Of a DNA stretch of 64,000 nt, positions 1 to 64,000 are shown piece after piece (position 1 is the stretch's first letter; every line of letters starts with the position of its first letter). The DNA comes from Bacteroidales bacterium (GTDB lineage: Bacteria > Bacteroidota > Bacteroidia > Bacteroidales > PXBB01): contig JAQVVM010000004.1 in the NCBI GenBank assembly GCA_028698995.1, forward strand, positions 338 to 64,337. The letters run 5' to 3'. Both the position numbers and the translations under genes were made by a program. The notes beneath the pieces were generated by a model. It did not search any database and was not told where the DNA came from. It worked only from the letters and a program-made list of their open reading frames with translations.

Positions 1-2530
1 GTCACACTGTAAGTACGTGTCACAATATAAGGATCGGCAGCACAGCCTGTTCCGCCATTATTGGCGTCAGAAACAAATGCCACAGTAGGTGCAGCACCAC
101 AGTTGTCCGCTTCGTCAGTAACGACAGAGATGTCCGGTGCGGGCACATTGGTAATACATTTAATACCAGTAACAGGTGCAGGGTTAGAAGCAGTAGGATT
201 GACATCATCAATCACGGTGATGGTCTGTTCAACATTGATAGCGTTGCCGCAAGCATCAGTCACACTGTAAGTACGTGTCACAATATAAGGATCGGCAGCA
301 CAGCCTGTTCCGCCATTATTGGCGTCAGAAACAAATGCCACAGTAGGTGCAGCACCACAGTTGTCCGCTTCGTCAGTAACGACAGTAATATCAGGAGCAG
401 GAACTGCAGAGATACACTTTATACCAGTAATAGCTGCAGGGTTGGAAGCTGTAGGATTGACATCATCAATCACAGTGATGGTCTGTTCAACAGCAATAGC
501 GTTGCCGCAAGCATCAGTCACACTGTAAGTACGTGTCACTATATAAGGATCAGCGGTACAACCTGTGCCACCATTGTTGGCATCGCTTACCCAGGCTACT
601 GTAGGTGCAGCACCACAGTTGTCTGCTTCGTCAGTAACGACAGAGATATCCGGAACCGGTACATTGGCAATACACTTGATACCAGTAACAGGAGCAGGGT
701 TGGAAGCTGTAGGATCCACATCATCAATCACGGTGATGGTCTGTTCAACATTAATTGAGTTGCCACAAGCATCAGTCACACTGTAAGTACGTGTCACAAT
801 ATAAGGATCAGCGGCACAGCCTGTACCACCATTATTAGCATCGCTTACCCAGGCTACTGTAGGTGCAGCACCACAGTTGTCCGCTTCATCAGTAACGACA
901 GTAATATCAGGAGCAGGAACTGCAGAGATACACTTTATACCAGTAATAGCTGCAGGGTTGGAAGCTGTAGGATTGACATCATCAATGACGGTGATGGTCT
1001 GTTCAACAGCAATAGCGTTGCCGCAAGCATCAGTCACACTGTAAGTACGTGTCACTATATAAGGATCAGCGGCACAGCCTGTACCACCATTATTGGCGTC
1101 AGAAACAAATGCCACAGTTGGTGCAGCACCACAGTTGTCCGCTTCGTCAGTAACGACAGTAATATCAGGTGCAGGAACTGCAGAGATACACTTTATACCA
1201 GTAATAGCTGCAGGGTTGGAAGCTGTAGGATCCACATCATCAATCACGGTGATGGTCTGTTCAACATTGATAGCGTTGCCACAAGCATCGGTCACACTGT
1301 AAGTACGTGTCACAATATAAGGATCGGTAGCACAGCCTGTACCACCATTATTAGCATCGCTTACCCAGGCTACTGTAGGTGCAGCACCACAGTTGTCCGC
1401 TTCGTCAGTAACGACAGAGATATCCGGAACCGGTACATTGGCAATACACTTGATACCAGTAACAGGAGCAGGGTTGGAAGCTGTAGGATTGACATCATCA
1501 ATCACAGTGATGGTCTGTTCAACATTAATTGAGTTGCCACAAGCATCGGTCACGCTGTAAGTACGTGTCACTATATAAGGATCAGCGGTACAACCTGTGC
1601 CACCATTGTTGGCATCGCTTACCCAGGCTACTGTAGGTGCAGCACCACAGTTGTCCGCTTCGTCAGTAACGACAGTAATATCAGGAGCAGGAACTGCAGA
1701 GATACACTTTATACCAGTAATAGCTGCAGGGTTGGAAGCGGTGGGATCCACATCATCAATCACGGTGATGGTCTGTTCAACTTTAATTGAGTTGCCACAA
1801 GCATCAGTCACACTGTAAGTACGTGTCACAATATAAGGATCGGTAGCACAACCTGTTCCGCCATTATTGGCGTCAGAAACAAATGCCACAGTCGGTGCAG
1901 CACCACAGTTGTCCGCTTCATCAGTAACGACAGTAATATCAGGAGCAGGAACTGCAGAGATACACTTTATACCAGTAATAGCTGCAGGGTTGGAAGCTGT
2001 AGGATCCACATCATCAATCACGGTGATGGTCTGTTCAACATTAATTGAGTTGCCACAAGCATCAGTCACACTGTAAGTACGTGTCACAATATAAGGATCA
2101 GCGGCACAACCTGTTCCGCCATTATTGGCGTCAGAAACAAATGCCACAGTTGGTGCAGCACCACAGTTGTCCGCTTCGTCAGTAACGACAGAGATATCCG
2201 GAACCGGTACATTGGCAATACACTTGATACCTGTTATAGGTGCAGGGTTGGAAGCGGTGGGATCCACATCATCAATCACAGTGATGGTCTGTTCAACATT
2301 AATAGCGTTGCCACAAGCATCGGTCACACTGTAAGTGCGTGTTACTATATAAGGATCGGCAGCACAGCCTGTACCACCATTATTAGCATCGCTTACCCAG
2401 GCTACTGTAGGTGCAGCACCACAGTTGTCCGCTTCGTCAGTAACGACAGTAATATCAGGAGCAGGAACTGCAGAAATACACTTTATACCAGTAATAGCTG
2501 CAGGGTTGGAAGCTGTAGGATCGGTATTAT
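1..2530 (-). repeat. 258-bp coding tandem repeat array (86-residue HYR-like units)
   Basis: About ten units of exactly 258 bp lie head to tail, and the left edge cuts the last one. The recurring TCACACTGTAAGTACGTGTC tract on the plus strand recurs at 258-bp spacing through the array. Translated on the minus strand, each unit contains TGIKCI, VVTDEADNCGAAPTV, NNGGTGCAADPYIVTRTYSV, TDACGN and VEQTITVIDDVDPT. Units are nearly identical in DNA but differ at a few blocks: WVSDANN or FVSDANN, DITVV or DISVV, DDVDPT or DDVNPT, and NAINVEQ, NSINVEQ, NAIAVEQ or NSIKVEQ. The two cysteines per unit resemble HYR domains. The period is a whole number of codons, so unit number can change without breaking the frame. 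Confidence 0.95.
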
Positions 2531-5500
2531 CATCAACATTTATAGTCTGCTCACAAGTTTCACTATTTCCTGCCGCATCTTTTAAAGTCCATGTACGTGT
2601 AACAACTATAGGGCAAGTACCAGCAGCCACATCAATGTAGGTAACAGAAGTAATACCGCAATTATCAGTTGCAACGCCCTGATTTGTGCCATTTGAGAAT
2701 ACGGTATAAGTAGAAGCAGCTTCTGTTGTAGAATAAGCTGGTCCTGTGATTTCGTCAGGTGAACATCCTTCAAGATTTCTCGTAATAGGACAAGTCGTAA
2801 TAATGGGGTCTGTATTATCAGCTCCTAAAGCCACTATATAATCTTCAACTTCACCGTTTGTAGCTGTTCCGGTATAACTGAGGCCATTATCAGTACTGAA
2901 ACGGAAGCGCATAAATGTATTTCCAACTGTTGCAGCACAAGGAACATAAAAATTTAGGTTATTATTACCAGCACTCATAGTAGAATCTGCAAATATCTGT
3001 TCGCCGGCATCTGCCCAGTCACCATCAGCATTAAAATCTATCCATGCGCTAAGGTTACCGGTTACAGAAGCATTAACGGTAATACTGGCCGAATCGCCCT
3101 GATTTAAAGAAGTATTAAATGTTACACCATCTTCATCATCCGTGTTGGCATCATCACCGGTGGCGTCACTGTTGGGTTGGCCGTCAGCTTCGCAGTCAAT
3201 AGTGCTTCCCAAATAAGTTGTATAATCATTAATATGTTTTGCGCCATTGCTTGCATTGAGGGTTGGGTAAGTTGGATCTGGAGCATCACCGAAGTCATAA
3301 CACACATCGGGGTCATCAAGTTCTTTGCTGTCAGAAATCGAACACATATTTGCATCTGTAACAGTAACCGCATAAGTTGCGGCGCTTAATCCTGTGAGGT
3401 CTTCGGTAGAAGCAAAGGGTGTCCCTGTTCCATTTTTAGTCCAGTAATATGTATAAATGGGAGAACCTCCATTAACAGTTAAGTTAATTTGGCCATCGCT
3501 TGCACCAGGAATTGAAGGTTCTGTTAATGCGAAACCGAGGGATGTGGGGCCTTGATTAACGGTAACTATGACAGGTTGAATAGAATATCCGCCAAGAGTT
3601 GTTGTTCCTTTAATATAATATGTGCCATTGGTTGCAGCAGTAGGTGTAGCATAAGGAATAGTGGCGCCGGCATTTGTCCAGTATGTATAAGTAAGACCCG
3701 GTGTAGAACCTGCAGTAACAGCAGGTAATGTAATATTAACTGTTTGAGGGGAACAAACTGCTGCAGGGTTTGTTATAGCAAGTACCGGAGTTGGGGTTAC
3801 GGACTCAATATCCGAGTTGTTAGGTAAGTAAATATCTAAAGTTGTTGAAGTAACTTCTGCTTGATTAACATAACTACCACTAGCATTGACGGTAGCAGTA
3901 ATGGCTAATGTAGCCACATCAAGATAGCCAAAATCTCCAATAGACCATAAACCAGTTCCACTGTTAAAACTGCCATGTGAAGGAGCAGTATGAGAAACAT
4001 AGGTGTAACCTGCAGGTAGAACATCTTCGACGCTTACATCTTCAGCATCACTTAACCCATAGTTGGTTACGGATAATGTAAAGACGATATCAGTACCGAT
4101 TACCGGGGTGTTGTTGTTCACGGTTTTATTAATAGATAAGTCGGCTTGCGGCGTAACAACAGGCGTAATATCAGATTCGTTGTTAGTTAAATCGGGGTCG
4201 GGCTGGTCGTTGGTACCAATATTGGATTTATTTGTGTAATTACCAGAGGCATTAACAAGAGCCAATATCTTTAAATGCAATGTGTCGCCAACTAAAAGAT
4301 TTCCAATAGTCCAGGTAATAATACCGCCGGATTCAGAGGTTGCTGAGCCTCCATCATCAGAAACGTAAGTATAGCCGGAAGGTAAAGTGTCGTGAGCCAC
4401 AACTGAAGAAGCATTACTAGGTCCTAAATTGGTAACCATGAGAGTAAACTCGATATAGGTGCCCACAACAGGGGACATGTTATCGGCTGTTTTAATAATT
4501 TTAAGGTCGGCTACAGCACCGGGAACAGGCACTAAGGTATCATAATTATTTGCCGGAATAGGGTCATCTTCATCAGCCGTTACAATACATGAATTTTCAT
4601 AATCGCCAGATGCCAGAATCGTGGCTGTAATTTCAATAGAAACAGATTGTGTATAAGCGAGATTGCCTATAGTCCAGATGCCTGTTACAGAGTTATAATC
4701 TCCACCACTGTTGTCAGAAACATAAGTATAGCCATCAGGTAATAAGTCCTCCACTTCAACATTGGTGGCATCGCTGGGGCCATCATTTGTTACTTCAAGA
4801 GTGAAGACGATATCGTTTCCAACATTTTGAGACGGATTATCTGCAATTTTTGTTATGGTAAGGTCTGCCTGAGGAACAGGAGTTGTTTCTACTGTATCTA
4901 TATTATTTCCGGGTACGGGGTCATTACTTGAGGTTGTTACTTCTGCAATATTTTCATAATCACCTGATGCAAGAACCAATGCTGTAATGGTAAGTGTTTT
5001 GGAAGAATCTTTTAAAACGTTTCCCACCGTCCAAATGCCGGTACCATCATCAAAAGCGCCGTTACCATTGTCAGAAACATAAGCATATCCGGAGGGTAGT
5101 ATATCTGTAACTTCGACATCCAGAGCTATATTTGGACCATTATTAGTTATAGTTAAAGAAAATTCCACCTCACTTCCAACATCTGGAGTTGTATTGTCAA
5201 CGGCCTTGGCTATGCCCATATCGGCGGTGCCGTCCATGGTGATATAAACAGTAGCCGGATCACAAATGGTGTCATAAGGTGATGGCAAACATACTTCGTA
5301 AGTGAAGCTGTCATCCCCTGAATAATTGAGGTCTGGAGTATATGTAAAAGTACCATCAGGGTTGAAAGTAACCTGACCATTTGAAGGGCTTGTTAATTGT
5401 GAGAATGAAGATCCCGGCTCATAATAATCATTAAGAGTGACGTCTCCACCCACAGGTGTATTTATATTTGTACCATAATAATCATCAACAGCCAAAGGTC

Positions 5501-5709
5501 CTACTGTTATACAATAAGTGCCTTCATCAGAAAGTCCGGTTGTATCTATGATATTATATAACAGGCAGAAAGTACCCACAAAACCCGGGGTTGGAATGAA
5601 TGAAAATGTTCCATCTTCAGGTCCCCAGATTAAAGTACCTTGAGAGGCATCAGGTTGCGACCATATAAAGAACTCACAATCATCCACATCGCCATCGGGG
5701 TCGTAATCT
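1..5709 (-). CDS. Giant surface adhesin, downstream part, partial at left edge and in a shifted frame
   Basis: This frame is open from about 5709 to base 1 and continues beyond the window. It carries on the protein begun at 12910 after a one-base shift near 5710. In order on the minus strand I read a cadherin-like/Ig-like pair (about 5780-5250, with ND-x-Y and G-x-x-SFTYEVC-type signatures), four DUF11 repeats (about 5240-3810, each with the VTNxGPSxA and LPxGYTYVS signatures), an Ig-like unit (about 3805-3555), one SprB repeat (about 3555-3310), a GEVED domain (about 3310-2830, with DFGDAPD and AWIDFNADGDW), one HYR-like domain (about 2820-2530), then the 86-residue repeat array. All these are extracellular modules of Bacteroidota adhesins. 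The C-terminus, where a type IX secretion signal would be expected, lies outside the window. The lack of a start here and the unbroken domain logic across the junction are why I treat this as part of the upstream gene. Confidence 0.85.
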
Positions 5710-8700
5710 CCTGTTTAATAGTTCCATTAAGGGTTGTGTTATAAGGGGTGTAAAAGGTGTCATTAACAGCCACAGGAGGCAAACAACTTATAGAACCGAC
5801 AACGCCGCTGTTTGAGGCTGTACAGCCATTAGCGTCCGTAACTGTTACATAGTAAGTACCTAAATCCAGGAGGGAAATTGTCTGAGAAACGCCGCCATTG
5901 CTCCAGTTGTAAGAATAGGGGTAAACACCACCTCCAACTGAAGCTGTAGCAGCTCCATTGGTATAAATACATTCTTTGGGATAAGTAAATACCGTAATAT
6001 CAAGATTGGAAGCTTTTGTTACAGTAATTGATAAGGTTCCTGTACAACTATTGTCATCAGTAACCGTAACAGTATAAACACCTTCGGAGATATTTACAGG
6101 GTCCTGAATATTTCCTATTGCAGTTGGTCCCGACCATGAATACGAGAAGGGAGCTGTTCCGTTGTTAACGGTAAGGTCAATTGAGCCCGTTGCTATACCG
6201 CATGAAGAAGACTCAATAATAGTTGCAAACAATTCGATGGCTGTTGCCGGTTCGGTAATGGTATCACCTGTGGTTGCAGTACACCCTTTAGAGTCTGTGA
6301 CCGTAACAGAATAAATACCCGCAGTAAGATTACTAATATTCTGAGTATTTAGTCCGTTAGACCAGCTGTAGGAATAAGCGGGTGTACCACCGGCAGGTGT
6401 CAAAGAAATACTGCCATCAGTGCCGTCTTTACATGTAACGTTATCACTTGAAGCGCTTACAGTTAATACATCGGGTTGTGTCAATGCCGCTGAGGTAAGC
6501 GTTTTAACACAGGAATTGGCGTCAGTTACTGTAACAGAGTAATTGCCAATAGATAAACCATATATGTCTTCTGTAATTGAATCGTTGGACCAGATAAATG
6601 TGTAAGGCGTAACGCCCCCGTTAACAGTAAGGTTGACCATACCATTGCTGCCGCCGAAGCATGATACATTGGTTTCAATCATAGTAAGAGACATTGCTGA
6701 AGGTTGTGTAATGCTAAAGGAAGCGGTAGCCGAACAGCCATTGTCGTCGGAAACTGTTACTGTATAGTTGCCTGCAACTAATCCGGAGCGGTCTGCTGTG
6801 GTTATGCCACCGCCCCAGTCATAATCGTAGTCAAGGGTTACGGTACCACCGGTAACCGTAATATCAATAGCCCCAGTTGTTGAGGCATTACAAAGCACAT
6901 TTGTAAGAGTGGCATCAATTGTAACAGCCGCAGGCTGGGTAACGGCAGTAGCCGCAATGGCAGTACAACCATTGTCGTCGGTAACAGTAACAGAGTAATT
7001 ACCTGCAGGAATATTGGCAAGGTCTTCTGTTGTTTCGTTGTTTGACCAAAGGAAATCATAATCTATGGTACCTCCGCTTACAGAGAGGTCAATACTGCCC
7101 GTTGAATACCCGTTGCACAATGGTGAAACCGGCGTGGCAGTTGCTGTAAGCTGAGCAGGTTGGGTAATGGTTTTGGATAAAACATCTGAACATCCCAGCG
7201 AATCGGTTACAGTAACAGAATACGAGCCTGAAACAAGACCGGAAATATCTTCTGTGGTAGCTCCGTTACTCCATAAAAAGGTATATCCTGTCAGAAGGCT
7301 TGGTGTGCCTCCACTGACAGTGAGGTTAATACTGCCGTTTGAACCACCGTTGCAATTGATATTGACTTGTGTGGCTGTGAGTAAAATGGCAGCAGAAGGC
7401 TGTCCAACGATGACTGATGATAATACTTTTGTACAACCTTTATTGTCAGTGACTGTAACACTGTATGTGCCTGCATATAAACCGGTAATATCTTTTGTAG
7501 TCGCAGAAAAAACAGGTCCTGACCAGCTATAGGTATAGGGTGACGTGCCTCCGCTTACAGTCAAAACGACTTGCCCGTTTTGTCCTCCATAGCATTTGAC
7601 ATTGGTAATAGCAGGAGTTGCATCGAGAGCTGCTGCCGGCTGTGTAAGTGTGTAGGATTCTGTCAATGTACAGGAGTTTGCATCAGTAATGGTTACTGTA
7701 TATGTGCCTTCTGTTAGACCACTACGGTCTTCAGGATCCGGTGAACCCGGTAAATCAGACCATTGGTATGTAAAGCTGCCTGCACCTCCCGTTACTGTTA
7801 GATTTATAGCTCCTGTAGAGCCGCCATTACAGTTAATATTTGTTTGTGTGCTGTTGACCAGTAAAGCATCTGGTTCCGTTATTGTTGCTGTGGCAAAAGC
7901 CTCACAACCAGCGTCATCTGTAATTGTAACACTATAAGTACCAGCAGATAACGACGAGATAGTGGCACTTGATGATGAATTAGACCATAGTATATCATAA
8001 GGCGCAGTGCCTCCGGAGGGTGTCACGGTAAGAGACCCGTTATTGCCATTTTTACACGAAACATTTGTTTGAGCTGAAATTGTTGCTATTGGACCATCTG
8101 AATTGCTCACGGCAAAGTTAGCTATGGCATAACATCCCGAAGGATTATTAGTAACAGTTACCGTATAGTTGTCAGAAAAAAGATCTGTAATATCTTCGGT
8201 TGTTTCGCTGTTGCTCCATAAGTAAGTTGGGCTGACTCCATCAGTAACGGTAATATTGATGCTGCCGGTATTATTGCCACAGCTTGCAGCAGAAGTAGTT
8301 CCACTTACAGAAGGTGCTGTGCTGACAGTAACATTTACATTGGCTGTGCCTGAGCATCCTTCATTATCGGTAACAGTCACCGTATAGGTAGGTGTGCCTG
8401 CTGAAACATTTAATATGACAGGATTTTGAGTCTGGCTTGTAAAACCTGGCCCAGACCATGCATATGAAACACCTCCGCTGGCATGAAGCTGAAGGTCACC
8501 TCCTGAACATACAGGATCATAAGAAGCCGCTACTGTTGGCGTATGCACATATACATCTTTGCAAACAGGTGGTGTCGTATCACACAGATTTCTGGCTTCA
8601 ACACATACAGAATAGGTTCCCAAGGCAGCTCCTGTCCAGTCAATGACAACAGACGCAGAATCCTGACCTGATACAATAACAGGTCCTGATGGTGATACTG

Positions 8701-11700
8701 TCCAAATATAACCGGTATTAGAAGGATCAGGATTTGTTGAAAATACAGATGTAGCATCAGATTGACATACACTGGTACCTTCACATCCTGAAGGCGCATT
8801 TAGAACAATAGCTCCGGAAGATACAGTACAACCATCGTTATCTGTTATGGTCACTGAATAACTGCCTGCGGCAAGACCTGTTCTGTCCTCAGGGTTGCTT
8901 GTGCCTCCCAAATCTGCCCAGTCATAAGTGAAGGGCGGATTGCCTCCGTTGGCAGTAATGTTGATTGCTCCATCGTATAGAAAACAAGTGGGGTCGGTAG
9001 TGCTGCCTGTTACATCTATACCATTGCATAAGTCCTTTCCAAAACCAAACTCAGAAAACCCACTGAGTCCTGAACGTTTGACTGTAGCTCCTGAAGCAGC
9101 CACATGGGTACCCCATCCGGTATTGGCCCATGCAGAAGCTGCATTGGCACGTTTAAGCAAACGTACACCTGCATCCAAGAGCTGGCTTGAAAAACCGGTT
9201 CCTGTAAGCTCCATGTCGTAATTGGTGCTGGCAAGGCTATTGGCTGCAGAAAAGACCCAATAACCTTCTGTAAAATTTACACCGATATTATAAACGCCAT
9301 CGCTTAAGGGTAATCCGTTTGAACCCGGATTCGAAGCTGTAAAACAACCCGTAAGTGATCCTGAGGTGAGGTCTGTAAAAGTAAGCAGGGCATCCCTGTT
9401 GGCTGTTGAGTTGCCTAAAGCTACAGCTGTACCTATCGGATACCTCTTGGCTCCTGATGTTGTGGTAAGCCATCTTTTGAAACAGCCTATTATACTCCCT
9501 GCGGTGTAATTCAGGGTGCCTTCAGAAGGCGCAGATGTTCCTAATTCTAACAACTGGCTGTTACAATCAATATTTCCTGAAGTCATCGTGAGGACTGACT
9601 CCACAGCAACAGTAGTGGTGCTGCCCTCAATAACCAAATTGGTTTCGCTCTTTGCGACAGTTAAATTGTTGAAGGTTTGTGTCGTTGCTGTACCCTGAAT
9701 ACTCTGGTTGACAGTTGTGTTGTTAAAATTAATGGTGCTTGATGCCCCTGTAAATGTACCGCCATTGTTAATCCAATTGCCCCCCACATTATGCGTAAAG
9801 GAAGAACCATTAAATGTGGTGCCTGCACCGATGTTTACATTTCCGGCAACAGTCATGGCTGCACCTGCTGTGGCTGATGCTGTTCCTGTTAAAGAAAAAT
9901 CACCGGCTATTGTTAAAGCCGTTCCGGGCATCGTCTTAGTGCCACTGCCACTCAATATAAGGTTGTAGTACCCGGCAGGAGAACCATTGGGGTTGATAAC
10001 CGTCTGACCTGCACCATTGTATTCAACAGTGTTTGCAAAAGAATTTGCATTCAGCACACCAGTTCCTGTGAGTGTAAGGGAGCCCCCGATTCTCATAATG
10101 TTGTCCTCCTGAAGTGATAAAGCTGCCCCGTTATCAACGGTAACATTATTGAAATTAGTAGTGCCGGACATGGTGGCTTCTGCATTGTTGAAAAGAACAG
10201 TGCCAGATCCCGGATTAAAGGTGCCTGAATTTGTCCATGCGCCTGATGCGCCGGTTACAGTAAAAGTATTAGACGAACCGTTAAGAATTCCATTGGGTTC
10301 AATATTAATTGTTTTACAAGTAGCTGTTGCAGACAATGTAGGGTCATGTGCCGTAGTACCGGCATCAGGGATTACGACATTGCTGGTATCTGTGGGGACT
10401 GTACCCTGATCCCAATTGGTTCCTGTATCCCAGTTTGTTGTGCCGGCTCCTGCTGTCCAAACCCAATCTATGATTGATTTGTTTGCCAAAGCCCATGTCT
10501 GTGAGTCTTCTGTAGTGGCAAAGTAGCTTGTGCTTATGTTGGACAGGGAAATCCACTTATTGGTTGAGTTTCTGGTCGACTGACCTAATTCAGTAGTTGG
10601 AGGGTTGTCCCAAAAAACCAATCTGTTTGCTGCATTGCCATTAAGTTCCCCATCAAGGTAATGAAGTGTAAGTGTTAAGGTGCCCGACCCACCTGTCTGG
10701 AAAATATCGTAAGTGCGTAAAACAGCGCCAGGCTTCCACGCCGGTGCCACGCCTATAGTTATTTTAAATGTTACATCTGTGGCACCGCCTGAAGCAAAGT
10801 TAATTCTAGTGTATGTGTTGCCAAAAGTGTAGTTTGTTCCTGTTGAAAAAGAGGTCCGTTTAACGTAACCTTCAACATCTCCTATGCCTGTTGTTGTGGC
10901 AGTACTGGCCATTGTAAGTGTATTGGAGCCCATATCAAGGCTTCCTTTTGTTGCAGAGGGATTGGCACTTTGTAGGGATAACACACCATTAACGGTAAAA
11001 TTCTGAGCTGCGGTTACACCACCAGCACCATTAATAGTCAGGTTTTTAACAGTACCAGTGAAAAATGAAGACGGTAAAGTAATGGCGCTGGCGTTTGTAA
11101 ATACCACAGTGGCACTTGTATTGCTTGCATCCACACTGCTGGTTCCTGTGGGTGAGCTGCCGGAAATAGTAAGTGTGTATGCGCCCACCGTAAAATTTCC
11201 GCTGGTCAATGTGAGTAACCCTGTTACATTGGAAGAACGTGCCAGATTAACACCACTTGAATTATTGATGGTAAGGTTGTTAAATGATGTTACTGTGCTG
11301 CCTCCAATAGTTTGAGCAGTACCACTGCCATTCAAGTTGATGGTACTGGTACTGGCCGTAAATGTACCGTTATTCGTAAAGTTTCCTTTGATGTTTTGTG
11401 TGAATGTAGAAGCGGCAAAGGTGCTGCCTGATGCAATAGTAAAGTTACCATTAACTGTGGTGCCAGCACCGGCAGTTAAAGTTTGCCCTGAACTAAGACT
11501 GATATCCACATGACGTAGGCCTCCATTAATAAATTCAGGACCTGTAGTTTTGCTGCTGCATGTATAATAGAGGTCGTAAGTGCCGGTGCCTTGTAAGGTT
11601 CCGGTAATAACGCCATCGCAACGATAAATGGCGGAGTTAGAATTCATTGTGAGGTTTGTGCCGGCTGCTAGAGTCCCATTATTAAGTGTCAACTTACTGC

Positions 11701-12910
11701 CATTATCAATAACCTTGGCGGCACCAACGGTTATTGTTGCTGTGTTTGTTATAACAATACCTCCGGTAGCAGTAAAGGGTGATATCCATTCTTCGGCAGA
11801 AACTGTGCGGTTAGTTGCTGTATTGTACTGAAGTGTTGCATTTGGCCCATATGTGACAACTCCTGTCGTAACCACAACAGTTGCTGTGCCTTCCATTGAA
11901 AGTGTGCCATTAACGGTAGGAGTGGTAGCAAACGTTTTGGCGTTAGACCCCGATAGTGTTAAATTATAATAAGTGGTTACTTTCCCTGTTTGGGTATTGG
12001 TCCTGTTATAGTTTACGGTATTTCCTGTTGCTGTTGCTGTAAGGGTTGTGATTGTTATACCATTCCCGATATTGAGGGTGCTGTTGACTCCTTGTGTTAA
12101 TCCTCCTGTGCCTGCCAAAGAGGTTGTGGCTGTTATAGTGCCGTTATTGGTTAATGTCGTTCCAGTTACTGTCAGTAGGGTAGAAACTGTAAAATCGGCA
12201 CTGTTGGTATACGCTTTTGTAAATGTAGATGTGGGTATGGAAATGGCACTGGTGCCACTGATGGTTTTGCTGACCCCCTGAAAAGTATGTAATCCGGTGT
12301 TGGCTGTAAATGTGCCGTTATTTTCAAGGTTTCCACTGAAAAATATTTTTGAAGCGGTTGATTCATTCCATACACCCCCTGAATTTATGATGACATTTCC
12401 TGTAAACTTTTTATCTTTATTACCTCCCAAATTAAGCGTGCCGGATAATGATGTAGCACCGTTAACAGTAAGTTTCCTGTTTCCGGATATTGTCAGGGTT
12501 GACCCGCTGCCTATAGTAAGGGAGCCACAGGTCATATCTGCTGTATTGGTTAATGTCGCATTTGTAGCGGTACCTATGGTAATTGATGCTAAAGCATTTG
12601 CAGCTACAACACTATATGCAGGTTGCCTTCCCGATGTAAAGGCAACAACACCAATCCTAACAATGTCGCCCGGGTTTGCACCCGGATTTCCGTTAGGGCT
12701 CCAATTGGTAGGAGTTGCCCAGGCTGTACTGGTATTACCAGTCCAGTCATAAACTGTCTGAGCCATAGCACTGCCTGCAAAAAATAAGGCAAGTGTTACC
12801 ACCATTAAAAACTGCATAAAAACTTTTTTGGTGTTTCTAATGCAGTTACCAGAAATTTCAGATGTAAAGGGACAGGCTGATATTTTCATTTTTATGTATA
12901 TTTTTTTCAT
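5630..12910 (-). CDS. Giant secreted adhesin with beta-repeat stalk and SprB repeats (upstream part)
   Basis: This is the N-terminal 2,426 residues of a giant cell-surface protein. Residues 1-51 form an extended export signal with a hydrophobic core ending at SAMAQ. Residues of about 52-830 and 900-1290 are low-complexity beta-strand repeats (NNGTFTA, TVNGTLS and LTISG-like turns), probably a beta-helical stalk; two WTG-x-W-x-x-NW units start these blocks. From about 1300 I count twelve SprB repeats (C-x-G-x3-GSI-x-L-x-V-x-GG ... YSVTVTDxxGC), with an Ig-like section between the first two. SprB repeats are found in the Flavobacterium gliding adhesin SprB and many type IX-secreted proteins. 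The last 25 or so residues after LNGTIKQ are out of frame, and the stop at 5630 is probably an artefact of a one-base deletion near 5710. The start at 12910 keeps basic residues before the signal core; a later Met (codon 8) is possible. Confidence 0.85.
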   Translation of the reverse strand: MKKIYIKMKISACPFTSEISGNCIRNTKKVFMQFLMVVTLALFFAGSAMAQTVYDWTGNTSTAWATPTNWSPNGNPGANPGDIVRIGVVAFTSGRQPAYSVVAANALASITIGTATNATLTNTADMTCGSLTIGSGSTLTISGNRKLTVNGATSLSGTLNLGGNKDKKFTGNVIINSGGVWNESTASKIFFSGNLENNGTFTANTGLHTFQGVSKTISGTSAISIPTSTFTKAYTNSADFTVSTLLTVTGTTLTNNGTITATTSLAGTGGLTQGVNSTLNIGNGITITTLTATATGNTVNYNRTNTQTGKVTTYYNLTLSGSNAKTFATTPTVNGTLSMEGTATVVVTTGVVTYGPNATLQYNTATNRTVSAEEWISPFTATGGIVITNTATITVGAAKVIDNGSKLTLNNGTLAAGTNLTMNSNSAIYRCDGVITGTLQGTGTYDLYYTCSSKTTGPEFINGGLRHVDISLSSGQTLTAGAGTTVNGNFTIASGSTFAASTFTQNIKGNFTNNGTFTASTSTINLNGSGTAQTIGGSTVTSFNNLTINNSSGVNLARSSNVTGLLTLTSGNFTVGAYTLTISGSSPTGTSSVDASNTSATVVFTNASAITLPSSFFTGTVKNLTINGAGGVTAAQNFTVNGVLSLQSANPSATKGSLDMGSNTLTMASTATTTGIGDVEGYVKRTSFSTGTNYTFGNTYTRINFASGGATDVTFKITIGVAPAWKPGAVLRTYDIFQTGGSGTLTLTLHYLDGELNGNAANRLVFWDNPPTTELGQSTRNSTNKWISLSNISTSYFATTEDSQTWALANKSIIDWVWTAGAGTTNWDTGTNWDQGTVPTDTSNVVIPDAGTTAHDPTLSATATCKTINIEPNGILNGSSNTFTVTGASGAWTNSGTFNPGSGTVLFNNAEATMSGTTNFNNVTVDNGAALSLQEDNIMRIGGSLTLTGTGVLNANSFANTVEYNGAGQTVINPNGSPAGYYNLILSGSGTKTMPGTALTIAGDFSLTGTASATAGAAMTVAGNVNIGAGTTFNGSSFTHNVGGNWINNGGTFTGASSTINFNNTTVNQSIQGTATTQTFNNLTVAKSETNLVIEGSTTTVAVESVLTMTSGNIDCNSQLLELGTSAPSEGTLNYTAGSIIGCFKRWLTTTSGAKRYPIGTAVALGNSTANRDALLTFTDLTSGSLTGCFTASNPGSNGLPLSDGVYNIGVNFTEGYWVFSAANSLASTNYDMELTGTGFSSQLLDAGVRLLKRANAASAWANTGWGTHVAASGATVKRSGLSGFSEFGFGKDLCNGIDVTGSTTDPTCFLYDGAINITANGGNPPFTYDWADLGGTSNPEDRTGLAAGSYSVTITDNDGCTVSSGAIVLNAPSGCEGTSVCQSDATSVFSTNPDPSNTGYIWTVSPSGPVIVSGQDSASVVIDWTGAALGTYSVCVEARNLCDTTPPVCKDVYVHTPTVAASYDPVCSGGDLQLHASGGVSYAWSGPGFTSQTQNPVILNVSAGTPTYTVTVTDNEGCSGTANVNVTVSTAPSVSGTTSAASCGNNTGSINITVTDGVSPTYLWSNSETTEDITDLFSDNYTVTVTNNPSGCYAIANFAVSNSDGPIATISAQTNVSCKNGNNGSLTVTPSGGTAPYDILWSNSSSSATISSLSAGTYSVTITDDAGCEAFATATITEPDALLVNSTQTNINCNGGSTGAINLTVTGGAGSFTYQWSDLPGSPDPEDRSGLTEGTYTVTITDANSCTLTESYTLTQPAAALDATPAITNVKCYGGQNGQVVLTVSGGTSPYTYSWSGPVFSATTKDITGLYAGTYSVTVTDNKGCTKVLSSVIVGQPSAAILLTATQVNINCNGGSNGSINLTVSGGTPSLLTGYTFLWSNGATTEDISGLVSGSYSVTVTDSLGCSDVLSKTITQPAQLTATATPVSPLCNGYSTGSIDLSVSGGTIDYDFLWSNNETTEDLANIPAGNYSVTVTDDNGCTAIAATAVTQPAAVTIDATLTNVLCNASTTGAIDITVTGGTVTLDYDYDWGGGITTADRSGLVAGNYTVTVSDDNGCSATASFSITQPSAMSLTMIETNVSCFGGSNGMVNLTVNGGVTPYTFIWSNDSITEDIYGLSIGNYSVTVTDANSCVKTLTSAALTQPDVLTVSASSDNVTCKDGTDGSISLTPAGGTPAYSYSWSNGLNTQNISNLTAGIYSVTVTDSKGCTATTGDTITEPATAIELFATIIESSSCGIATGSIDLTVNNGTAPFSYSWSGPTAIGNIQDPVNISEGVYTVTVTDDNSCTGTLSITVTKASNLDITVFTYPKECIYTNGAATASVGGGVYPYSYNWSNGGVSQTISLLDLGTYYVTVTDANGCTASNSGVVGSISCLPPVAVNDTFYTPYNTTLNGTIKQEITTPMAMWMIVSSLYGRNLMPLKVL

Positions 12911-12955
12911 AAAAAAAACTATTTATGCTTGTGGAAACAGAGGGGCTAAATATTC

Positions 12956-15616
12956 TTAATTATTAATATTTGAAGGAGTTGATGGGTCGCTGTTTGCAGT
13001 ATTAACCACAACAGTAATATTGGCTGTACATCCATTAACATCTGTAACTGTTACAGAATAAGAGCCGTCACCCAGACCGGTGCGGTCTTCTGGGTCAGGT
13101 GAGCCGGGCAGATCGGCCCATGCGTATGTGTATGGTGTTGTGCCACCGTTTACAATTAAGTCTATAACCCCGTCATTGTCGTTGGGACAGGTTTCGGGGA
13201 TTATTGCTGAACTCAGTATCAATGGGGCAGGTTGTGTTACCAGCACAGTGGTTGTTTTTGTACAGTTGTTGGCATCTTTAACCGTAATATTATATGCACT
13301 TGCAGAAGCAGAAACATCGGTAAATTGGTTTGAGAGTTGGTAGGTACCTCCGTTGAGGCTGTACTGCAGAGGGGCTGTGCCACCAGATGCAGTTACAGTG
13401 ATAGTCGTTGTACCACTGTTGCACAACACGGGATTAGGAGTGGCAGAAGCTGATGCAGTGATGGCTGTTGGCTGTGTAACAGAGATGTTGCTAAGTACTT
13501 GCGTACAGAAATTTGCATCTGTAACGGTTACCGTGTAATTACCTGCAGCTAAGCCCGTGCGGTTCTGGGAGGTAGGGCCATCTGCCCATGCATAAGTGTA
13601 TGCACCTGTGCCGCCAACGACATCTAAATTAATAGCGCCGGTTGTGTTTCCATTGCACAAAACAGGGGTTACAGAAGGTGTAATGACAATTCCATTGGGT
13701 TGAGTTATGGTGGCCTGCGCTGTTGAGGTACAGGCTTTACTGTCGGTAACAGTCACCGTATAAGTGCCGGCGGCAAGTCCTGTTCGGTTTTGTGTGGTGG
13801 GTCCGTCAGCCCATGAATAAGTGTAAGCGGGTATTCCTCCGGATGGAGAGAGGGTAATGCTACCAGTGCTTATTCCGTTACAAAGCAGGTTTGTCGGGAT
13901 TGTTGAGACAGATAGCTGAGGATTTTCGGTAATTGTGGCTGTAAAAGTTTTGACACAGCCCGTTCCATTATCAGCAATAAGTGTAACCGTGTAGTTACCG
14001 GGAGCAAGCCCGGTAATAGTTGTTCCTGTGCCATTGTCGGAGCCTCCTCCGTCCTTAATCCAACTCCACTTATAAGGTGCAGGACCGCCAATAATGTTGG
14101 TTATTGTTATTTTGCCGTTATTTAATCCATAGCAAGAAGGTGACACGGTTGCAGTAAGTTTTAGGTTGCAGAATATCTGAACAAAAGTGGAGTTTTTATA
14201 AACTCTTTGACAAATTGATTTTTCAGTTAATTTAATAGTAATGGTACAATAAGTTTGAGAACTTACCTGAGGTGCAACATAGAGTACACTCTGAGCATTG
14301 TTGGGGATAAAAGTGCCACCGCAGGAGGATGTCCAAATAATATCAAATTCCTGAATGTTGCGTGGAGGTGAAACTGTAAAAGACAAGGGGACAGTATCTG
14401 CTGAAGAAATGTTGCCAAGATTGACGTTAAAACCTGGATCAGGAGCAGTAGTTCTTGCTGCAATAAGAGAGAAGTTGAAAAAAGCACGTTGTGCGGCTAC
14501 ATTCGCAGGGGCTGTACTTTTAGCAAGCTGATGTGAAGCTTCAAGCATTACCATGCCACGGTTTGAAATGCCATAAGCATGACCATAAGCAATGATTGCA
14601 GCCTTGTATTTGTAATCATTTGAAAGATTATAGCGTTGAGGATGGTCAGGGTCGAAGCAGCTCACAACCGTAGTAGGCCTCCAGCCTCCACTTGTGGGTA
14701 TGTAAATTTGTTCTGAGCCATTAAGTACGGCATTATCCAAAGGCCCCATAAATTGCATTACGGGATCACCGCCATTATCATAGGTATAGGGAGGTGTTCC
14801 GGCACTATGGTTTGTCCAAAGCAAAAGGCCATTTTGATAGTAGGGGCCAGGTGCAATACCAGGAGGTACTGCCTGCATACTTTTTTCTGTAAGGAAATTG
14901 GTCTGTTGGCTTGGGTCTGCGGGGTTAAACATATCTTCGAGTGCACTGCCAGCGTGGCAACCGAGCCAGATGGCCCCACGACAGCTATCGTTCCATGTCA
15001 TAAGGTTTGAATGTGTTGCCCAAGTTGGATCGGCATGGGGCATAATAAAGATATCGTCGCAACAGGTGAGTTCTGAGGGGAGTTTCCATAATGCTGTGTT
15101 AGAACCACCATAAGCAGATGGAGGAATACCGGCATTGGCAAAGTAGGGCACTGCCAGAGAACCATTTTGTTTATCCATTGTCCATCGGGGTGCATTGCTT
15201 ACAGTGAGGGTTTTAAACACCTTTAGCCAGAGGGGAGATGTTGTTGTTACTGTTACAACACCTTGTGGTATCCATGTGGCTATTTCGTCAATAACATCCT
15301 GTGTAAGGTACTGTGCCGGAATTATAAACGGGCCTCCTTTAAAATCATAGCCATTGTACGTAAAGTCCACACCATCTTTAGCTTTTGATGGTTCAATTAC
15401 CCAGCTTACCGGTACCGCATGATCCATGGTGAGGTGGTAAACCATTCCATAGGGTTTAAGGGCATTACCAATTGTTTGGGGTACAATTCCCATATCAATA
15501 ATTACAGAGCCGGCAGGAAATAAAGTTGAATCCTGAGTCTGTGAAAAAGAGGTTTTGCACATAGATAATAAAGCCATTAAAAAAATAATGGGGGTTGTTC
15601 TTTTAAAAGTATTCAT
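12956..15616 (-). CDS. Secreted protein with unrecognised N-terminal domain and five SprB repeats
   Basis: This 886-residue protein starts at the ATG at 15616, because the sequence from there gives a clean signal peptide (basic MNTFKR, hydrophobic core, cut after TSFSQ). An upstream in-frame ATG at 15709 would bury it. Residues of about 30-400 form a domain I cannot name. Its most striking parts are MPHADPTWATHSN (192-204), GAIWLGCHAGSALE (214-227), YGHAYG (344-349) and MLEASHQLA (357-365). Five SprB-type repeats follow to the end. The protein stops right after the last repeat, with no recognisable type IX C-terminal signal. It lies 45 bp upstream of the giant adhesin gene on the same strand, so the two are probably co-transcribed and may act together at the surface. 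Cys220 in a small-residue turn plus conserved His and Glu suggests an enzyme, but that is inference. Confidence 0.85.
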   Translation of the reverse strand: MNTFKRTTPIIFLMALLSMCKTSFSQTQDSTLFPAGSVIIDMGIVPQTIGNALKPYGMVYHLTMDHAVPVSWVIEPSKAKDGVDFTYNGYDFKGGPFIIPAQYLTQDVIDEIATWIPQGVVTVTTTSPLWLKVFKTLTVSNAPRWTMDKQNGSLAVPYFANAGIPPSAYGGSNTALWKLPSELTCCDDIFIMPHADPTWATHSNLMTWNDSCRGAIWLGCHAGSALEDMFNPADPSQQTNFLTEKSMQAVPPGIAPGPYYQNGLLLWTNHSAGTPPYTYDNGGDPVMQFMGPLDNAVLNGSEQIYIPTSGGWRPTTVVSCFDPDHPQRYNLSNDYKYKAAIIAYGHAYGISNRGMVMLEASHQLAKSTAPANVAAQRAFFNFSLIAARTTAPDPGFNVNLGNISSADTVPLSFTVSPPRNIQEFDIIWTSSCGGTFIPNNAQSVLYVAPQVSSQTYCTITIKLTEKSICQRVYKNSTFVQIFCNLKLTATVSPSCYGLNNGKITITNIIGGPAPYKWSWIKDGGGSDNGTGTTITGLAPGNYTVTLIADNGTGCVKTFTATITENPQLSVSTIPTNLLCNGISTGSITLSPSGGIPAYTYSWADGPTTQNRTGLAAGTYTVTVTDSKACTSTAQATITQPNGIVITPSVTPVLCNGNTTGAINLDVVGGTGAYTYAWADGPTSQNRTGLAAGNYTVTVTDANFCTQVLSNISVTQPTAITASASATPNPVLCNSGTTTITVTASGGTAPLQYSLNGGTYQLSNQFTDVSASASAYNITVKDANNCTKTTTVLVTQPAPLILSSAIIPETCPNDNDGVIDLIVNGGTTPYTYAWADLPGSPDPEDRTGLGDGSYSVTVTDVNGCTANITVVVNTANSDPSTPSNINN

Positions 15617-15724
15617 AAGGTTAGATTTTATGAAGGTGATGTTTTTTTTATTTATAATAAAAAGAAATAACTGAGAGTGTGCCAAATAACTGTGTGTTTG
15701 CCAGGACATAATATTTTTAACTTA

Positions 15725-15732
15725 CAAAGTTA
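15725..15732 (-). promoter_or_regulatory. Candidate -7 box for the 886-residue SprB-repeat protein gene
   Basis: TAACTTTG on the minus strand fits the Bacteroidota -7 consensus TAnnTTTG. It would give a leader of roughly 100 nt before the ATG at 15616. That places the alternative start at 15709 just inside the leader and supports the later start. No exact TTTG is seen at the usual upstream distance. Confidence 0.4.
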
Positions 15733-16186
15733 GTTATGAGAATACCTGCATATTTTAAAAAAAAGGAAGCAAAAAGGAAGCAAAAAAGATTTTTTCTCAA
15801 AAGATTTGTTCTCATAAGAGTGTTGGTTTTACAATACATTATTAAATAAAGTCTGTTTTATTTTAAGTTGCATTGATGGGTGGGTTTCTCTAAAGACATT
15901 AAACAAGCAAATTGGTAATTTTTAATAATCAGGTTTTATACTTAAATTTTTATTTTTGGTTAAAGGTTTTATTGTAAGCAGATTGATGTTTTTTTTGTAG
16001 TGAAATTACTTACAGTAAATTGATTTTAAAATTATCGTGCATAACTAATGACAGGAAATTAATATATTTTTAACTCCATATAGAGCAACATGTGGTCTTA
16101 TGTAAAGATGTGTTAACACATATGAAATCTTTAATAAACTATGAGAGCTAAAAAAATTGTAAGAACGGGCTTCAGAACAATCTGTA
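15733..16186. other. AT-rich intergenic region without a gene
   Basis: I see no coding frame here. It holds two copies of AAAAAGGAAGC in tandem at about 15769-15790 and long A/T runs. It separates the response regulator from the adhesin operon, both on the minus strand. Confidence 0.6.
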
Positions 16187-17038
16187 TTAAAGAGAGTTAA
16201 TACCAATAAAATAATTTACAAGGTTTTCATTTTCAGGTATCTGGAGTTTGTCTCTAAGCCTTTTTCGTGAAACTCGAACACTGTCATAGGTTTGAAAAAG
16301 TAAAGAAGCAATTTCTTTCGTGCTTAGATTTAGGCGCAAAAGAGTACATAGCTTGATTTCAGCAGGAGTTAGATTGGGGTGACGTAAATATAAGCGAGAC
16401 ACAAAATCAATATTTAAATCGTTAAGTTTTTCATTGAAACTATCAATGGGTTTTAACAGATTATAGGATTTTATCAAGTCAGCAATTTCAATTAGGATTT
16501 TTTTATCAACAACCGCAGGGTTTTCAATAAGGTCTTCCAATTTTGAATAAATGTTTCTTTGGTGTTCAATGGTATGTGCCAATTCAACAGCCATTTGATT
16601 GACTTGAAGAGTCTTAAGATTAATAACTTCTTTAAAATAAGTGAACTGTTTTAATTGAGACCTAATACGTGCAATTAGCTCTGTTTTAAAAAATGGTTTA
16701 CGAATATAATCATTTACACCATTATCCAAAGCAACAATCATTTGTTCTCCATCTTCATAAATGCCTGTTATCATGATGATAGGAATATCTTTAGTTTCCG
16801 GATTGTTTTTAAGAATTTTTGTAGCTTCTAAACCGTCCATTACAGGCATTTTCCAGTCAAGTATAATTAAATCCGGTTTATTTACCAACACAAAGTTAAT
16901 GGCCTCTAGACCATTATTGACAACATTGACATTGTAGCCCATACTTTTTACAACCATTTCTGTATAGGCTAATATGCTGTTATCATCGTCTGCAATAAGA
17001 ATACGTTCCTTGTTAGATGTAAAAGAAATTAAACTCAC
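16187..17038 (-). CDS. Response regulator, REC domain with LuxR-type DNA-binding domain
   Basis: This 283-residue protein has a receiver domain at residues 11-130. The acidic pocket is DDD17-19, the phospho-acceptor Asp61 sits in LIILDWKMPVMDG, the switch Thr is Thr91 and the conserved Lys is Lys114 before PF. A helical linker follows, and the C-terminus (about 215-275) reads as a GerE/LuxR helix-turn-helix with LTPAEIKLCTLLRLNLSTKEIA and a recognition helix with SVRVSRKRLRDKL. It should bind DNA when phosphorylated. No histidine kinase is next to it, so it is an orphan regulator in this window. It is separated by about 570 bp from the surface protein operon downstream on the same strand, so a role in that operon's control is only a possibility. 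Confidence 0.92.
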   Translation of the reverse strand: MSLISFTSNKERILIADDDNSILAYTEMVVKSMGYNVNVVNNGLEAINFVLVNKPDLIILDWKMPVMDGLEATKILKNNPETKDIPIIMITGIYEDGEQMIVALDNGVNDYIRKPFFKTELIARIRSQLKQFTYFKEVINLKTLQVNQMAVELAHTIEHQRNIYSKLEDLIENPAVVDKKILIEIADLIKSYNLLKPIDSFNEKLNDLNIDFVSRLYLRHPNLTPAEIKLCTLLRLNLSTKEIASLLFQTYDSVRVSRKRLRDKLQIPENENLVNYFIGINSL

Positions 17039-17102
17039 AAACAGTTTATTTTTAAAGAATATAATAGGCGGTAAAATTACTGAATTTCAGAGAGAATCTA
17101 AT

Positions 17103-17110
17103 CAAAAATA
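17103..17110 (-). promoter_or_regulatory. Candidate -7 box for the response regulator gene
   Basis: TATTTTTG on the minus strand fits TAnnTTTG and lies 65 bp upstream of the ATG at 17038. No clear TTTG -33 element is seen at the expected spacing. Confidence 0.4.
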
Positions 17111-17170
17111 TATAATTCTCCCCAACTTTTCCGCTTGTCCCCTCAAATGTTAGTTATTTTGTTAGTAAAT

Positions 17171-17205
17171 AAAAAAAAGGTTTCAATTTTTAAAAACCTG
17201 AAACC
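17171..17205 (-). terminator. Rho-independent terminator, possibly the original one of tRNA-Val
   Basis: On the minus strand an inverted repeat GGTTTCA ... TGAAACC is followed by a run of eight T. It lies just past the outermost truncated tRNA copy (17220). It may be the terminator that once followed tRNA-Val before the two tandem units were inserted. Confidence 0.6.
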
Positions 17206-17299
17206 CTTTTCTGATGTGGTGGGAGTTACTGGATTCGTTCCGATAACAATCGGAACAGTGACCCCCATACTTGCAGACTGAATGGTCTTAACAAACAAA

Positions 17300-17549
17300 T
17301 CATTTACAAACAAGCTTTTCTAATATCTTGCGACTTTCCCATTTTTTATTTTGGTTCTTGCATTTTAGTGCATCTGTTTTACTTTCAAATTCTTCTAAAT
17401 ATAATACTCCCCAGTAAATTCAGAGGTAGTTTCGAAAGTCTTTGTGTTAGGAATGATGATGTCTTATTGGTCGTTTATGCATCTCCCGTGAAGCCCTTAT
17501 GATACATGCCACATTGCTTGCTGTAAAGAAAACAAACTGGATTTTTCAT
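17300..17549 (-). pseudogene. Decayed GIY-YIG endonuclease gene, copy A
   Basis: From the ATG at 17549 the frame reads MKNPVCFLYSK, resembling the first GIY-YIG strand, then YHKGFTGDA and a stop. The middle of the domain is deleted. In another frame near the end it reads LEEFESKTDALKCKNQ and KKWESRKILEKLV, which matches the C-terminal pattern of small single-domain GIY-YIG proteins (E-x-F-x-x-K-x-E-A-L-x-x-E-K-x-I-K-x-W-K-S-R-K). It has at least one in-frame stop, one frameshift and one deletion, so it cannot make a nuclease. Confidence 0.75.
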
Positions 17550-17550
17550 A

Positions 17551-17583
17551 AAAAAAAGAGGAGTATTAATTTACCCCTCTTTT
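17551..17583 (-). terminator. Terminator hairpin, copy in unit A
   Basis: On the minus strand, AAAGAGG-type arms around an A/T-rich loop are followed by a run of T. It is the same sequence as the terminator just after the functional tRNA-Val, carried along by the 365-bp duplication. Confidence 0.65.
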
Positions 17584-17665
17584 GTGGGAGTTACTGGATT
17601 CGTTCCGATAGCAATCGGAACAGTGACCCCCCATACTTGCAGACTGAACGGTCTTAACAAACAAA

Positions 17666-17915
17666 TCATTTATAAACAAGCTTTTCTAATATCTTGCGAC
17701 TTTCCCATTTTTTATTTTGGTTCTTGCATTTTAGTGCATCTGTTTTACTTTCAAATTCTTCTAAATATAATGTTCCCCAGTCAATTCAGAGGTAGTTTCG
17801 AAAGTCTTTGTGTTAGGAATGATGATGTCTTATTGGTCGTTTATGCATCTCCCGTGAAGCCCTTATGATACATGCCACATTGCTTGCTGTAAAGAAAACA
17901 AACTGGATTTTTCAT
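17666..17915 (-). pseudogene. Decayed GIY-YIG endonuclease gene, copy B
   Basis: It has the same reading as copy A: a start at 17915, FLYSK, YHKGFTGDA then a stop, and in another frame EEFESKTDALK and KKWESRKILEKLV ending before TGA at 17666. Copies A and B share the same lesions, so decay came before the duplication. Confidence 0.75.
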
Positions 17916-17949
17916 AAAAAAAAGAGGAGTATTAATTTACCCCTCTTTT
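17915..17949 (-). terminator. Terminator after tRNA-Val
   Basis: On the minus strand an inverted repeat with arms AAAGAGG/CCTCTTT and an A/T loop, followed by eight T, begins immediately after the 3' end of tRNA-Val. Confidence 0.75.
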
Positions 17950-17950
17950 G

Positions 17951-18025
17951 TGGGAGTTACTGGATTCGAACCAGTGACCCCCTGCTTGTAAGGCAGGTGC
18001 TCTGAACCAACTGAGCTAAACTCCC
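17951..18025 (-). tRNA. tRNA-Val (anticodon TAC)
   Basis: This 75-nt cloverleaf on the minus strand has acceptor GGGAGTT pairing with AACTCCC, D-arm GCTCAGTTGGTTCAGAGC, anticodon stem CCTGC/GCAGG with loop CTTACAA (anticodon TAC), a T-arm with GGTTCGAATCC, and discriminator A. CCA is not encoded. Two damaged copies of its 3' part lie downstream in tandem. Confidence 0.96.
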
Positions 18026-18122
18026 TTTTTGATTTTGTAGCTGCAAAAATAATAAAAAATTAATTACTAAATAAAAAAATAAAAAAAATATTAAAAAATC
18101 TTTTCAATTAAAAAAAATATAT

Positions 18123-18130
18123 TACTTTTG
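18123..18130 (+). promoter_or_regulatory. Candidate -7 box for tRNA-Asn
   Basis: TACTTTTG fits TAnnTTTG and lies 33 bp before the tRNA 5' end, which leaves room for a short precursor leader. Confidence 0.5.
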
Positions 18131-18162
18131 CCCCACATTTTTGAATAATATCAGAAATAAAT

Positions 18163-18236
18163 TCTTCCTTAGCTCAGTTGGTTAGAGCATCTGACTGTTA
18201 ATCAGAGGGTCCTTGGTTCAAGTCCAAGAGGGAGAG
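18163..18236 (+). tRNA. tRNA-Asn (anticodon GTT)
   Basis: This is a 74-nt cloverleaf. Acceptor TCTTCCT pairs fully (one G-U) with AGGGAGA. The D-stem is GCTC/GAGC, the anticodon stem TCTGA/TCAGA with loop CTGTTAA (anticodon GTT), and the T-stem CTTGG/CCAAG with TTCAAGT loop. The discriminator is G and CCA is not encoded. Confidence 0.96.
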
Positions 18237-18276
18237 CAAAAAAAAGGTTGTGTTTTTCAACACAACCTTTTTTTAT
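18237..18276. terminator. Strong bidirectional terminator between tRNA-Asn and rsmA
   Basis: AAAAAAGGTTGTGTT and AACACAACCTTTTTT form a long stem around a very short loop, with T runs in both directions. It ends tRNA-Asn on plus and rsmA on minus, whose stop codon lies inside it. Confidence 0.85.
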
Positions 18277-19055
18277 TTTATAGGTTTCTGAATTTCAGAA
18301 ACGTTTTGTGTAAGTAGAATAAAATCCTCAACACTTAATTGTTCTGCTCTCTTTGAAAAAAAATCCCGAGGGACATCAGTGCTGAAGCTCACTTCTTTAA
18401 GTGCATTCCGTAATGTTTTTCTTCTTTGATTGAAGGCTTTTTTTACAATGAAGAAAAAGAGTTTTTCATCGCAAGGCAAAGTGCAATTTTGTTTTCTACG
18501 TAAACGAATTACAGCAGATTGTACTTTTGGAGGAGGGTCGAAAACATGTGGTTCAACGGTCATAAGGTATTCAGTATCGTAAAAGGCCTGTACTAAAATG
18601 CTAAGGATGCCATATACTTTATTTCCTTTCTCTGAGCAAATTCTCAGTGCTACTTCTTTTTGGAACATGCCAACAATTTCGTTTACAAGGTGTTTGAATT
18701 CCAATGATTTAAAAAGAATCTGAGAGGAAATGTTGTATGGGAAATTGCCAATTAAAGAGAATTCCTTATTAAAAATGGTATTTAAGTCCATAGCCAGAAA
18801 ATCTCCTTCTATAATATCATCGTTTAACTGACTATAATTTTTTTTAAGGTAAACAACGGATTCAGAGTCTAACTCTACAATTTTTAAGGAATAAGGTTGA
18901 GCTGTCAGATGTTTTGTCAGAACACCCATGCCGGGGCCAAGTTCAAGCACATTTGTTGCCTGTGGCGAAATATAGGAAACAATTTTCCGGGCTATGTTTT
19001 CGTCTTTAAGAAAGTGTTGACCCAAACTTTTTTTAGGTCTTACTTTGTTGTACAT
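18273..19055 (-). CDS. rsmA: 16S rRNA (adenine1518-N6/adenine1519-N6)-dimethyltransferase RsmA/KsgA
   Basis: This 260-residue protein is normal family length. It makes the two adjacent N6-dimethyladenosines in the 3' terminal hairpin of 16S rRNA, using S-adenosylmethionine, during small-subunit maturation. The start has KKSLGQHFL, the signature of the family. Motif I is VLELGPGMGVLT (residues about 37-48) and the catalytic motif IV is NFPYNIS (NLPY in many relatives). A C-terminal helical domain contains FDPPPKVQSAVIRL and FNQRRKTLRNAL. Its start lies one base after the stop of the upstream endonuclease/phosphatase-fold gene, so translation is probably coupled. Confidence 0.97.
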   Translation of the reverse strand: MYNKVRPKKSLGQHFLKDENIARKIVSYISPQATNVLELGPGMGVLTKHLTAQPYSLKIVELDSESVVYLKKNYSQLNDDIIEGDFLAMDLNTIFNKEFSLIGNFPYNISSQILFKSLEFKHLVNEIVGMFQKEVALRICSEKGNKVYGILSILVQAFYDTEYLMTVEPHVFDPPPKVQSAVIRLRRKQNCTLPCDEKLFFFIVKKAFNQRRKTLRNALKEVSFSTDVPRDFFSKRAEQLSVEDFILLTQNVSEIQKPIK

Positions 19056-19056
19056 T

Positions 19057-20130
19057 TTAGGGTGCGACTGTTTTTTCTTTTTTTATGATAATATAGGTAG
19101 GGAAATGGTCGCTGTAACCACCGACATATTGTCCGAAGGAATACGTTCTGAATGGATATCCTCTGAATTGTCCGTCCTGAGAGGTAAGGTAATTTTTATT
19201 AAAAACTTTAGCTCTGTGAAACTGATAGGTGAAAGGTGTCGGATTCAAAAATGCCTGAGTTATTATTATTTGGTCAAAAAGATTCCATGAATCGCGCCAA
19301 GCCAAAGATCCTATACCACTTCTGAAAAGTTCATCCATAGTATTGAATAATTGATTTTCTTGTAATAAATTTCTTTTCCCATTGGCATTTAAATATCTTT
19401 TTACACTGTGGTTACTGGGATCATCATTTAGGTCACCCATAAAAACAATTTTTGCCATAGGGTCTAGGCTACGAAGGGAGTCAATAACATGGCGTGTAAT
19501 TTTTGCTGCTTCTATGCGTAAGGGTCGGCTTCTCTTTTCGCCACCTCTTCTTGAAGGCCAGTGGGCCACAATAAAATGCATGGGTTCTCCGTCAAATATG
19601 CCCGAAACAACAAGCTGGTCTCTGCTTCTGAAACTTGTATCGCCTGCGATAACTAAGGGATACACGGTGCTATGAGTAGGGGTAAAATATTTCTTCTGGT
19701 AAAACAAGGCGACATCTACACCACGCCTATCGGGAGAATCATAATGAACAATGCCATAGTCTCTACCTCTTAACAGAGGAGTATTTGCCAAGTCCCTAAG
19801 CACCAAAATATTTTCAACCTCAGCTACACCCAATATGGCAGGACCATCAGGAGATATATCGGTTCCAATTTCCGATATCACTTTTGACATATTTGCTAAT
19901 TTTTCAAAATATTTACTACTGTTCCACTTATTAGGCCCTTCAGGAGTAAACTCAGTGTCATTAACATCCTCATTATCAATGGTATCGAATAAATTTTCAA
20001 GATTGTAAAAAGCAATGCATGCTACAAAATACTCTTTTTCATCATTTTCGTTATTCTGACCTTGGTTATTTTGTGATAAAAGGTATAATGGCAGCGTAAG
20101 AGCTAAAAAAAATAATACTTTAAATTTCAT
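19057..20130 (-). CDS. Exported endonuclease/exonuclease/phosphatase family protein
   Basis: I take the ATG at 20130 (357 residues) because MKFKVLFFLALTLPLYLLSQ is a clean signal peptide. The longer frame from 20214 adds 28 residues with no purpose. The fold is that of the DNase I/AP endonuclease family: FYNLENLFDTIDN (metal-binding Asn and Glu), LGVAEVEN, GVDVALFYQK, FIVAHWPSRRGGEKRS (catalytic His), FMGDLNDDPSN (Asp/Asn pair) and a final YSDHFPTYI (catalytic Asp-His). Secreted relatives are common in Bacteroidota. The substrate (DNA, or a phosphoester such as a lipid) cannot be told from sequence. It shares an operon with rsmA. Confidence 0.9.
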   Translation of the reverse strand: MKFKVLFFLALTLPLYLLSQNNQGQNNENDEKEYFVACIAFYNLENLFDTIDNEDVNDTEFTPEGPNKWNSSKYFEKLANMSKVISEIGTDISPDGPAILGVAEVENILVLRDLANTPLLRGRDYGIVHYDSPDRRGVDVALFYQKKYFTPTHSTVYPLVIAGDTSFRSRDQLVVSGIFDGEPMHFIVAHWPSRRGGEKRSRPLRIEAAKITRHVIDSLRSLDPMAKIVFMGDLNDDPSNHSVKRYLNANGKRNLLQENQLFNTMDELFRSGIGSLAWRDSWNLFDQIIITQAFLNPTPFTYQFHRAKVFNKNYLTSQDGQFRGYPFRTYSFGQYVGGYSDHFPTYIIIKKEKTVAP

Positions 20131-20157
20131 GGGTTTTATTTCTTTATAATATTGATG

Positions 20158-20165
20158 CAAAAGTA
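20158..20165 (-). promoter_or_regulatory. Candidate -7 box for the endonuclease/phosphatase-rsmA operon
   Basis: TACTTTTG on the minus strand fits TAnnTTTG, 28 bp upstream of the ATG at 20130. This agrees with the chosen start, since the longer frame would begin upstream of the promoter. Confidence 0.5.
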
Positions 20166-20185
20166 TTAATAATAATTGATTATTG

Positions 20186-20193
20186 TAACTTTG
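20186..20193 (+). promoter_or_regulatory. Candidate -7 box for the M28 peptidase gene
   Basis: TAACTTTG fits TAnnTTTG, 31 bp before the ATG at 20224. It is divergent from the minus-strand box at 20158-20165. Confidence 0.5.
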
Positions 20194-20223
20194 TAAACAA
20201 TTGACTTTGAACAAATATTTAAT

Positions 20224-21900
20224 ATGAATTTAAAAAAAGAAATTATAGTAGTACTTACATTGCTTCCAATCCTGTCTTTGGGTCAGTCATGGTGTAATTT
20301 TGAAAAAGAAGCTGTAAAGCAGAGAATGTATCAGAATATAGCAGTTCTGTCACACGATTCCTTGGGTGGCCGTGAAGCAGGAACTTTGTATGAGTTAAAG
20401 GCAGCTCGTTACATAGCAGGTATTTATGAAACGATAGGTTTGGAAACAATTTTTTCAGATAATAGTTATTTTCAGTATTATTCAATTGTTGAGGGAATTT
20501 CTCTTAATCAGAATAATTTTTTGCAGATCAACAGAAAAAGATATCGTTTGATGACTGATTTTTATCCTCTTAATGTTTCAGCCAATGGACGGGTAAGTGG
20601 GGAGATTGTTAAAGTGGGCTATGGTGTAAAATCGGATAAGCTCGAATATGACGATTACGAAAATCTGACAAACCTAGAGGGAAAGATTTTTGTAATTGAA
20701 ATGGGTTTGCCCTCTGAGTTAAAGGATAAAATGGCTGACGAACTTGACATAAAGGTTAATACTGCTGCCGAGAAGGGTGCTATTGCTGTAATTTTTATTA
20801 ACAATGGGAATGCAGAACAGGAACCTGTTCTGAACGATCAATTGTTTCGTCAACCCATGTCCATTCCAGTTATTTTTGCAAAAGGAAAAGCCCTTAAGAC
20901 CATTATGGATGCTACAGCCCCAAGAGTTGAATTTGAGGTTGGAATTGAAAAAGAGATTAATTCATCTCAGAATGTTGTTGGTTATATTGATAATCAAAGT
21001 TCCTCAACTATAGTTATAGGAGCACATTACGATCATCTTGGCATGGAAGAGCCCAATTCCTCAGGGGATTCAGAAGAAGGTGTTTTTCATGGAGCCGATG
21101 ATAATGCAAGCGGTGTTGCCGTCTTGCTTGAGTTGGCTGCAAGATTTAAATGTTCGGGTTTTAATCAGTCGAATGTTTTGTTTATCGCTTTTGGAGGAGA
21201 AGAAAAGGGGCTTTTAGGTTCCAGTTATTTCGCAAACAGCAGTGATTATAATATGGAAAAAATTAACTACATGCTGAATATTGACATGGTAGGACGTATT
21301 GACACTACTAACAGCAAAATATATATTATTGGAACCGGAAGTTCTGTGGTATGGGATTCAATCATTGATATTACTCACAGCGACTATTTCAGTGTCAACA
21401 AAAGCCAAAGTGTTTCCGGAGGCTCCGATCATGCCTCCTTTTATCAGAAGGATATTCCTTCATTATTTTTCTTTTCCGGTCTTCATAACGATTATCACAA
21501 AACGAGTGATGTCATTGGGGAATTAAATTTTAATGGACTTTTTTCAGTTTCGGATTATATGTATGATTTTGTTTTAAATACAGGCCGGATTGAGATTCCA
21601 TTTTTCAGAGTTGGCACAGAAACTAACTCAGGAGGAAGACGTCCAAGGAATGTCAGCCTCGGCATTGTACCTGACCATGCTTATGAAGGCAGCGGACTTA
21701 GAATATCGGATATTATTGACAATAAGCCTGCTGCAAATGCAGGTTTATTAAGAAGTGATGTCATTATTAAAATTGGAGATATGGAAATTAACGATATTCA
21801 TACTTACATGTCTGTCTTAAACACCTATAATAAAGGGGATAAAGCAATAGTGAAAGTGAGCAGGGGAGATGAAATCCTAGAATTTGAAGTGCTTTTTTAA
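20224..21900 (+). CDS. Exported M28-family zinc aminopeptidase with PA and PDZ domains
   Basis: This 558-residue protein has a signal peptide (hydrophobic core to LSLGQ). A PA (protease-associated) region of about 100-240 interrupts the first half, the M28 catalytic domain spans about 250-450, and a PDZ-like domain occupies about 470-558 (ISDIIDNKPAANAGLLRSDV). The two-zinc site is complete: His268 in GAHYDH, bridging Asp292 in GADDNASG, catalytic Glu326 with Glu327 in FGGEEKG, Asp354 in NIDMVG and His425 in HNDYHK. It should remove N-terminal residues from peptides outside the inner membrane. It reads away from the neighbouring minus-strand operon. Confidence 0.94.
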   Translation: MNLKKEIIVVLTLLPILSLGQSWCNFEKEAVKQRMYQNIAVLSHDSLGGREAGTLYELKAARYIAGIYETIGLETIFSDNSYFQYYSIVEGISLNQNNFLQINRKRYRLMTDFYPLNVSANGRVSGEIVKVGYGVKSDKLEYDDYENLTNLEGKIFVIEMGLPSELKDKMADELDIKVNTAAEKGAIAVIFINNGNAEQEPVLNDQLFRQPMSIPVIFAKGKALKTIMDATAPRVEFEVGIEKEINSSQNVVGYIDNQSSSTIVIGAHYDHLGMEEPNSSGDSEEGVFHGADDNASGVAVLLELAARFKCSGFNQSNVLFIAFGGEEKGLLGSSYFANSSDYNMEKINYMLNIDMVGRIDTTNSKIYIIGTGSSVVWDSIIDITHSDYFSVNKSQSVSGGSDHASFYQKDIPSLFFFSGLHNDYHKTSDVIGELNFNGLFSVSDYMYDFVLNTGRIEIPFFRVGTETNSGGRRPRNVSLGIVPDHAYEGSGLRISDIIDNKPAANAGLLRSDVIIKIGDMEINDIHTYMSVLNTYNKGDKAIVKVSRGDEILEFEVLF

Positions 21901-22039
21901 AATGGGAAATATCTACTGATGGGTTTCAAAGCATTGTACTGTCAAGTTATACGAAAGTTTATTCAATGGATAAACGTTGTATATACACTATCTCGGCAAT
22001 AACATATACCGCTTATAGAATAGAGTATTTCTTTCATTA

Positions 22040-22462
22040 TCAGTATTTTAGTTTTTCTATTTGTTTTAATGTCAGTAAATTAACTGTCCAATAAAAAGAA
22101 AAAGCAACAATACCTGTAAGAGAAATTAAAAAAAATTCATTTATTCCAAATGTTGTTTCCCAAAACACTAATCCGAAAGTCAGTCCTGATATTATACAGA
22201 GTAGTGCGGTGAATTGAAAAAGCGACAACCCCCAAACTTTTTTCTGAGATTTAAATTTTTTCCAAAAGGGAAGTGTCAAGGTAAATTGAATTGTCAGTGA
22301 AATAATTGTTGCTATTGGTAAAAATAGTTTAAAGAACCCATTGTCAGGAGAATAAAAAGCATCTCCATTGTGCACAGCAAGATTAAACACAACCAAAAGT
22401 ACAAGTACTATCAATATTCCGAATAATGTTGGCAAAATTGTTTCAATAATTTTAATTCTCAT
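22040..22462 (-). CDS. Small membrane protein with four predicted membrane segments
   Basis: This 140-residue protein is not recognised. Hydrophobic stretches at about 8-29, 43-65, 80-101 and 109-130 suggest four membrane helices with short loops; the loop after the second holds a basic cluster (KKFKSQKKV). No catalytic motif is visible. It stands alone between the M28 peptidase and a non-coding stretch. Confidence 0.65.
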   Translation of the reverse strand: MRIKIIETILPTLFGILIVLVLLVVFNLAVHNGDAFYSPDNGFFKLFLPIATIISLTIQFTLTLPFWKKFKSQKKVWGLSLFQFTALLCIISGLTFGLVFWETTFGINEFFLISLTGIVAFSFYWTVNLLTLKQIEKLKY

Positions 22463-22836
22463 ATCTTTATTTTTAAAAGTTTTTCTTTTTAACGGTTAAA
22501 TCTTTAAGATATTTTGTCTGTCTTACTGACTTTTCTAAATAAAACCTATTGAATTAAATCTATTAATTCTTTACACATAGATTTGAAATTTTGCCCGTAT
22601 GGCGATGCAGTGAGCAGAGTAGAACTGGCATGAATGTTAATAAAAAAAACACTAAAAAGAAAAATGTTTCCCGTCAGGCGATGCGGTGAGCCTGCCGAAC
22701 CGGAATTAACATTGGGGAAATAGTCTTGCTTTTGTTAATGTCCATACGGACAATAAATAAAGGAACTTAAGTTTTTTATTAACATTAAAGTCCTACGGAC
22801 TATAAAAAAACTGGTTGAATAATATGTGATTTTTTT
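22463..22836. other. Intergenic region with short palindromes and a duplicated motif
   Basis: There is no gene here. GCGATGCRGTGAGC occurs at 22602-22615 and again at 22679-22692. Two short palindromes follow: GTCCATACGGAC (22740-22751) and AGTCCTACGGACT (22789-22801), each beside a TTAAT/ATTAA tract. They look like scattered REP-like sequences. Confidence 0.55.
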
Positions 22837-23457
22837 TTACAGATGTTCATCCAAAATGCCTTTACCTTGTCTTAACACAACAAATTCATTACCTGTACAA
22901 TCCACAACTGTTGAAGGATCATTATCGCCATAACCACCGTCAATTACAATATCAACAATATCTTGATATTTTTCGTAAATAAGCTCAGGATCAGTAGTAT
23001 ATTCAATGATGTCATCATCATCATAAATTGATGTGGTTAAAATAGGATTCCCCAATTGACGGACAATCTCAAGTATGATATTATTATCCGGAATTCTAAT
23101 GCCAACAGTTTTCTTTTTGCTTTGAAAAAGTTTTGGGACATTATTGTTAGCATTTAGAATATAAGTAAATGGGCCGGGTAAGGTCTTTTTCATAAGTTTA
23201 TAAATGCTGTTTCCAAAAGGTTTTGTATAATCAGAAATGTGCTTTAGGTCAGAACAGATAAAGGAAAAATTGGCCTTATCCAATTTAACGTTTTTTATCT
23301 GAGCAATTCTTTCCACACTTTTTGTTTTGAAAATATTGCATCCCATTCCATAAACAGTATCTGTTGGGTAGATGATTATGCCGCCGTCATTAAGACAATC
23401 AACCACCATTTGAACATGTCTGGGGTTGGGATTTTCGGGGTACATTTTTAATAACAT
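22837..23457 (-). CDS. Sua5/YciO/YrdC-family protein (possible threonylcarbamoyl-AMP synthase)
   Basis: This 206-residue protein is one YrdC domain without the extra Sua5 domain. The signature is visible: [47 protein letters not shown] and GNPILTTSI, ending with [19 protein letters not shown]. Members either make threonylcarbamoyl-AMP for the t6A modification of tRNA (TsaC) or are the related YciO type. The K-x-R and S-x-N motif of the active TsaC type is altered here (KNVKLDK and FSFIC), which leans towards YciO. I therefore leave the exact role open. Confidence 0.88.
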
Positions 23458-23573
23458 GATTGTATTTTTTGCTAAATTAATAAAATCTCTGAAAGTCAGA
23501 CTTTAAGAAAAAATAAAAATTAAAAAAAATCACTAAAACGAAGCAATTGGTCATTTTAGAATATATTGTTTAC

Positions 23574-23581
23574 TAACTTTG
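23574..23581 (+). promoter_or_regulatory. Candidate -7 box for the glycosyltransferase/exporter operon
   Basis: TAACTTTG fits TAnnTTTG, 31-39 bp before the ATG at 23613. No second promoter is obvious before the following overlapping genes, so it may drive the whole operon. Confidence 0.5.
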
Positions 23582-23612
23582 TTTTTCGAAAAAGACTTTC
23601 ATTATAAGAAAT

Positions 23613-24779
23613 TTGATGGACAGATTTGATGGTTTTAAAGCATGCGTAATTATTCCCACTTACAATAACCAACTTACTTTAGCTAAGGTTATTAGGGGTG
23701 TTTTATCAATGACAGCACATGTAATTGTGGTGAATGATGGTTCGACGGATGATACCCGTGAAGTATTATCTCATTTTCCTCAGATTCAGCAGGTAGATTA
23801 TCAGCTAAACAAAGGAAAAGGACATGCACTACTCAGTGGATTTAAGAAAGCACTTGAATTGGGTTATGAATATGCCGTTACAATTGATTCAGACGGGCAA
23901 CACAAGCCAGAGGAATTAACATCTTTTTTGGATGCTTTTGAAAGAAATTCCGGTTCTTTGGTAGTAGGGGACAGAAACCTGAAAAACATTACCCATCTAC
24001 CATCACGTAATAGTTTTGCTAATAAGTTTTCAAATTTCTGGTTTAACGTACAAACCGGTCTAAAACTAACGGACACACAAACCGGATACCGACTTTATCC
24101 ACTGCATTTATTCAAAAACAGAAAATATTTCTCAGTGAAATATGAATTTGAGCTCGAAGTTTTAGTTAGAGCTGCCTGGCAAGGTGTTAACATTGTGAGT
24201 ATCCCAATAGATGCTTACTATCCCCCACCCGAAGAAAGGGTAACCCACTTCAGACCGTTCAGGGATTTTATGCGGATTTCTGTTCTCAATTTTGTGCTCA
24301 CAACATTGGCTATTGTTTATTTTTTACCACGACAATTATTCCGAAAATACCGTAAAAAGAAAATTCAAGCTATTTTATTTGATGACATCATAGCGGGTAA
24401 AAGTTCAAGAGCAAATTTAGCTGTCTCAATAGGGTTTGGCTTTTTTATGGGAATTTTACCTGTTTGGGGCTATCAGTTGCTTTTGGGGTTTACTTTGGCC
24501 CATTTATTTAAATTGAACAAAACAGCTTTTTTTCTTGCTGCCAATATAAGTATCCCGCCATTGATTCCATTTGTTCTATACCTTAGCTATGTGACAGGAA
24601 GTTTTATCTTGGGTGAAGGAAGTTGGCATTTTGATTTTGAAATGAATCTGGAAACCATAAAAACCAACTTATTTCAATACCTTATTGGCAGCATCACACT
24701 TGCTGTTATGGCAGGTTTCTTTTTTGGTATATTATCTTATTTATTATTTTCTCTTATAAAAATTCGCAAAAGCAAATGA
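23613..24779 (+). CDS. Family 2 glycosyltransferase fused to DUF2062
   Basis: This 388-residue protein has an N-terminal GT-A glycosyltransferase of family 2 at about 8-225. Its start is CVIIPTYNN, followed by VVNDGSTDDT and the metal-binding region TIDSDGQHKPEEL; DPM/DPG-synthase-like relatives use polyprenyl phosphate or a lipid acceptor. About 250-388 is a DUF2062 membrane domain (GFFMGILPVWGYQLLLG, then further hydrophobic segments). The gene overlaps the next by four bases (ATGA at 24776). In Bacteroidota this arrangement is often found next to MMPL/acyltransferase genes of aryl polyene-like or flexirubin-like clusters. The acceptor here is not known. Confidence 0.9.
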   Translation: MMDRFDGFKACVIIPTYNNQLTLAKVIRGVLSMTAHVIVVNDGSTDDTREVLSHFPQIQQVDYQLNKGKGHALLSGFKKALELGYEYAVTIDSDGQHKPEELTSFLDAFERNSGSLVVGDRNLKNITHLPSRNSFANKFSNFWFNVQTGLKLTDTQTGYRLYPLHLFKNRKYFSVKYEFELEVLVRAAWQGVNIVSIPIDAYYPPPEERVTHFRPFRDFMRISVLNFVLTTLAIVYFLPRQLFRKYRKKKIQAILFDDIIAGKSSRANLAVSIGFGFFMGILPVWGYQLLLGFTLAHLFKLNKTAFFLAANISIPPLIPFVLYLSYVTGSFILGEGSWHFDFEMNLETIKTNLFQYLIGSITLAVMAGFFFGILSYLLFSLIKIRKSK

Positions 24780-27700
24780 GTAATATTTTTGTAGGTTTTC
24801 ATAATTTGGTATCGAAAAGAAAAATATTTTTCTTGGTGCTGTTTTTTTTGATTATTCTATTTTCTGTTTATTCTATTACAAAAATTAGACTGACAGAAGA
24901 TATAAGGGCAATCATCCCTAACGATGACAGAATTAATAAAATCAACAAGGTTCTTTCCAATTCCAAGTTTGCCGATCAGCTCATCTTTAATTTTTCGCTT
25001 AAAGATAAAAGTTCTGAAAATACCGTTCTTCTCATAGAATCAGCGGGATATGCGGTTGAGCTGCTCAGAAAAGACACGCTTTATACGAAGTCGGTAAATT
25101 TCAAGAATAATGAGGGAAGTTTTATACAGGTGTATGATTTTATTTATGACAATCTGCCTTTGTACCTCAGCAACAATGACTATGCCCGTTTAGACACCTT
25201 GTTAAGTCCTCATGCTATTGAAAAAACAATAGAAAGTAATTATAAGTCCCTTACTTCTTTAGTGGGTTTGATAACTAAGGATTTTATTTTCAAGGATCCA
25301 TTAAGCATTACGCCTATGGCAATAAAGAAACTTGAAAGTTTCCAGCTTGACGATAATTTTATTATTTACAATTCCTGCATTTTTACCAAAGACCTGAAGC
25401 ATCTGATGGTTTTTCTTGAGCCTGTATTCCCTGCTTCTAAAACCGTTGAGAACAAGATTCTTATTACTCAGATTGAAGAAGCTTTAGCCCAAACTAAAAC
25501 CCACTATCCCGAAATTGATATTGAATACTACGGAGGCACTGCTGTGGCTGTTTCAAATGCATCAAGAATAAAAAATGACATCATTTTAACGGTTTCAATT
25601 GCCTTGTTTTTAATGTTTACACTTTTATTTTTTATTTTTAGAAAGCTGAAATATATTTTACTTATTTTTTTTCCGATTTCACTTGGGATAGTTATTGCAT
25701 TAGCCCTCATGGCAATTATTTATGGCGATATCTCGGCCATTGCATTAGGAATTGGAGCCATTCTCATCGGTATTTCTCTTGATTATTCTCTGCATGCATT
25801 TACACATTACAGGAGCAGTTTTTCTGTTAAACATACCATTGAAAGTATTTCTATGCCTATCATCATGAGTTGCCTGTCTACAGTTGCTGCTTTTCTAACT
25901 TTGTTTATTATCCATTCACAAGCACTTAAACAGTTGGGTTTATTCGCCGCACTCGCAATAATTGCTACTGCAGTTATTGTGTTGACAGTTATTCCGCTTT
26001 TTTTAAAGGAAAAACCAAAGCCAATCTCCGAAAAAAAATCAGGAGCCACTTTCTTTGATAAAATTGCTTCGTATCCATACGAAAAAAATAAAATCCTTCT
26101 AATTATTTTTGTCCTATTGAGTGTCGTTTTCATTTTCAGCTCGCGACAACTAAGCTTCAACAGCGACATCAGTTCATTAAACTATTTGTCTGATGATTTA
26201 AAGCAAGCAGAGAGCAACCTTAAAAGTATAAGTACTCAAGCCCATAGTGCAACCTATTTTGTTATTCAGGGAGCTTCTTACGAGGAAGTTCTTTTAAAGA
26301 CAGAAAAAAATGAACCTTTATTTGAAGAAGCAAAAAATAAGGGAATAATTAACTCATATTCTACTCCGGTAACTCTTATTCCGTCCAAAGAAAAACAAGA
26401 AATCAGCATTAAAAGGTGGAATGAATTCTGGAATGCAGATCGTAAACAGCATGTAAAAAATCTGATTTTGGAAAAAGGAAGACTGTTTCATTTTCAGGAT
26501 GAGGCTTTCAGTGAATTTTACAGGCTGCTTGACAGAGATTTTTCAGTGAAAGGGACAGATGAATTTCAGACAATAAAAGATATTTTTCTTAAAAATAACC
26601 TGAGTGAATCTGGTGGCATTTACTCTGCAGTGAGTATCATTAAAACAGAACCTTCACAAAAAGGCAAACTTTTCGAAATGTTTGCCGGAAATGATGATAT
26701 CATCATTTTTGATAATCAATATTTTACGAATCGTTTTTTGGATGTTCTTAAAGATGATTTCCGATTACTTGTTTTAATTTCAATGTTTGTTGTTTTTATG
26801 ATTCTACTTATTTTCTTTGGACGCATTGAAATTGCATTGATAACGTTTTTTCCAATATTTCTAAGCTGGTTTTGGACAATTGGTTTTATGGGACTTTTAG
26901 GAATAGAATTTAATATCTTTAATATCATCATTTCATCTTTTATTTTAGGCTTAGGGGTTGATTACAGTATTTTTGTCATGAGTGGGCTTATTAACAATTA
27001 TAAATACGGGCACAAGAACCTGACTCCTTATAAATTATCTGTTTTATTGTCAGCACTAACAACTGTTATTTGCCTTGGTGTGTTGGTATTTGCCCGCCAT
27101 CCTGCTTTGCAGTCCATTGCTTTTGTATCAACAATAGGCATTTTGTCTGTAATCGTAGTTACTTATACTATTTTACCGATTTTGTTCTCTTTCCTCGTCT
27201 GTAATAAGAATAAACCCCGCAAGGAACCGGTTAACATGCTGAATTTAATTGTGTCGGTAGTTACGCTTGTCATATATCTTTCAGGAACCCTTATTGCAAC
27301 CCTCTTATTGCCCTTAATCATTATTTTACCTGCATCCAAAAGATTTAAAAAGGGCATTGTCCATCGTTTTATTTGCTGGTCGTCACGTTTTATCGTTTAT
27401 GTGAATATCACAATTAAGAAAAATTATGTCTATAAAGAAAAACTTAACTTTTCAAAACCTGTAGTTTTTGTTTCCAATCACCAGTCGCATCTTGATCTGG
27501 TATTGATATTATTGTTAAATCCCAGAATTGTGGCCCTTACAAACAGTTGGGTATGGAATTCTCCTTTCTTTGGGAGTTTAATCAGATATGCCGGTTTTTA
27601 TCCTGCTTTCAAGGGTTTGGACTATGGTGTAGAGAAAATAAAACAAAAAGTGGATGAGGGTTATTCTGTGCTTGTCTTTCCTGAAGGCGGCCGAACTCAG

Positions 27701-28645
27701 GACGGAAAAATTCGCAGATTCCATCAAGGGGCTCTTCACCTTGCTGACATTTTAGGCCTTGATATTCAGCCTATTATAATTCATGGAGCCATGCAGTCCT
27801 TGTCAAAAAATGAGTTTTTTCTTAAATCCGGTCAGATTACCCTGACATTTTATGACAGAATAAAAGTTGAACCCGTTGATATTGAGTCAGGAAAGACCTA
27901 TAAACCGCAGGCAAAAGCCCTTACAGAATTTTACAGACAAGAGTTTGCCGCTATAAGAGCAAGGTTGGAAACACCGCTTTTTTTCAAGCACCAGCTCATT
28001 TCGCAATATATTTATAAAGGACCTGTGCTGGAATGGTATATGCGTATTAAAACAGGAATGGAGCATTATTATTCATTTTTTAATCAGCATATTCCTTTGG
28101 AAGGAAAAATAATGGATATTGGCTGTGGATACGGTTTTATGTCATATATGCTGGCATTGCTTTCTGAAAAAAGAAAAATCACAGGACTTGATTACGACAG
28201 TGAGAAAATTGAGGTGGCGTCAAACTGCCAGATTAAAACATCTCAAATGGATTTTGTGGCGGCAGATGTGTTCGATTACGATTTCGGAATGCATGATGCA
28301 TACATATTGAGTGATGTTTTACACTACTTTAATGAAGAAAAACAAAAAAGATTAATCGAAAAATGCATTCATAATCTGAATGATAAGGGTGTAATCATTA
28401 TCAGAGATGCTGATAACACTATGAAGAAAAGGCACTGGGGTACACGTTATACCGAATTTTTTTCAACGAAAACAGGCTTTAATAAAATGAATGAAGGACG
28501 TTTGTTTTTTACATCTCGTCATAAAATTACTGAAATAATTTTAAGTCATGGTCTTGATTTGGAGATTGTTGACAATACAAAACTCACTTCAAACATTGTT
28601 TTTATTGCCAGAAAAAACTTTAAAAACAAACCGGAAAATGAGTAA
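24776..28645 (+). CDS. Three-part fusion: MMPL (RND-type) exporter, lysophospholipid acyltransferase, SAM methyltransferase
   Basis: This 1,289-residue protein contains three enzymes. Residues 1 to about 820 form an RND/MMPL exporter: one N-terminal helix, a periplasmic loop, five helices (about 255-405, with GISLDYSLHAF), a second loop and five more helices (about 640-800, with LGLGVDYSIF, the Asp that carries protons in this family). About 880-1080 is a PlsC-type acyltransferase with H902-x4-D907 in NHQSHLD and the substrate-binding FPEGGRT. About 1095-1285 is a class I methyltransferase with MDIGCGYG at 1113. The combination suggests that a compound is acylated, methylated and exported in one place at the inner membrane. 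The gene overlaps both neighbours. Confidence 0.94.
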   Translation: MSNIFVGFHNLVSKRKIFFLVLFFLIILFSVYSITKIRLTEDIRAIIPNDDRINKINKVLSNSKFADQLIFNFSLKDKSSENTVLLIESAGYAVELLRKDTLYTKSVNFKNNEGSFIQVYDFIYDNLPLYLSNNDYARLDTLLSPHAIEKTIESNYKSLTSLVGLITKDFIFKDPLSITPMAIKKLESFQLDDNFIIYNSCIFTKDLKHLMVFLEPVFPASKTVENKILITQIEEALAQTKTHYPEIDIEYYGGTAVAVSNASRIKNDIILTVSIALFLMFTLLFFIFRKLKYILLIFFPISLGIVIALALMAIIYGDISAIALGIGAILIGISLDYSLHAFTHYRSSFSVKHTIESISMPIIMSCLSTVAAFLTLFIIHSQALKQLGLFAALAIIATAVIVLTVIPLFLKEKPKPISEKKSGATFFDKIASYPYEKNKILLIIFVLLSVVFIFSSRQLSFNSDISSLNYLSDDLKQAESNLKSISTQAHSATYFVIQGASYEEVLLKTEKNEPLFEEAKNKGIINSYSTPVTLIPSKEKQEISIKRWNEFWNADRKQHVKNLILEKGRLFHFQDEAFSEFYRLLDRDFSVKGTDEFQTIKDIFLKNNLSESGGIYSAVSIIKTEPSQKGKLFEMFAGNDDIIIFDNQYFTNRFLDVLKDDFRLLVLISMFVVFMILLIFFGRIEIALITFFPIFLSWFWTIGFMGLLGIEFNIFNIIISSFILGLGVDYSIFVMSGLINNYKYGHKNLTPYKLSVLLSALTTVICLGVLVFARHPALQSIAFVSTIGILSVIVVTYTILPILFSFLVCNKNKPRKEPVNMLNLIVSVVTLVIYLSGTLIATLLLPLIIILPASKRFKKGIVHRFICWSSRFIVYVNITIKKNYVYKEKLNFSKPVVFVSNHQSHLDLVLILLLNPRIVALTNSWVWNSPFFGSLIRYAGFYPAFKGLDYGVEKIKQKVDEGYSVLVFPEGGRTQDGKIRRFHQGALHLADILGLDIQPIIIHGAMQSLSKNEFFLKSGQITLTFYDRIKVEPVDIESGKTYKPQAKALTEFYRQEFAAIRARLETPLFFKHQLISQYIYKGPVLEWYMRIKTGMEHYYSFFNQHIPLEGKIMDIGCGYGFMSYMLALLSEKRKITGLDYDSEKIEVASNCQIKTSQMDFVAADVFDYDFGMHDAYILSDVLHYFNEEKQKRLIEKCIHNLNDKGVIIIRDADNTMKKRHWGTRYTEFFSTKTGFNKMNEGRLFFTSRHKITEIILSHGLDLEIVDNTKLTSNIVFIARKNFKNKPENE

Positions 28646-30131
28646 ATATGATGTGGTCATAATTGGCAGTGGTTTAGGAGGTTTGCTTTGTGGCAATATG
28701 CTTTCCCGCGAAGGATACAAGGTATGTATTTTAGAGAAAAATAAAAAAATCGGTGGTTGTCTTCAAGTATTTGCTCGGGATAAATGTATTTTTAATACAG
28801 GTCTTAATTACACAGAAGGGCTTGCAGATGGTCAGATTTTAAATAAGTACTTTAAATTTTTCGGTATCCTAGAGCATTTAAAGCTCAAGCAGATGGATAA
28901 AGATGGGTTTGAAATCATTACTTTTAAGGGGAAGGAATATCGTTTTGCACAAGGTGAAGAAAATTTTGTAAATACATTAGCAAAAGATTTCCCTAATGAG
29001 AGAGAAGCACTGACACTTTATATCCAAAAGTTAAAACAGATATGCCATCAATTTCCTCTGTATAATCTTGATATTGAAGATGAAAGCAAAACGGATTATG
29101 AAGTTTTGTTTGGAGAAAGCCTGACTGATTTTTTAAAGACAATTACAAAAAATGAAACCCTGCAAAATGTACTGGCGGGTAACAATCTTTTGTATGCGGG
29201 TGTACCCGACAAAACCCCGCTTTATCTGCATGCACTTATCACATTTTCTTTTATAAGCAGCTCTTGGAGGATGATTGACGGCAGTCAAAGATTGGCAACG
29301 GTTCTTGCTAAGATGATAAAAAACAACAATGGCACTATTCTGACACATTGCGAAGTCAAGCAATTAATTACTGAAAACAAGAAAATTGTGCGTGCCCGGC
29401 TGAGTGACAATACCGAAATAGAAGGCGATGCTTTCATCTCTAATACCCATCCGGCTAATACCCTTTTCATGCTTGATGAAAATGTATCAGGCAAGTTATA
29501 CAGTAAGAGGATTTCAGGACTTGAAAACACATTTGGGATGTTTACTGTTTATATAGTTTTAAAGGAAAAAACATTTCCCTATATGAATTACAACCACTAC
29601 TTATATAAGGGAGATAATGTGTGGACTTCTGCGTCTGATGCTGAAGGGAAGTGGCCAGACTCTTTTTTTCTTTATACACCTGCTACTTCAAAATCTGATA
29701 AATTTGCCGATGGACTTATTGCAATGACATATATGAAGTACGATGTTCTTAAAAAATGGGAGAATACATTTGTTGAGAGCAGGGGAAATGATTACCTTAT
29801 TTTTAAAAAGGAAAGAGCCGAAAAGCTTATTGAACTTATAGAAGAGAAGTTACCCGGAATAAAAAGTAAAATCAAAACCTATTATACTTCAACACCCCTA
29901 ACCTATCGTGATTATACCGGAACGCCACAAGGATCGGCCTATGGTATTCTCAAAAATTTTAATACCCCATTCAAAACTCTTGTCATGCCTAAAACAAAAA
30001 TTTCAAATTTGTTTTTCACAGGACAGAATCTTAATATTCATGGAATTCTGGGTGTAAGCATCGGTGCTGTTATGACCTGTGGGGAGTTTTTGGGAATGGA
30101 TTATCTGATGAAAAAAATTAAAGGATCATAA
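28638..30131 (+). CDS. Phytoene desaturase-like FAD-dependent oxidoreductase
   Basis: I take the ATG at 28638 (497 residues). It overlaps the end of the fusion gene by eight bases and puts the FAD-binding motif VVIIGSGLGGLLCG at the N-terminus. The upstream in-frame ATG at 28548 would add 30 residues read inside the fusion gene. Other family marks are ILEKNKKIGG after the first strand, and FFTGQNLNIHGILGVSIGA near the end, typical of the phytoene dehydrogenase/carotenoid isomerase-like (CrtI) group. It should oxidise, desaturate or isomerise a lipid or polyene substrate bound at the membrane. Its place in the operon suggests that it works on the compound handled by the fusion protein. Confidence 0.88.
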   Translation: MSKYDVVIIGSGLGGLLCGNMLSREGYKVCILEKNKKIGGCLQVFARDKCIFNTGLNYTEGLADGQILNKYFKFFGILEHLKLKQMDKDGFEIITFKGKEYRFAQGEENFVNTLAKDFPNEREALTLYIQKLKQICHQFPLYNLDIEDESKTDYEVLFGESLTDFLKTITKNETLQNVLAGNNLLYAGVPDKTPLYLHALITFSFISSSWRMIDGSQRLATVLAKMIKNNNGTILTHCEVKQLITENKKIVRARLSDNTEIEGDAFISNTHPANTLFMLDENVSGKLYSKRISGLENTFGMFTVYIVLKEKTFPYMNYNHYLYKGDNVWTSASDAEGKWPDSFFLYTPATSKSDKFADGLIAMTYMKYDVLKKWENTFVESRGNDYLIFKKERAEKLIELIEEKLPGIKSKIKTYYTSTPLTYRDYTGTPQGSAYGILKNFNTPFKTLVMPKTKISNLFFTGQNLNIHGILGVSIGAVMTCGEFLGMDYLMKKIKGS

Positions 30132-30175
30132 TTTTTCATAAAACAAATTTTATGTAAGTTTGCTAAAAATCAAAA

Positions 30176-31423
30176 ATGTTATTTTTTCGGCTGATTAAGG
30201 AAAGCTTTCTGTTCGCATCTCATGCCATTGTAGTTAACAAACTGCGTACACTTTTATCATTACTGGGTATTACAATTGGAATTTTTGCCATCATTTCTGT
30301 TTTCACAGTGGTTGATTCACTTGAAAAAACCATTCGAAACAGTATCGCCTCTCTTGGAGACAATGTTGTTTTTATTCAAAAATGGCCATGGGAATTTGGA
30401 GGAGATTATAAATGGTGGCAGTATATGAGCCGTCCTGATCCTAAGCTGAAAGAGGCTCATGAAGTGCAGAGAAGAAGTCAGTCGGCAGCGGCTGTTGCGT
30501 TTTCAATATCCATGAATAAAACAGTGGAATACCTGAATCGTAGTATTGAAGATGTTGTTATTTTACCTGTTTCACATGATTATTATCTGGTTAAAAATTT
30601 CAACATATCTGAAGGCAGGTATTTTTCAGATTTCGAATCTGTCGGGGGTAAAGCTGTTTGTATTATTGGAAGCGATATTAAGGATAATTTGTTTGATGAA
30701 TATTCACCATTAGATAAGACTATTAAAATGATGGGTAGAAAATTACATATCATTGGTGTTTTTGAAAAAGAAGGAGAGGACACTTTCGGAAACAGCTCAG
30801 ATAATATGATTTGCATGCCCATATTATTCATGCGCAATCTTGTTGATATCAACAGTGAAATGTATAATCCTTTAATTTGGGTCAAAGCTAAAGAAAATGT
30901 TTCAACTGAAGCCATGAAGGATGAGTTGAGAGGCATTATGCGCTCAATCAGAAAACTAAAACCTGTAGCTGATGACAATTTTGCTTTAAATGAAACCAGT
31001 ATGTTGTCTCAGGGCTTTGATGGATTGTTCGTTGTAATAGGATTGGCCGGATGGATTATTGGGGGATTCTCAATTCTTGTAGGTGGTTTTGGCATTGCCA
31101 ATATCATGTTTGTTTCTGTAAAAGAACGCACCAATATCATCGGTATTCAAAAATCGGTTGGCGCCAAAAATTATTTTATTCTTTTACAGTTTCTTTTTGA
31201 AGCAGTCATTTTATGCCTTATTGGTGGCGTTGTAGGTCTTATTCTTATTTATGCTGGAACACTTATTGCATCCCAATTTATGGAAATGAATATTTCTTTG
31301 AGTATGTCAAATATTGTATTGGGGCTTTCTGTTTCTTTAATAATTGGCCTAGTTTCAGGCTTTCTTCCCGCCTTTAGAGCTTCAAAACTCAATCCGGTTG
31401 AAGCTATCAGGTCTAATCAATAG
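30176..31423 (+). CDS. ABC transporter permease of the MacB/FtsX type
   Basis: This 415-residue protein has the standard layout of one N-terminal helix (about 22-45, LRTLLSLLGITIGIFAII), a large periplasmic MacB-like domain (about 50-280) and three C-terminal helices (about 285-400) with the FtsX domain marks MFVSVKERTNIIGIQKSVGA and PAFRASKLNPVEAIR. It starts 44 bp after the oxidoreductase gene on the same strand. No ATPase subunit is next to it in the window, so it must pair with a protein coded elsewhere. It is the last gene before the non-coding block. Confidence 0.92.
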   Translation: MLFFRLIKESFLFASHAIVVNKLRTLLSLLGITIGIFAIISVFTVVDSLEKTIRNSIASLGDNVVFIQKWPWEFGGDYKWWQYMSRPDPKLKEAHEVQRRSQSAAAVAFSISMNKTVEYLNRSIEDVVILPVSHDYYLVKNFNISEGRYFSDFESVGGKAVCIIGSDIKDNLFDEYSPLDKTIKMMGRKLHIIGVFEKEGEDTFGNSSDNMICMPILFMRNLVDINSEMYNPLIWVKAKENVSTEAMKDELRGIMRSIRKLKPVADDNFALNETSMLSQGFDGLFVVIGLAGWIIGGFSILVGGFGIANIMFVSVKERTNIIGIQKSVGAKNYFILLQFLFEAVILCLIGGVVGLILIYAGTLIASQFMEMNISLSMSNIVLGLSVSLIIGLVSGFLPAFRASKLNPVEAIRSNQ

Positions 31424-31585
31424 GAAATTTCAATACCTTATTCAAACGTTCCAAAAGCTATATTTCCCTGATTTTGGTAGTTTCATTTTTAAACCTAAAC
31501 TGTAAAACCGTTTTCGTTTTGTCATGGAATTTGCAATGCTTCGCCGCAAATTCACACGCCAAAACCATCCTCACCAATCCTTTTT

Positions 31586-31634
31586 GCCACGGGTTGAAAC
31601 CCGTGGCTATTAACATTGTTCCCCTCTGGGGAAC
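31586..31634. repeat. Paired REP-like palindromes, first copy
   Basis: GCCACGGGTT-GA-AACCCGTGGC at 31586-31607 is a perfect inverted repeat. It is followed by GTTCCCC-TCT-GGGGAAC at 31618-31634. The pair recurs at 32182-32237 (longer first loop) and at 38855-38903, always in this order and spacing class. Confidence 0.8.
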
Positions 31635-31678
31635 TTTGGGTTCATCACTGTAATATGCGCAAGCCAAAAACATTTTCT

Positions 31679-32140
31679 TCTTTTCTTTTTGCTACGGGTT
31701 AAAACCATCGGCAACAAAAATGGCAGTCCGCTGGACTACATCAAAGTGTAAGAAAAAACTTTAGAAGCTATAAAGATGTATTTTAGCACTCATGTTTACG
31801 AAGACCGAAAACGGCCTTTTAAAAATTTGCGTAAAAATTGAGGATTTCATTACACAACATAAAAATCATTTTTATGTAATTAAAGCAACCAACGAGTGAG
31901 GACGTTGTATTTAAATTCAACAAAGAATCCATCCCCGAACGGCTTTGGTTGCGCCGGTAATGAAATCCGATTATTTTAGCAAATTTTTAAGCAGCCTTGA
32001 CTTTTTCGTTCTTTTGCGTCAAGGCAAAAGGACAAGAAATAAAAAAATAACAGTTCTCACTTTTTTGCCGGCAAACTCCGGTTCATTTTTGAAAGACTAC
32101 CTTATGTTGCGGTTTTGTCATGGAATTTGCAATGCTTCGC
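31679..32140. repeat. Direct repeat block R1 (left flank of the restriction island)
   Basis: About 460 bp is repeated at 38327-38788 with an offset of 6,648 bp and only about four substitutions that I can see (for example CTGGACT/CTAGACT and GAAAGACTACC/GAAATACTACC). The two blocks point the same way and enclose the restriction-modification, DUF4238 and protease genes. Confidence 0.9.
31842..31968. repeat. Nested inverted-repeat element, copy 1
   Basis: A 12-bp outer arm GGATTTCATTAC (31842-31853) pairs with GTAATGAAATCC (31957-31968). Inside lie a perfect hairpin with arms ACATAAAAA/TTTTTATGT (31857-31877) and a second nested pair GCAACCAA (31885-31892) with TTGGTTGC (31945-31952). This would fold as a three-way junction in RNA or single-stranded DNA. 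Copy 2 at 38490-38616 is identical. Confidence 0.75.
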
Positions 32141-32181
32141 AGCAAATTCACACGCCAAAACCATCCTCTTCTTTTCTTTTT

Positions 32182-32237
32182 GCCACGGGTGTCGCTGCGC
32201 TTACCCGTGGCTATTTATATTATTCCCCGCTGGGGAA
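32182..32237. repeat. Paired REP-like palindromes, second copy
   Basis: GCCACGGGT (32182-32190) and ACCCGTGGC (32203-32211) surround a 12-base loop, followed by TTCCCC-GCT-GGGGAA (32223-32237). Confidence 0.75.
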
Positions 32238-32845
32238 CTTTGGGCTAATCTCTGTAATATTCATACACCAAAACCAATCAGAACTTCAAAAATGTATTAT
32301 ATTACTAATGTTTACGAAGATTTTAGCAAATTTTTAAGAAGCCTTGAATTTTGTTTTACTTTTTTTCAAGAAAAAGTAAAATGTTAAAAATCTATCAAAT
32401 CTCACTTTTTTGTCAACCACATCCCGAAATAAGTTCGGGGAAAGGCTTCAAGTAAGCAAAAAAAGTCTCTGTTGAACAGAATTTTACTGTATGTTACGCT
32501 CAATTTTTATATCGCCGTATCCAAATTCGTAGCAATATAAAAGTTTGTGTACATCGTTAATCTGAGTGCTTTGCTACTAGTTGGATACTTATTCAAGACC
32601 CCTTCTTTTATAATTTCGCTACATATTACCTGAATTTTACTTAGTGGGCTTACGCTCCAAGTCATCATTAGTACCCACAAATTGATTCTCAAGAAAATAT
32701 AAAAGGAAATTAAAACTTACTATTTATATCATGTTTTAAAAAGAAAATCTGACAAAGAAATAAAAAGAATAGAATTTTCTCTTATACTTTCAGATAAAAT
32801 TACATTTATATATAGTATTTTAGCACTCAATATTAAAGCTGCAAT

Positions 32846-35800
32846 ATGCCATTATTTCAAAATTCAGTAATAAGAAAATACACCAACGACCTTGATAAAC
32901 AAAAGGTTCAGGATGCTTATACACTTTTTCGGGCTTACTTTTTTAATCCTACTATTCAGGCGAATATCAGGGAGGCTAAGGAAGAGCAATTTCAGGAAGG
33001 TTTTTTGAGAGCGTTGTTCGGTAAAATTTTAGGCTATACTTTAAATCCTTTGCCTGATTATAATCTTACTACAGAACTCAAGAATACTTATAATAGCAAA
33101 AAAGCGGATGGAGCAATTATAATTGATAATAAACCTGTTGCAGTTATTGAGTTAAAAGGTACAGAAACAACAGACTTGTCGAAAATTGAATCTCAGGCTT
33201 TTGGCTATAAGAACAACCAGCAATATTGCACATACGTCATTATCTCAAATTTTGAAAAACTGCGTTTCTATATAGACAATGCCATTGAATTCTTTGAGTT
33301 CAATTTATTTACGCTTAATCGTGATGATTTTAATTTGCTTTGGCTTTGCCTATCTTTTAACAGTATAGCGCAAAATATTCCTAAAAAAATAAAAGAAGAA
33401 TCGCTGAGCCAAGAAGATACCATTACCAAAAAACTGTATAATGACTATTCTTTATTTAAAAGGAAACTCCACCAAAACCTTGTCGCATTAAACCCTCAAT
33501 TTGATGCACTTACCCTCTTTAAAAAATCGCAAAAACTGTTAGACCGCTTTTTATTTCTTTTCTTTGCTGAAGACAGACAGTTATTGCCACCCAATTCTGT
33601 AAGACTTATATTAAACGACTGGAAAGACCTACAGGAAAGGGACGTAGAGATACCTTTATATGACCGATTTAAAAAGTACTTTGAGTATCTGAACACCGGT
33701 TATAAAGGCAAACGTTACAATGTGTACGCCTATAACGGGGGCTTGTTTAAAGCCGACAACATATTAGATGCTGTAAAAATTGAAGACAATTTACTTTTTG
33801 AATACACCCTTAAACTTTCTGAATATGACTTTGCAAGTGAAGTTGACGTAAATATTTTAGGGCATATTTTTGAAAATTCCCTCAATGAACTGGATGAAAT
33901 AAAAGCGCAGTTAGAAGGACAAGAAATTGACAAAACTAAGACCAAGAGAAAGAAAGATGGTGTTTTTTACACACCCAAATACATTACAAAGTATATTGTA
34001 GATAATACAGTTGGCAAGCTGTGTGTTGAAAAAAAAACCGAACTAAAGATTAATGAAGAAGATTATATTACAGATAAGAAAAGGCCAAAGAAAACGGTTT
34101 TAGAGTTGGCCGAGAAACTAACAAATTATAGAAATTGGCTCCTGCAGCTTACCATTTGCGACCCTGCCTGTGGCTCAGGAGCATTTTTAAATCAGGCTTT
34201 AGACTTTTTAATCAGAGAACACAAAAACATTGATGAATTACAAGCCAAACTCTTTGGTGATGCCTTTGTAATGAGCGATATTGAAAACAGCATATTAGAG
34301 AATAACTTGTTTGGTGTAGATTTAAACGAAGAAAGTGTAGAGATAGCCAAACTCTCATTATGGTTACGCACAGCTCAACCCAATAGAAAACTGAATAACC
34401 TAAACAACAATATAAAATGTGGCAACTCTTTAATTGATGATCCGGCAGTTGCAGGAGAAAAGGCTTTTAACTGGCATAATGAATTTTCAAAAGTTTTTGA
34501 AAAGGGCGGCTTTGATGTGGTAATTGGGAATCCTCCGTATGGTATATTGTTAGATAAAGACATGCAAGATTATTACCGTCAGAAATTTCCTTTGACTAAA
34601 TATAAAACAAATCTTTATGTGCTTTTTATCGAAAGAATGATGCAAGTTTTTGAAAAAGGGATTATACATTTTATTGTACCAAAATCATTATTATTAAACA
34701 CCTATTATGAGGAAATAAGAAAATATCTTATTAATTATACTGAAATAAATGAATTATTTTCAATTACTGAAAAAGTATTTGAAGATGCAGAAGTTGGTGG
34801 TAGTTTATTATTACAGTTTACTATAAAGAAGGAAATTAATAAAAATTGTATGATAAGATTAGCTTCTGCTGAAAAGATTCAAAATTTTATTACACAAACT
34901 GGAATTACAGAAAATAGAGAATCTCAAAATTATTTTTTAAGTGTTCCAAACTGCGAAATTTCTATTGTTTCAACAGATAATCAATCTGTTATAAATAAAT
35001 TAAATAAATTAAAACCTATTAATTATTACTATACATTAAAAAATGGACTTAATCCAGGAAATATTAAACACATATTAATTTCTGATTCTAAAAAAACCGA
35101 GAAACATAAGCCAATAATTTGGGGCAAAGATATTTCACGATATAACATTATTTGGTCTGGACAATATATTAATTATGATTTTTCAATAGGGGATACGATT
35201 AGTTTAGATGATATTAAATCAAAAGAAGGAATGAATAAGCAAAATCGAATTGATTTTGCATTGCGGTCTTCTGAATTGTTTGAAACCAGAAAAATTGTTG
35301 TTAGAAAGACCGGGGATTCCTTAATCGGCAGTATAGATGAAAATAATTATTATTTTGACACACTCGTTCATGGAATATACGAACTGAAAAAAGACTATGG
35401 TCTTGAATTTTTATTATCCATTATAAATTCTAAGCCAGCAACTAAACTTTATCGTTTACTTCATAATATTCAGGGAAAAGTATTTGCTAAAATTAGCTTA
35501 GATAATCTTTCTTCATTTCCGATTCCAGATTCAACCTTCATTGGGAAAAATAGCTTGGATGAAAAAGTACAGACAATTTTAAAAATTACTAAAGAACTTC
35601 AAGACCTAACTCAAAAATTTCAAAGAGCAATACAACGGGAATTTGGTTTAGAAGATTTGTCTAACAAGCTCCAAAACTGGTATGAACTTTCATATGCAGA
35701 GTTCATAATAGAACTGGAGAAAAAGAAAATAAAAATAACACTATCTGAAAAAGCAGAATGGGAAGATTATTTTTTACAGGAAAGTAAAAAGGCACTGGAG

Positions 35801-35902
35801 CTTAAAACTAAAATAGAAGCTACAGATAAAGAAATAGACCAGATGGTGTATGAGTTGTATGGGTTAACTGAGGAGGAGATAAAGATTGTGGAGGGGATAT
35901 GA
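32846..35902 (+). CDS. Type IIG-like restriction-modification protein (nuclease and N6-adenine methyltransferase in one chain)
   Basis: This 1,018-residue protein carries an N-terminal PD-(D/E)xK nuclease region with Asp88 and E102-L-K104 (KKADGAIIIDN ... VIELKG). A helical connector follows. The gamma-type adenine methyltransferase has motif I DPACGSGAFLNQAL at 439 and motif IV NPPYG at 562. The C-terminal 350 residues resemble the TaqI-like target recognition domain. This is the Eco57I/type IIG layout, in which one protein both cuts and methylates. Sequences such as KKDGVFYTPKYITKYIV just before the methylase domain are typical of that group. It reads into the DUF4238 gene with one base between stop and start. 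It lies in an island flanked by direct repeats, as expected for a transferable defence gene. Confidence 0.92.
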   Translation: MPLFQNSVIRKYTNDLDKQKVQDAYTLFRAYFFNPTIQANIREAKEEQFQEGFLRALFGKILGYTLNPLPDYNLTTELKNTYNSKKADGAIIIDNKPVAVIELKGTETTDLSKIESQAFGYKNNQQYCTYVIISNFEKLRFYIDNAIEFFEFNLFTLNRDDFNLLWLCLSFNSIAQNIPKKIKEESLSQEDTITKKLYNDYSLFKRKLHQNLVALNPQFDALTLFKKSQKLLDRFLFLFFAEDRQLLPPNSVRLILNDWKDLQERDVEIPLYDRFKKYFEYLNTGYKGKRYNVYAYNGGLFKADNILDAVKIEDNLLFEYTLKLSEYDFASEVDVNILGHIFENSLNELDEIKAQLEGQEIDKTKTKRKKDGVFYTPKYITKYIVDNTVGKLCVEKKTELKINEEDYITDKKRPKKTVLELAEKLTNYRNWLLQLTICDPACGSGAFLNQALDFLIREHKNIDELQAKLFGDAFVMSDIENSILENNLFGVDLNEESVEIAKLSLWLRTAQPNRKLNNLNNNIKCGNSLIDDPAVAGEKAFNWHNEFSKVFEKGGFDVVIGNPPYGILLDKDMQDYYRQKFPLTKYKTNLYVLFIERMMQVFEKGIIHFIVPKSLLLNTYYEEIRKYLINYTEINELFSITEKVFEDAEVGGSLLLQFTIKKEINKNCMIRLASAEKIQNFITQTGITENRESQNYFLSVPNCEISIVSTDNQSVINKLNKLKPINYYYTLKNGLNPGNIKHILISDSKKTEKHKPIIWGKDISRYNIIWSGQYINYDFSIGDTISLDDIKSKEGMNKQNRIDFALRSSELFETRKIVVRKTGDSLIGSIDENNYYFDTLVHGIYELKKDYGLEFLLSIINSKPATKLYRLLHNIQGKVFAKISLDNLSSFPIPDSTFIGKNSLDEKVQTILKITKELQDLTQKFQRAIQREFGLEDLSNKLQNWYELSYAEFIIELEKKKIKITLSEKAEWEDYFLQESKKALELKTKIEATDKEIDQMVYELYGLTEEEIKIVEGI

Positions 35903-35903
35903 T

Positions 35904-36788
35904 ATGAGTGTCCCAAATAATCATCATTATGTTTCCCAATGTCATATTAGAAAATTTTTCAATTAAAATGAAGGTAAAATCTATATATATGATAAGATTT
36001 TGAAAAAACATTTTGAAATGAAATCTACAAGGCGTGTGTTTAGTGAATTTGATTCAAATACGCGGATACATAATGGAGAATTGGATAGCGTAACTTTAGA
36101 AAATGATTTAAAGAATAATTTTGAAGATTGTTTTAATAAAAATTTTGAGATTGTTACACAATTAGTTGATAACCCTGAAGATGCAAATCCCGATTACAAG
36201 AATGCACTTATTGAACTAACAAAATATGGTATTTTAAGTGTGATAAGACCACCAATAAAAAAGAAAGAAATTAAAGATATACTTACTAATTTTTTATTTA
36301 ACGAAATCCTGCCAAATGCTGCGCCAAGTTTGAAAGCTGAACTCGAAGAATACAAGAAAGTAACAGAGCAGACTAAATACATTAATGAATTTGAATATTC
36401 AAAAAGTGTAAAAAATATTTTTAAGTTAATGGGAAATATTAACTGTGTTGTTTCTGTATTAAGATGTAACCATTTTTTTATCCTTCCTGATTGTTCTTCA
36501 ATATGTAAGAGAGAAAAAATTAATAAATATTTTAATCCCGATATTAAAAATGTTGCTATGGTAGGAATACCATTAGGGAGTAAAATATTTTTACATGCAG
36601 AATCAGAAAAGTTTCATAAATTTAATGACAAAGTAATTCAATTGACCGAAAAATCTTTATCATTAATTGAAGAAATTAACTATTACCTTTTCGTTAATTC
36701 TTATAAGCAAATAGCATGTGAAAACAAACAGTATTTGATAGACTTTATTAATAAAATTGATGTTTTAGAAAAAAAATATGGCAAATAA
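35904..36788 (+). pseudogene. DUF4238-family gene interrupted by an in-frame stop at codon 21
   Basis: The ATG at 35904, one base after the restriction gene stop, starts SVPNNHHYVSQCHIRKFFN. TAA follows at 35964-35966, and the same frame continues as NEGKIYIYDKIL for 273 more codons. HHYVPQ-x-x-(L/I)RxF ... G-x-(I/V)-x-x-YDK is the usual start of DUF4238 proteins, so the stop falls inside the conserved N-terminus. The remaining frame is long and intact. A TTG at 36000 could give a 262-residue product without the HHYV motif, but the more likely reading is a recent nonsense mutation or a base error. DUF4238 proteins are common in defence regions; their biochemical role is not established. Confidence 0.8.
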
Positions 36789-36813
36789 AAATATTTGTTT
36801 TTTATTTCTATAT

Positions 36814-37749
36814 TTATCGTACAGGCTGATGAACTTGTTGAATTTGAGTTGGAATCTGAATTGGCAGGCTTTCAACATAGGCGACACCTAAGTGGTTTTC
36901 TACAATTTTTGCAGCTGTGCTATGAGCAAACGTATGCATGAAAGAATGATGAACAGTAAGAATCAAATCTTGTAAATCATTATCCTGCTCCATATCAATT
37001 ACCGAAACACCAATTTCTTTGCATTTATCTTTTGATATATGACGAGCATGAGATTTATTAGTTTTATGATCGCTGAATTCTTTTAAAATCTTTTTTGTCC
37101 TAGCTTCATCACCATTACACATATTGCGTTTTATCCAATCAAATGCAAGTTTTTCAGACCAATCAATTGAGTTTTGACAAGCACCTAAAAAAGTAGGATG
37201 GTATTTTGAAATTATTACCTGCCATAGTGAAGCAGCTTGAGGATTTGCTTTGATGTCTTCCTTTGCCTTTTGAAACTCATCTAACACAGCTTGGCATGGC
37301 ACACCTCCCATTTGTGGGTCAATAGGTCCTAAGTTAGATTGCTTTCCCATAATTATTTCTTTACAAGACAAAGCAATCATGGTACCTGCACTCATTGAAA
37401 TTTGGGGTATAATTGCACGAATGTTATTGCCAAACATCTGGTTCAAATAATCAACAATACTTTCTGTTGCAGCAAGATCTCCTCCGGGAGTATGTAGAAT
37501 CAAATCAAGTCCTTTAGTTCTATCCAACTTGTGAATATTAACCATAAACGCATTTTTGTCTTTATCGTTTACAATTACATCAATTGCATTGCCACGTTGC
37601 AACCAACCAGAATAATAAGCAATAACATTACGACCAGTCTTTTTTTGAATTTCAAGTATATATTTTCTGCGAATCACATCAAGAGTATTTGGAACACCCT
37701 TTTTAGCTTCTGTCTGTATTTCTTCTAAAACTTCTTTCCAGTTAGGCAT
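36814..37749 (-). CDS. SDH-type Clp-fold serine protease
   Basis: This 311-residue protein belongs to the SppA/Clp-fold family known as SDH (Ser-Asp-His) proteases. The oxyanion region is LILHTPGGDL (83-92), the probable nucleophile is Ser120 in QISMSAGTMIAL, and the acid is Asp144 in LGPIDPQMGG. A His-rich end (TVHHSFMHTFAHS) and a proline/glutamine tail follow. There is no signal peptide, so it should act in the cytoplasm or at the inner face of the membrane. It sits five bases after a 66-codon gene and reads towards the DUF4238 gene. Its substrate is unknown. Proteins of this type often occur on mobile islands, but I cannot assign a defence role from sequence alone. Confidence 0.87.
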   Translation of the reverse strand: MPNWKEVLEEIQTEAKKGVPNTLDVIRRKYILEIQKKTGRNVIAYYSGWLQRGNAIDVIVNDKDKNAFMVNIHKLDRTKGLDLILHTPGGDLAATESIVDYLNQMFGNNIRAIIPQISMSAGTMIALSCKEIIMGKQSNLGPIDPQMGGVPCQAVLDEFQKAKEDIKANPQAASLWQVIISKYHPTFLGACQNSIDWSEKLAFDWIKRNMCNGDEARTKKILKEFSDHKTNKSHARHISKDKCKEIGVSVIDMEQDNDLQDLILTVHHSFMHTFAHSTAAKIVENHLGVAYVESLPIQIPTQIQQVHQPVR

Positions 37750-37754
37750 AATTT

Positions 37755-37955
37755 CTATCCTATATTTACAAAAGTATTGGTTGAAGTAATGCTATTAGGT
37801 GTTTCTTGATATAAAGAAAATTTTACAATAAAATCACTCGGATTTGTCCATTGAGGAGTTTGAGGTATTGGAGAATTAGGCTTAATAAAGTCCTTCATTA
37901 TTTTGTTATAATCTTCCTCAAAAGTAGGTTGTTTTTTTTTATCTTTTGATTTCAT
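37755..37955 (-). CDS. Small charged protein upstream of the SDH protease
   Basis: This 66-residue protein is not recognised. It has a Lys-rich start (MKSKDKKKQPTFEEDYNKIM), a Pro/Thr-rich middle and a C-terminus with Ser and Thr, and no hydrophobic segment. Its stop lies five bases before the ATG of the SDH protease gene, and a good promoter lies upstream, so it is the first gene of a two-gene operon. It may be an adaptor, inhibitor or substrate of the protease; that is inference from position only. Confidence 0.65.
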   Translation of the reverse strand: MKSKDKKKQPTFEEDYNKIMKDFIKPNSPIPQTPQWTNPSDFIVKFSLYQETPNSITSTNTFVNIG

Positions 37956-37981
37956 AGGGCTATTTTATGACGATTATACTG

Positions 37982-38015
37982 CAAATATAAATATAAAAAT
38001 AAGTTTTTAAACAAA
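37982..38015 (-). promoter_or_regulatory. Promoter of the small protein/SDH protease operon
   Basis: TATATTTG (minus, 37989-37982) is a perfect -7 box, with TTTG (38015-38012) 22 bp upstream as the -33 element. It lies 27 bp before the ATG at 37955. This is one of the best matches to the Bacteroidota promoter in the window. Confidence 0.65.
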
Positions 38016-38326
38016 TTTTAACATTAAATAATTAAAATCATCAATATTATGCAATTTCAAATCACAGTTTTATTTTAATAATTACATTGTTAGTGTTTTT
38101 TATAAATACACGTGCAATTACTATAGTAAGATTACACTATAAAATATCACGCTAAATATGACCCGTTACCTTTATAAACCCCCTATTTTCGTTTTAGTTT
38201 TGTCATAGTTCGACGCAGTTCACTACAGTGTGGAATTTGCTTGCTTACTTCGACTTTGCTCTTCAGCTATCTCAGTGTATCACTCATCACAAGCCGCAGC
38301 AAATTCACACGCCAAAACCATCTTCT

Positions 38327-38788
38327 TCTTTTCTTTTTGCTACGGGTTAAAACCATCGGCAACAAAAATGGCAGTCCGCTAGACTACATCAAAGTGTAAG
38401 AAAAAACTTTAGAGGCTATAAAGATGTATTTTAGCACTCATGTTTACGAAGACCGAAAACGGCCTTTTAAAAATTTGCGTAAAAATTGAGGATTTCATTA
38501 CACAACATAAAAATCATTTTTATGTAATTAAAGCAACCAACGAGTGAGGACGTTGTATTTAAATTCAACAAAGAATCCATCCCCGAACGGCTTTGGTTGC
38601 GCCGGTAATGAAATCCGATTATTTTAGCAAATTTTTAAGCAGCCTTGACTTTTTCGTTCTTTTGCGTCAAGGCAAAAGGACAAGAAATAAAAAAATAACA
38701 GCTCTCACTTTTTTGCCGGCAAACTCCGGTTCATTTTTGAAATACTACCTTATGTTGCGGTTTTGTCATGGAATTTGCAATGCTTACT
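38327..38788. repeat. Direct repeat block R2 (right flank of the restriction island)
   Basis: This is the second copy of the block at 31679-32140, same orientation, offset 6,648 bp, with about four substitutions over 460 bp. The palindrome AGTCC-GCT-GGACT of R1 (31725-31737) has lost one arm base here. Confidence 0.9.
38490..38616. repeat. Nested inverted-repeat element, copy 2
   Basis: Identical to the element at 31842-31968: outer 12-bp arms at 38490-38501 and 38605-38616, with the same two inner stems. Confidence 0.75.
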
Positions 38789-38854
38789 TCGGCTATGCTC
38801 AGCACAAGTCGCAGCAAATTCACACGCCAAAACCATCCTCCCCCAATCCTTTTT

Positions 38855-38903
38855 GCCACGGGTTGAAACCCGTGGCTATTAACATTGTTCCCCGCTGGGG
38901 AAC
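38855..38903. repeat. Paired REP-like palindromes, third copy
   Basis: GCCACGGGTT-GA-AACCCGTGGC (38855-38876) is followed by GTTCCCC-GCT-GGGGAAC (38887-38903). Confidence 0.8.
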
Positions 38904-39052
38904 TTTGGGCTAATCTGTGTAATATTCATACACCAAAACCAATCAGAACTTCAAAATGCAATGTACTAATAGTGTTTACAAAGATCGAAGGCGACCTATT
39001 AAAAATTTGAGTTTAAAAATAGGGTTACAATTTCATTTTTATTATGTCGAAA

Positions 39053-39496
39053 TCAGGAACCGAATTCATCAGAAAGCTTGTTTTCCTCAATCTTCTTTTT
39101 TCTTCTTTCACGCAATGCCCAGAAAAATGTTCCCGGAATTATAATTAGAGAAGGCAATGTAGATTCAAAGGGCTGTGGAGTTCCTTTCAGATTGTGCAAC
39201 CCAAAAACAAGCAGTATTGTAACTATTGAAGGAATCAGCGTGGCAGTGGTAATAGCTTTTGCTTTCGAGGGAATAGTATTTGCAAAATACTCACAACTTC
39301 TGATTACAATACCGCCGAAAAAAAACGTATAAACCCATTGTTTTAAAGCTGCTGTAAAAGCAGGAGTAAAAGTCCCCACAGCTTCGTAGTTGATGTAAAA
39401 AACAGCACTGCCCATCAAAAAAGCACCTGCAAGTCCCATTTTAAAATTGATAAAACGGCTGAAAAATTTAAGGATTTTTGATGGGTTTTTAGTCAA
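39053..39496 (-). CDS. Membrane protein of unknown function
   Basis: This 147-residue protein is not recognised. About four hydrophobic segments are seen (about 19-37, 51-69, 80-98 and 110-126), with a basic/acidic tail (RERRKKKIEENKLSDE) likely in the cytoplasm. It lies 12 bp downstream of umuC on the same strand and may be part of that transcript, although nothing in the sequence ties it to DNA repair. Confidence 0.7.
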   Translation of the reverse strand: MTKNPSKILKFFSRFINFKMGLAGAFLMGSAVFYINYEAVGTFTPAFTAALKQWVYTFFFGGIVIRSCEYFANTIPSKAKAITTATLIPSIVTILLVFGLHNLKGTPQPFESTLPSLIIIPGTFFWALRERRKKKIEENKLSDEFGS

Positions 39497-39508
39497 TGGT
39501 TTAATCTA

Positions 39509-40762
39509 TTAATAAACATGAGGTATGTCGCTCAGTCGCGTTGAATAACAAGGTGATAATTTCTCCTGATGCATTTTCCAAGCTTTGCTGTATCCCTGAG
39601 CCAGAATCCTTACTTTATCCCTACCGTATTTAGCATTTAGGTCGTCCACAACATCCATTACAGCTTTTGTTTTTTCGTCGGCGACGGGGTAAAATAAATT
39701 CCCCTGAACACTGTTTGATGGTATGATTTCGACCATGATAACACCCGCCTTTTTGTAGGCATAGCCTTCTTTAAAAATTTTGGTAAGACCGTATATGGCA
39801 TATTTTATAAGCTCAGGAGTATAGTTGGTTGCATGTGGTAGTGGAACTACAATACTGCGGGCATATTGGGGTAAATCTTTACGGTGAAAATTAGTATGCA
39901 AAAACACCATGATAGCTGCTGCACAAGATTTCTGCCGCCTTAATTTTTCGGCACATCTGGCAGCAAAACTGGCTACTGCTTCTTGCAGCTGCTCCACATC
40001 ACCAATCATTTTACCAAAACTACGGGCAGTACAGATATTTTTTTTGGCAGGAATATCATTTTCAAGGGTATAACAAGGTATCCCCTTGAGTTCTTTGAGT
40101 AAACGCTGACCCATAACCGTCATGTGCTTTCTTATCCATGACTCAGGCTGACATGTAAAATCATAAGCTGTTAATATGTTATGCTTACGAAGAAATGCCG
40201 CATAACGTCTTCCGATACCCCATACATCTTCAATGTCAAGCTTTTTAAGAGCATTTGTTATGCTTTCTTCATCGTTCAGGATGCAATAAAATTTACCACT
40301 TTTCTTGGCTGTTTTATTGGCGGCTTTTGCCAGTGTTTTGGTGGGCGCAATTCCCAAACTTAAAGGAATGCCCGTGTTTTTCCTGACTGTTTTTGTGATT
40401 TTTTCGGCATACGCTTCAAGGTTGTAATGTTCGAACCCATCTAAGCTAAGAAAAGCTTCATCAATGGAATAAATTTCCATATCGGGAACAAACTCAGCCA
40501 GCGTGTTCATCACCCTGTTTGACATATCTCCGTAAAGGGTAAAATTTGTGGAAAACACAGCTACTTGATGTTTCTTGACAATATCTTTAATTTGATAAAC
40601 CGGTACACCCATGGCTATATTTAGTGCTTTAGCCTCATTGCTGCGTGCAATCACACATCCGTCATTATTCGATAAAACAACAACTGCCTTCTTTTCGAGT
40701 GAAGGGTTAAAAACCCTTTCACACGAAGCATAAAAGTTATTGCAATCGGCCAATGCAAACAT
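39509..40762 (-). CDS. umuC: DNA polymerase V catalytic subunit UmuC (Y-family)
   Basis: This 417-residue protein is normal length. The Y-family marks are [18 protein letters not shown] (first metal-binding Asp and the steric-gate region), [19 protein letters not shown], and [11 protein letters not shown] with the SIDE catalytic carboxylates. After these come the thumb/helix-hairpin-helix section ([18 protein letters not shown]) and the little-finger domain ([10 protein letters not shown]). It copies damaged DNA together with processed UmuD. It starts two bases after the umuD stop, so the two are co-translated. Confidence 0.96.
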
Positions 40763-40764
40763 GT

Positions 40765-41211
40765 TTACATTTTTTTAATAACATAAGTAACGATGCCCCA
40801 TACCTGAAAATTGTTGTCCTCAGTTATCCTTAATGGCTTGAATTTTTCATTGGCAGGCATAAGCCATGCACAATCCTTCTCAATTTTAATACGTTTTAGG
40901 ACAAATTCACCATCTATAAAGCAAACAGCAATTTTGCCGTCAGCAGGGTCAAGTGATTTGTCAATTACAAGGATGTCTCCAGGTTCAATCCCTGCATCCT
41001 TCATCGAAAGACCCTTCACTCTTGCCAGAAAAGTGGCATAAGGATGTCTAATTAATTCTTTGTTAAGATCTATAACATTATCGGTATAGTCTTCTGCAGG
41101 GGAAGGAAACCCTGCCGAAACAGCCTGTACAAGCAGAGGTAAATCCAGAGACACAGATGTGTCGGGAATGAAAAATTCAAGAGCTGAGGATTTCTTTTTC
41201 TGGGAAGGCAT
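40765..41211 (-). CDS. umuD: UmuD, S24/LexA-like self-cleaving subunit of DNA polymerase V
   Basis: This 148-residue protein is a peptidase S24 domain. The self-cleavage site is Ala33-Gly34 in [11 protein letters not shown], the nucleophile is Ser69 in [10 protein letters not shown] and the general base is Lys106 in GEFVLKRI. It has no DNA-binding N-terminal domain, so it is UmuD rather than LexA. RecA filaments on damaged DNA would trigger cleavage to active UmuD'. It lies 43 bp downstream of the ClC gene. I find no clear SOS box in that gap, and the operator sequence of this group is not known to me. Confidence 0.95.
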
Positions 41212-41253
41212 AACTGGATTTTTGAATGGTTTAAAATGGATCTATTAATTAAA

Positions 41254-43035
41254 TTATACGTCAGAAACTTCTATAAGCAAGTTTCTGTAGATATTAAAAA
41301 TATTGGCTCTTGAAATAAAACCAAGGTATTTTCCATTTTCAACGACAGGAAGGTTCCACAAACCTGTTTTCTTTAACTTATTCATAACCGTATCCATGCT
41401 GTCGTTTAGTGAAATAATCTCAGGCGGTTGTATCATGAGTTCTTTAACAAAAACTGAATCGTATTTTTCTTTCTGAAACATAATTTCCCTCACATCATCA
41501 AGAGGAATAAGTCCCAAAAAATTTTTATCTTTATCAATCACAGGAAATATATTTCTTTTTGATGTTGCAATGATTCTAACTAAAGCTCCAAGTGTATCAT
41601 CAGCATTAACAGCCATAAAATTTTTTTCAATACAATTTTCAACTTTAAGTAAAGTGAGTACTGCTTTGTCTTTATGATGAGTAATGAGTTCTCCTTTCTG
41701 AGCTAATCTTTTGGTGTAAAGAGAATGGGGTTCAAAGTACATGATGGTGAGATAAGCTATAGAAGCTGTAATAATTAACGGAATAAACAGTTCATAACCT
41801 CCGGTAATTTCAGCAATAAGAAAAATTGCTGTAAGCGGCGCATGAATAACACCTGCAATAAGACCAGCCATACCAACAAGAGCAAAATTTGTTTCAGAAA
41901 CCTTAACCCAACTAGTCATGTTCAAGAGGCGGGCGAATATAAAACCGGAAAGGCCTCCAACAAACAAGCTGGGAGCAAAAACACCTCCCACGCCACCACT
42001 TCCTGTAGTTATGGCGGTTGCAAAGACCTTGAAAAGCAATACTAAAGCCAGAAAAATAATCAGGACCCAGTTAAGTGTTCCAAACTCCAAAAAGACGGTA
42101 TTGTTTAGGAGCAACTCCGATTCGTCTTGTAGTAATGCTTTGAGTGCAATATAACCTTCTCCGAAAAGAGGAGGAAAGAAAAATATAAGAATTCCCAATA
42201 AAAGACCTCCCAGCAAAATTCTTTGGTACTTATGTCCAAACTTCCGAAACCTATTTTCGACAAAGAAATTAACTTTTGTAAAATATAAAGAAACAAAGCC
42301 GCATACGACACCCAAAATAATGTAGAAAGGAATATTGTTGTAATTAAATGGGTCTTTGATTGAAAAATGAAATTCAACCTGACTTCCAAGGAAAAATGCA
42401 GAAAATATGGCAGCAGTTACAGTTGAGATCAGTAATGGGATGATTGAAGAAAGGGTCAGGTCGAGCATCAGGACTTCTAAAGCAAAAATAAGTCCTGCAA
42501 TAGGAGCTTTGAAAATGGCTGCAATTGCAGCTGAAGCACCGCAACCAACGAGTAAAGTCGTTTTTTTGAAACTGAGATGACAAGCAGTTCCCAGGTTTGA
42601 ACCAATAGCAGACCCTGTGTAAACAATTGGAGCTTCCATACCCACAGATCCTCCAAAACCTGTTGTAATGGCACAGGATATAACTGATGTATAGGTATTG
42701 TGAAGCTTTATGATGGCTTTATTTTTGGAAATAGCTGACAATATCTTGGTAATGCCGTGGCTGATATCGTCTTTTACAAAATACTTAATGTAAATAACGG
42801 TTATAGTAATACCTGTAAAAGGCAATGCAAGAAAAAACCAGTTCAGGTATTCCCTTGCTGTAATATCCCTGACAAATAATTCGATATGATGAACGAGTGT
42901 TTTTAATGAAACAGCTGCTATGGCTGCAAGAATCCCTATAAGGATGCTCAGAATAAGTATAAAGTTTTTTTCACTGATGTGACGGTGTCGCCATACCAGA
43001 AATTTGCGAAAAACGTTATTCCCTCTTTCTGTCAT
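41254..43035 (-). CDS. ClC-family chloride channel/transporter with CBS pair
   Basis: This 593-residue protein has a full ClC membrane domain (about 20-440) and a C-terminal pair of CBS domains (about 455-585). Selectivity-filter stretches are present: GFGGSVGMEAP (the GxEGP motif, keeping the gating Glu but with Ala for the second Gly) and GSGGVGGVFAPSLFVGG (GxFxP). The gating Glu is present in both channels and antiporters, so which one it is cannot be settled. CBS pairs usually sense adenine nucleotides or ionic strength. The gene is divergent from a small lipoprotein gene. Confidence 0.93.
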   Translation of the reverse strand: MTERGNNVFRKFLVWRHRHISEKNFILILSILIGILAAIAAVSLKTLVHHIELFVRDITAREYLNWFFLALPFTGITITVIYIKYFVKDDISHGITKILSAISKNKAIIKLHNTYTSVISCAITTGFGGSVGMEAPIVYTGSAIGSNLGTACHLSFKKTTLLVGCGASAAIAAIFKAPIAGLIFALEVLMLDLTLSSIIPLLISTVTAAIFSAFFLGSQVEFHFSIKDPFNYNNIPFYIILGVVCGFVSLYFTKVNFFVENRFRKFGHKYQRILLGGLLLGILIFFFPPLFGEGYIALKALLQDESELLLNNTVFLEFGTLNWVLIIFLALVLLFKVFATAITTGSGGVGGVFAPSLFVGGLSGFIFARLLNMTSWVKVSETNFALVGMAGLIAGVIHAPLTAIFLIAEITGGYELFIPLIITASIAYLTIMYFEPHSLYTKRLAQKGELITHHKDKAVLTLLKVENCIEKNFMAVNADDTLGALVRIIATSKRNIFPVIDKDKNFLGLIPLDDVREIMFQKEKYDSVFVKELMIQPPEIISLNDSMDTVMNKLKKTGLWNLPVVENGKYLGFISRANIFNIYRNLLIEVSDV

Positions 43036-43048
43036 AAAAGATTTTTTT

Positions 43049-43056
43049 CAAAAGTA
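43049..43056 (-). promoter_or_regulatory. Candidate -7 box for the ClC gene
   Basis: TACTTTTG on the minus strand fits TAnnTTTG and lies 14-21 bp before the ATG at 43035. The palindrome at 43087-43106 lies about 30 bp upstream. Confidence 0.45.
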
Positions 43057-43086
43057 TAAATTTTTATGCATAAAATGTGCTTATTG

Positions 43087-43106
43087 ATTTTGATTAGAAT
43101 CAAAAT
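43087..43106. promoter_or_regulatory. Perfect palindrome between divergent promoters, operator candidate
   Basis: ATTTTGATT-AG-AATCAAAAT is a 9-bp perfect inverted repeat with a 2-bp centre. It overlaps the -33 TTTG (43089-43092) of the plus-strand promoter and lies upstream of the ClC promoter on the other side. This is a typical place for a dimeric repressor or activator. The regulator is not identified. Confidence 0.55.
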
Positions 43107-43112
43107 AAAAAT

Positions 43113-43120
43113 TATTTTTG
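43113..43120 (+). promoter_or_regulatory. -7 box of the small lipoprotein gene
   Basis: TATTTTTG fits TAnnTTTG and has TTTG (43089-43092) 20 bp upstream as -33 element, the expected spacing. The ATG is at 43164. Confidence 0.6.
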
Positions 43121-43163
43121 TAGTTCAGATTTTATAAATTTTAAACCATAAATTATTTTTGAT

Positions 43164-43379
43164 ATGAAAAAACTGTTGATTTTATCAAGCTTGGTACTAT
43201 TTGTTGTTTTAAGTTTTTCTTCTTGTCGTAAATGTACCGATTGTACTGCTTATGAAAGGACTACAAATACACCTATTCAAATAAGTAATTATTGCGGCCC
43301 AAATAAATCCGTGAATCAATTTGAAGATGATTTTATTGCAACATATACCACTGTTGCAACGTATGCTGAGTGTGAATAA
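43164..43379 (+). CDS. Small lipoprotein
   Basis: This 71-residue protein starts MKKLLILSSLVLFVVLSFSSC, a lipoprotein signal with a lipobox (FSSC) at Cys21. The mature part of about 50 residues has several more Cys (CRKCTDC, NYCG and a final ECE), which may form disulfides. There is no recognisable domain. It is anchored in the outer membrane or periplasm. Confidence 0.8.
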   Translation: MKKLLILSSLVLFVVLSFSSCRKCTDCTAYERTTNTPIQISNYCGPNKSVNQFEDDFIATYTTVATYAECE

Positions 43380-43483
43380 TTTTTTTAAATTATTCTTATT
43401 TACAGTAATAGTCTGAAAGTTTTAGCACTTTTAAAGCTTTCAAGCGTTTTATGTTTTATATTATTTTGTAAAAATTTATTCTT

Positions 43484-43491
43484 TAATTTTG
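43484..43491 (+). promoter_or_regulatory. Candidate -7 box for the carrier protein gene
   Basis: TAATTTTG fits TAnnTTTG, 31 bp before the ATG at 43522. It would start transcription downstream of 43489, where a longer frame opens, which favours the ATG at 43522 as start. Confidence 0.5.
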
Positions 43492-43521
43492 CAGTGTAAA
43501 ATTATTGATAAAAAAAGTGTT

Positions 43522-43824
43522 ATGGCAATTGTAAATGAAACCGTAAGAAATGAGGTAAGAGATATTATCATCCGGTTCTTTGCTGATGAATGTGAAGTTG
43601 ATATCTCTTCTATTAATGACAGCACCCATATATTTGATGATCTTGATGGGGATTCTCTGATGTTCCTTGAGTTGATTGAAATTTTCAAGAAGAAATACAA
43701 CCTAAATATTGAATTAAAAACTATTGGGAAATACAGTGTTAAAAATCCTGTAAGAACAATTGGTGAGCTTATCAACATGCAAATGCTGATAATTGAACAT
43801 GAAAATGATATATTGAATATGTAA
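43522..43824 (+). CDS. Acyl carrier protein (phosphopantetheine-binding)
   Basis: I take the ATG at 43522 (100 residues). A longer frame from 43489 adds 11 residues and would begin at the promoter. The carrier motif is DDLDGDSLMFLELIE, with the phosphopantetheine-bearing Ser45 in DSL. The length suits a stand-alone ACP with a slightly long C-terminus. It is followed 49 bp later by a malonyltransferase-like gene on the same strand. It lacks the DSLD of the housekeeping AcpP, so it is probably a specialised carrier for another acyl or polyketide pathway. Confidence 0.85.
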   Translation: MAIVNETVRNEVRDIIIRFFADECEVDISSINDSTHIFDDLDGDSLMFLELIEIFKKKYNLNIELKTIGKYSVKNPVRTIGELINMQMLIIEHENDILNM

Positions 43825-43873
43825 TTACAGCTTCAATATATTTTACACAAACCAATATCTTATTTTACATCGC

Positions 43874-44761
43874 ATGAGCAGCTCTGTTTTTCTATTTCCT
43901 GCCTTTGTTCTCAAGTATAAGGGAGATGAAATTATTAGAGCAGAACGTGCCGGTGTTGATTTTTCTTCAAAACTGACAGAGCTTTCTGAAATTACAGGAC
44001 TAGATTTAACAGACTTTAATTTAAACAAGAATGATTACCGCGATGATGAATTAAAAAATCAACTTTTAACCTATCTGTTCAGTTGTATATTTAACGACAT
44101 CCTTAAGGCAAAGCAGATTATTCCTGCCTGTTTGAGTGGTTTGAGTATGGGCTTATACGCTGCATTATATGCTTCCGGCAGCATTTCTTTTGCTGAAGGA
44201 GCTCTTATTATACAAAGGGTTTTTAATAAATTAAAATCAATTATTCATGGCACAAACTATAGTATGCTGGCTATTATTGGGCTTGAAAAGAATGATATTA
44301 ATTCAATAATTATTAACAATAAGCTCATTTGTGAGATTGTAATAAAAAACGCAAATTGTTCTTATGTCGTTTCTGGAGAAACCTCATCAGTGAGTTCCTT
44401 ATATACCTATGCCCAAGAAGAGGGCGCTCTGCATCTTACTCAAATGCCAGTAAGGATACCATATCATTCTTCTTTTATCAGCAATTTCAGCACATATGAA
44501 AATGAAATTTTGAATGGTATTGATCTTCGGATGAATAAATATCCCCTGCGTTCAGCCCATAATCAAAGCCTTCTGACTACTTTTAATGATATTAAGCAAG
44601 AGATAACAAAGAACATTGTAAACCCATTGGATTGGGAAAAAACATTAACTGTAATGTTGACGGAAGGTTATAATTCGTTTATTGAATGTGGCCCAGGAGA
44701 CAACCTTAAGAGGATGTCAAAATTTATTTCCGGTAATTTTAATGTAGAAGCTGTACATTAA
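43874..44761 (+). CDS. Divergent FabD-like acyltransferase
   Basis: This 295-residue protein has the FabD/acyltransferase fold: nucleophile Ser91 in SGLSMGLYAAL (GxSxG), Arg115 (in QRVF, matching the carboxylate-binding Arg that selects malonyl-type substrates) and His198 in IPYHSSF. At the N-terminus, however, the usual FPGQGSQ is FPAFVLK, so the oxyanion-hole Gln is missing. The rest, including FIECGPGDNLKRM near the end, follows the family. It probably loads an acyl unit from CoA onto the carrier protein encoded just upstream. The missing Gln and low similarity make the substrate uncertain. Confidence 0.85.
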   Translation: MSSSVFLFPAFVLKYKGDEIIRAERAGVDFSSKLTELSEITGLDLTDFNLNKNDYRDDELKNQLLTYLFSCIFNDILKAKQIIPACLSGLSMGLYAALYASGSISFAEGALIIQRVFNKLKSIIHGTNYSMLAIIGLEKNDINSIIINNKLICEIVIKNANCSYVVSGETSSVSSLYTYAQEEGALHLTQMPVRIPYHSSFISNFSTYENEILNGIDLRMNKYPLRSAHNQSLLTTFNDIKQEITKNIVNPLDWEKTLTVMLTEGYNSFIECGPGDNLKRMSKFISGNFNVEAVH

Positions 44762-44769
44762 TATGGGAT

Positions 44770-47700
44770 TTACCTTATTAATTGCACCCAGCCTTTTACC
44801 TCAACAGCTTTATTCTTTATTTGATAATTATTTGAAGTGTAAACAACAATCCAGAAATAAGTTCCGTCTGGAACTTCAGTATTTTGATACATACCGTCCC
44901 AGCCTTTTTCAATTTCAGAGCTTTCAAAAACCTTTGTTCCCCATCGATTAAAAATAAGCAAATTGAAAGATTCAAGGAAGTTGCCTTCGGCCACAAATAC
45001 ATCGTTGAAACCATCTCCGTTTGGTGTAAAAACATTGGGCAGGCTAACATCTATACAAGGTAATACAAGCATGGTATCGGATGTTATACAACCAAAATTA
45101 TCAACAACGATGGTATAGGTGCCAGCTTGGGTAACAGAAATTGATTCATCTGTACTGCCCGTGCTCCAAAGGTAATTCTGATATCCACCTCCAGCATCAA
45201 GCACTATGGTGGGTTCTGCACATAAATATATGCTGTCACCAAGGTTAACAACAGGGAAATCATGTACCGTAAGGTTTACTCCTGCAGTAGAAGAACATCC
45301 ATTACTTGAAAAACCTGTTACAATGTAGTTTATGTTTGTTGTAGGCGTTGCAGTTACCACATCCCCTGTAGTTGATGACAAAAATAAAGATGGAGACCAA
45401 TTATAGGTATCAGCCCCGTTTGCAACAATGGTGATGTTGTTACCGTCACAAACAGTAGCAGATTGGGGCAGCAGACTTAAAACCGGGTTTGGAAATAATG
45501 TAACAGTAAGCTGTGATGAATCACTACAAACACCATTTATTGCAATTAATTGAAAAACATACTGTCCAAAATTATTGACAGAAACAGTAGGGTTTAATAC
45601 TTGAGCCGATGGGTTATAATTTGGCGTTGCACCTCCCGAAACCATGCTCCAAGAATAAGTCCCTGATGAGGTAGTACCATTTAACTGGAAACTGAGTAAA
45701 TTGCATAAAGTCTGATCAAGTCCTGCATCAACAGTTGGGGGATGGTCAACAAAAATATTAACAGATTGGTTTCCAGAACATCCGTTAGAATCAATCCCCG
45801 TAACAATATACTGAATGCTGCTGTCAGGTGTTGCAGTAACAAGTGCTCCGGTTGATGAAGACAAATAGGTAGCAGGAAGCCATGTATAATTGTTACCACC
45901 AGAGACATTGATATCAATAACCTGTCCTTCACAGATTGTTGTATCAGAAAAGTTTAATGTAAGCTGTAATTCAGGATTCAATACCACTGCAACAGTTCCG
46001 CTGTCGGTACAGGTTCCATTTGTTACTGTCCATGAATAGGTATATGTGCCGAGTTGGGTAACTGAAACATCGGGATTGCTCACCTGATTACCGGGAACAA
46101 ATGTCGAAAAACCCGGACCGCTTATCTGTGTCCAATAGCCGTTTCCGGTGATAAGTTGTGCACCTAATGAAAAATTCAAAGTATCACATAAGTTTAAGTC
46201 GTTTCCTGCATCAATAAAAGGCATGGAATCAATTGTAACAGTTATAACATTGGAAAAAGAACTTCCACAGGAATCAGTAATTTCCCTGACAAAAAAAGTA
46301 GTCTGAGTTAAAGCTCCTACCTGACAGCTATCTGTGTTTACACCCTGAATAATGTTCCATCCGCTTGTTCCTGGAATATTCGTTGTGGTTGAAAAAAGCC
46401 ACTGATAACTACTATTGCCAAGCCCTCCTGTTGCAGACTCAATATTACTGAAAACCTCAGGTGTTGAGCCTTCACACAAGCTTGTATCAGCAGATATAGT
46501 ACCTCCTGATAATTCAGGTAAAACAATTACAGTAACAACATTTGAATACAAAATGCCGCAATCATTAATGAGTTGTCTCACAAAATAGCTGGTGTCTGTT
46601 AAAGGCGGAGGCACAAGAGAAGGACTGTTGGCTCCCTGTAAATCGAACCATTGACCGCTCCCTGCAATATTACCGGTGTATGAAATTTGCCACTGATATG
46701 AAAAATTTGAACCAGACCCTCCGCTTGCCAAAAGAACATTGAAAATAGAATCAGGAGAAGATCCATAACAAACAAGGGCATCTCCGCTTATAGTGCCGGC
46801 ATTAAGTTCAGGAAAAACAGTCAGAGTTTCATAAACAGGGATAGACCAACCGCAACAAACATCCCTCTGACGTAGCTTAACAATGTATGTTCCCTCAGAT
46901 AAATTACTAATAACAGGATTGGCAAAATTTGATGAGAAAACCTCCAAATAGGGATTCGTGTTATAGACAACCCAGTCGTATTCCATGGCTAATAAATCTG
47001 CGGACAGGTATATTGAACTGTCGGAGCATGAAGGGGACGCATCTATAATGATGTTGGGGATAAATCTTTCGTCGGTGATTCTTATATAGTTATCAAAAAC
47101 ACCACTATTCGCTCCCATATTGAATACACCAAGGCTGTCAAAATAAATGATGGCTGTATCGCTGCCATTATTGAATGAAGAAGTGACACTGTCAATATTA
47201 TTTACGTAATATGCAGGTGCAGGGAGTACCCATAAACCTTGTTCTTTGGAAATTTCTATTTCTGAGTTTGTACAACCTCTGAAGTTGTTATAGTTAACAG
47301 ATATTATTGTCGGCTGAGGGATAGAGCTGCTTGTACCATTCAGAACAGCGTTATTTCCAAGAGCAATGGGAACGATGATACCTTCTGCCCCATTCTGTCC
47401 TTTTCCTCCATTTCCACCCTTACCACCAGAACCGCCATCGGCACCGGCTCCGTTTTCTGTTAAACAGTTCAAGTCCCCTAAACCACCCGAACCGCCCAAT
47501 CCGCCTGTACCCCCGTTATTACCTATACCACCCTGTGCAGGTAAACCTACCGGCATGTTGATGATACTTGAAGTAAAAATACCATTACTATTTCCAGAAG
47601 CATAAATTGCTATGGCTGCACCACCACCGCCACCACCTTCACCACCATAGCCACCCTGACCACCGCTACCGCCACCGCCGCCACCATTACCTCTGCCCGG

Positions 47701-49863
47701 AAGACAAAAAGGCAAAACGCCTGTACCCTGACCCGATGAGCCACCGCCACCCTGACCGCCTCCACCGCCAAAACCATCTCCGCCATTTAATCCAAATGCA
47801 TTTACCCAAAAGTCGTTATTAAAAAAAGTGTTTGTTATTGCCGGTGTCAAAAAAGAATTGCCATTCTGACCGTCAGTTCCATTTTGGCCAACCTGTCCAT
47901 TACCCGGCGTACAATTTGAAAAGCGATTGCCACTATTGCCCATGTTAGAACCTCCGGGGTCATTCCCTCCACCTGGGCTACCGGGAAAACCAATTTCTCC
48001 GCTTGCTGTTGGACTGAATTCTTCATAGCCACCCCTTCCGCCATTACCACCGGTGCCTCCCATATTTTGACCACTGCCAATAGCAGTACCACCTATGCCT
48101 CCGTGTCCATTGGCATCTAAGTCGCAATCAAGGAATCCGTTATGTGTTTCTCCTCCGGCTATTCCATTTCCACCATCATTTCCATTAAACCCGTTTTGTC
48201 CTAACTGTCCGTCTTCACCGTTACTTGCTTCTCCAACAGTAATCTGACATCTCGAAAAAAGATAATTATTACATACCCCTGTAATATGAACTCCATAAAC
48301 CGAATGTCCATTTCTATCAGTAGTACCGGTTGCCCCGGTTAATTTAACATTGACGTTTAAATCCTGTAATGTCCAATCACTTACATCACTTGATTCAAAA
48401 CCTCTGAAAAACCCAACATTTACTGAATCTACCATTGCTGTTTCAAGTGGTGGGTCTATATTAACAGTTGTTATTTCAGATGAGAGCTTAGTCCATATAT
48501 CATTGGTATCAACAGCATATCCACCATCAATAGTAAGATCCTCTTTCAAGTGAATTACATGTGTTTCATTGTATGTACCCCCTGCCATACGGATTGTATT
48601 TCGCGATCCGGTAGCCATCGTTATTGCAAAAGCCAGTGTCCTGACAGGATTGGCAGGTGTTCCTGCAATAGAGGTGTCGATACCATCAGGTGCAACATAA
48701 ACATAGTCACAATGAGATGAACCCACAATAATCTGACATGCAGGAGAAATAGTATTTAGCCCTGTGCAATTGTCAATGTATTCAACAGTAATCATATACA
48801 AGCCATAAGATGGGAATGTTATATCAGTACTTGCTGCATTAGGTGTGTGAATTGTCAGGCCCTGCGTGCCACTCCATAGGAACCCACCATTAATGATGGC
48901 GTTGGAGTCGGGAGGCTGAGCTGTTGAGAAGTTATGTGTTGAATAGGGCAAAACCATTGAGCCGCAGAGTGGGCTTACTATGGGTGTAGCCGGGTAAGGT
49001 TGATATGTAACCCTGACTATTTCTGAAATGACACTTCCATTTGTAAAACCCGGAATACAATTGGACGATATTATAACCCTGTAATTTCTAGTTCCTGAAA
49101 CAATAGGGACAGTGAATGTTGTGTTGTTTGCACCAGAGATATTTGTCCACAATGTAGCAGGGTTAAGAGAAGTGTTTGATGAAACCTGCCATTGGTAATA
49201 AGTGGCAGAAGAATCAGCTGTAACAGTCAAGGTTAACGGATTTGGCGCACACAAGGTTGTATCGTAAGTTAGTGTAGTTGGTTGAGAAATTATTGCAGGA
49301 GCAACTGCATATTCCCAGCGTACCCTAACCTTAACATCAAAAGCACCGCATGTAAACCATCCATAATAACTCCACTGACATTGGGGTGCATTTTGAAAAT
49401 CAATAGTGCCTAAGTTATTACTCTGACATAAAAATTCATCGGCTAAAAAACAAAAAGGCTGGTCGCAACATCCGTCATATAAACACCTGTCTGTTACACC
49501 AAACCATGCACAATCCTTTTCAAAACCTTCAACCCTTAACCCAATCTGGGTAGCAGATGAGTTATTAACATTTCTAATATTATATGGTAATGCACCACTG
49601 GGGTCATTTGTATCTAAAGTATATGAGCCGGAGGTAACATCATCCCTGAAGATGCACTGTCCACCACTCCAGACAGGGTCTGTATCATCGTTAGCCCATA
49701 CTTTCCATGTTGGATCAGGACCGCCAAAGATGCCATCAGATGCGATATTACATCTAAGGGCAATAACTTCTACCTGATAGTTGATATTTTGAGCGTAGGA
49801 AAGAGAGCAAAACAATAATGCGAAAAAAAATAAGAAATTACGGATTGCTCGTTTTAATATCAT
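44770..49863 (-). CDS. Type IX-secreted protein with beta-helix, glycine-rich segment, Ig-like repeats and CTD-B
   Basis: This 1,697-residue protein has a signal peptide cut near SLSYAQ. About 25-180 is a Cys-rich region, about 190-300 an Ig-like unit, and from about 390 (DYVYVAPDGIDT ... RTIRMAGG, LTIDGGY) a DUF1565-like beta-helix start. The segment of about 540-840 (47.35-48.24 kb) is extremely Gly/Asn rich (GGNGG, GQNG and GGGGSGGQGG). Then Ig/PKD-like repeats of roughly 80-100 residues (FSPxxxLSxxTGxxVTATP) follow. The last 90 residues are the gliding motility-associated type B C-terminal domain (NVFTPNGDGFNDVF, NRWGTKVFES, WDGMYQNTEVPDGTYF). It would pass the outer membrane by the type IX system and stay attached to the surface. 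Confidence 0.93.
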   Translation of the reverse strand: MILKRAIRNFLFFFALLFCSLSYAQNINYQVEVIALRCNIASDGIFGGPDPTWKVWANDDTDPVWSGGQCIFRDDVTSGSYTLDTNDPSGALPYNIRNVNNSSATQIGLRVEGFEKDCAWFGVTDRCLYDGCCDQPFCFLADEFLCQSNNLGTIDFQNAPQCQWSYYGWFTCGAFDVKVRVRWEYAVAPAIISQPTTLTYDTTLCAPNPLTLTVTADSSATYYQWQVSSNTSLNPATLWTNISGANNTTFTVPIVSGTRNYRVIISSNCIPGFTNGSVISEIVRVTYQPYPATPIVSPLCGSMVLPYSTHNFSTAQPPDSNAIINGGFLWSGTQGLTIHTPNAASTDITFPSYGLYMITVEYIDNCTGLNTISPACQIIVGSSHCDYVYVAPDGIDTSIAGTPANPVRTLAFAITMATGSRNTIRMAGGTYNETHVIHLKEDLTIDGGYAVDTNDIWTKLSSEITTVNIDPPLETAMVDSVNVGFFRGFESSDVSDWTLQDLNVNVKLTGATGTTDRNGHSVYGVHITGVCNNYLFSRCQITVGEASNGEDGQLGQNGFNGNDGGNGIAGGETHNGFLDCDLDANGHGGIGGTAIGSGQNMGGTGGNGGRGGYEEFSPTASGEIGFPGSPGGGNDPGGSNMGNSGNRFSNCTPGNGQVGQNGTDGQNGNSFLTPAITNTFFNNDFWVNAFGLNGGDGFGGGGGQGGGGSSGQGTGVLPFCLPGRGNGGGGGGSGGQGGYGGEGGGGGGAAIAIYASGNSNGIFTSSIINMPVGLPAQGGIGNNGGTGGLGGSGGLGDLNCLTENGAGADGGSGGKGGNGGKGQNGAEGIIVPIALGNNAVLNGTSSSIPQPTIISVNYNNFRGCTNSEIEISKEQGLWVLPAPAYYVNNIDSVTSSFNNGSDTAIIYFDSLGVFNMGANSGVFDNYIRITDERFIPNIIIDASPSCSDSSIYLSADLLAMEYDWVVYNTNPYLEVFSSNFANPVISNLSEGTYIVKLRQRDVCCGWSIPVYETLTVFPELNAGTISGDALVCYGSSPDSIFNVLLASGGSGSNFSYQWQISYTGNIAGSGQWFDLQGANSPSLVPPPLTDTSYFVRQLINDCGILYSNVVTVIVLPELSGGTISADTSLCEGSTPEVFSNIESATGGLGNSSYQWLFSTTTNIPGTSGWNIIQGVNTDSCQVGALTQTTFFVREITDSCGSSFSNVITVTIDSMPFIDAGNDLNLCDTLNFSLGAQLITGNGYWTQISGPGFSTFVPGNQVSNPDVSVTQLGTYTYSWTVTNGTCTDSGTVAVVLNPELQLTLNFSDTTICEGQVIDINVSGGNNYTWLPATYLSSSTGALVTATPDSSIQYIVTGIDSNGCSGNQSVNIFVDHPPTVDAGLDQTLCNLLSFQLNGTTSSGTYSWSMVSGGATPNYNPSAQVLNPTVSVNNFGQYVFQLIAINGVCSDSSQLTVTLFPNPVLSLLPQSATVCDGNNITIVANGADTYNWSPSLFLSSTTGDVVTATPTTNINYIVTGFSSNGCSSTAGVNLTVHDFPVVNLGDSIYLCAEPTIVLDAGGGYQNYLWSTGSTDESISVTQAGTYTIVVDNFGCITSDTMLVLPCIDVSLPNVFTPNGDGFNDVFVAEGNFLESFNLLIFNRWGTKVFESSEIEKGWDGMYQNTEVPDGTYFWIVVYTSNNYQIKNKAVEVKGWVQLIR

Positions 49864-49933
49864 TTTGGGGTACTTTCAGGAAGGAAGTTTGAGGAAATTT
49901 TTCTCACAATAATATCCAATTAACAACAAAATA

Positions 49934-50458
49934 TTAGCGTCTTGATTTATATTTAATCCATGGCTTGTCATCGTTTTCTCCAAGAAAGGTTGTTGTAAAA
50001 TCCAAAAAGGAAACAGAAGTCATTAGCTCGGGTCTATAGAAAATGGCGATACCACCACACACATGTTCCAAATTATAAAACACTTGATTATTACACAGAA
50101 GAAGTGAAATATCTCCTATTTCAGCATCGTCATGCGAAGAGTTTTTATAAATGTAAGCGGTATCATTTTGAGAAAAAACCAAAAATGAGTTTTCAACAAT
50201 TCTTACGTAAGTTTTTTTAAACTCTTCATAATCAGATGTTTCGAAGCTAACCTGAACGAAATTGTCCATGTTTTCAGATGCTGAATGACTTCTTATTTGA
50301 GCAGTTATCCATTGCTTTTGTTTTTCAGAAATTTGAGCTTTTGAATCTGGAATAAAGGCACCAAAGAAAGTTAGAATCAGGGAAAAAGCAATTATAATAT
50401 GCTTTGAATTATTAATTGCAAATTGAAAGGGAAGTTTTGCTGTATGATTTTTCATCAT
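49934..50458 (-). CDS. Exported protein of unknown function
   Basis: This 174-residue protein has a long basic N-region, then a hydrophobic core (HIIIAFSLILTFFGAFIP) and a probable cut near SKAQ. The mature part is unrecognised. It lies 13 bp downstream of sucD on the same strand and 70 bp upstream of the large type IX-secreted gene. No Cys lipobox is present. Confidence 0.75.
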   Translation of the reverse strand: MMKNHTAKLPFQFAINNSKHIIIAFSLILTFFGAFIPDSKAQISEKQKQWITAQIRSHSASENMDNFVQVSFETSDYEEFKKTYVRIVENSFLVFSQNDTAYIYKNSSHDDAEIGDISLLLCNNQVFYNLEHVCGGIAIFYRPELMTSVSFLDFTTTFLGENDDKPWIKYKSRR

Positions 50459-50471
50459 TTTGTATAATTTT

Positions 50472-51341
50472 TCAAGAAAGAACTTCTTTAATTTTTACTC
50501 CAATTTGGGCAGGAGAATCGACCACGTGCACACCACAGGCAGTAAGGATTTCTTTTTTGGCTTCAGCGGTATCATTTTTAGAACCTATAATAGCACCGGC
50601 ATGTCCCATTGTTCTTCCTTTGGGAGCAGTAGCACCGGCGATAAAACCTACCACAGGTTTTGTTCCGAATTCTTTTATATAGTAAGCAGCTTCAGCCTCC
50701 ATATCACCTCCAATTTCTCCAATCATCACGATGGCCTTGGTATCCTCATCGTTCATAAATAACTCTATGGCATCTTTTGTTGTCGTTCCAGGAATGGGGT
50801 CTCCTCCGATACCAATACAGGTGGATTGTCCCAGACCAGCTTTTGTTATCTGATCAACAGCTTCGTAAGTTAAAGTACCGGAACGGGAAACAATGCCTAT
50901 TGATCCCGGATTGTGAATAAAGCCGGGCATAATACCAATTTTAGCTTCTCCGGGTGTAATAATGCCAGGGCAATTCGGGCCGATAAGTCGGGAATTTTTA
51001 CATTTCAAATACTCCTTTACCGTAATCATGTCATTAACAGGAATACCTTCGGTGATACACACAATGACTTCTATTCCTGCCTCGGCTGCTTCCATGATGG
51101 CATCGGCAGCAAAAGCAGGGGGTACAAAAATGATGGATACGTTGGCATTTGTGTACTTTACAGCTTCAGAGACAGTATTAAAAACCGGAAGATCAAGATG
51201 TTTCTGCCCACTTTTTCCGGGTGTGACACCTCCAACTACATGGGTACCGTATTCTATCATCTGAGAAGCATGAAAAGTACCCTCCTGTCCTGTAAATCCC
51301 TGAACCAATACCCTTGAGTTTTTATTGACTAATATGCTCAT
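50472..51341 (-). CDS. sucD: Succinyl-CoA synthetase alpha subunit
   Basis: This 289-residue protein has the standard length. Marks: [21 protein letters not shown] (CoA-binding Rossmann start), [52 protein letters not shown] and GHAGAI, with the His that becomes phosphorylated. It works with the beta subunit SucC in the TCA cycle to make ATP or GTP from succinyl-CoA. sucC is not in the window. Confidence 0.97.
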
Positions 51342-51568
51342 AAAGTTCTTTCTTTAATTTTGTTCAAAAAAATGGGAATTAATCAATGCAAATATAATAT
51401 TTTTTTCTAAAATTTAAATAATTTACATCTTGTTTCCTGAAGCCAATTGTAAATTTTAATTTTCCATTTTTTATTACACGCTAATAAATCAAAATATTTT
51501 CTCAGACAAAAACACCATTTGAACCCATTTACTACAAAATTAATGTAGATAGGAAAAGAAAAAAGTTG

Positions 51569-51576
51569 TAATTTTG
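51569..51576 (+). promoter_or_regulatory. Candidate -7 box for the 1,226-residue secreted protein gene
   Basis: TAATTTTG fits TAnnTTTG, 42 bp before the ATG at 51618. Confidence 0.5.
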
Positions 51577-51617
51577 CAAAAAATTTTCCTACTGTTAAAT
51601 TCAAATTGACCTATCTT

Positions 51618-54600
51618 ATGAACAGATTAGTAATGATATCGACAATAGTATGTTGCTTTTTTTTGGGAGCACATGCAGCCAATGTAACAAGCAATGCTGT
51701 TACAGGCAACTGGAACAGCCCCGGTAGTTGGGTAGGAGGAATTGTTCCGGGTATTAATGATAGTGTTATAATTGTCAGTGGGGCCAACCTCACTTTGGAT
51801 AATAATGCTACTGTTTATAAAGCTAAAATCAACAGTGGTGGAATATTAAATCTGGGTTCATATAAGCTTAAACTTAATGGAAGCGGTTCGGATAAAGGAA
51901 GTATGTCTATTTACGGCACGCTGAATTTAGGTACCGGCACACTTGAACTTACAGGGGATTTTTTCACGGGGAGTTCGGTAAATCCCGGAATTTTTAACTG
52001 CAACACAGGTACTGTCAATTTTATAGGAAATGAACATCAGATGATTTCGGGACAAACAGCTCCGGTTTTCTATAATTTTATAACGAGCAATACCAATAAT
52101 GCCTTACAAAAGGGAGTAACCGGACATCCTGTAAGCACAACCATAAAAGGTAATTTTGTAGCCAATGGCGTTTTTAACCGTTCCAGCGAAAACAATTATC
52201 CTGCAAAAGTTGTTTTTGATGGCAATACCACGCTATCGGGAGCTTACAGTTTTTTTCTCCATCATGTTGAAATCAACAGTGGAGCTACACTCAATGCAGG
52301 AAATAAAACCATTTACATATATGGAAACTGGACAAATAACGGCACTTTTGTTTGTGGAACCAGTACCTTTTGGTTTGCATACGACCCCGACCATGCATCA
52401 CAACCTAATCAGAACATCAAAAACATGAATGCTCAAAGCAATCCGTTCTATAACATCTATATCAACAAAACCACCGGTTCCGTTACGCCAATTATCCACC
52501 CAAGTGACCTTTCCAACCCAATGGGTCATATTTGGGTTAATGGGAACTTCACAATTAATAATGGCACATGGGTAAATGGAGAAAGGCAACTTTGGGTTAA
52601 GAAAGATTTTATTGTAAATACCGGCATCTATAACGCAGGATTAGGACGTTTGATATTAAACGGCAACACCCAACAATTACTTAAAACAAATGCCGGCAGT
52701 CCTTTGTATAAATTCACTGTCAACAATACAGGCAGCGGTATTCAGTTGGTGTCTGATATAACGGTATCTAATGAATTGGTATTAACTAATGGTTGTATAT
52801 ACACTACTGAAACCTATCAGGTTTATGTCAGCAACAGCAACAACAATGCTATTCCAACTTATAGTGCAAGCAGCTTTATTGCAGGACGTTTAAAACGAGA
52901 AGTTGGCAGTGGTACAACAAGTTATATATTTCCAATAGGACCGATGAATGTTACACCATTAAAATTCAGGCCAGTAACCTATGAGCAGACCTCAGCCGGA
53001 GGGGCAAGCAATATTTCAATGATAGAAGACACTATTTCTTGGGGAGGCACCAATAGTGCCAATTGGTATATCCGAATAAACAGCAATGCCGGAAACCCAT
53101 CAGGGAACTTACTTTTTTCATATAATTTATCGTCAGATTTTCCATCAGGCCTTAATGAGTGTGCTTTATCTGTATCAAAAGGCACCAGTCCAATGCCTGC
53201 AAACTGGAATTTTGTTTTACCTACAGTAAACGGTGCAAGTGGTTCAAACAATGGCACTATACGGGCATCCATTCCTTCCTCATTAGCTCCAAATGCCTAT
53301 ATCATAGGTGAACCCATACCACAGCTCAACAACACTTCTGTATGCAATGGCAATACAGCAACCCTAAGTGTTGTACAACCAACCGGTAATGGTAGTTTTA
53401 ACTGGTATAATGCGCCCAGCGGCGGTACATTGTTGCAGGCAAACAGCACAACCTATACAACACCTTCTCTATCATCTACAACAACTTATTATGTTTCACA
53501 TGTTAACAGCACCACCTCGTGTATTACTAATTACAGAGCACCTGTAACAGTAAGTGTAGGGGCCAGCATGAATGTCAATATCATACCCAGCGGGCCTACA
53601 TCAATTTGCGGAAATGGCAGTGTAACTCTGAATGCCGGCAATGGCTACAGTACTTATAACTGGAGTACCGGTGCAAGCTCACAAACCATAACCGTATCAA
53701 CACAAGGCACCTATTCTGTTACAGTGAGTGATGGTATGGGTTGTGGTGGTTCGGGAACCATAACTGTTACAATAACCCCTCTTCCCGGAAATGCGACAAA
53801 TATTAGTGGACCAAATAATTTGTGTGTTGGAACTAATGCTGTTTTCTCGATCGCTTCGGTTGCAAATGCAACCGGATACCAATGGGATGTGCCCATGGGA
53901 TTTTCAGTTATTAGTGGACAAGGGAGTAACACAGTAACTATTGCAGCATACAGTGCCGGAAGTGGAGTTATAACAGTTACACCCTATAATGCGTGTGGCA
54001 ATGGGGGTTCAAATTCAATAAGTGTTGTTTCAGGGACATCTCCTGAAGCCCCACAACCTATCAGTGGTCCAAACACAGTCTGTGCCGGACAAACGGCAAC
54101 CTATACATTGCCTTACGTGAATGGAGCTACCGGATATACATGGGAGGTACCACCCACAGCAACAATATTATCAGGGAACAATACAAACAGCATTATTGTG
54201 GATTGGGGTACAGCAGCAACAGGCACAGTAACAGTTATACCCTACAACAGTTGCGGAAACGGAACAGCTACCTCAATTTATGTAACAGTGAGTCAATTTC
54301 CTCCCTCAGTACCCGGAAATATCAATGGTCCTATACAAGTTTGTCAAGGCTCATTAACTGATTATTCAGTATTACCGGCCAATAATGCAACAGGTTATAT
54401 ATGGGAAGTTCCTGTAGGAATTTCGATAATTGGAGGTCAAAACACCACAGATATTACAGTTGAATGGAATATCATCACATCGGGATTTATCAAAGTAACC
54501 CCAACAAATGGTTGTGGGCTTGGTGGCACCGATTCAATTTTTGTTTTTGTAATTCCATCTCCCGCAGCTCCTCAATTAAGTGACTCATTATGGGTTTGTG

Positions 54601-55298
54601 AAGGCAATACTATTGATGTCACACTTTTAATTGCCACAACAGAAAGTGTTCACTGGTATTCTCAGGAAATTGGAGGAATACCATTGTACACAGGAGACAC
54701 ACTTCATCTCGACAATGTAATTTCAAATCAAACTTTATGGGTAGAAACACAAAGCAGTAACGGATGCACCAACCCGGGCGGAAGAATAGAAGTTCAAGTC
54801 ATCGTGCTGCCAAAACCGTCAGTTACACTTACCAGTAACCTCACAGGAACAAATGCAATACTTGGACAAAACATTATTTTTACTGCAATGCACGAAAATT
54901 ATCCCAATTATGATTTTTATGTAAATGGTGTCAGTGTTCAATCCGGATTATCCAATACTTTTACTACAAACACATTGCAAAACGAAAATACTGTTACAGT
55001 CATTGTTTCTGATGTAAACGGATGCAGCCAGATATCTGATGAACTTGCAATTAACGTAAATTCCATTCCCAATGCTTTTTCTCCAAATGGGGATAATATG
55101 AATGATATTTTTATGAAAAACTACGACCTTGTCATTTTAAACAGATGGGGCCAAGAACTCTACCGAGGGACTGAGGGATGGAATGGCACATATAAAGACA
55201 ATGATGTTTCTCCTGCAACCTATTTTTATATCATAAATCTTGTCAATGGTCAGAACGAAATAAAACAAGTAACAGGAACGGTCACTCTTACCAGATAA
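51618..55298 (+). CDS. Type IX-secreted protein with beta-repeat stalk, Ig-like units and CTD-B
   Basis: I take the ATG at 51618 (1,226 residues); the open frame extends four codons upstream to a TTG. The signal peptide is MNRLVMISTIVCCFFLGAHAA. About 20-400 is a beta-strand-rich section beginning GNWNSPGSWVGGIVPG with turns such as NSGGILNLG and IYGTLNLG, very like the stalk of the giant adhesin. From about 560 come an Ig_NigD-like or Ig-like set, then three units with SGPNxxCxGxxAxYxxP. The C-terminus is the type B type IX signal (NAFSPNGDNMNDIF, NRWGQELYRGTEGWNGTYKD). It is followed after three bases by a small barrel-like gene. Confidence 0.92.
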   Translation: MNRLVMISTIVCCFFLGAHAANVTSNAVTGNWNSPGSWVGGIVPGINDSVIIVSGANLTLDNNATVYKAKINSGGILNLGSYKLKLNGSGSDKGSMSIYGTLNLGTGTLELTGDFFTGSSVNPGIFNCNTGTVNFIGNEHQMISGQTAPVFYNFITSNTNNALQKGVTGHPVSTTIKGNFVANGVFNRSSENNYPAKVVFDGNTTLSGAYSFFLHHVEINSGATLNAGNKTIYIYGNWTNNGTFVCGTSTFWFAYDPDHASQPNQNIKNMNAQSNPFYNIYINKTTGSVTPIIHPSDLSNPMGHIWVNGNFTINNGTWVNGERQLWVKKDFIVNTGIYNAGLGRLILNGNTQQLLKTNAGSPLYKFTVNNTGSGIQLVSDITVSNELVLTNGCIYTTETYQVYVSNSNNNAIPTYSASSFIAGRLKREVGSGTTSYIFPIGPMNVTPLKFRPVTYEQTSAGGASNISMIEDTISWGGTNSANWYIRINSNAGNPSGNLLFSYNLSSDFPSGLNECALSVSKGTSPMPANWNFVLPTVNGASGSNNGTIRASIPSSLAPNAYIIGEPIPQLNNTSVCNGNTATLSVVQPTGNGSFNWYNAPSGGTLLQANSTTYTTPSLSSTTTYYVSHVNSTTSCITNYRAPVTVSVGASMNVNIIPSGPTSICGNGSVTLNAGNGYSTYNWSTGASSQTITVSTQGTYSVTVSDGMGCGGSGTITVTITPLPGNATNISGPNNLCVGTNAVFSIASVANATGYQWDVPMGFSVISGQGSNTVTIAAYSAGSGVITVTPYNACGNGGSNSISVVSGTSPEAPQPISGPNTVCAGQTATYTLPYVNGATGYTWEVPPTATILSGNNTNSIIVDWGTAATGTVTVIPYNSCGNGTATSIYVTVSQFPPSVPGNINGPIQVCQGSLTDYSVLPANNATGYIWEVPVGISIIGGQNTTDITVEWNIITSGFIKVTPTNGCGLGGTDSIFVFVIPSPAAPQLSDSLWVCEGNTIDVTLLIATTESVHWYSQEIGGIPLYTGDTLHLDNVISNQTLWVETQSSNGCTNPGGRIEVQVIVLPKPSVTLTSNLTGTNAILGQNIIFTAMHENYPNYDFYVNGVSVQSGLSNTFTTNTLQNENTVTVIVSDVNGCSQISDELAINVNSIPNAFSPNGDNMNDIFMKNYDLVILNRWGQELYRGTEGWNGTYKDNDVSPATYFYIINLVNGQNEIKQVTGTVTLTR

Positions 55299-55301
55299 TG
55301 C

Positions 55302-56009
55302 ATGAGATATCCAAAATCCTTTTTGGTTCTGCTGATAGTAATCTTCATTTTCAATAATATTATTGCACAGGAAAGTGTTGCCATTAAACCTCTGTCACAA
55401 AGAAAAAAATACAATTATGAGGTGCTTAAAACCAATCCTCTGGCTTTTTTTTCAGGGCCCTGCATGGCCACCAGTGAATTAGGACTTAGTTATGATTTTT
55501 CCTTAGGCAAAAGAAGCGGTATTTCCTTTGGGGCATCATTGCTTACCAAAAATGTCTTTATCTACCTTGCTGAATTATCAAGCAGTGCTCAAAATCCCAG
55601 TTCTGGGAGTACCGTGATTTATGTAACACCACACATTAAGATTAGTGGTTACAGATTACAGGCTCAGTATAAATTTTTAATACCTTTTGGCAGCTCATAC
55701 CCCAATGCTTTTTATTTTGGACCGCATGCCTCTTATGCCAGCACATATATGGGAAATGAGCATAACATCATGAATACGGATTACTATAGGATCATACATA
55801 AAAACATCAGCCTTTTAATGGGTTTTCAGATGTTTCTTGGTAAAAAAGTGTATCTTGATATTTATCAGGGACTTGGATACAAAAACAACAATCTTTTTTA
55901 CTATAAAAACCCCAAAAGTTTTATAAAAGAAGAATCTGATTTTATATTTACGGGCATGCCTAACAATCTAAAAATCAGTCTGGGTATTTATATGGGATGG
56001 ATTCTGTAA
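55302..56009 (+). CDS. Exported protein, probable outer membrane beta-barrel
   Basis: This 235-residue protein has a signal peptide (IFNNIIAQ) and alternating hydrophobic strands. The strands and the lack of helices suggest a small outer membrane barrel of the DUF3575 kind, but I cannot assign a family with confidence. It starts three bases after the type IX-secreted gene on the same strand, so it is co-transcribed. It might help anchor or carry that protein. Confidence 0.7.
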   Translation: MRYPKSFLVLLIVIFIFNNIIAQESVAIKPLSQRKKYNYEVLKTNPLAFFSGPCMATSELGLSYDFSLGKRSGISFGASLLTKNVFIYLAELSSSAQNPSSGSTVIYVTPHIKISGYRLQAQYKFLIPFGSSYPNAFYFGPHASYASTYMGNEHNIMNTDYYRIIHKNISLLMGFQMFLGKKVYLDIYQGLGYKNNNLFYYKNPKSFIKEESDFIFTGMPNNLKISLGIYMGWIL

Positions 56010-56075
56010 AGAGTATCTGATATTTTTCAAAAATTCTGCATAAAAGCATATCGCTTTTTTAGCATAATAATTTTC

Positions 56076-56084
56076 TATCTTTGC
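56076..56084 (+). promoter_or_regulatory. -7 box for lysS
   Basis: TATCTTTGC fits the consensus TAnnTTTGC exactly, 14-22 bp before the ATG at 56098. Confidence 0.6.
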
Positions 56085-56097
56085 AGAAAAAACAAAA

Positions 56098-57819
56098 ATG
56101 AGTATAGAATTATCTGAACAGGAACTGTTTCGCAGACAAAGTTTACAGGAATTGTTAAATTTAGGGATTAACCCCTACCCTGCTGATACATTTGAAATCA
56201 ATGTTACATCAAATGAAATACATCAGCAATTTGAAAAAGATCAAAGTTTGTTTCAAAATATAAGTATGGCCGGTCGCATTATGTCGCGACGCATCATGGG
56301 AAGTGCTTCTTTTGCAGAAATCCAGGATGAAAAAGGGCGGATGCAGCTTTATTTTAACAGGGATGAAGTGTGTCCTGATGAAGATAAAACAATGTATAAC
56401 ACCGTGTTCAAGAAATTACTTGATATTGGTGATATTATAGGTGTAAAAGGGTATGTCTTTATCACAAAAATGGGTGAAATTACTGTTCATGTTAAAGAAT
56501 TTACGCTATTAAGCAAATCTCTACGGCCATTGCCCATTGTCAAGGAAAAAGACGGCATGACATACGATGCATTTACTGATCCTGAACAGCGATACCGACA
56601 ACGATACGTTGATCTGATTGTCAATCCACATGTAAAAGATACTTTTATTAAAAGGGCTAAAATTATCAATACCATGCGTCAATTTTTTAATGAGCGTGGT
56701 TATCTCGAAGTTGAAACGCCTATATTGCAAGCTATCCCCGGAGGGGCTGCTGCCCGACCATTTATCACCCATCATAACGCGCTTAATATTCCTCTTTATC
56801 TGCGCGTAGCCAATGAATTATACCTTAAACGCCTTATTGTTGGTGGTTTTGATGGTGTGTATGAGTTTGCTAAAGATTTTCGTAATGAAGGTATGGACAG
56901 AACTCATAATCCTGAATTCACGGTTATGGAAATTTACGTGGCTTATAAGGACTACAAGTGGATGATGGCTTTTACAGAGGAGATGATTGAACGCATAGCA
57001 CTTGAGCTTCACGGAACGACCAAAGTGCAGTTGGGCGATAAAGAAATTGATTTTAAGCGTCCCTTCAAGAGGGTTACCATGATTGATGCCATTAAAGAAC
57101 ATACAGGTATTGATATTAACGGCATGTCAGAATCAGAACTGAGAGATGTTTGTAAAAAACTTGGTGTTGAAACAGATGCTTCTATGGGTAAAGGAAAGCT
57201 TATTGATGAGATATTTGGAGAGAAATGCGAAGACAAATATATACAGCCCACTTTTATTATTGATTATCCTGTTGACATGTCGCCTTTGTGTAAAAAACAC
57301 CGAGATAATCCTGAGCTTACAGAGCGCTTTGAGTTAATGGTCAATGGAAAAGAACTTGCAAATGCTTATAGTGAGCTCAATGACCCGATAGATCAGAAAG
57401 AACGTTTTCTGGAGCAACTCCGTTTATCAGAAAAAGGAGATGATGAAGCTATGTTTATTGACAATGACTTTGTTCGTTCGCTTGAATACGGAATGCCTCC
57501 AACTTCCGGCATGGGCATAGGTATTGACAGGCTGACCATGTTTATGACAAACCAAACTTCTATTCAGGAAGTTCTTTTCTTTCCACAGATGAAACCTGAG
57601 AAAAAAGAAGATCACCTGGAATTTGACAAACAACTGTCTGAATCAGGTGTGCCTGAAGCATGGATAGCAGCCATTAAAAAAACAGGGTTTAAATCATTAG
57701 AGGAATTCAAACAGGCCAATCCCAATAAATTGTTCAACGATTTGTGTGGCTTACGTAAAAAAATGAAACTCGAAGTTCCCCCTCCAAGCCTTGATGACAT
57801 TAAAAAATGGATTTCCTGA
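56098..57819 (+). CDS. lysS: Lysyl-tRNA synthetase (class II)
   Basis: This 573-residue protein charges tRNA-Lys. The N-terminal OB-fold tRNA-anticodon domain spans about 50-160. The class II core follows with motif 1 ([21 protein letters not shown]), motif 2 ([20 protein letters not shown]) and motif 3 ([12 protein letters not shown]). Compared with the usual bacterial enzyme of about 500 residues, it has about 70 extra residues at the C-terminus after KPEKKEDH. That extension contains a small helical repeat-like part ([19 protein letters not shown]) and is usual in Bacteroidota LysS. It lies 88 bp downstream of the barrel gene with its own promoter. Confidence 0.97.
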
Positions 57820-57843
57820 GCGTAAATATTGATACATTTTATC

Positions 57844-59352
57844 CTACTTCTCCAGATTTCTCAAATCAAAAGAAATTGCTGTATCTGTCAGAAAATCATA
57901 GTGTGTAAGCCTGCGCATTTCATAGTAGGCCACCCAGAAATTGCGTAAAGCACTAACATAAGATTGGGTAGCCAAATCTTTAGCTTCCTGCGCAAGATTA
58001 AGAGAGATGATATCGATACGACCAATCAGGAATCGTTGTTTTGTAACCTCGTACCGTTTCAGTGCAACAGTATCAGCCTTTGATGCAATGTTTAGCTGAA
58101 GATTCAGCATATTGAAATTCAAGGTTTTCAGATAAATTTCTTGTTCAAAATCAATTATGGCCTGAGCTACATTGGTTTTTGTGAGTTCCTTAAAAGATTC
58201 AGCCATTTTTATGCGTCCTTTTGAAACGCCCCAGTCTATTAAGGGAATCTGAATTCCAATAACCAGTTGTTGCTGATCGAGAGGGTTTAAATAAACACCG
58301 TTGAAATCCTGAGCACTCTGTGCTAAACCATAAGATCCGAACAAATTGACATTAAACCGATTTTCGGACTTTGCTCGGGCCACTTCCCTGTCGGCTTCAA
58401 TAATATTTTTGTTTAATGCAATGACATCGGGACGGTTTTTGAGAGCTTCGGCCACTGCTTTTTCGGCATTCACCTGAATATTAGGAACATCAAGAGGAAG
58501 CATAAGTTCAATTTCTTCATTTCCATTTATTCCCAAATAAGACCGAAATTTCATAAGAGCAGCCTGGTAGTCAATTTTCTTTTGCTCGAGACTAGAATGT
58601 GCATTAAGAAGGTTCAGTTCCATTTCGAGCAACTCATTTTCAGCAATTTTTCCAAGATTGTACCTCCCAAGCGCAATCTTATAAAGGGTATCGTTGTTAG
58701 AATAATTAATTTCACTTATTCCGATATTTATCTGAGCATTAAGAAGGTCGAAAAAATAATTGGTAGCTTTTATAGCCACATTTTCCATGTCTTCAACAAA
58801 TTGACGGTTTGCTTCTTCAAATTGCAGGGGTTCAATTTTCCGTTCCCACTTAAAAGTATTGAATCCAAAAAGAGGCTGACTAAAGCCTATGCTCACAGGA
58901 GTTGAAGAATATGATGTAACAATAGAATCTCTGATCAGATCAATTCTTTGTAATCCTGAATTGATAAAAACACGGCCTCCGGTAAGTCCGATATTCTGAG
59001 AAATTGATAAATTGGCATTGGAAGTTGCCAGACTTCGACTTATAAAAATATCACTGCCATCAGGAAGAGTGATAGGAGAAATACTTCTATTAAGGTTGGG
59101 CAAAGATGCTTCAAGAGAGACCTGAGGCAGATAACCGGCGCGGTATGAACGGTATTGCCAATAACTTCCCCTGTACCTATGCTTTGCCCTGAAGGCATCT
59201 ACAGATTTTTCATGGGCAACAGCAACAACATCCTCCAGACGGAATATCTTGTGTTCTTGTTGGCAAAAAGCAACTCTACCAAATAAAATGGAAACAACAA
59301 GTACAACTGTTTGAAAAGAAGGAACTATTCTTTGGTTTTTACTAAAATACAT
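57844..59352 (-). CDS. TolC-family outer membrane efflux protein
   Basis: This 502-residue protein has a hydrophobic N-terminus, then two TolC/OEP repeats of long helices: EAVxxALxxRPDVIALNKNI in the middle, and KTLNFNMLNLQLNIASKADTVALKRYEVTKQRF with IDIISLNLAQEAKDLATQSYVSALRNFWVAYYEMRR at the end. In the family, three copies form a channel-tunnel in the outer membrane for export with an inner-membrane pump. No pump subunit is adjacent. It may be used by the MMPL or ABC exporter elsewhere, but there is no direct evidence. Confidence 0.9.
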   Translation of the reverse strand: MYFSKNQRIVPSFQTVVLVVSILFGRVAFCQQEHKIFRLEDVVAVAHEKSVDAFRAKHRYRGSYWQYRSYRAGYLPQVSLEASLPNLNRSISPITLPDGSDIFISRSLATSNANLSISQNIGLTGGRVFINSGLQRIDLIRDSIVTSYSSTPVSIGFSQPLFGFNTFKWERKIEPLQFEEANRQFVEDMENVAIKATNYFFDLLNAQINIGISEINYSNNDTLYKIALGRYNLGKIAENELLEMELNLLNAHSSLEQKKIDYQAALMKFRSYLGINGNEEIELMLPLDVPNIQVNAEKAVAEALKNRPDVIALNKNIIEADREVARAKSENRFNVNLFGSYGLAQSAQDFNGVYLNPLDQQQLVIGIQIPLIDWGVSKGRIKMAESFKELTKTNVAQAIIDFEQEIYLKTLNFNMLNLQLNIASKADTVALKRYEVTKQRFLIGRIDIISLNLAQEAKDLATQSYVSALRNFWVAYYEMRRLTHYDFLTDTAISFDLRNLEK

Positions 59353-59486
59353 CTTACAATCCGCTATTTCATGAATAAAATGAAGGTTTCAAACCTACTG
59401 TTTTTTTTTCAATTATGATACAAAATTAATTTTATCGGATTGCAATTTAAAAAAAATGCGGTTATTATTTTAAAAACAGTAATAAA

Positions 59487-60353
59487 TTACAGATACCTTC
59501 TGCCTACAAGTTCGCTTAAAGCAGAGAAAGCGCCGGAACTTGTATCCCATTTGTATTTTACAGAAAGCGCTTCTAAAAAGCTTGCAGCTTCTTCAATACC
59601 TGCAAAGGCATTAAGTTTAATAACAGCTTCCGTGTATTCGGCCAGATTACCTTTGAATAACTCATTGATAAAACGGAATTTTTCATTGACTCCTATGGCA
59701 GCCTTCAAATCACTTATAGGTGTCTTTTTAATTCGAGATTCCAGGGTCTGTCGCAATATTGAACGGGAAATTTTCTCGTTTATGGAGGTGGTATTATCTT
59801 TAAATTTGTCGGCAAGCGTAGTTTGCTCACTAAATAGGTTTGGATTTGAAACCGGCTTTTTTACTTCTTTAACAACAGGGGTTGATTTATGTTCCTTAGG
59901 TTCTTCATGTCGAGGTTGCACTTCAGGTTTTTTTTCAAACTCGATGTTTAATATTTTCTTTTCTTCCTTAACCGTTGTGATTATAGGAGTTTCAGAAACT
60001 TTATCTTCGGTTTTTTCGACTATCGGCTCTTTTTTCTCAACAACTTTCACAGGTTCCATCTTTTCAGTTGGTTGCTCAATCGTTTTTTCAATTATCTTCT
60101 CCTGTTCCTCTTTAACAACAACGATCTCTTTAATAACTTCAACTTCTTTGACAGGTTCCTGAATGTTTATTCTTTTATTTATCTTATCTAAAGCCCTAAA
60201 TGCTTCGTAAAGTTTTCTGATATTATCTTGTGTTATGTCCAATTCTATCTGAGGAATAATATCTTGGTAATCATTTATAACCGTATTCTGCTCAATAATA
60301 GTTTCAAGGAGCAATTGAATTTCTTTTTTTAAAATGTCCTTATTCATAAACAT
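59487..60353 (-). CDS. Highly charged cytoplasmic protein of unknown function
   Basis: This 288-residue protein is not recognised by function. It starts with helical sequence, has a long Lys/Glu/Val-rich repeat zone (about 70-180; KEVEVIKEIVVVKEE, EKKEPIVEKTEDK), and a conserved-looking C-terminal part (about 190-288) with ISDLKAAIGVNEKFRFINELFKGN and NAFAGIEEAASFLEAL. There is no signal peptide or membrane segment. The C-terminal part resembles a family seen in Bacteroidota genomes near tdk, from my memory of the phylum. The charged linker is probably disordered. Confidence 0.75.
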   Translation of the reverse strand: MFMNKDILKKEIQLLLETIIEQNTVINDYQDIIPQIELDITQDNIRKLYEAFRALDKINKRINIQEPVKEVEVIKEIVVVKEEQEKIIEKTIEQPTEKMEPVKVVEKKEPIVEKTEDKVSETPIITTVKEEKKILNIEFEKKPEVQPRHEEPKEHKSTPVVKEVKKPVSNPNLFSEQTTLADKFKDNTTSINEKISRSILRQTLESRIKKTPISDLKAAIGVNEKFRFINELFKGNLAEYTEAVIKLNAFAGIEEAASFLEALSVKYKWDTSSGAFSALSELVGRRYL

Positions 60354-60403
60354 ATTTTCTATTTAAATTAAAAATTTGCCTTTTATTATTAAGAAAAAAG
60401 ATA

Positions 60404-60411
60404 TAGGTTTG
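60404..60411 (+). promoter_or_regulatory. Candidate -7 box for tdk
   Basis: TAGGTTTG fits TAnnTTTG, with TTTG at 60375-60378 about 25 bp upstream. The spacing is somewhat long. Confidence 0.4.
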
Positions 60412-60457
60412 TATGCCAAATAAAACGTAAAAATAAAAAGAAAAATACATATATCAT

Positions 60458-61051
60458 ATGTTTTTAGAAAATTCTTTAAACAAGCAACAGCGTAGGGGCT
60501 GGATTGAAGTCATTTGTGGGTCTATGTTTTCGGGGAAAACCGAGGAATTGATTCGCCGGCTTAAGCGGGCAAAATTTGCGAAGCAGAAGGTTGAAATTTT
60601 CAAACCCGGCATTGACACCCGTTATGATGAGGAAAATGTGGTATCGCATGATGCCAACACAATCATATCCACACCTGTGCCAACATCTACCAATATCCTG
60701 TTATTGACAAATGATGTGGATGTTGTTGGAATCGATGAGGCACAGTTTTTTGATGAAGAGATCGTAAATGTCTGTAATCTGTTAGCTGAAAGAGGAATTC
60801 GTGTCATCGTTGCCGGATTGGATATGGATTTTCTTGGAAAACCATTTGGTCCGATGCCTGCACTTTTAGCCACTGCTGAATATATTACAAAAGTACATGC
60901 CATTTGCATGGGTTGTGGCGAATTGGCACACTATTCACACAGGTTGGTATCGGGAAAAAAACTTGTGATGCTGGGTGAAAAAGAAACCTATGAACCGCTT
61001 TGCAGGACATGTTTTAACAAAGCCCTTATTAAAAGCACACAGAATGTTTAA
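60458..61051 (+). CDS. tdk: Thymidine kinase
   Basis: This 197-residue protein is a type II thymidine kinase. It has the P-loop [14 protein letters not shown], the DEAQFF block ([15 protein letters not shown]) with the catalytic Glu, ILNLLA-type helix, and the zinc lasso CMGCGE with a second pair CRTC. It makes dTMP from thymidine in pyrimidine salvage. It ends 30 bp before the convergent methyltransferase gene. Confidence 0.97.
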
Positions 61052-61056
61052 CAAAG

Positions 61057-61071
61057 CAGTTTCCTAAACTG
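61057..61071 (+). terminator. Weak hairpin between convergent tdk and methyltransferase genes
   Basis: CAGTTT-CCT-AAACTG is a 6-bp inverted repeat followed by AATTTCCCTTTT on plus. It could end tdk transcription, but the T run is broken. Confidence 0.4.
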
Positions 61072-61081
61072 AATTTCCCTT

Positions 61082-61756
61082 TTACAACTTTATAAAGGTC
61101 AGGAAAAGAAGCCTGCCGAGAAGGAGTTTCTTTTGATTGTGAAATGAGGTTTTATTAAAAACCAGCAGGGGGAAAAGAATTACGTACAACCATTGTGAAG
61201 AGCTTTGTTTTCGGTCGATTTCGACGCGTGCTTTGTCAAATCCATTTTTAACAGCTATGTAGTTATATTGGTCAAGGGAAATGGAGGCCACATGCTGCAA
61301 GCCATCATATTTGTTCAGGTCTAACTTCCCGAAACTGTGAAAAAAACCACCCATCAGAAATTTCATTCTTGATTTCATGGATAAAATATTGGGTGTAGAA
61401 ATATAAAACTTCCCTCCTTTTTTAAGAATTCGGTTCACCTCTGCAAAAAATTTCTCATGATCCAATACATGCTCACTCACTTCAATAGCAATAACCATAT
61501 CAAAATAATTGTCTGAAAAAGGCAAATTCGTAGTAATATCCGCTTTAACACAGGGGACTTTATCAAATTCATAGGCTTCAGGGAACAAGTCGCATGCACT
61601 CATATCATACCCTAAATTGAAAAGTTTTTGGGTAAAAGCCCCATGTCCTGCACCCAAATCAAGTATCTTATAACTTTGGGGATGTGATTCTTTAATAAAA
61701 AATTCTAAAAACTTTTCATGTGTACCGGGCATGGCAATAGGTTTAATATTTTGCAT
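61082..61756 (-). CDS. SAM-dependent methyltransferase (class I)
   Basis: This 224-residue protein has motif I KILDLGAGHGAFTQKLF near residues 32-48, CDLF and later ADITTNLPFSDNYFDMVIAIEVSEHV, which is the Methyltransf_11/25-like form. The substrate is not known; the C-terminal hydrophobic end (WLYVILFPLLVF) and small size do not decide it. It faces tdk and is divergent from the xanthine dehydrogenase gene. Confidence 0.9.
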   Translation of the reverse strand: MQNIKPIAMPGTHEKFLEFFIKESHPQSYKILDLGAGHGAFTQKLFNLGYDMSACDLFPEAYEFDKVPCVKADITTNLPFSDNYFDMVIAIEVSEHVLDHEKFFAEVNRILKKGGKFYISTPNILSMKSRMKFLMGGFFHSFGKLDLNKYDGLQHVASISLDQYNYIAVKNGFDKARVEIDRKQSSSQWLYVILFPLLVFNKTSFHNQKKLLLGRLLFLTFIKL

Positions 61757-61829
61757 ACAATTTTCAGGGTTTTTATTGAAGCTAAATTATCATTATTTTT
61801 TTGTTTAGCTGCAAACAAATTATAATTAT

Positions 61830-61837
61830 TAAATTTG
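61830..61837 (+). promoter_or_regulatory. Candidate -7 box for the xanthine dehydrogenase gene
   Basis: TAAATTTG fits TAnnTTTG and lies 22-29 bp before the ATG at 61859. Confidence 0.5.
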
Positions 61838-61858
61838 TTTTTTTAAATCTCTGCCTTT

Positions 61859-64000
61859 ATGAAAAATAGCTCTGAAATAATATCTCACGAAAGTGCTTTC
61901 AATCACGTGAGTGGACGTTCTGTATATATTGACGACATGCAAAATGTAGGCAATCTTTTATACGGGAGGATTGTTTTCAGCCCACATGCTCATGCTTCCA
62001 TTGTATCTGTTGATACTTCAAAAGCTAAAAAGCTAAAAGGGGTAAAAGCAGTTCTAACTTATAAAGACATACCTGGTTCAAATAACTTTGGGCCTGTGGT
62101 GCATGATGAGGTTTGTTTGGCAATAGACAAAGTAGAATTTATAGGTCAGGCAGTATGCATCATTGCAGCTGAAAGCGAAGAAATCTGCAGAGCTGCCGAA
62201 AAGCTTATAGCTGTTGAGTATGATGTTTTGGAACCAATTCTTGACCTTGAAACCGCCATTAAGAAAAATAACCTTCTGGCTCCACAAAGAAAAATTGAGA
62301 TAGGTGATATTAAATCAGCATTTAAAAAAGCAGAAAATATTATTGAAGGGACCCTTCAAATCGGAGGGCAGGAGCATTGGTATCTTGAAACCCATTCGTG
62401 TCTTTGCATTCCTGACGAGGGTCATTATAAAGTATTCAGCTCAACGCAAAACCCTTCTGAAACTCAATTATTAGTTGCTGAAGTACTGGGTTTACAAAGT
62501 CACAATGTTGAAGTGGAAGTGAAAAGAATGGGCGGGGGTTTTGGAGGAAAAGAAACACAAGGAAACCACTATGCCTGCTGGGCAGCATTGCTTAGCAACA
62601 AAACACAACAGCCTGTAAAAATAGTTCTGTCGAGAGATGACGACCAAAAAACAACAGGGAAAAGACATCCGTTTTTAGCACATTACAAAGCTGCTTATGA
62701 CAAAATCGGTATCCTAAAAGCTGTTGATGTGGAACTAAACTGCAATGCCGGCAGCTCCACTGATTTAAGTATGGCTATTTTGGAAAGGGCCATGCTGCAT
62801 GCTGAAAATGCGTATTTCGTCCCAAATATGCGGATAATTGGCAGGGCTTATAAAACGAATTTGCCTTCAAATACTGCTTACAGAGGCTTTGGTGGCCCAC
62901 AGGGAATGGCTGTCATAGAAACCATTATTGACAGAATTGCACGAAAACTTGGTAAAGATGCCACCGAAATTCGTTTTCGTAACTTTTACGGTGAAAAAGA
63001 CAGGAACATAACTCCTTACGGACAATTGATAGAGCGTAACAGATTAAAAGCCGTTTACGAAAAGATTATTCGCAGCAGCAATTATTATAACAGAAGAATT
63101 GAAGTTGACCGTTTTAATACAGAGAACAAATATTTAAAACGGGGACTGGCTCTGACACCTGTAAAATTTGGAATTTCTTTTACCACCTCTTTTCTTAACC
63201 AGGCAGGAGCATTGGTTCACATTTACAAAGATGGTTCTGTAATGGTAAACCATGGTGGAACTGAAATGGGTCAGGGACTACACACTAAAATCTCACAGAT
63301 TTCAGCCGCTGAACTGGGTGTCAGTCTTGATAAAATAATCGTAAGCCCTACCAACACATCTAAAGTCCCCAATACATCTCCAACAGCTGCTTCTTCGGGA
63401 ACAGATATAAACGGAATGGCCGTCAAAAATGCCATAGAAAAACTCAAAAACAGACTTTCACAAGTTGCTGCCGAAAAACTCAACTCAGAAAATACCGATA
63501 AAAAAACAAAAACAGAGGATGTCATTTTTGAAAACAACATGGTTTTTGACAAAAAGAACCCACAAAAAAAATTATCATTTGACGCTCTTATTTCACTGGC
63601 ATACATCAAGCAAACAAGCCTGAGTGCCACAGGTTATTACAAAACCCCTGATGTGAATTTTAACAGAGAAACCGGAACAGGAAAGCCATTCCATTACTTC
63701 AGTTATGCCATGTCGGTTTCCGAAGTTGAAGTGGATATGCTTACCGGATCACACAAAATCCTCCGTTCAGATATTGTATTTGACATAGGGGATTCTTTGA
63801 ACAAACTTATTGACCTTGGTCAGATTGAGGGTGGTTTTATCCAGGGTGTAGGCTGGTGCACAACAGAAGAAATGAAGTATGATAAGAAGGGGAATCTCTT
63901 AAATCATTCCCCCGATACTTACAAAATACCCTTAGCATCAGACATTCCCAATGATTTCAGAGTTACTATTATGGATGGTATTCCCAACCCCAATACCATA
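61859..64000 (+). CDS. xdhB: Xanthine dehydrogenase molybdenum-binding subunit, partial at right edge
   Basis: The first 714 codons of the large subunit are present and the frame runs off the window; relatives have about 760-800 residues, so nearly all is here. The ATG at 61859 starts MKNSSEIISHESAFNHVSGRSVYIDD, a standard start. Molybdenum-cofactor motifs are present: MGGGFGGKETQ, YRGFGGPQGMAVIE with the substrate-binding Arg, and GGTEMGQGLHTKI. In the family, the enzyme hydroxylates hypoxanthine and xanthine to urate. The iron-sulfur/FAD subunit would be expected just before it, but a divergent methyltransferase is there instead, so it lies downstream or elsewhere. Confidence 0.92.
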   Translation, partial: MKNSSEIISHESAFNHVSGRSVYIDDMQNVGNLLYGRIVFSPHAHASIVSVDTSKAKKLKGVKAVLTYKDIPGSNNFGPVVHDEVCLAIDKVEFIGQAVCIIAAESEEICRAAEKLIAVEYDVLEPILDLETAIKKNNLLAPQRKIEIGDIKSAFKKAENIIEGTLQIGGQEHWYLETHSCLCIPDEGHYKVFSSTQNPSETQLLVAEVLGLQSHNVEVEVKRMGGGFGGKETQGNHYACWAALLSNKTQQPVKIVLSRDDDQKTTGKRHPFLAHYKAAYDKIGILKAVDVELNCNAGSSTDLSMAILERAMLHAENAYFVPNMRIIGRAYKTNLPSNTAYRGFGGPQGMAVIETIIDRIARKLGKDATEIRFRNFYGEKDRNITPYGQLIERNRLKAVYEKIIRSSNYYNRRIEVDRFNTENKYLKRGLALTPVKFGISFTTSFLNQAGALVHIYKDGSVMVNHGGTEMGQGLHTKISQISAAELGVSLDKIIVSPTNTSKVPNTSPTAASSGTDINGMAVKNAIEKLKNRLSQVAAEKLNSENTDKKTKTEDVIFENNMVFDKKNPQKKLSFDALISLAYIKQTSLSATGYYKTPDVNFNRETGTGKPFHYFSYAMSVSEVEVDMLTGSHKILRSDIVFDIGDSLNKLIDLGQIEGGFIQGVGWCTTEEMKYDKKGNLLNHSPDTYKIPLASDIPNDFRVTIMDGIPNPNTI

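Follow-up and report, generated by a model that had tools for sequence, protein, structure and literature searches.

Directly behind the functional tRNA-Val gene of this Bacteroidales genome stand two nearly identical units of 365 and 366 bp, each ending in a damaged copy of part of the same tRNA. The question is what kind of element they are and how the tRNA gene remained whole next to them. The locus lies within the window, by which we mean the whole 64,000-nucleotide stretch of DNA that was analysed, and comprises the following features:

17950..18025, minus strand: functional tRNA-Val(TAC) (ARAGORN; sole 100% copy in the genome)
17916..17949, minus strand: terminator directly 3' of tRNA-Val, repeated in both units (sequence and repeat analysis)
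17584..17949, minus strand: inner unit, 366 bp, made of terminator, nuclease wreck and tRNA tail (sequence and repeats)
17666..17915, minus strand: decayed GIY-YIG nuclease gene of the inner unit, with an N-terminal piece, an unreadable middle (stop and frameshifts) and a C-terminal piece at 17669-17785 (translations; kin profile, E 1.6e-8)
17584..17632, minus strand: inner pseudo-tRNA tail, made of tRNA-Val nt 44-54, a palindrome and nt 58-76 (tRNA fragment matches)
17602..17621, no strand: palindrome of the inner tail (GTTCCGATAGCAATCGGAAC), in the T arm (sequence)
17219..17583, minus strand: outer unit, 365 bp, 98% identical over a 300-nt core and a 48-nt tail (sequence and repeats)
17300..17549, minus strand: decayed GIY-YIG nuclease gene of the outer unit, C-terminal piece at 17303-17419, lesions as in the inner copy (kin profile, E 2.8e-8)
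17219..17267, minus strand: outer pseudo-tRNA tail, built like the inner one (tRNA fragment matches)
17237..17256, no strand: palindrome of the outer tail (GTTCCGATAACAATCGGAAC) (sequence)
17171..17205, minus strand: different terminator behind the outermost tail (sequence)

A search of the 4.47-Mb genome for copies of tRNA-Val returned only one 100% match, the next best being 82%, from which we infer that loss of the gene would probably be lethal to the host. The units appear as direct repeats of 300 nt (98%, spacing 366) and 48 nt (98%, spacing 365), and each carries the terminator AAAGAGGGG...CTCCTCTTTTTT. On the minus strand, each tail reads GGGGGTCACTG-TTCCGATTGYTATCGGAA-CGAATCCAGTAACTCCCAC, and the word GTGGGAGTTACTGGATTCG, which corresponds to tRNA nt 58-76, is present three times, at 17219, 17584 and 17950. 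A first-pass annotation had described tandem units behind a functional tRNA, a hairpin with an 8-bp stem and a different terminator after the outermost copy. ARAGORN and the repeat analysis confirmed the arrangement, the stem reaches 8 bp when the flanking G-C pair is counted, and the outermost terminator does differ from the tRNA terminator, which recurs after the inner unit. The annotation was also right that the tail ends in the real tRNA 3' end, but the shared stretch measures 19 nt and not 18. The terminator at 17171-17205 is presumably the tRNA's original one; a different terminator behind the outermost tail was also found at four other loci (L084, L090, L091, L106). A DNA search of 60 relatives with the window unit yielded nothing beyond matches of 20-43 nt, and the unit itself is therefore private to its own genome. 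Using synteny with the rRNA methyltransferase gene ksgA, we found no empty site for this locus, and tRNA-Val/Asn adjoins ksgA in no relative compared.

The gene within the units had been assigned to the GIY-YIG nucleases by eye. A search of the remnant against PF01541 and the rest of Pfam, with the pieces as well as a read-through translation, gave no match; the assignment rests instead on a kin profile made from 42 intact tRNA-linked nucleases. When the 2460 open stretches in the 64-kb window were all searched with this profile, the two C-terminal pieces ranked first (E 1.6e-8 and 2.8e-8), followed by a next match of 0.13, and the N-terminal pieces ranked fourth and fifth, correctly spaced upstream of the C-terminal ones. 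The best pairwise matches of the remnant are nucleases at other tRNA-Val loci (L084, L091). In the alignment of intact relatives, Y6, Y17, G19, R27 and E63 are invariant, so that the catalytic Tyr/Tyr/Arg/Glu set is kept. The window copies have a lysine in the catalytic Glu column and an unreadable middle third, which includes the Arg, and are therefore dead. As both units (17219-17949) have their lesions in common, a dead unit must have been duplicated, or homogenised, after the nuclease had decayed.

Intact relatives exist in the same genome. PF01541 detected small intact GIY-YIG genes directly 3' of tRNA-Phe and tRNA-Pro and directly 5' of tRNA-Arg(CCT), with E-values of 2.3e-15 at the Phe locus (L002) and 1.2e-15 at the Arg locus (L001), both above the curated cut-off. 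The Phe locus (L002/L140) has a 374-bp unit with one intact and one broken copy, the Pro locus (L004/L139) two identical copies, and the Arg locus (L001/L141) is of the 5' type. A partial tRNA with a palindrome in one arm borders every one of these intact genes: CTCCGATAGCTATCGGAG lies in the T-loop of the partial tRNA-Phe and CCTGCCTGCCGGCAAGCAGG in the D-arm of the partial tRNA-Arg, and the partial tRNA-Pro has a hairpin in the D-loop and another in the T-loop.

The same association extends through the order. From 119 genomes, we fetched 99 non-UvrC GIY-YIG loci, and 54 of them adjoin a tRNA or, in one case, a tmRNA, on the same strand and typically 30-60 bp away; at about 45 tRNA genes per genome, we estimate the chance expectation to be well under 1%. 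Two forms occur. The 3' form (L067, L084, L090, L091, L106, L126, L135) runs from the tRNA through terminator, nuclease, short tRNA piece, palindrome and displaced 3' half to the next unit or a different terminator. The 5' form at tRNA-Arg (L060, L086, L087, L100, L133, L141) consists of tRNA nt 1-22, the 20-mer CCTGCCTGCCGGCAGGCAGG, a few tRNA nucleotides, the nuclease and the functional tRNA; at L087, a bare 20-mer also sits at nt 22/23 of a complete tRNA-Arg. Palindrome-bearing pseudo-halves flank the functional tRNA on both sides at L084 and L106, as expected for an insertion mid-way in an older tRNA. Arrays of two to three units are found at L091 (3 x 354 bp), L129 (3 x 371), L114, L109, L100, L131 and L229. 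The nuclease frame often ends within the tRNA piece, within the palindrome or at the TAG of the next tRNA, which makes the unit extremely compact. Where units were read over their whole length, only the nuclease ORF fits into them; neither an integrase gene nor an HUH tyrosine transposase (RAYT) is present, and the unit is complete at about 350-600 bp.

The first-pass annotation had proposed that intact nucleases abutting tRNAs in the same order should be looked for, and many genomes have them. Both of the conditions that it had named as refuting were put to the test, lack of GIY-YIG similarity and units mostly remote from tRNA genes, and neither overturned it. Its suggestion that the element brings a replacement tRNA half was met even symmetrically, with the tRNA-Arg elements carrying a replacement 5' half. 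The hairpin that it saw in place of the T-loop is real, but it is no peculiarity of that loop; a hairpin replacing the anticodon arm, the T-loop or the D-loop is a constant feature. Two tandem GIY-YIG genes directly 3' of the tmRNA (L117, 989-2047) indicate that tmRNA is a target as well. Tandem pseudo-tRNA 5' halves without a nuclease, with a palindrome in the anticodon arm, were seen upstream of functional tRNAs at L129 (5 x 77 bp), L106 (2 x 83 bp), L099 (repeats of about 120 bp) and L109; at L106, the end of the repeated unit could pair with the acceptor strand.

A scan of a collection of 84,980 species, with the alignment of the Val type as query, returned 453 relatives, of which the best 79 were examined. 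In these 79, a tRNA lies upstream in 62 (43 Val, 14 Arg-TCT, 2 Met, 3 pseudo), within 130 bp in 47 and further up, mostly behind tandem copies, in 15; of the remaining loci, 11 begin at a contig end, and the tails of the other 6 are recognisable as tRNA fragments. Their hosts belong to the Bacteroidales, Flavobacteriales, Cytophagales, Sphingobacteriales and Chitinophagales. Since isolates (Chryseobacterium, Flavobacterium, Algoriphagus, Belliella) and a complete genome (Marivirga arenosa) are among the carriers, the arrays are not merely artefacts of metagenome assembly. Only two related viral contigs were found. Clear elements of the Bacteroidota type are also present in two metagenome records (L224, L243) whose titles give Bifidobacterium breve and Streptomyces griseus, organism names that look wrong.

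The displaced tRNA half 3' of the nuclease gene has a hairpin that interrupts one arm (anticodon, T or D) or substitutes for it. An unanchored search for perfect stems of 6 or more pairs detected one in 64 of the 79 tails, compared to 5.5% of shuffled tails. The outer stem TCCCG/CGGGA is nearly fixed, and the inner pairs covary (GAC/GTC, GAT/ATC, GCC/GGC, GGC/GCC). This suggests that the hairpin's sequence is important as well as its pairing, or else that the mechanism renews it.

We further compared nucleases by target and by site. In a tree of 51 nucleases, the tRNA label changes 19 times, compared to a mean of 34.9 after shuffling, and none of 200 shuffles was as low. All eight Val nucleases group together on one branch, as do seven of the ten Asn nucleases on a starred one. 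Because the tree has few columns, we place no trust in its finer branches; nearly every sampled genome comes from a different family. Nuclease phylogeny follows tRNA identity, and judged from sequence alone, the nuclease may be specific for the site that it occupies. At the tRNA-Ser-Pro-Arg(TCT) cluster of 30 Chryseobacterium species, 5 have an intact nuclease, 3 a decayed one, 4 only a tail with hairpin or relic, 17 are empty and 1 has only another tRNA copy, which meets the criterion of presence and absence at one site among close relatives that applies to homing endonuclease genes. These genes go through a known cycle of gain, tandem growth, decay and loss. The intact Chryseobacterium nucleases have a median dN/dS of 0.08, and purifying selection on the nuclease is strong.

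With moderate confidence, we regard the window units as dead members of a group of selfish elements, widespread in Bacteroidota, that enter tRNA genes in the manner of homing endonucleases and reconstitute their target. The architecture in both orientations, the tRNA-specific nuclease clades, the tandem copies, the patchy presence with decay and the purifying selection are observed, whereas cleavage, homing and the role of the hairpin are inferred. The reading of the first-pass annotation is supported, but its homing-type nuclease aimed at the tRNA gene is an inference from the target-specific phylogeny and the patchy distribution.

An intact unit of the 3' type comprises the 3' half of its target tRNA, a terminator, a stand-alone GIY-YIG nuclease gene of 80-100 aa, a short copy of the tRNA preceding the junction, and the palindrome. 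It lies inside the tRNA gene, in the D, anticodon or T arm, and its own 3' half continues the resident 5' half, which keeps the tRNA functional; the 3' half that was there before is displaced outwards, the palindrome replacing an arm. The 5' type at tRNA-Arg is the mirror image, with palindrome, nuclease, promoter and replacement 5' half. In the mechanism that we propose, the nuclease would be specific for one tRNA gene and cleave copies of that gene that lack the element, at the arm or close to it. A homologue that carries the element, sharing tRNA sequence on either side of the break, could then serve as template for recombinational repair, which would install nuclease and replacement half together or, alternatively, multiply the unit in tandem. 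The palindrome might abolish or mark the cut site in the displaced half, or be the structure that the nuclease recognises. After fixation, the nuclease would decay and the tail persist, and the window would represent this late stage, duplicated after death.

The homing reading has a weak point. The displaced half carries the hairpin and the rebuilt tRNA is intact; the latter retains the target sequence, so that, unlike with an intron, the cut site is not obviously destroyed. For the donor to be immune, the recognised site would have to be longer or self-cutting weak, and weak cutting of the donor allele is typical for free-standing GIY-YIG enzymes (PMC13096335). Moreover, the conservation of the palindrome sequence, namely the TCCCG outer stem and the 20-mer of the tRNA-Arg elements, exceeds what the destruction of a site needs. 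Some sites have the palindrome but no nuclease (L148, L192, L144-L146), the window locus lacks a known empty site, and there are no cleavage or mobility data.

In a rival explanation that we judge rather unlikely, the hairpin is the moving part and the GIY-YIG protein a hairpin-processing nuclease that mobilises palindromes, as RAYT transposases do REPs. Genes for tRNAs would then be targeted because their arms form hairpins, and only insertions into duplicated tRNA halves would persist. Tails in which two or even three arms hold a palindrome (L112, L103, L114, L130, L132, L139, L059) fit this explanation, as do the tRNA-Arg 20-mer in nuclease-free tRNA-Leu and other 5' halves and in REP hairpins (L148, L147, L149, L186, L192), other GIY-YIG groups amid clusters of REP-like palindromes (L142, L051, L054, L069, L061, L056) and the match of the nuclease profile to the structure-specific nuclease SLX1. 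However, the exact 20-mer is found at only 12 places in the 119 genomes of the order, half of them tRNA-Arg nuclease loci, and is no prolific repeat there. Nor does mobility of the hairpin alone account for the carried terminator, the replacement tRNA half and the tRNA-specific nuclease clades.

The idea that the palindromes are high-copy dispersed repeats was rejected for this order on the count of the 20-mer and on that of TCCCGAT...ATCGGGA, which occurs only four times in the genome of the window. The 16-mer of the window-tail palindrome was found at 20 places in that genome, the tails included (up to 2 mismatches; control 0). The tail palindrome TCCGATAGCTATCGGA recurs there at non-tRNA sites (C77:25989, C87:14971, C92:210, C91:20759, C50:34523, C94:20583, C114:1377), several of which adjoin the word GGTCTGCTGA or a variant; these are perhaps a second, unrelated family of insertion sites. 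The nuclease-free tRNA-Leu carrying the tRNA-Arg 20-mer is tRNA-Leu(GAG), and one genome (G126) has 12 copies of the 20-mer in REP hairpins.

A module that is useful or addictive to the host, in which the GIY-YIG protein has tRNA or invading DNA as its substrate and the tRNA half with its hairpin tag serves as decoy or regulator, would accommodate the strong purifying selection and the short, weak matches to candidate-defence models of PADLOC. We consider it improbable: the PADLOC matches span only about 30 residues of the catalytic domain, presence is patchy, decay frequent and sites empty within one genus, the tails lack the other tRNA half, and left-hand and right-hand forms both exist.

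The comparison with known systems bears on a further alternative. A duplicated tRNA 3' end is what classically marks an att site, and these loci have such duplicates; the units could be remnants of ordinary tRNA-integrating islands, left by tyrosine recombinases, in which a GIY-YIG gene hitch-hiked. In such integrative elements, too, a carried half rebuilds the target and the displaced 3' end forms a direct repeat. Our units, in contrast, have no recombinase, measure about 350-600 bp with the nuclease as sole gene, stand in tandem identical copies, join the tRNA at a hairpin in the D, anticodon or T arm, and also exist in 5' versions, so that very little speaks for this origin. Chance, that is tandem tRNA debris with a misread ORF, can draw only on the broken state of the window copies and is refuted by profile E-values of 1e-8 and dozens of intact copies in the same order.

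Returning to the homing reading, a close parallel is offered by the free-standing (intronless) GIY-YIG homing endonucleases of T-even phages. One of these, SegB, is encoded beside phage tRNA genes, cleaves within the tRNA region and stimulates segmental (tandem) amplification of the tRNA together with the nuclease gene (PMC13096335). The tandem copies of our units are consistent with such amplification, and both nucleases are stand-alone enzymes adjoining tRNA genes. SegB, however, lies beside whole phage tRNA genes, whereas the units here lie inside bacterial chromosomal ones and have a replacement half and a junction palindrome. Group I introns in tRNA anticodon loops likewise combine an insertion in the anticodon arm with a GIY-YIG nuclease, but in our units tRNA function is kept by duplication and not by splicing; by eye, we saw no intron structure in them, the functional tRNA being uninterrupted and the insert only a hairpin. 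REP/RAYT systems (REPtrons, REPINs) also tie a nuclease-type gene to palindromes; they use an HUH tyrosine transposase where the units have GIY-YIG, and the palindromes of the units are bound to specific tRNA arms. The closest solved relatives of the element nuclease by sequence profile are small GIY-YIG proteins of the UPF0213/URI type and SLX1 (PDB 1zg2, 1ywl, 7cq2). To our knowledge, these are stand-alone or repair proteins and have not been described as tRNA-linked.

We found no published description of tRNA-linked GIY-YIG units in the open-access literature. The components, GIY-YIG homing enzymes and tRNA-rebuilding integration, are known; the combination is new as far as open-access papers show. 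If the homing reading is true, the units represent a very small autonomous DNA parasite of about 350 bp, aimed at essential tRNA genes, which survives because it rebuilds them from either end. It is present throughout the phylum and divides into separate clades for Val, Arg, Asn, Met, His, Pro, Phe and other tRNAs, even tmRNA. It would also account for the joint occurrence of tRNA fragments and small "GIY-YIG nuclease family proteins" in Bacteroidota genomes.

A related matter concerns the REPs themselves. Clusters of REP-like palindromes, for example TGTCATTTCGAGCGCAGCGAGAAATCT or TCATTCCGCATCATGTGCGGAATCT, surround other GIY-YIG groups (VLYIGVTND...; GSTN...QVQGW...) at the six loci named above and at L120, L123 and L127; L142 is a gene of this kind in genome G000 (C30, about 39470-40411 of the contig). 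CGTC-tagged REPs have no dedicated transposase (PMC3733652), and the REP-embedded GIY-YIG genes are candidates for the missing role; related genes inside such repeats thus bear on the open question of how these REPs are mobilised. It is possible, although we put this forward only tentatively, that the small GIY-YIG nucleases of Bacteroidota form a general, previously unnoticed class of palindrome mobilisers, in which clades differ in the hairpins that they are associated with, be these tRNA arms, CGTC/TGTC-tagged repeats or other REP-like ones. They might then play the part that RAYT transposases have for GTAG REPs, with tRNA genes as one target family that is rebuilt so that the host lives.

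Elsewhere in the window, two very long repetitive secreted proteins are encoded at 5630-12910 (2426 aa) and 12956-15709 (917 aa), with repeats that, judged by eye, resemble those of SprB (VSGGTxPYTYxWSNG...).
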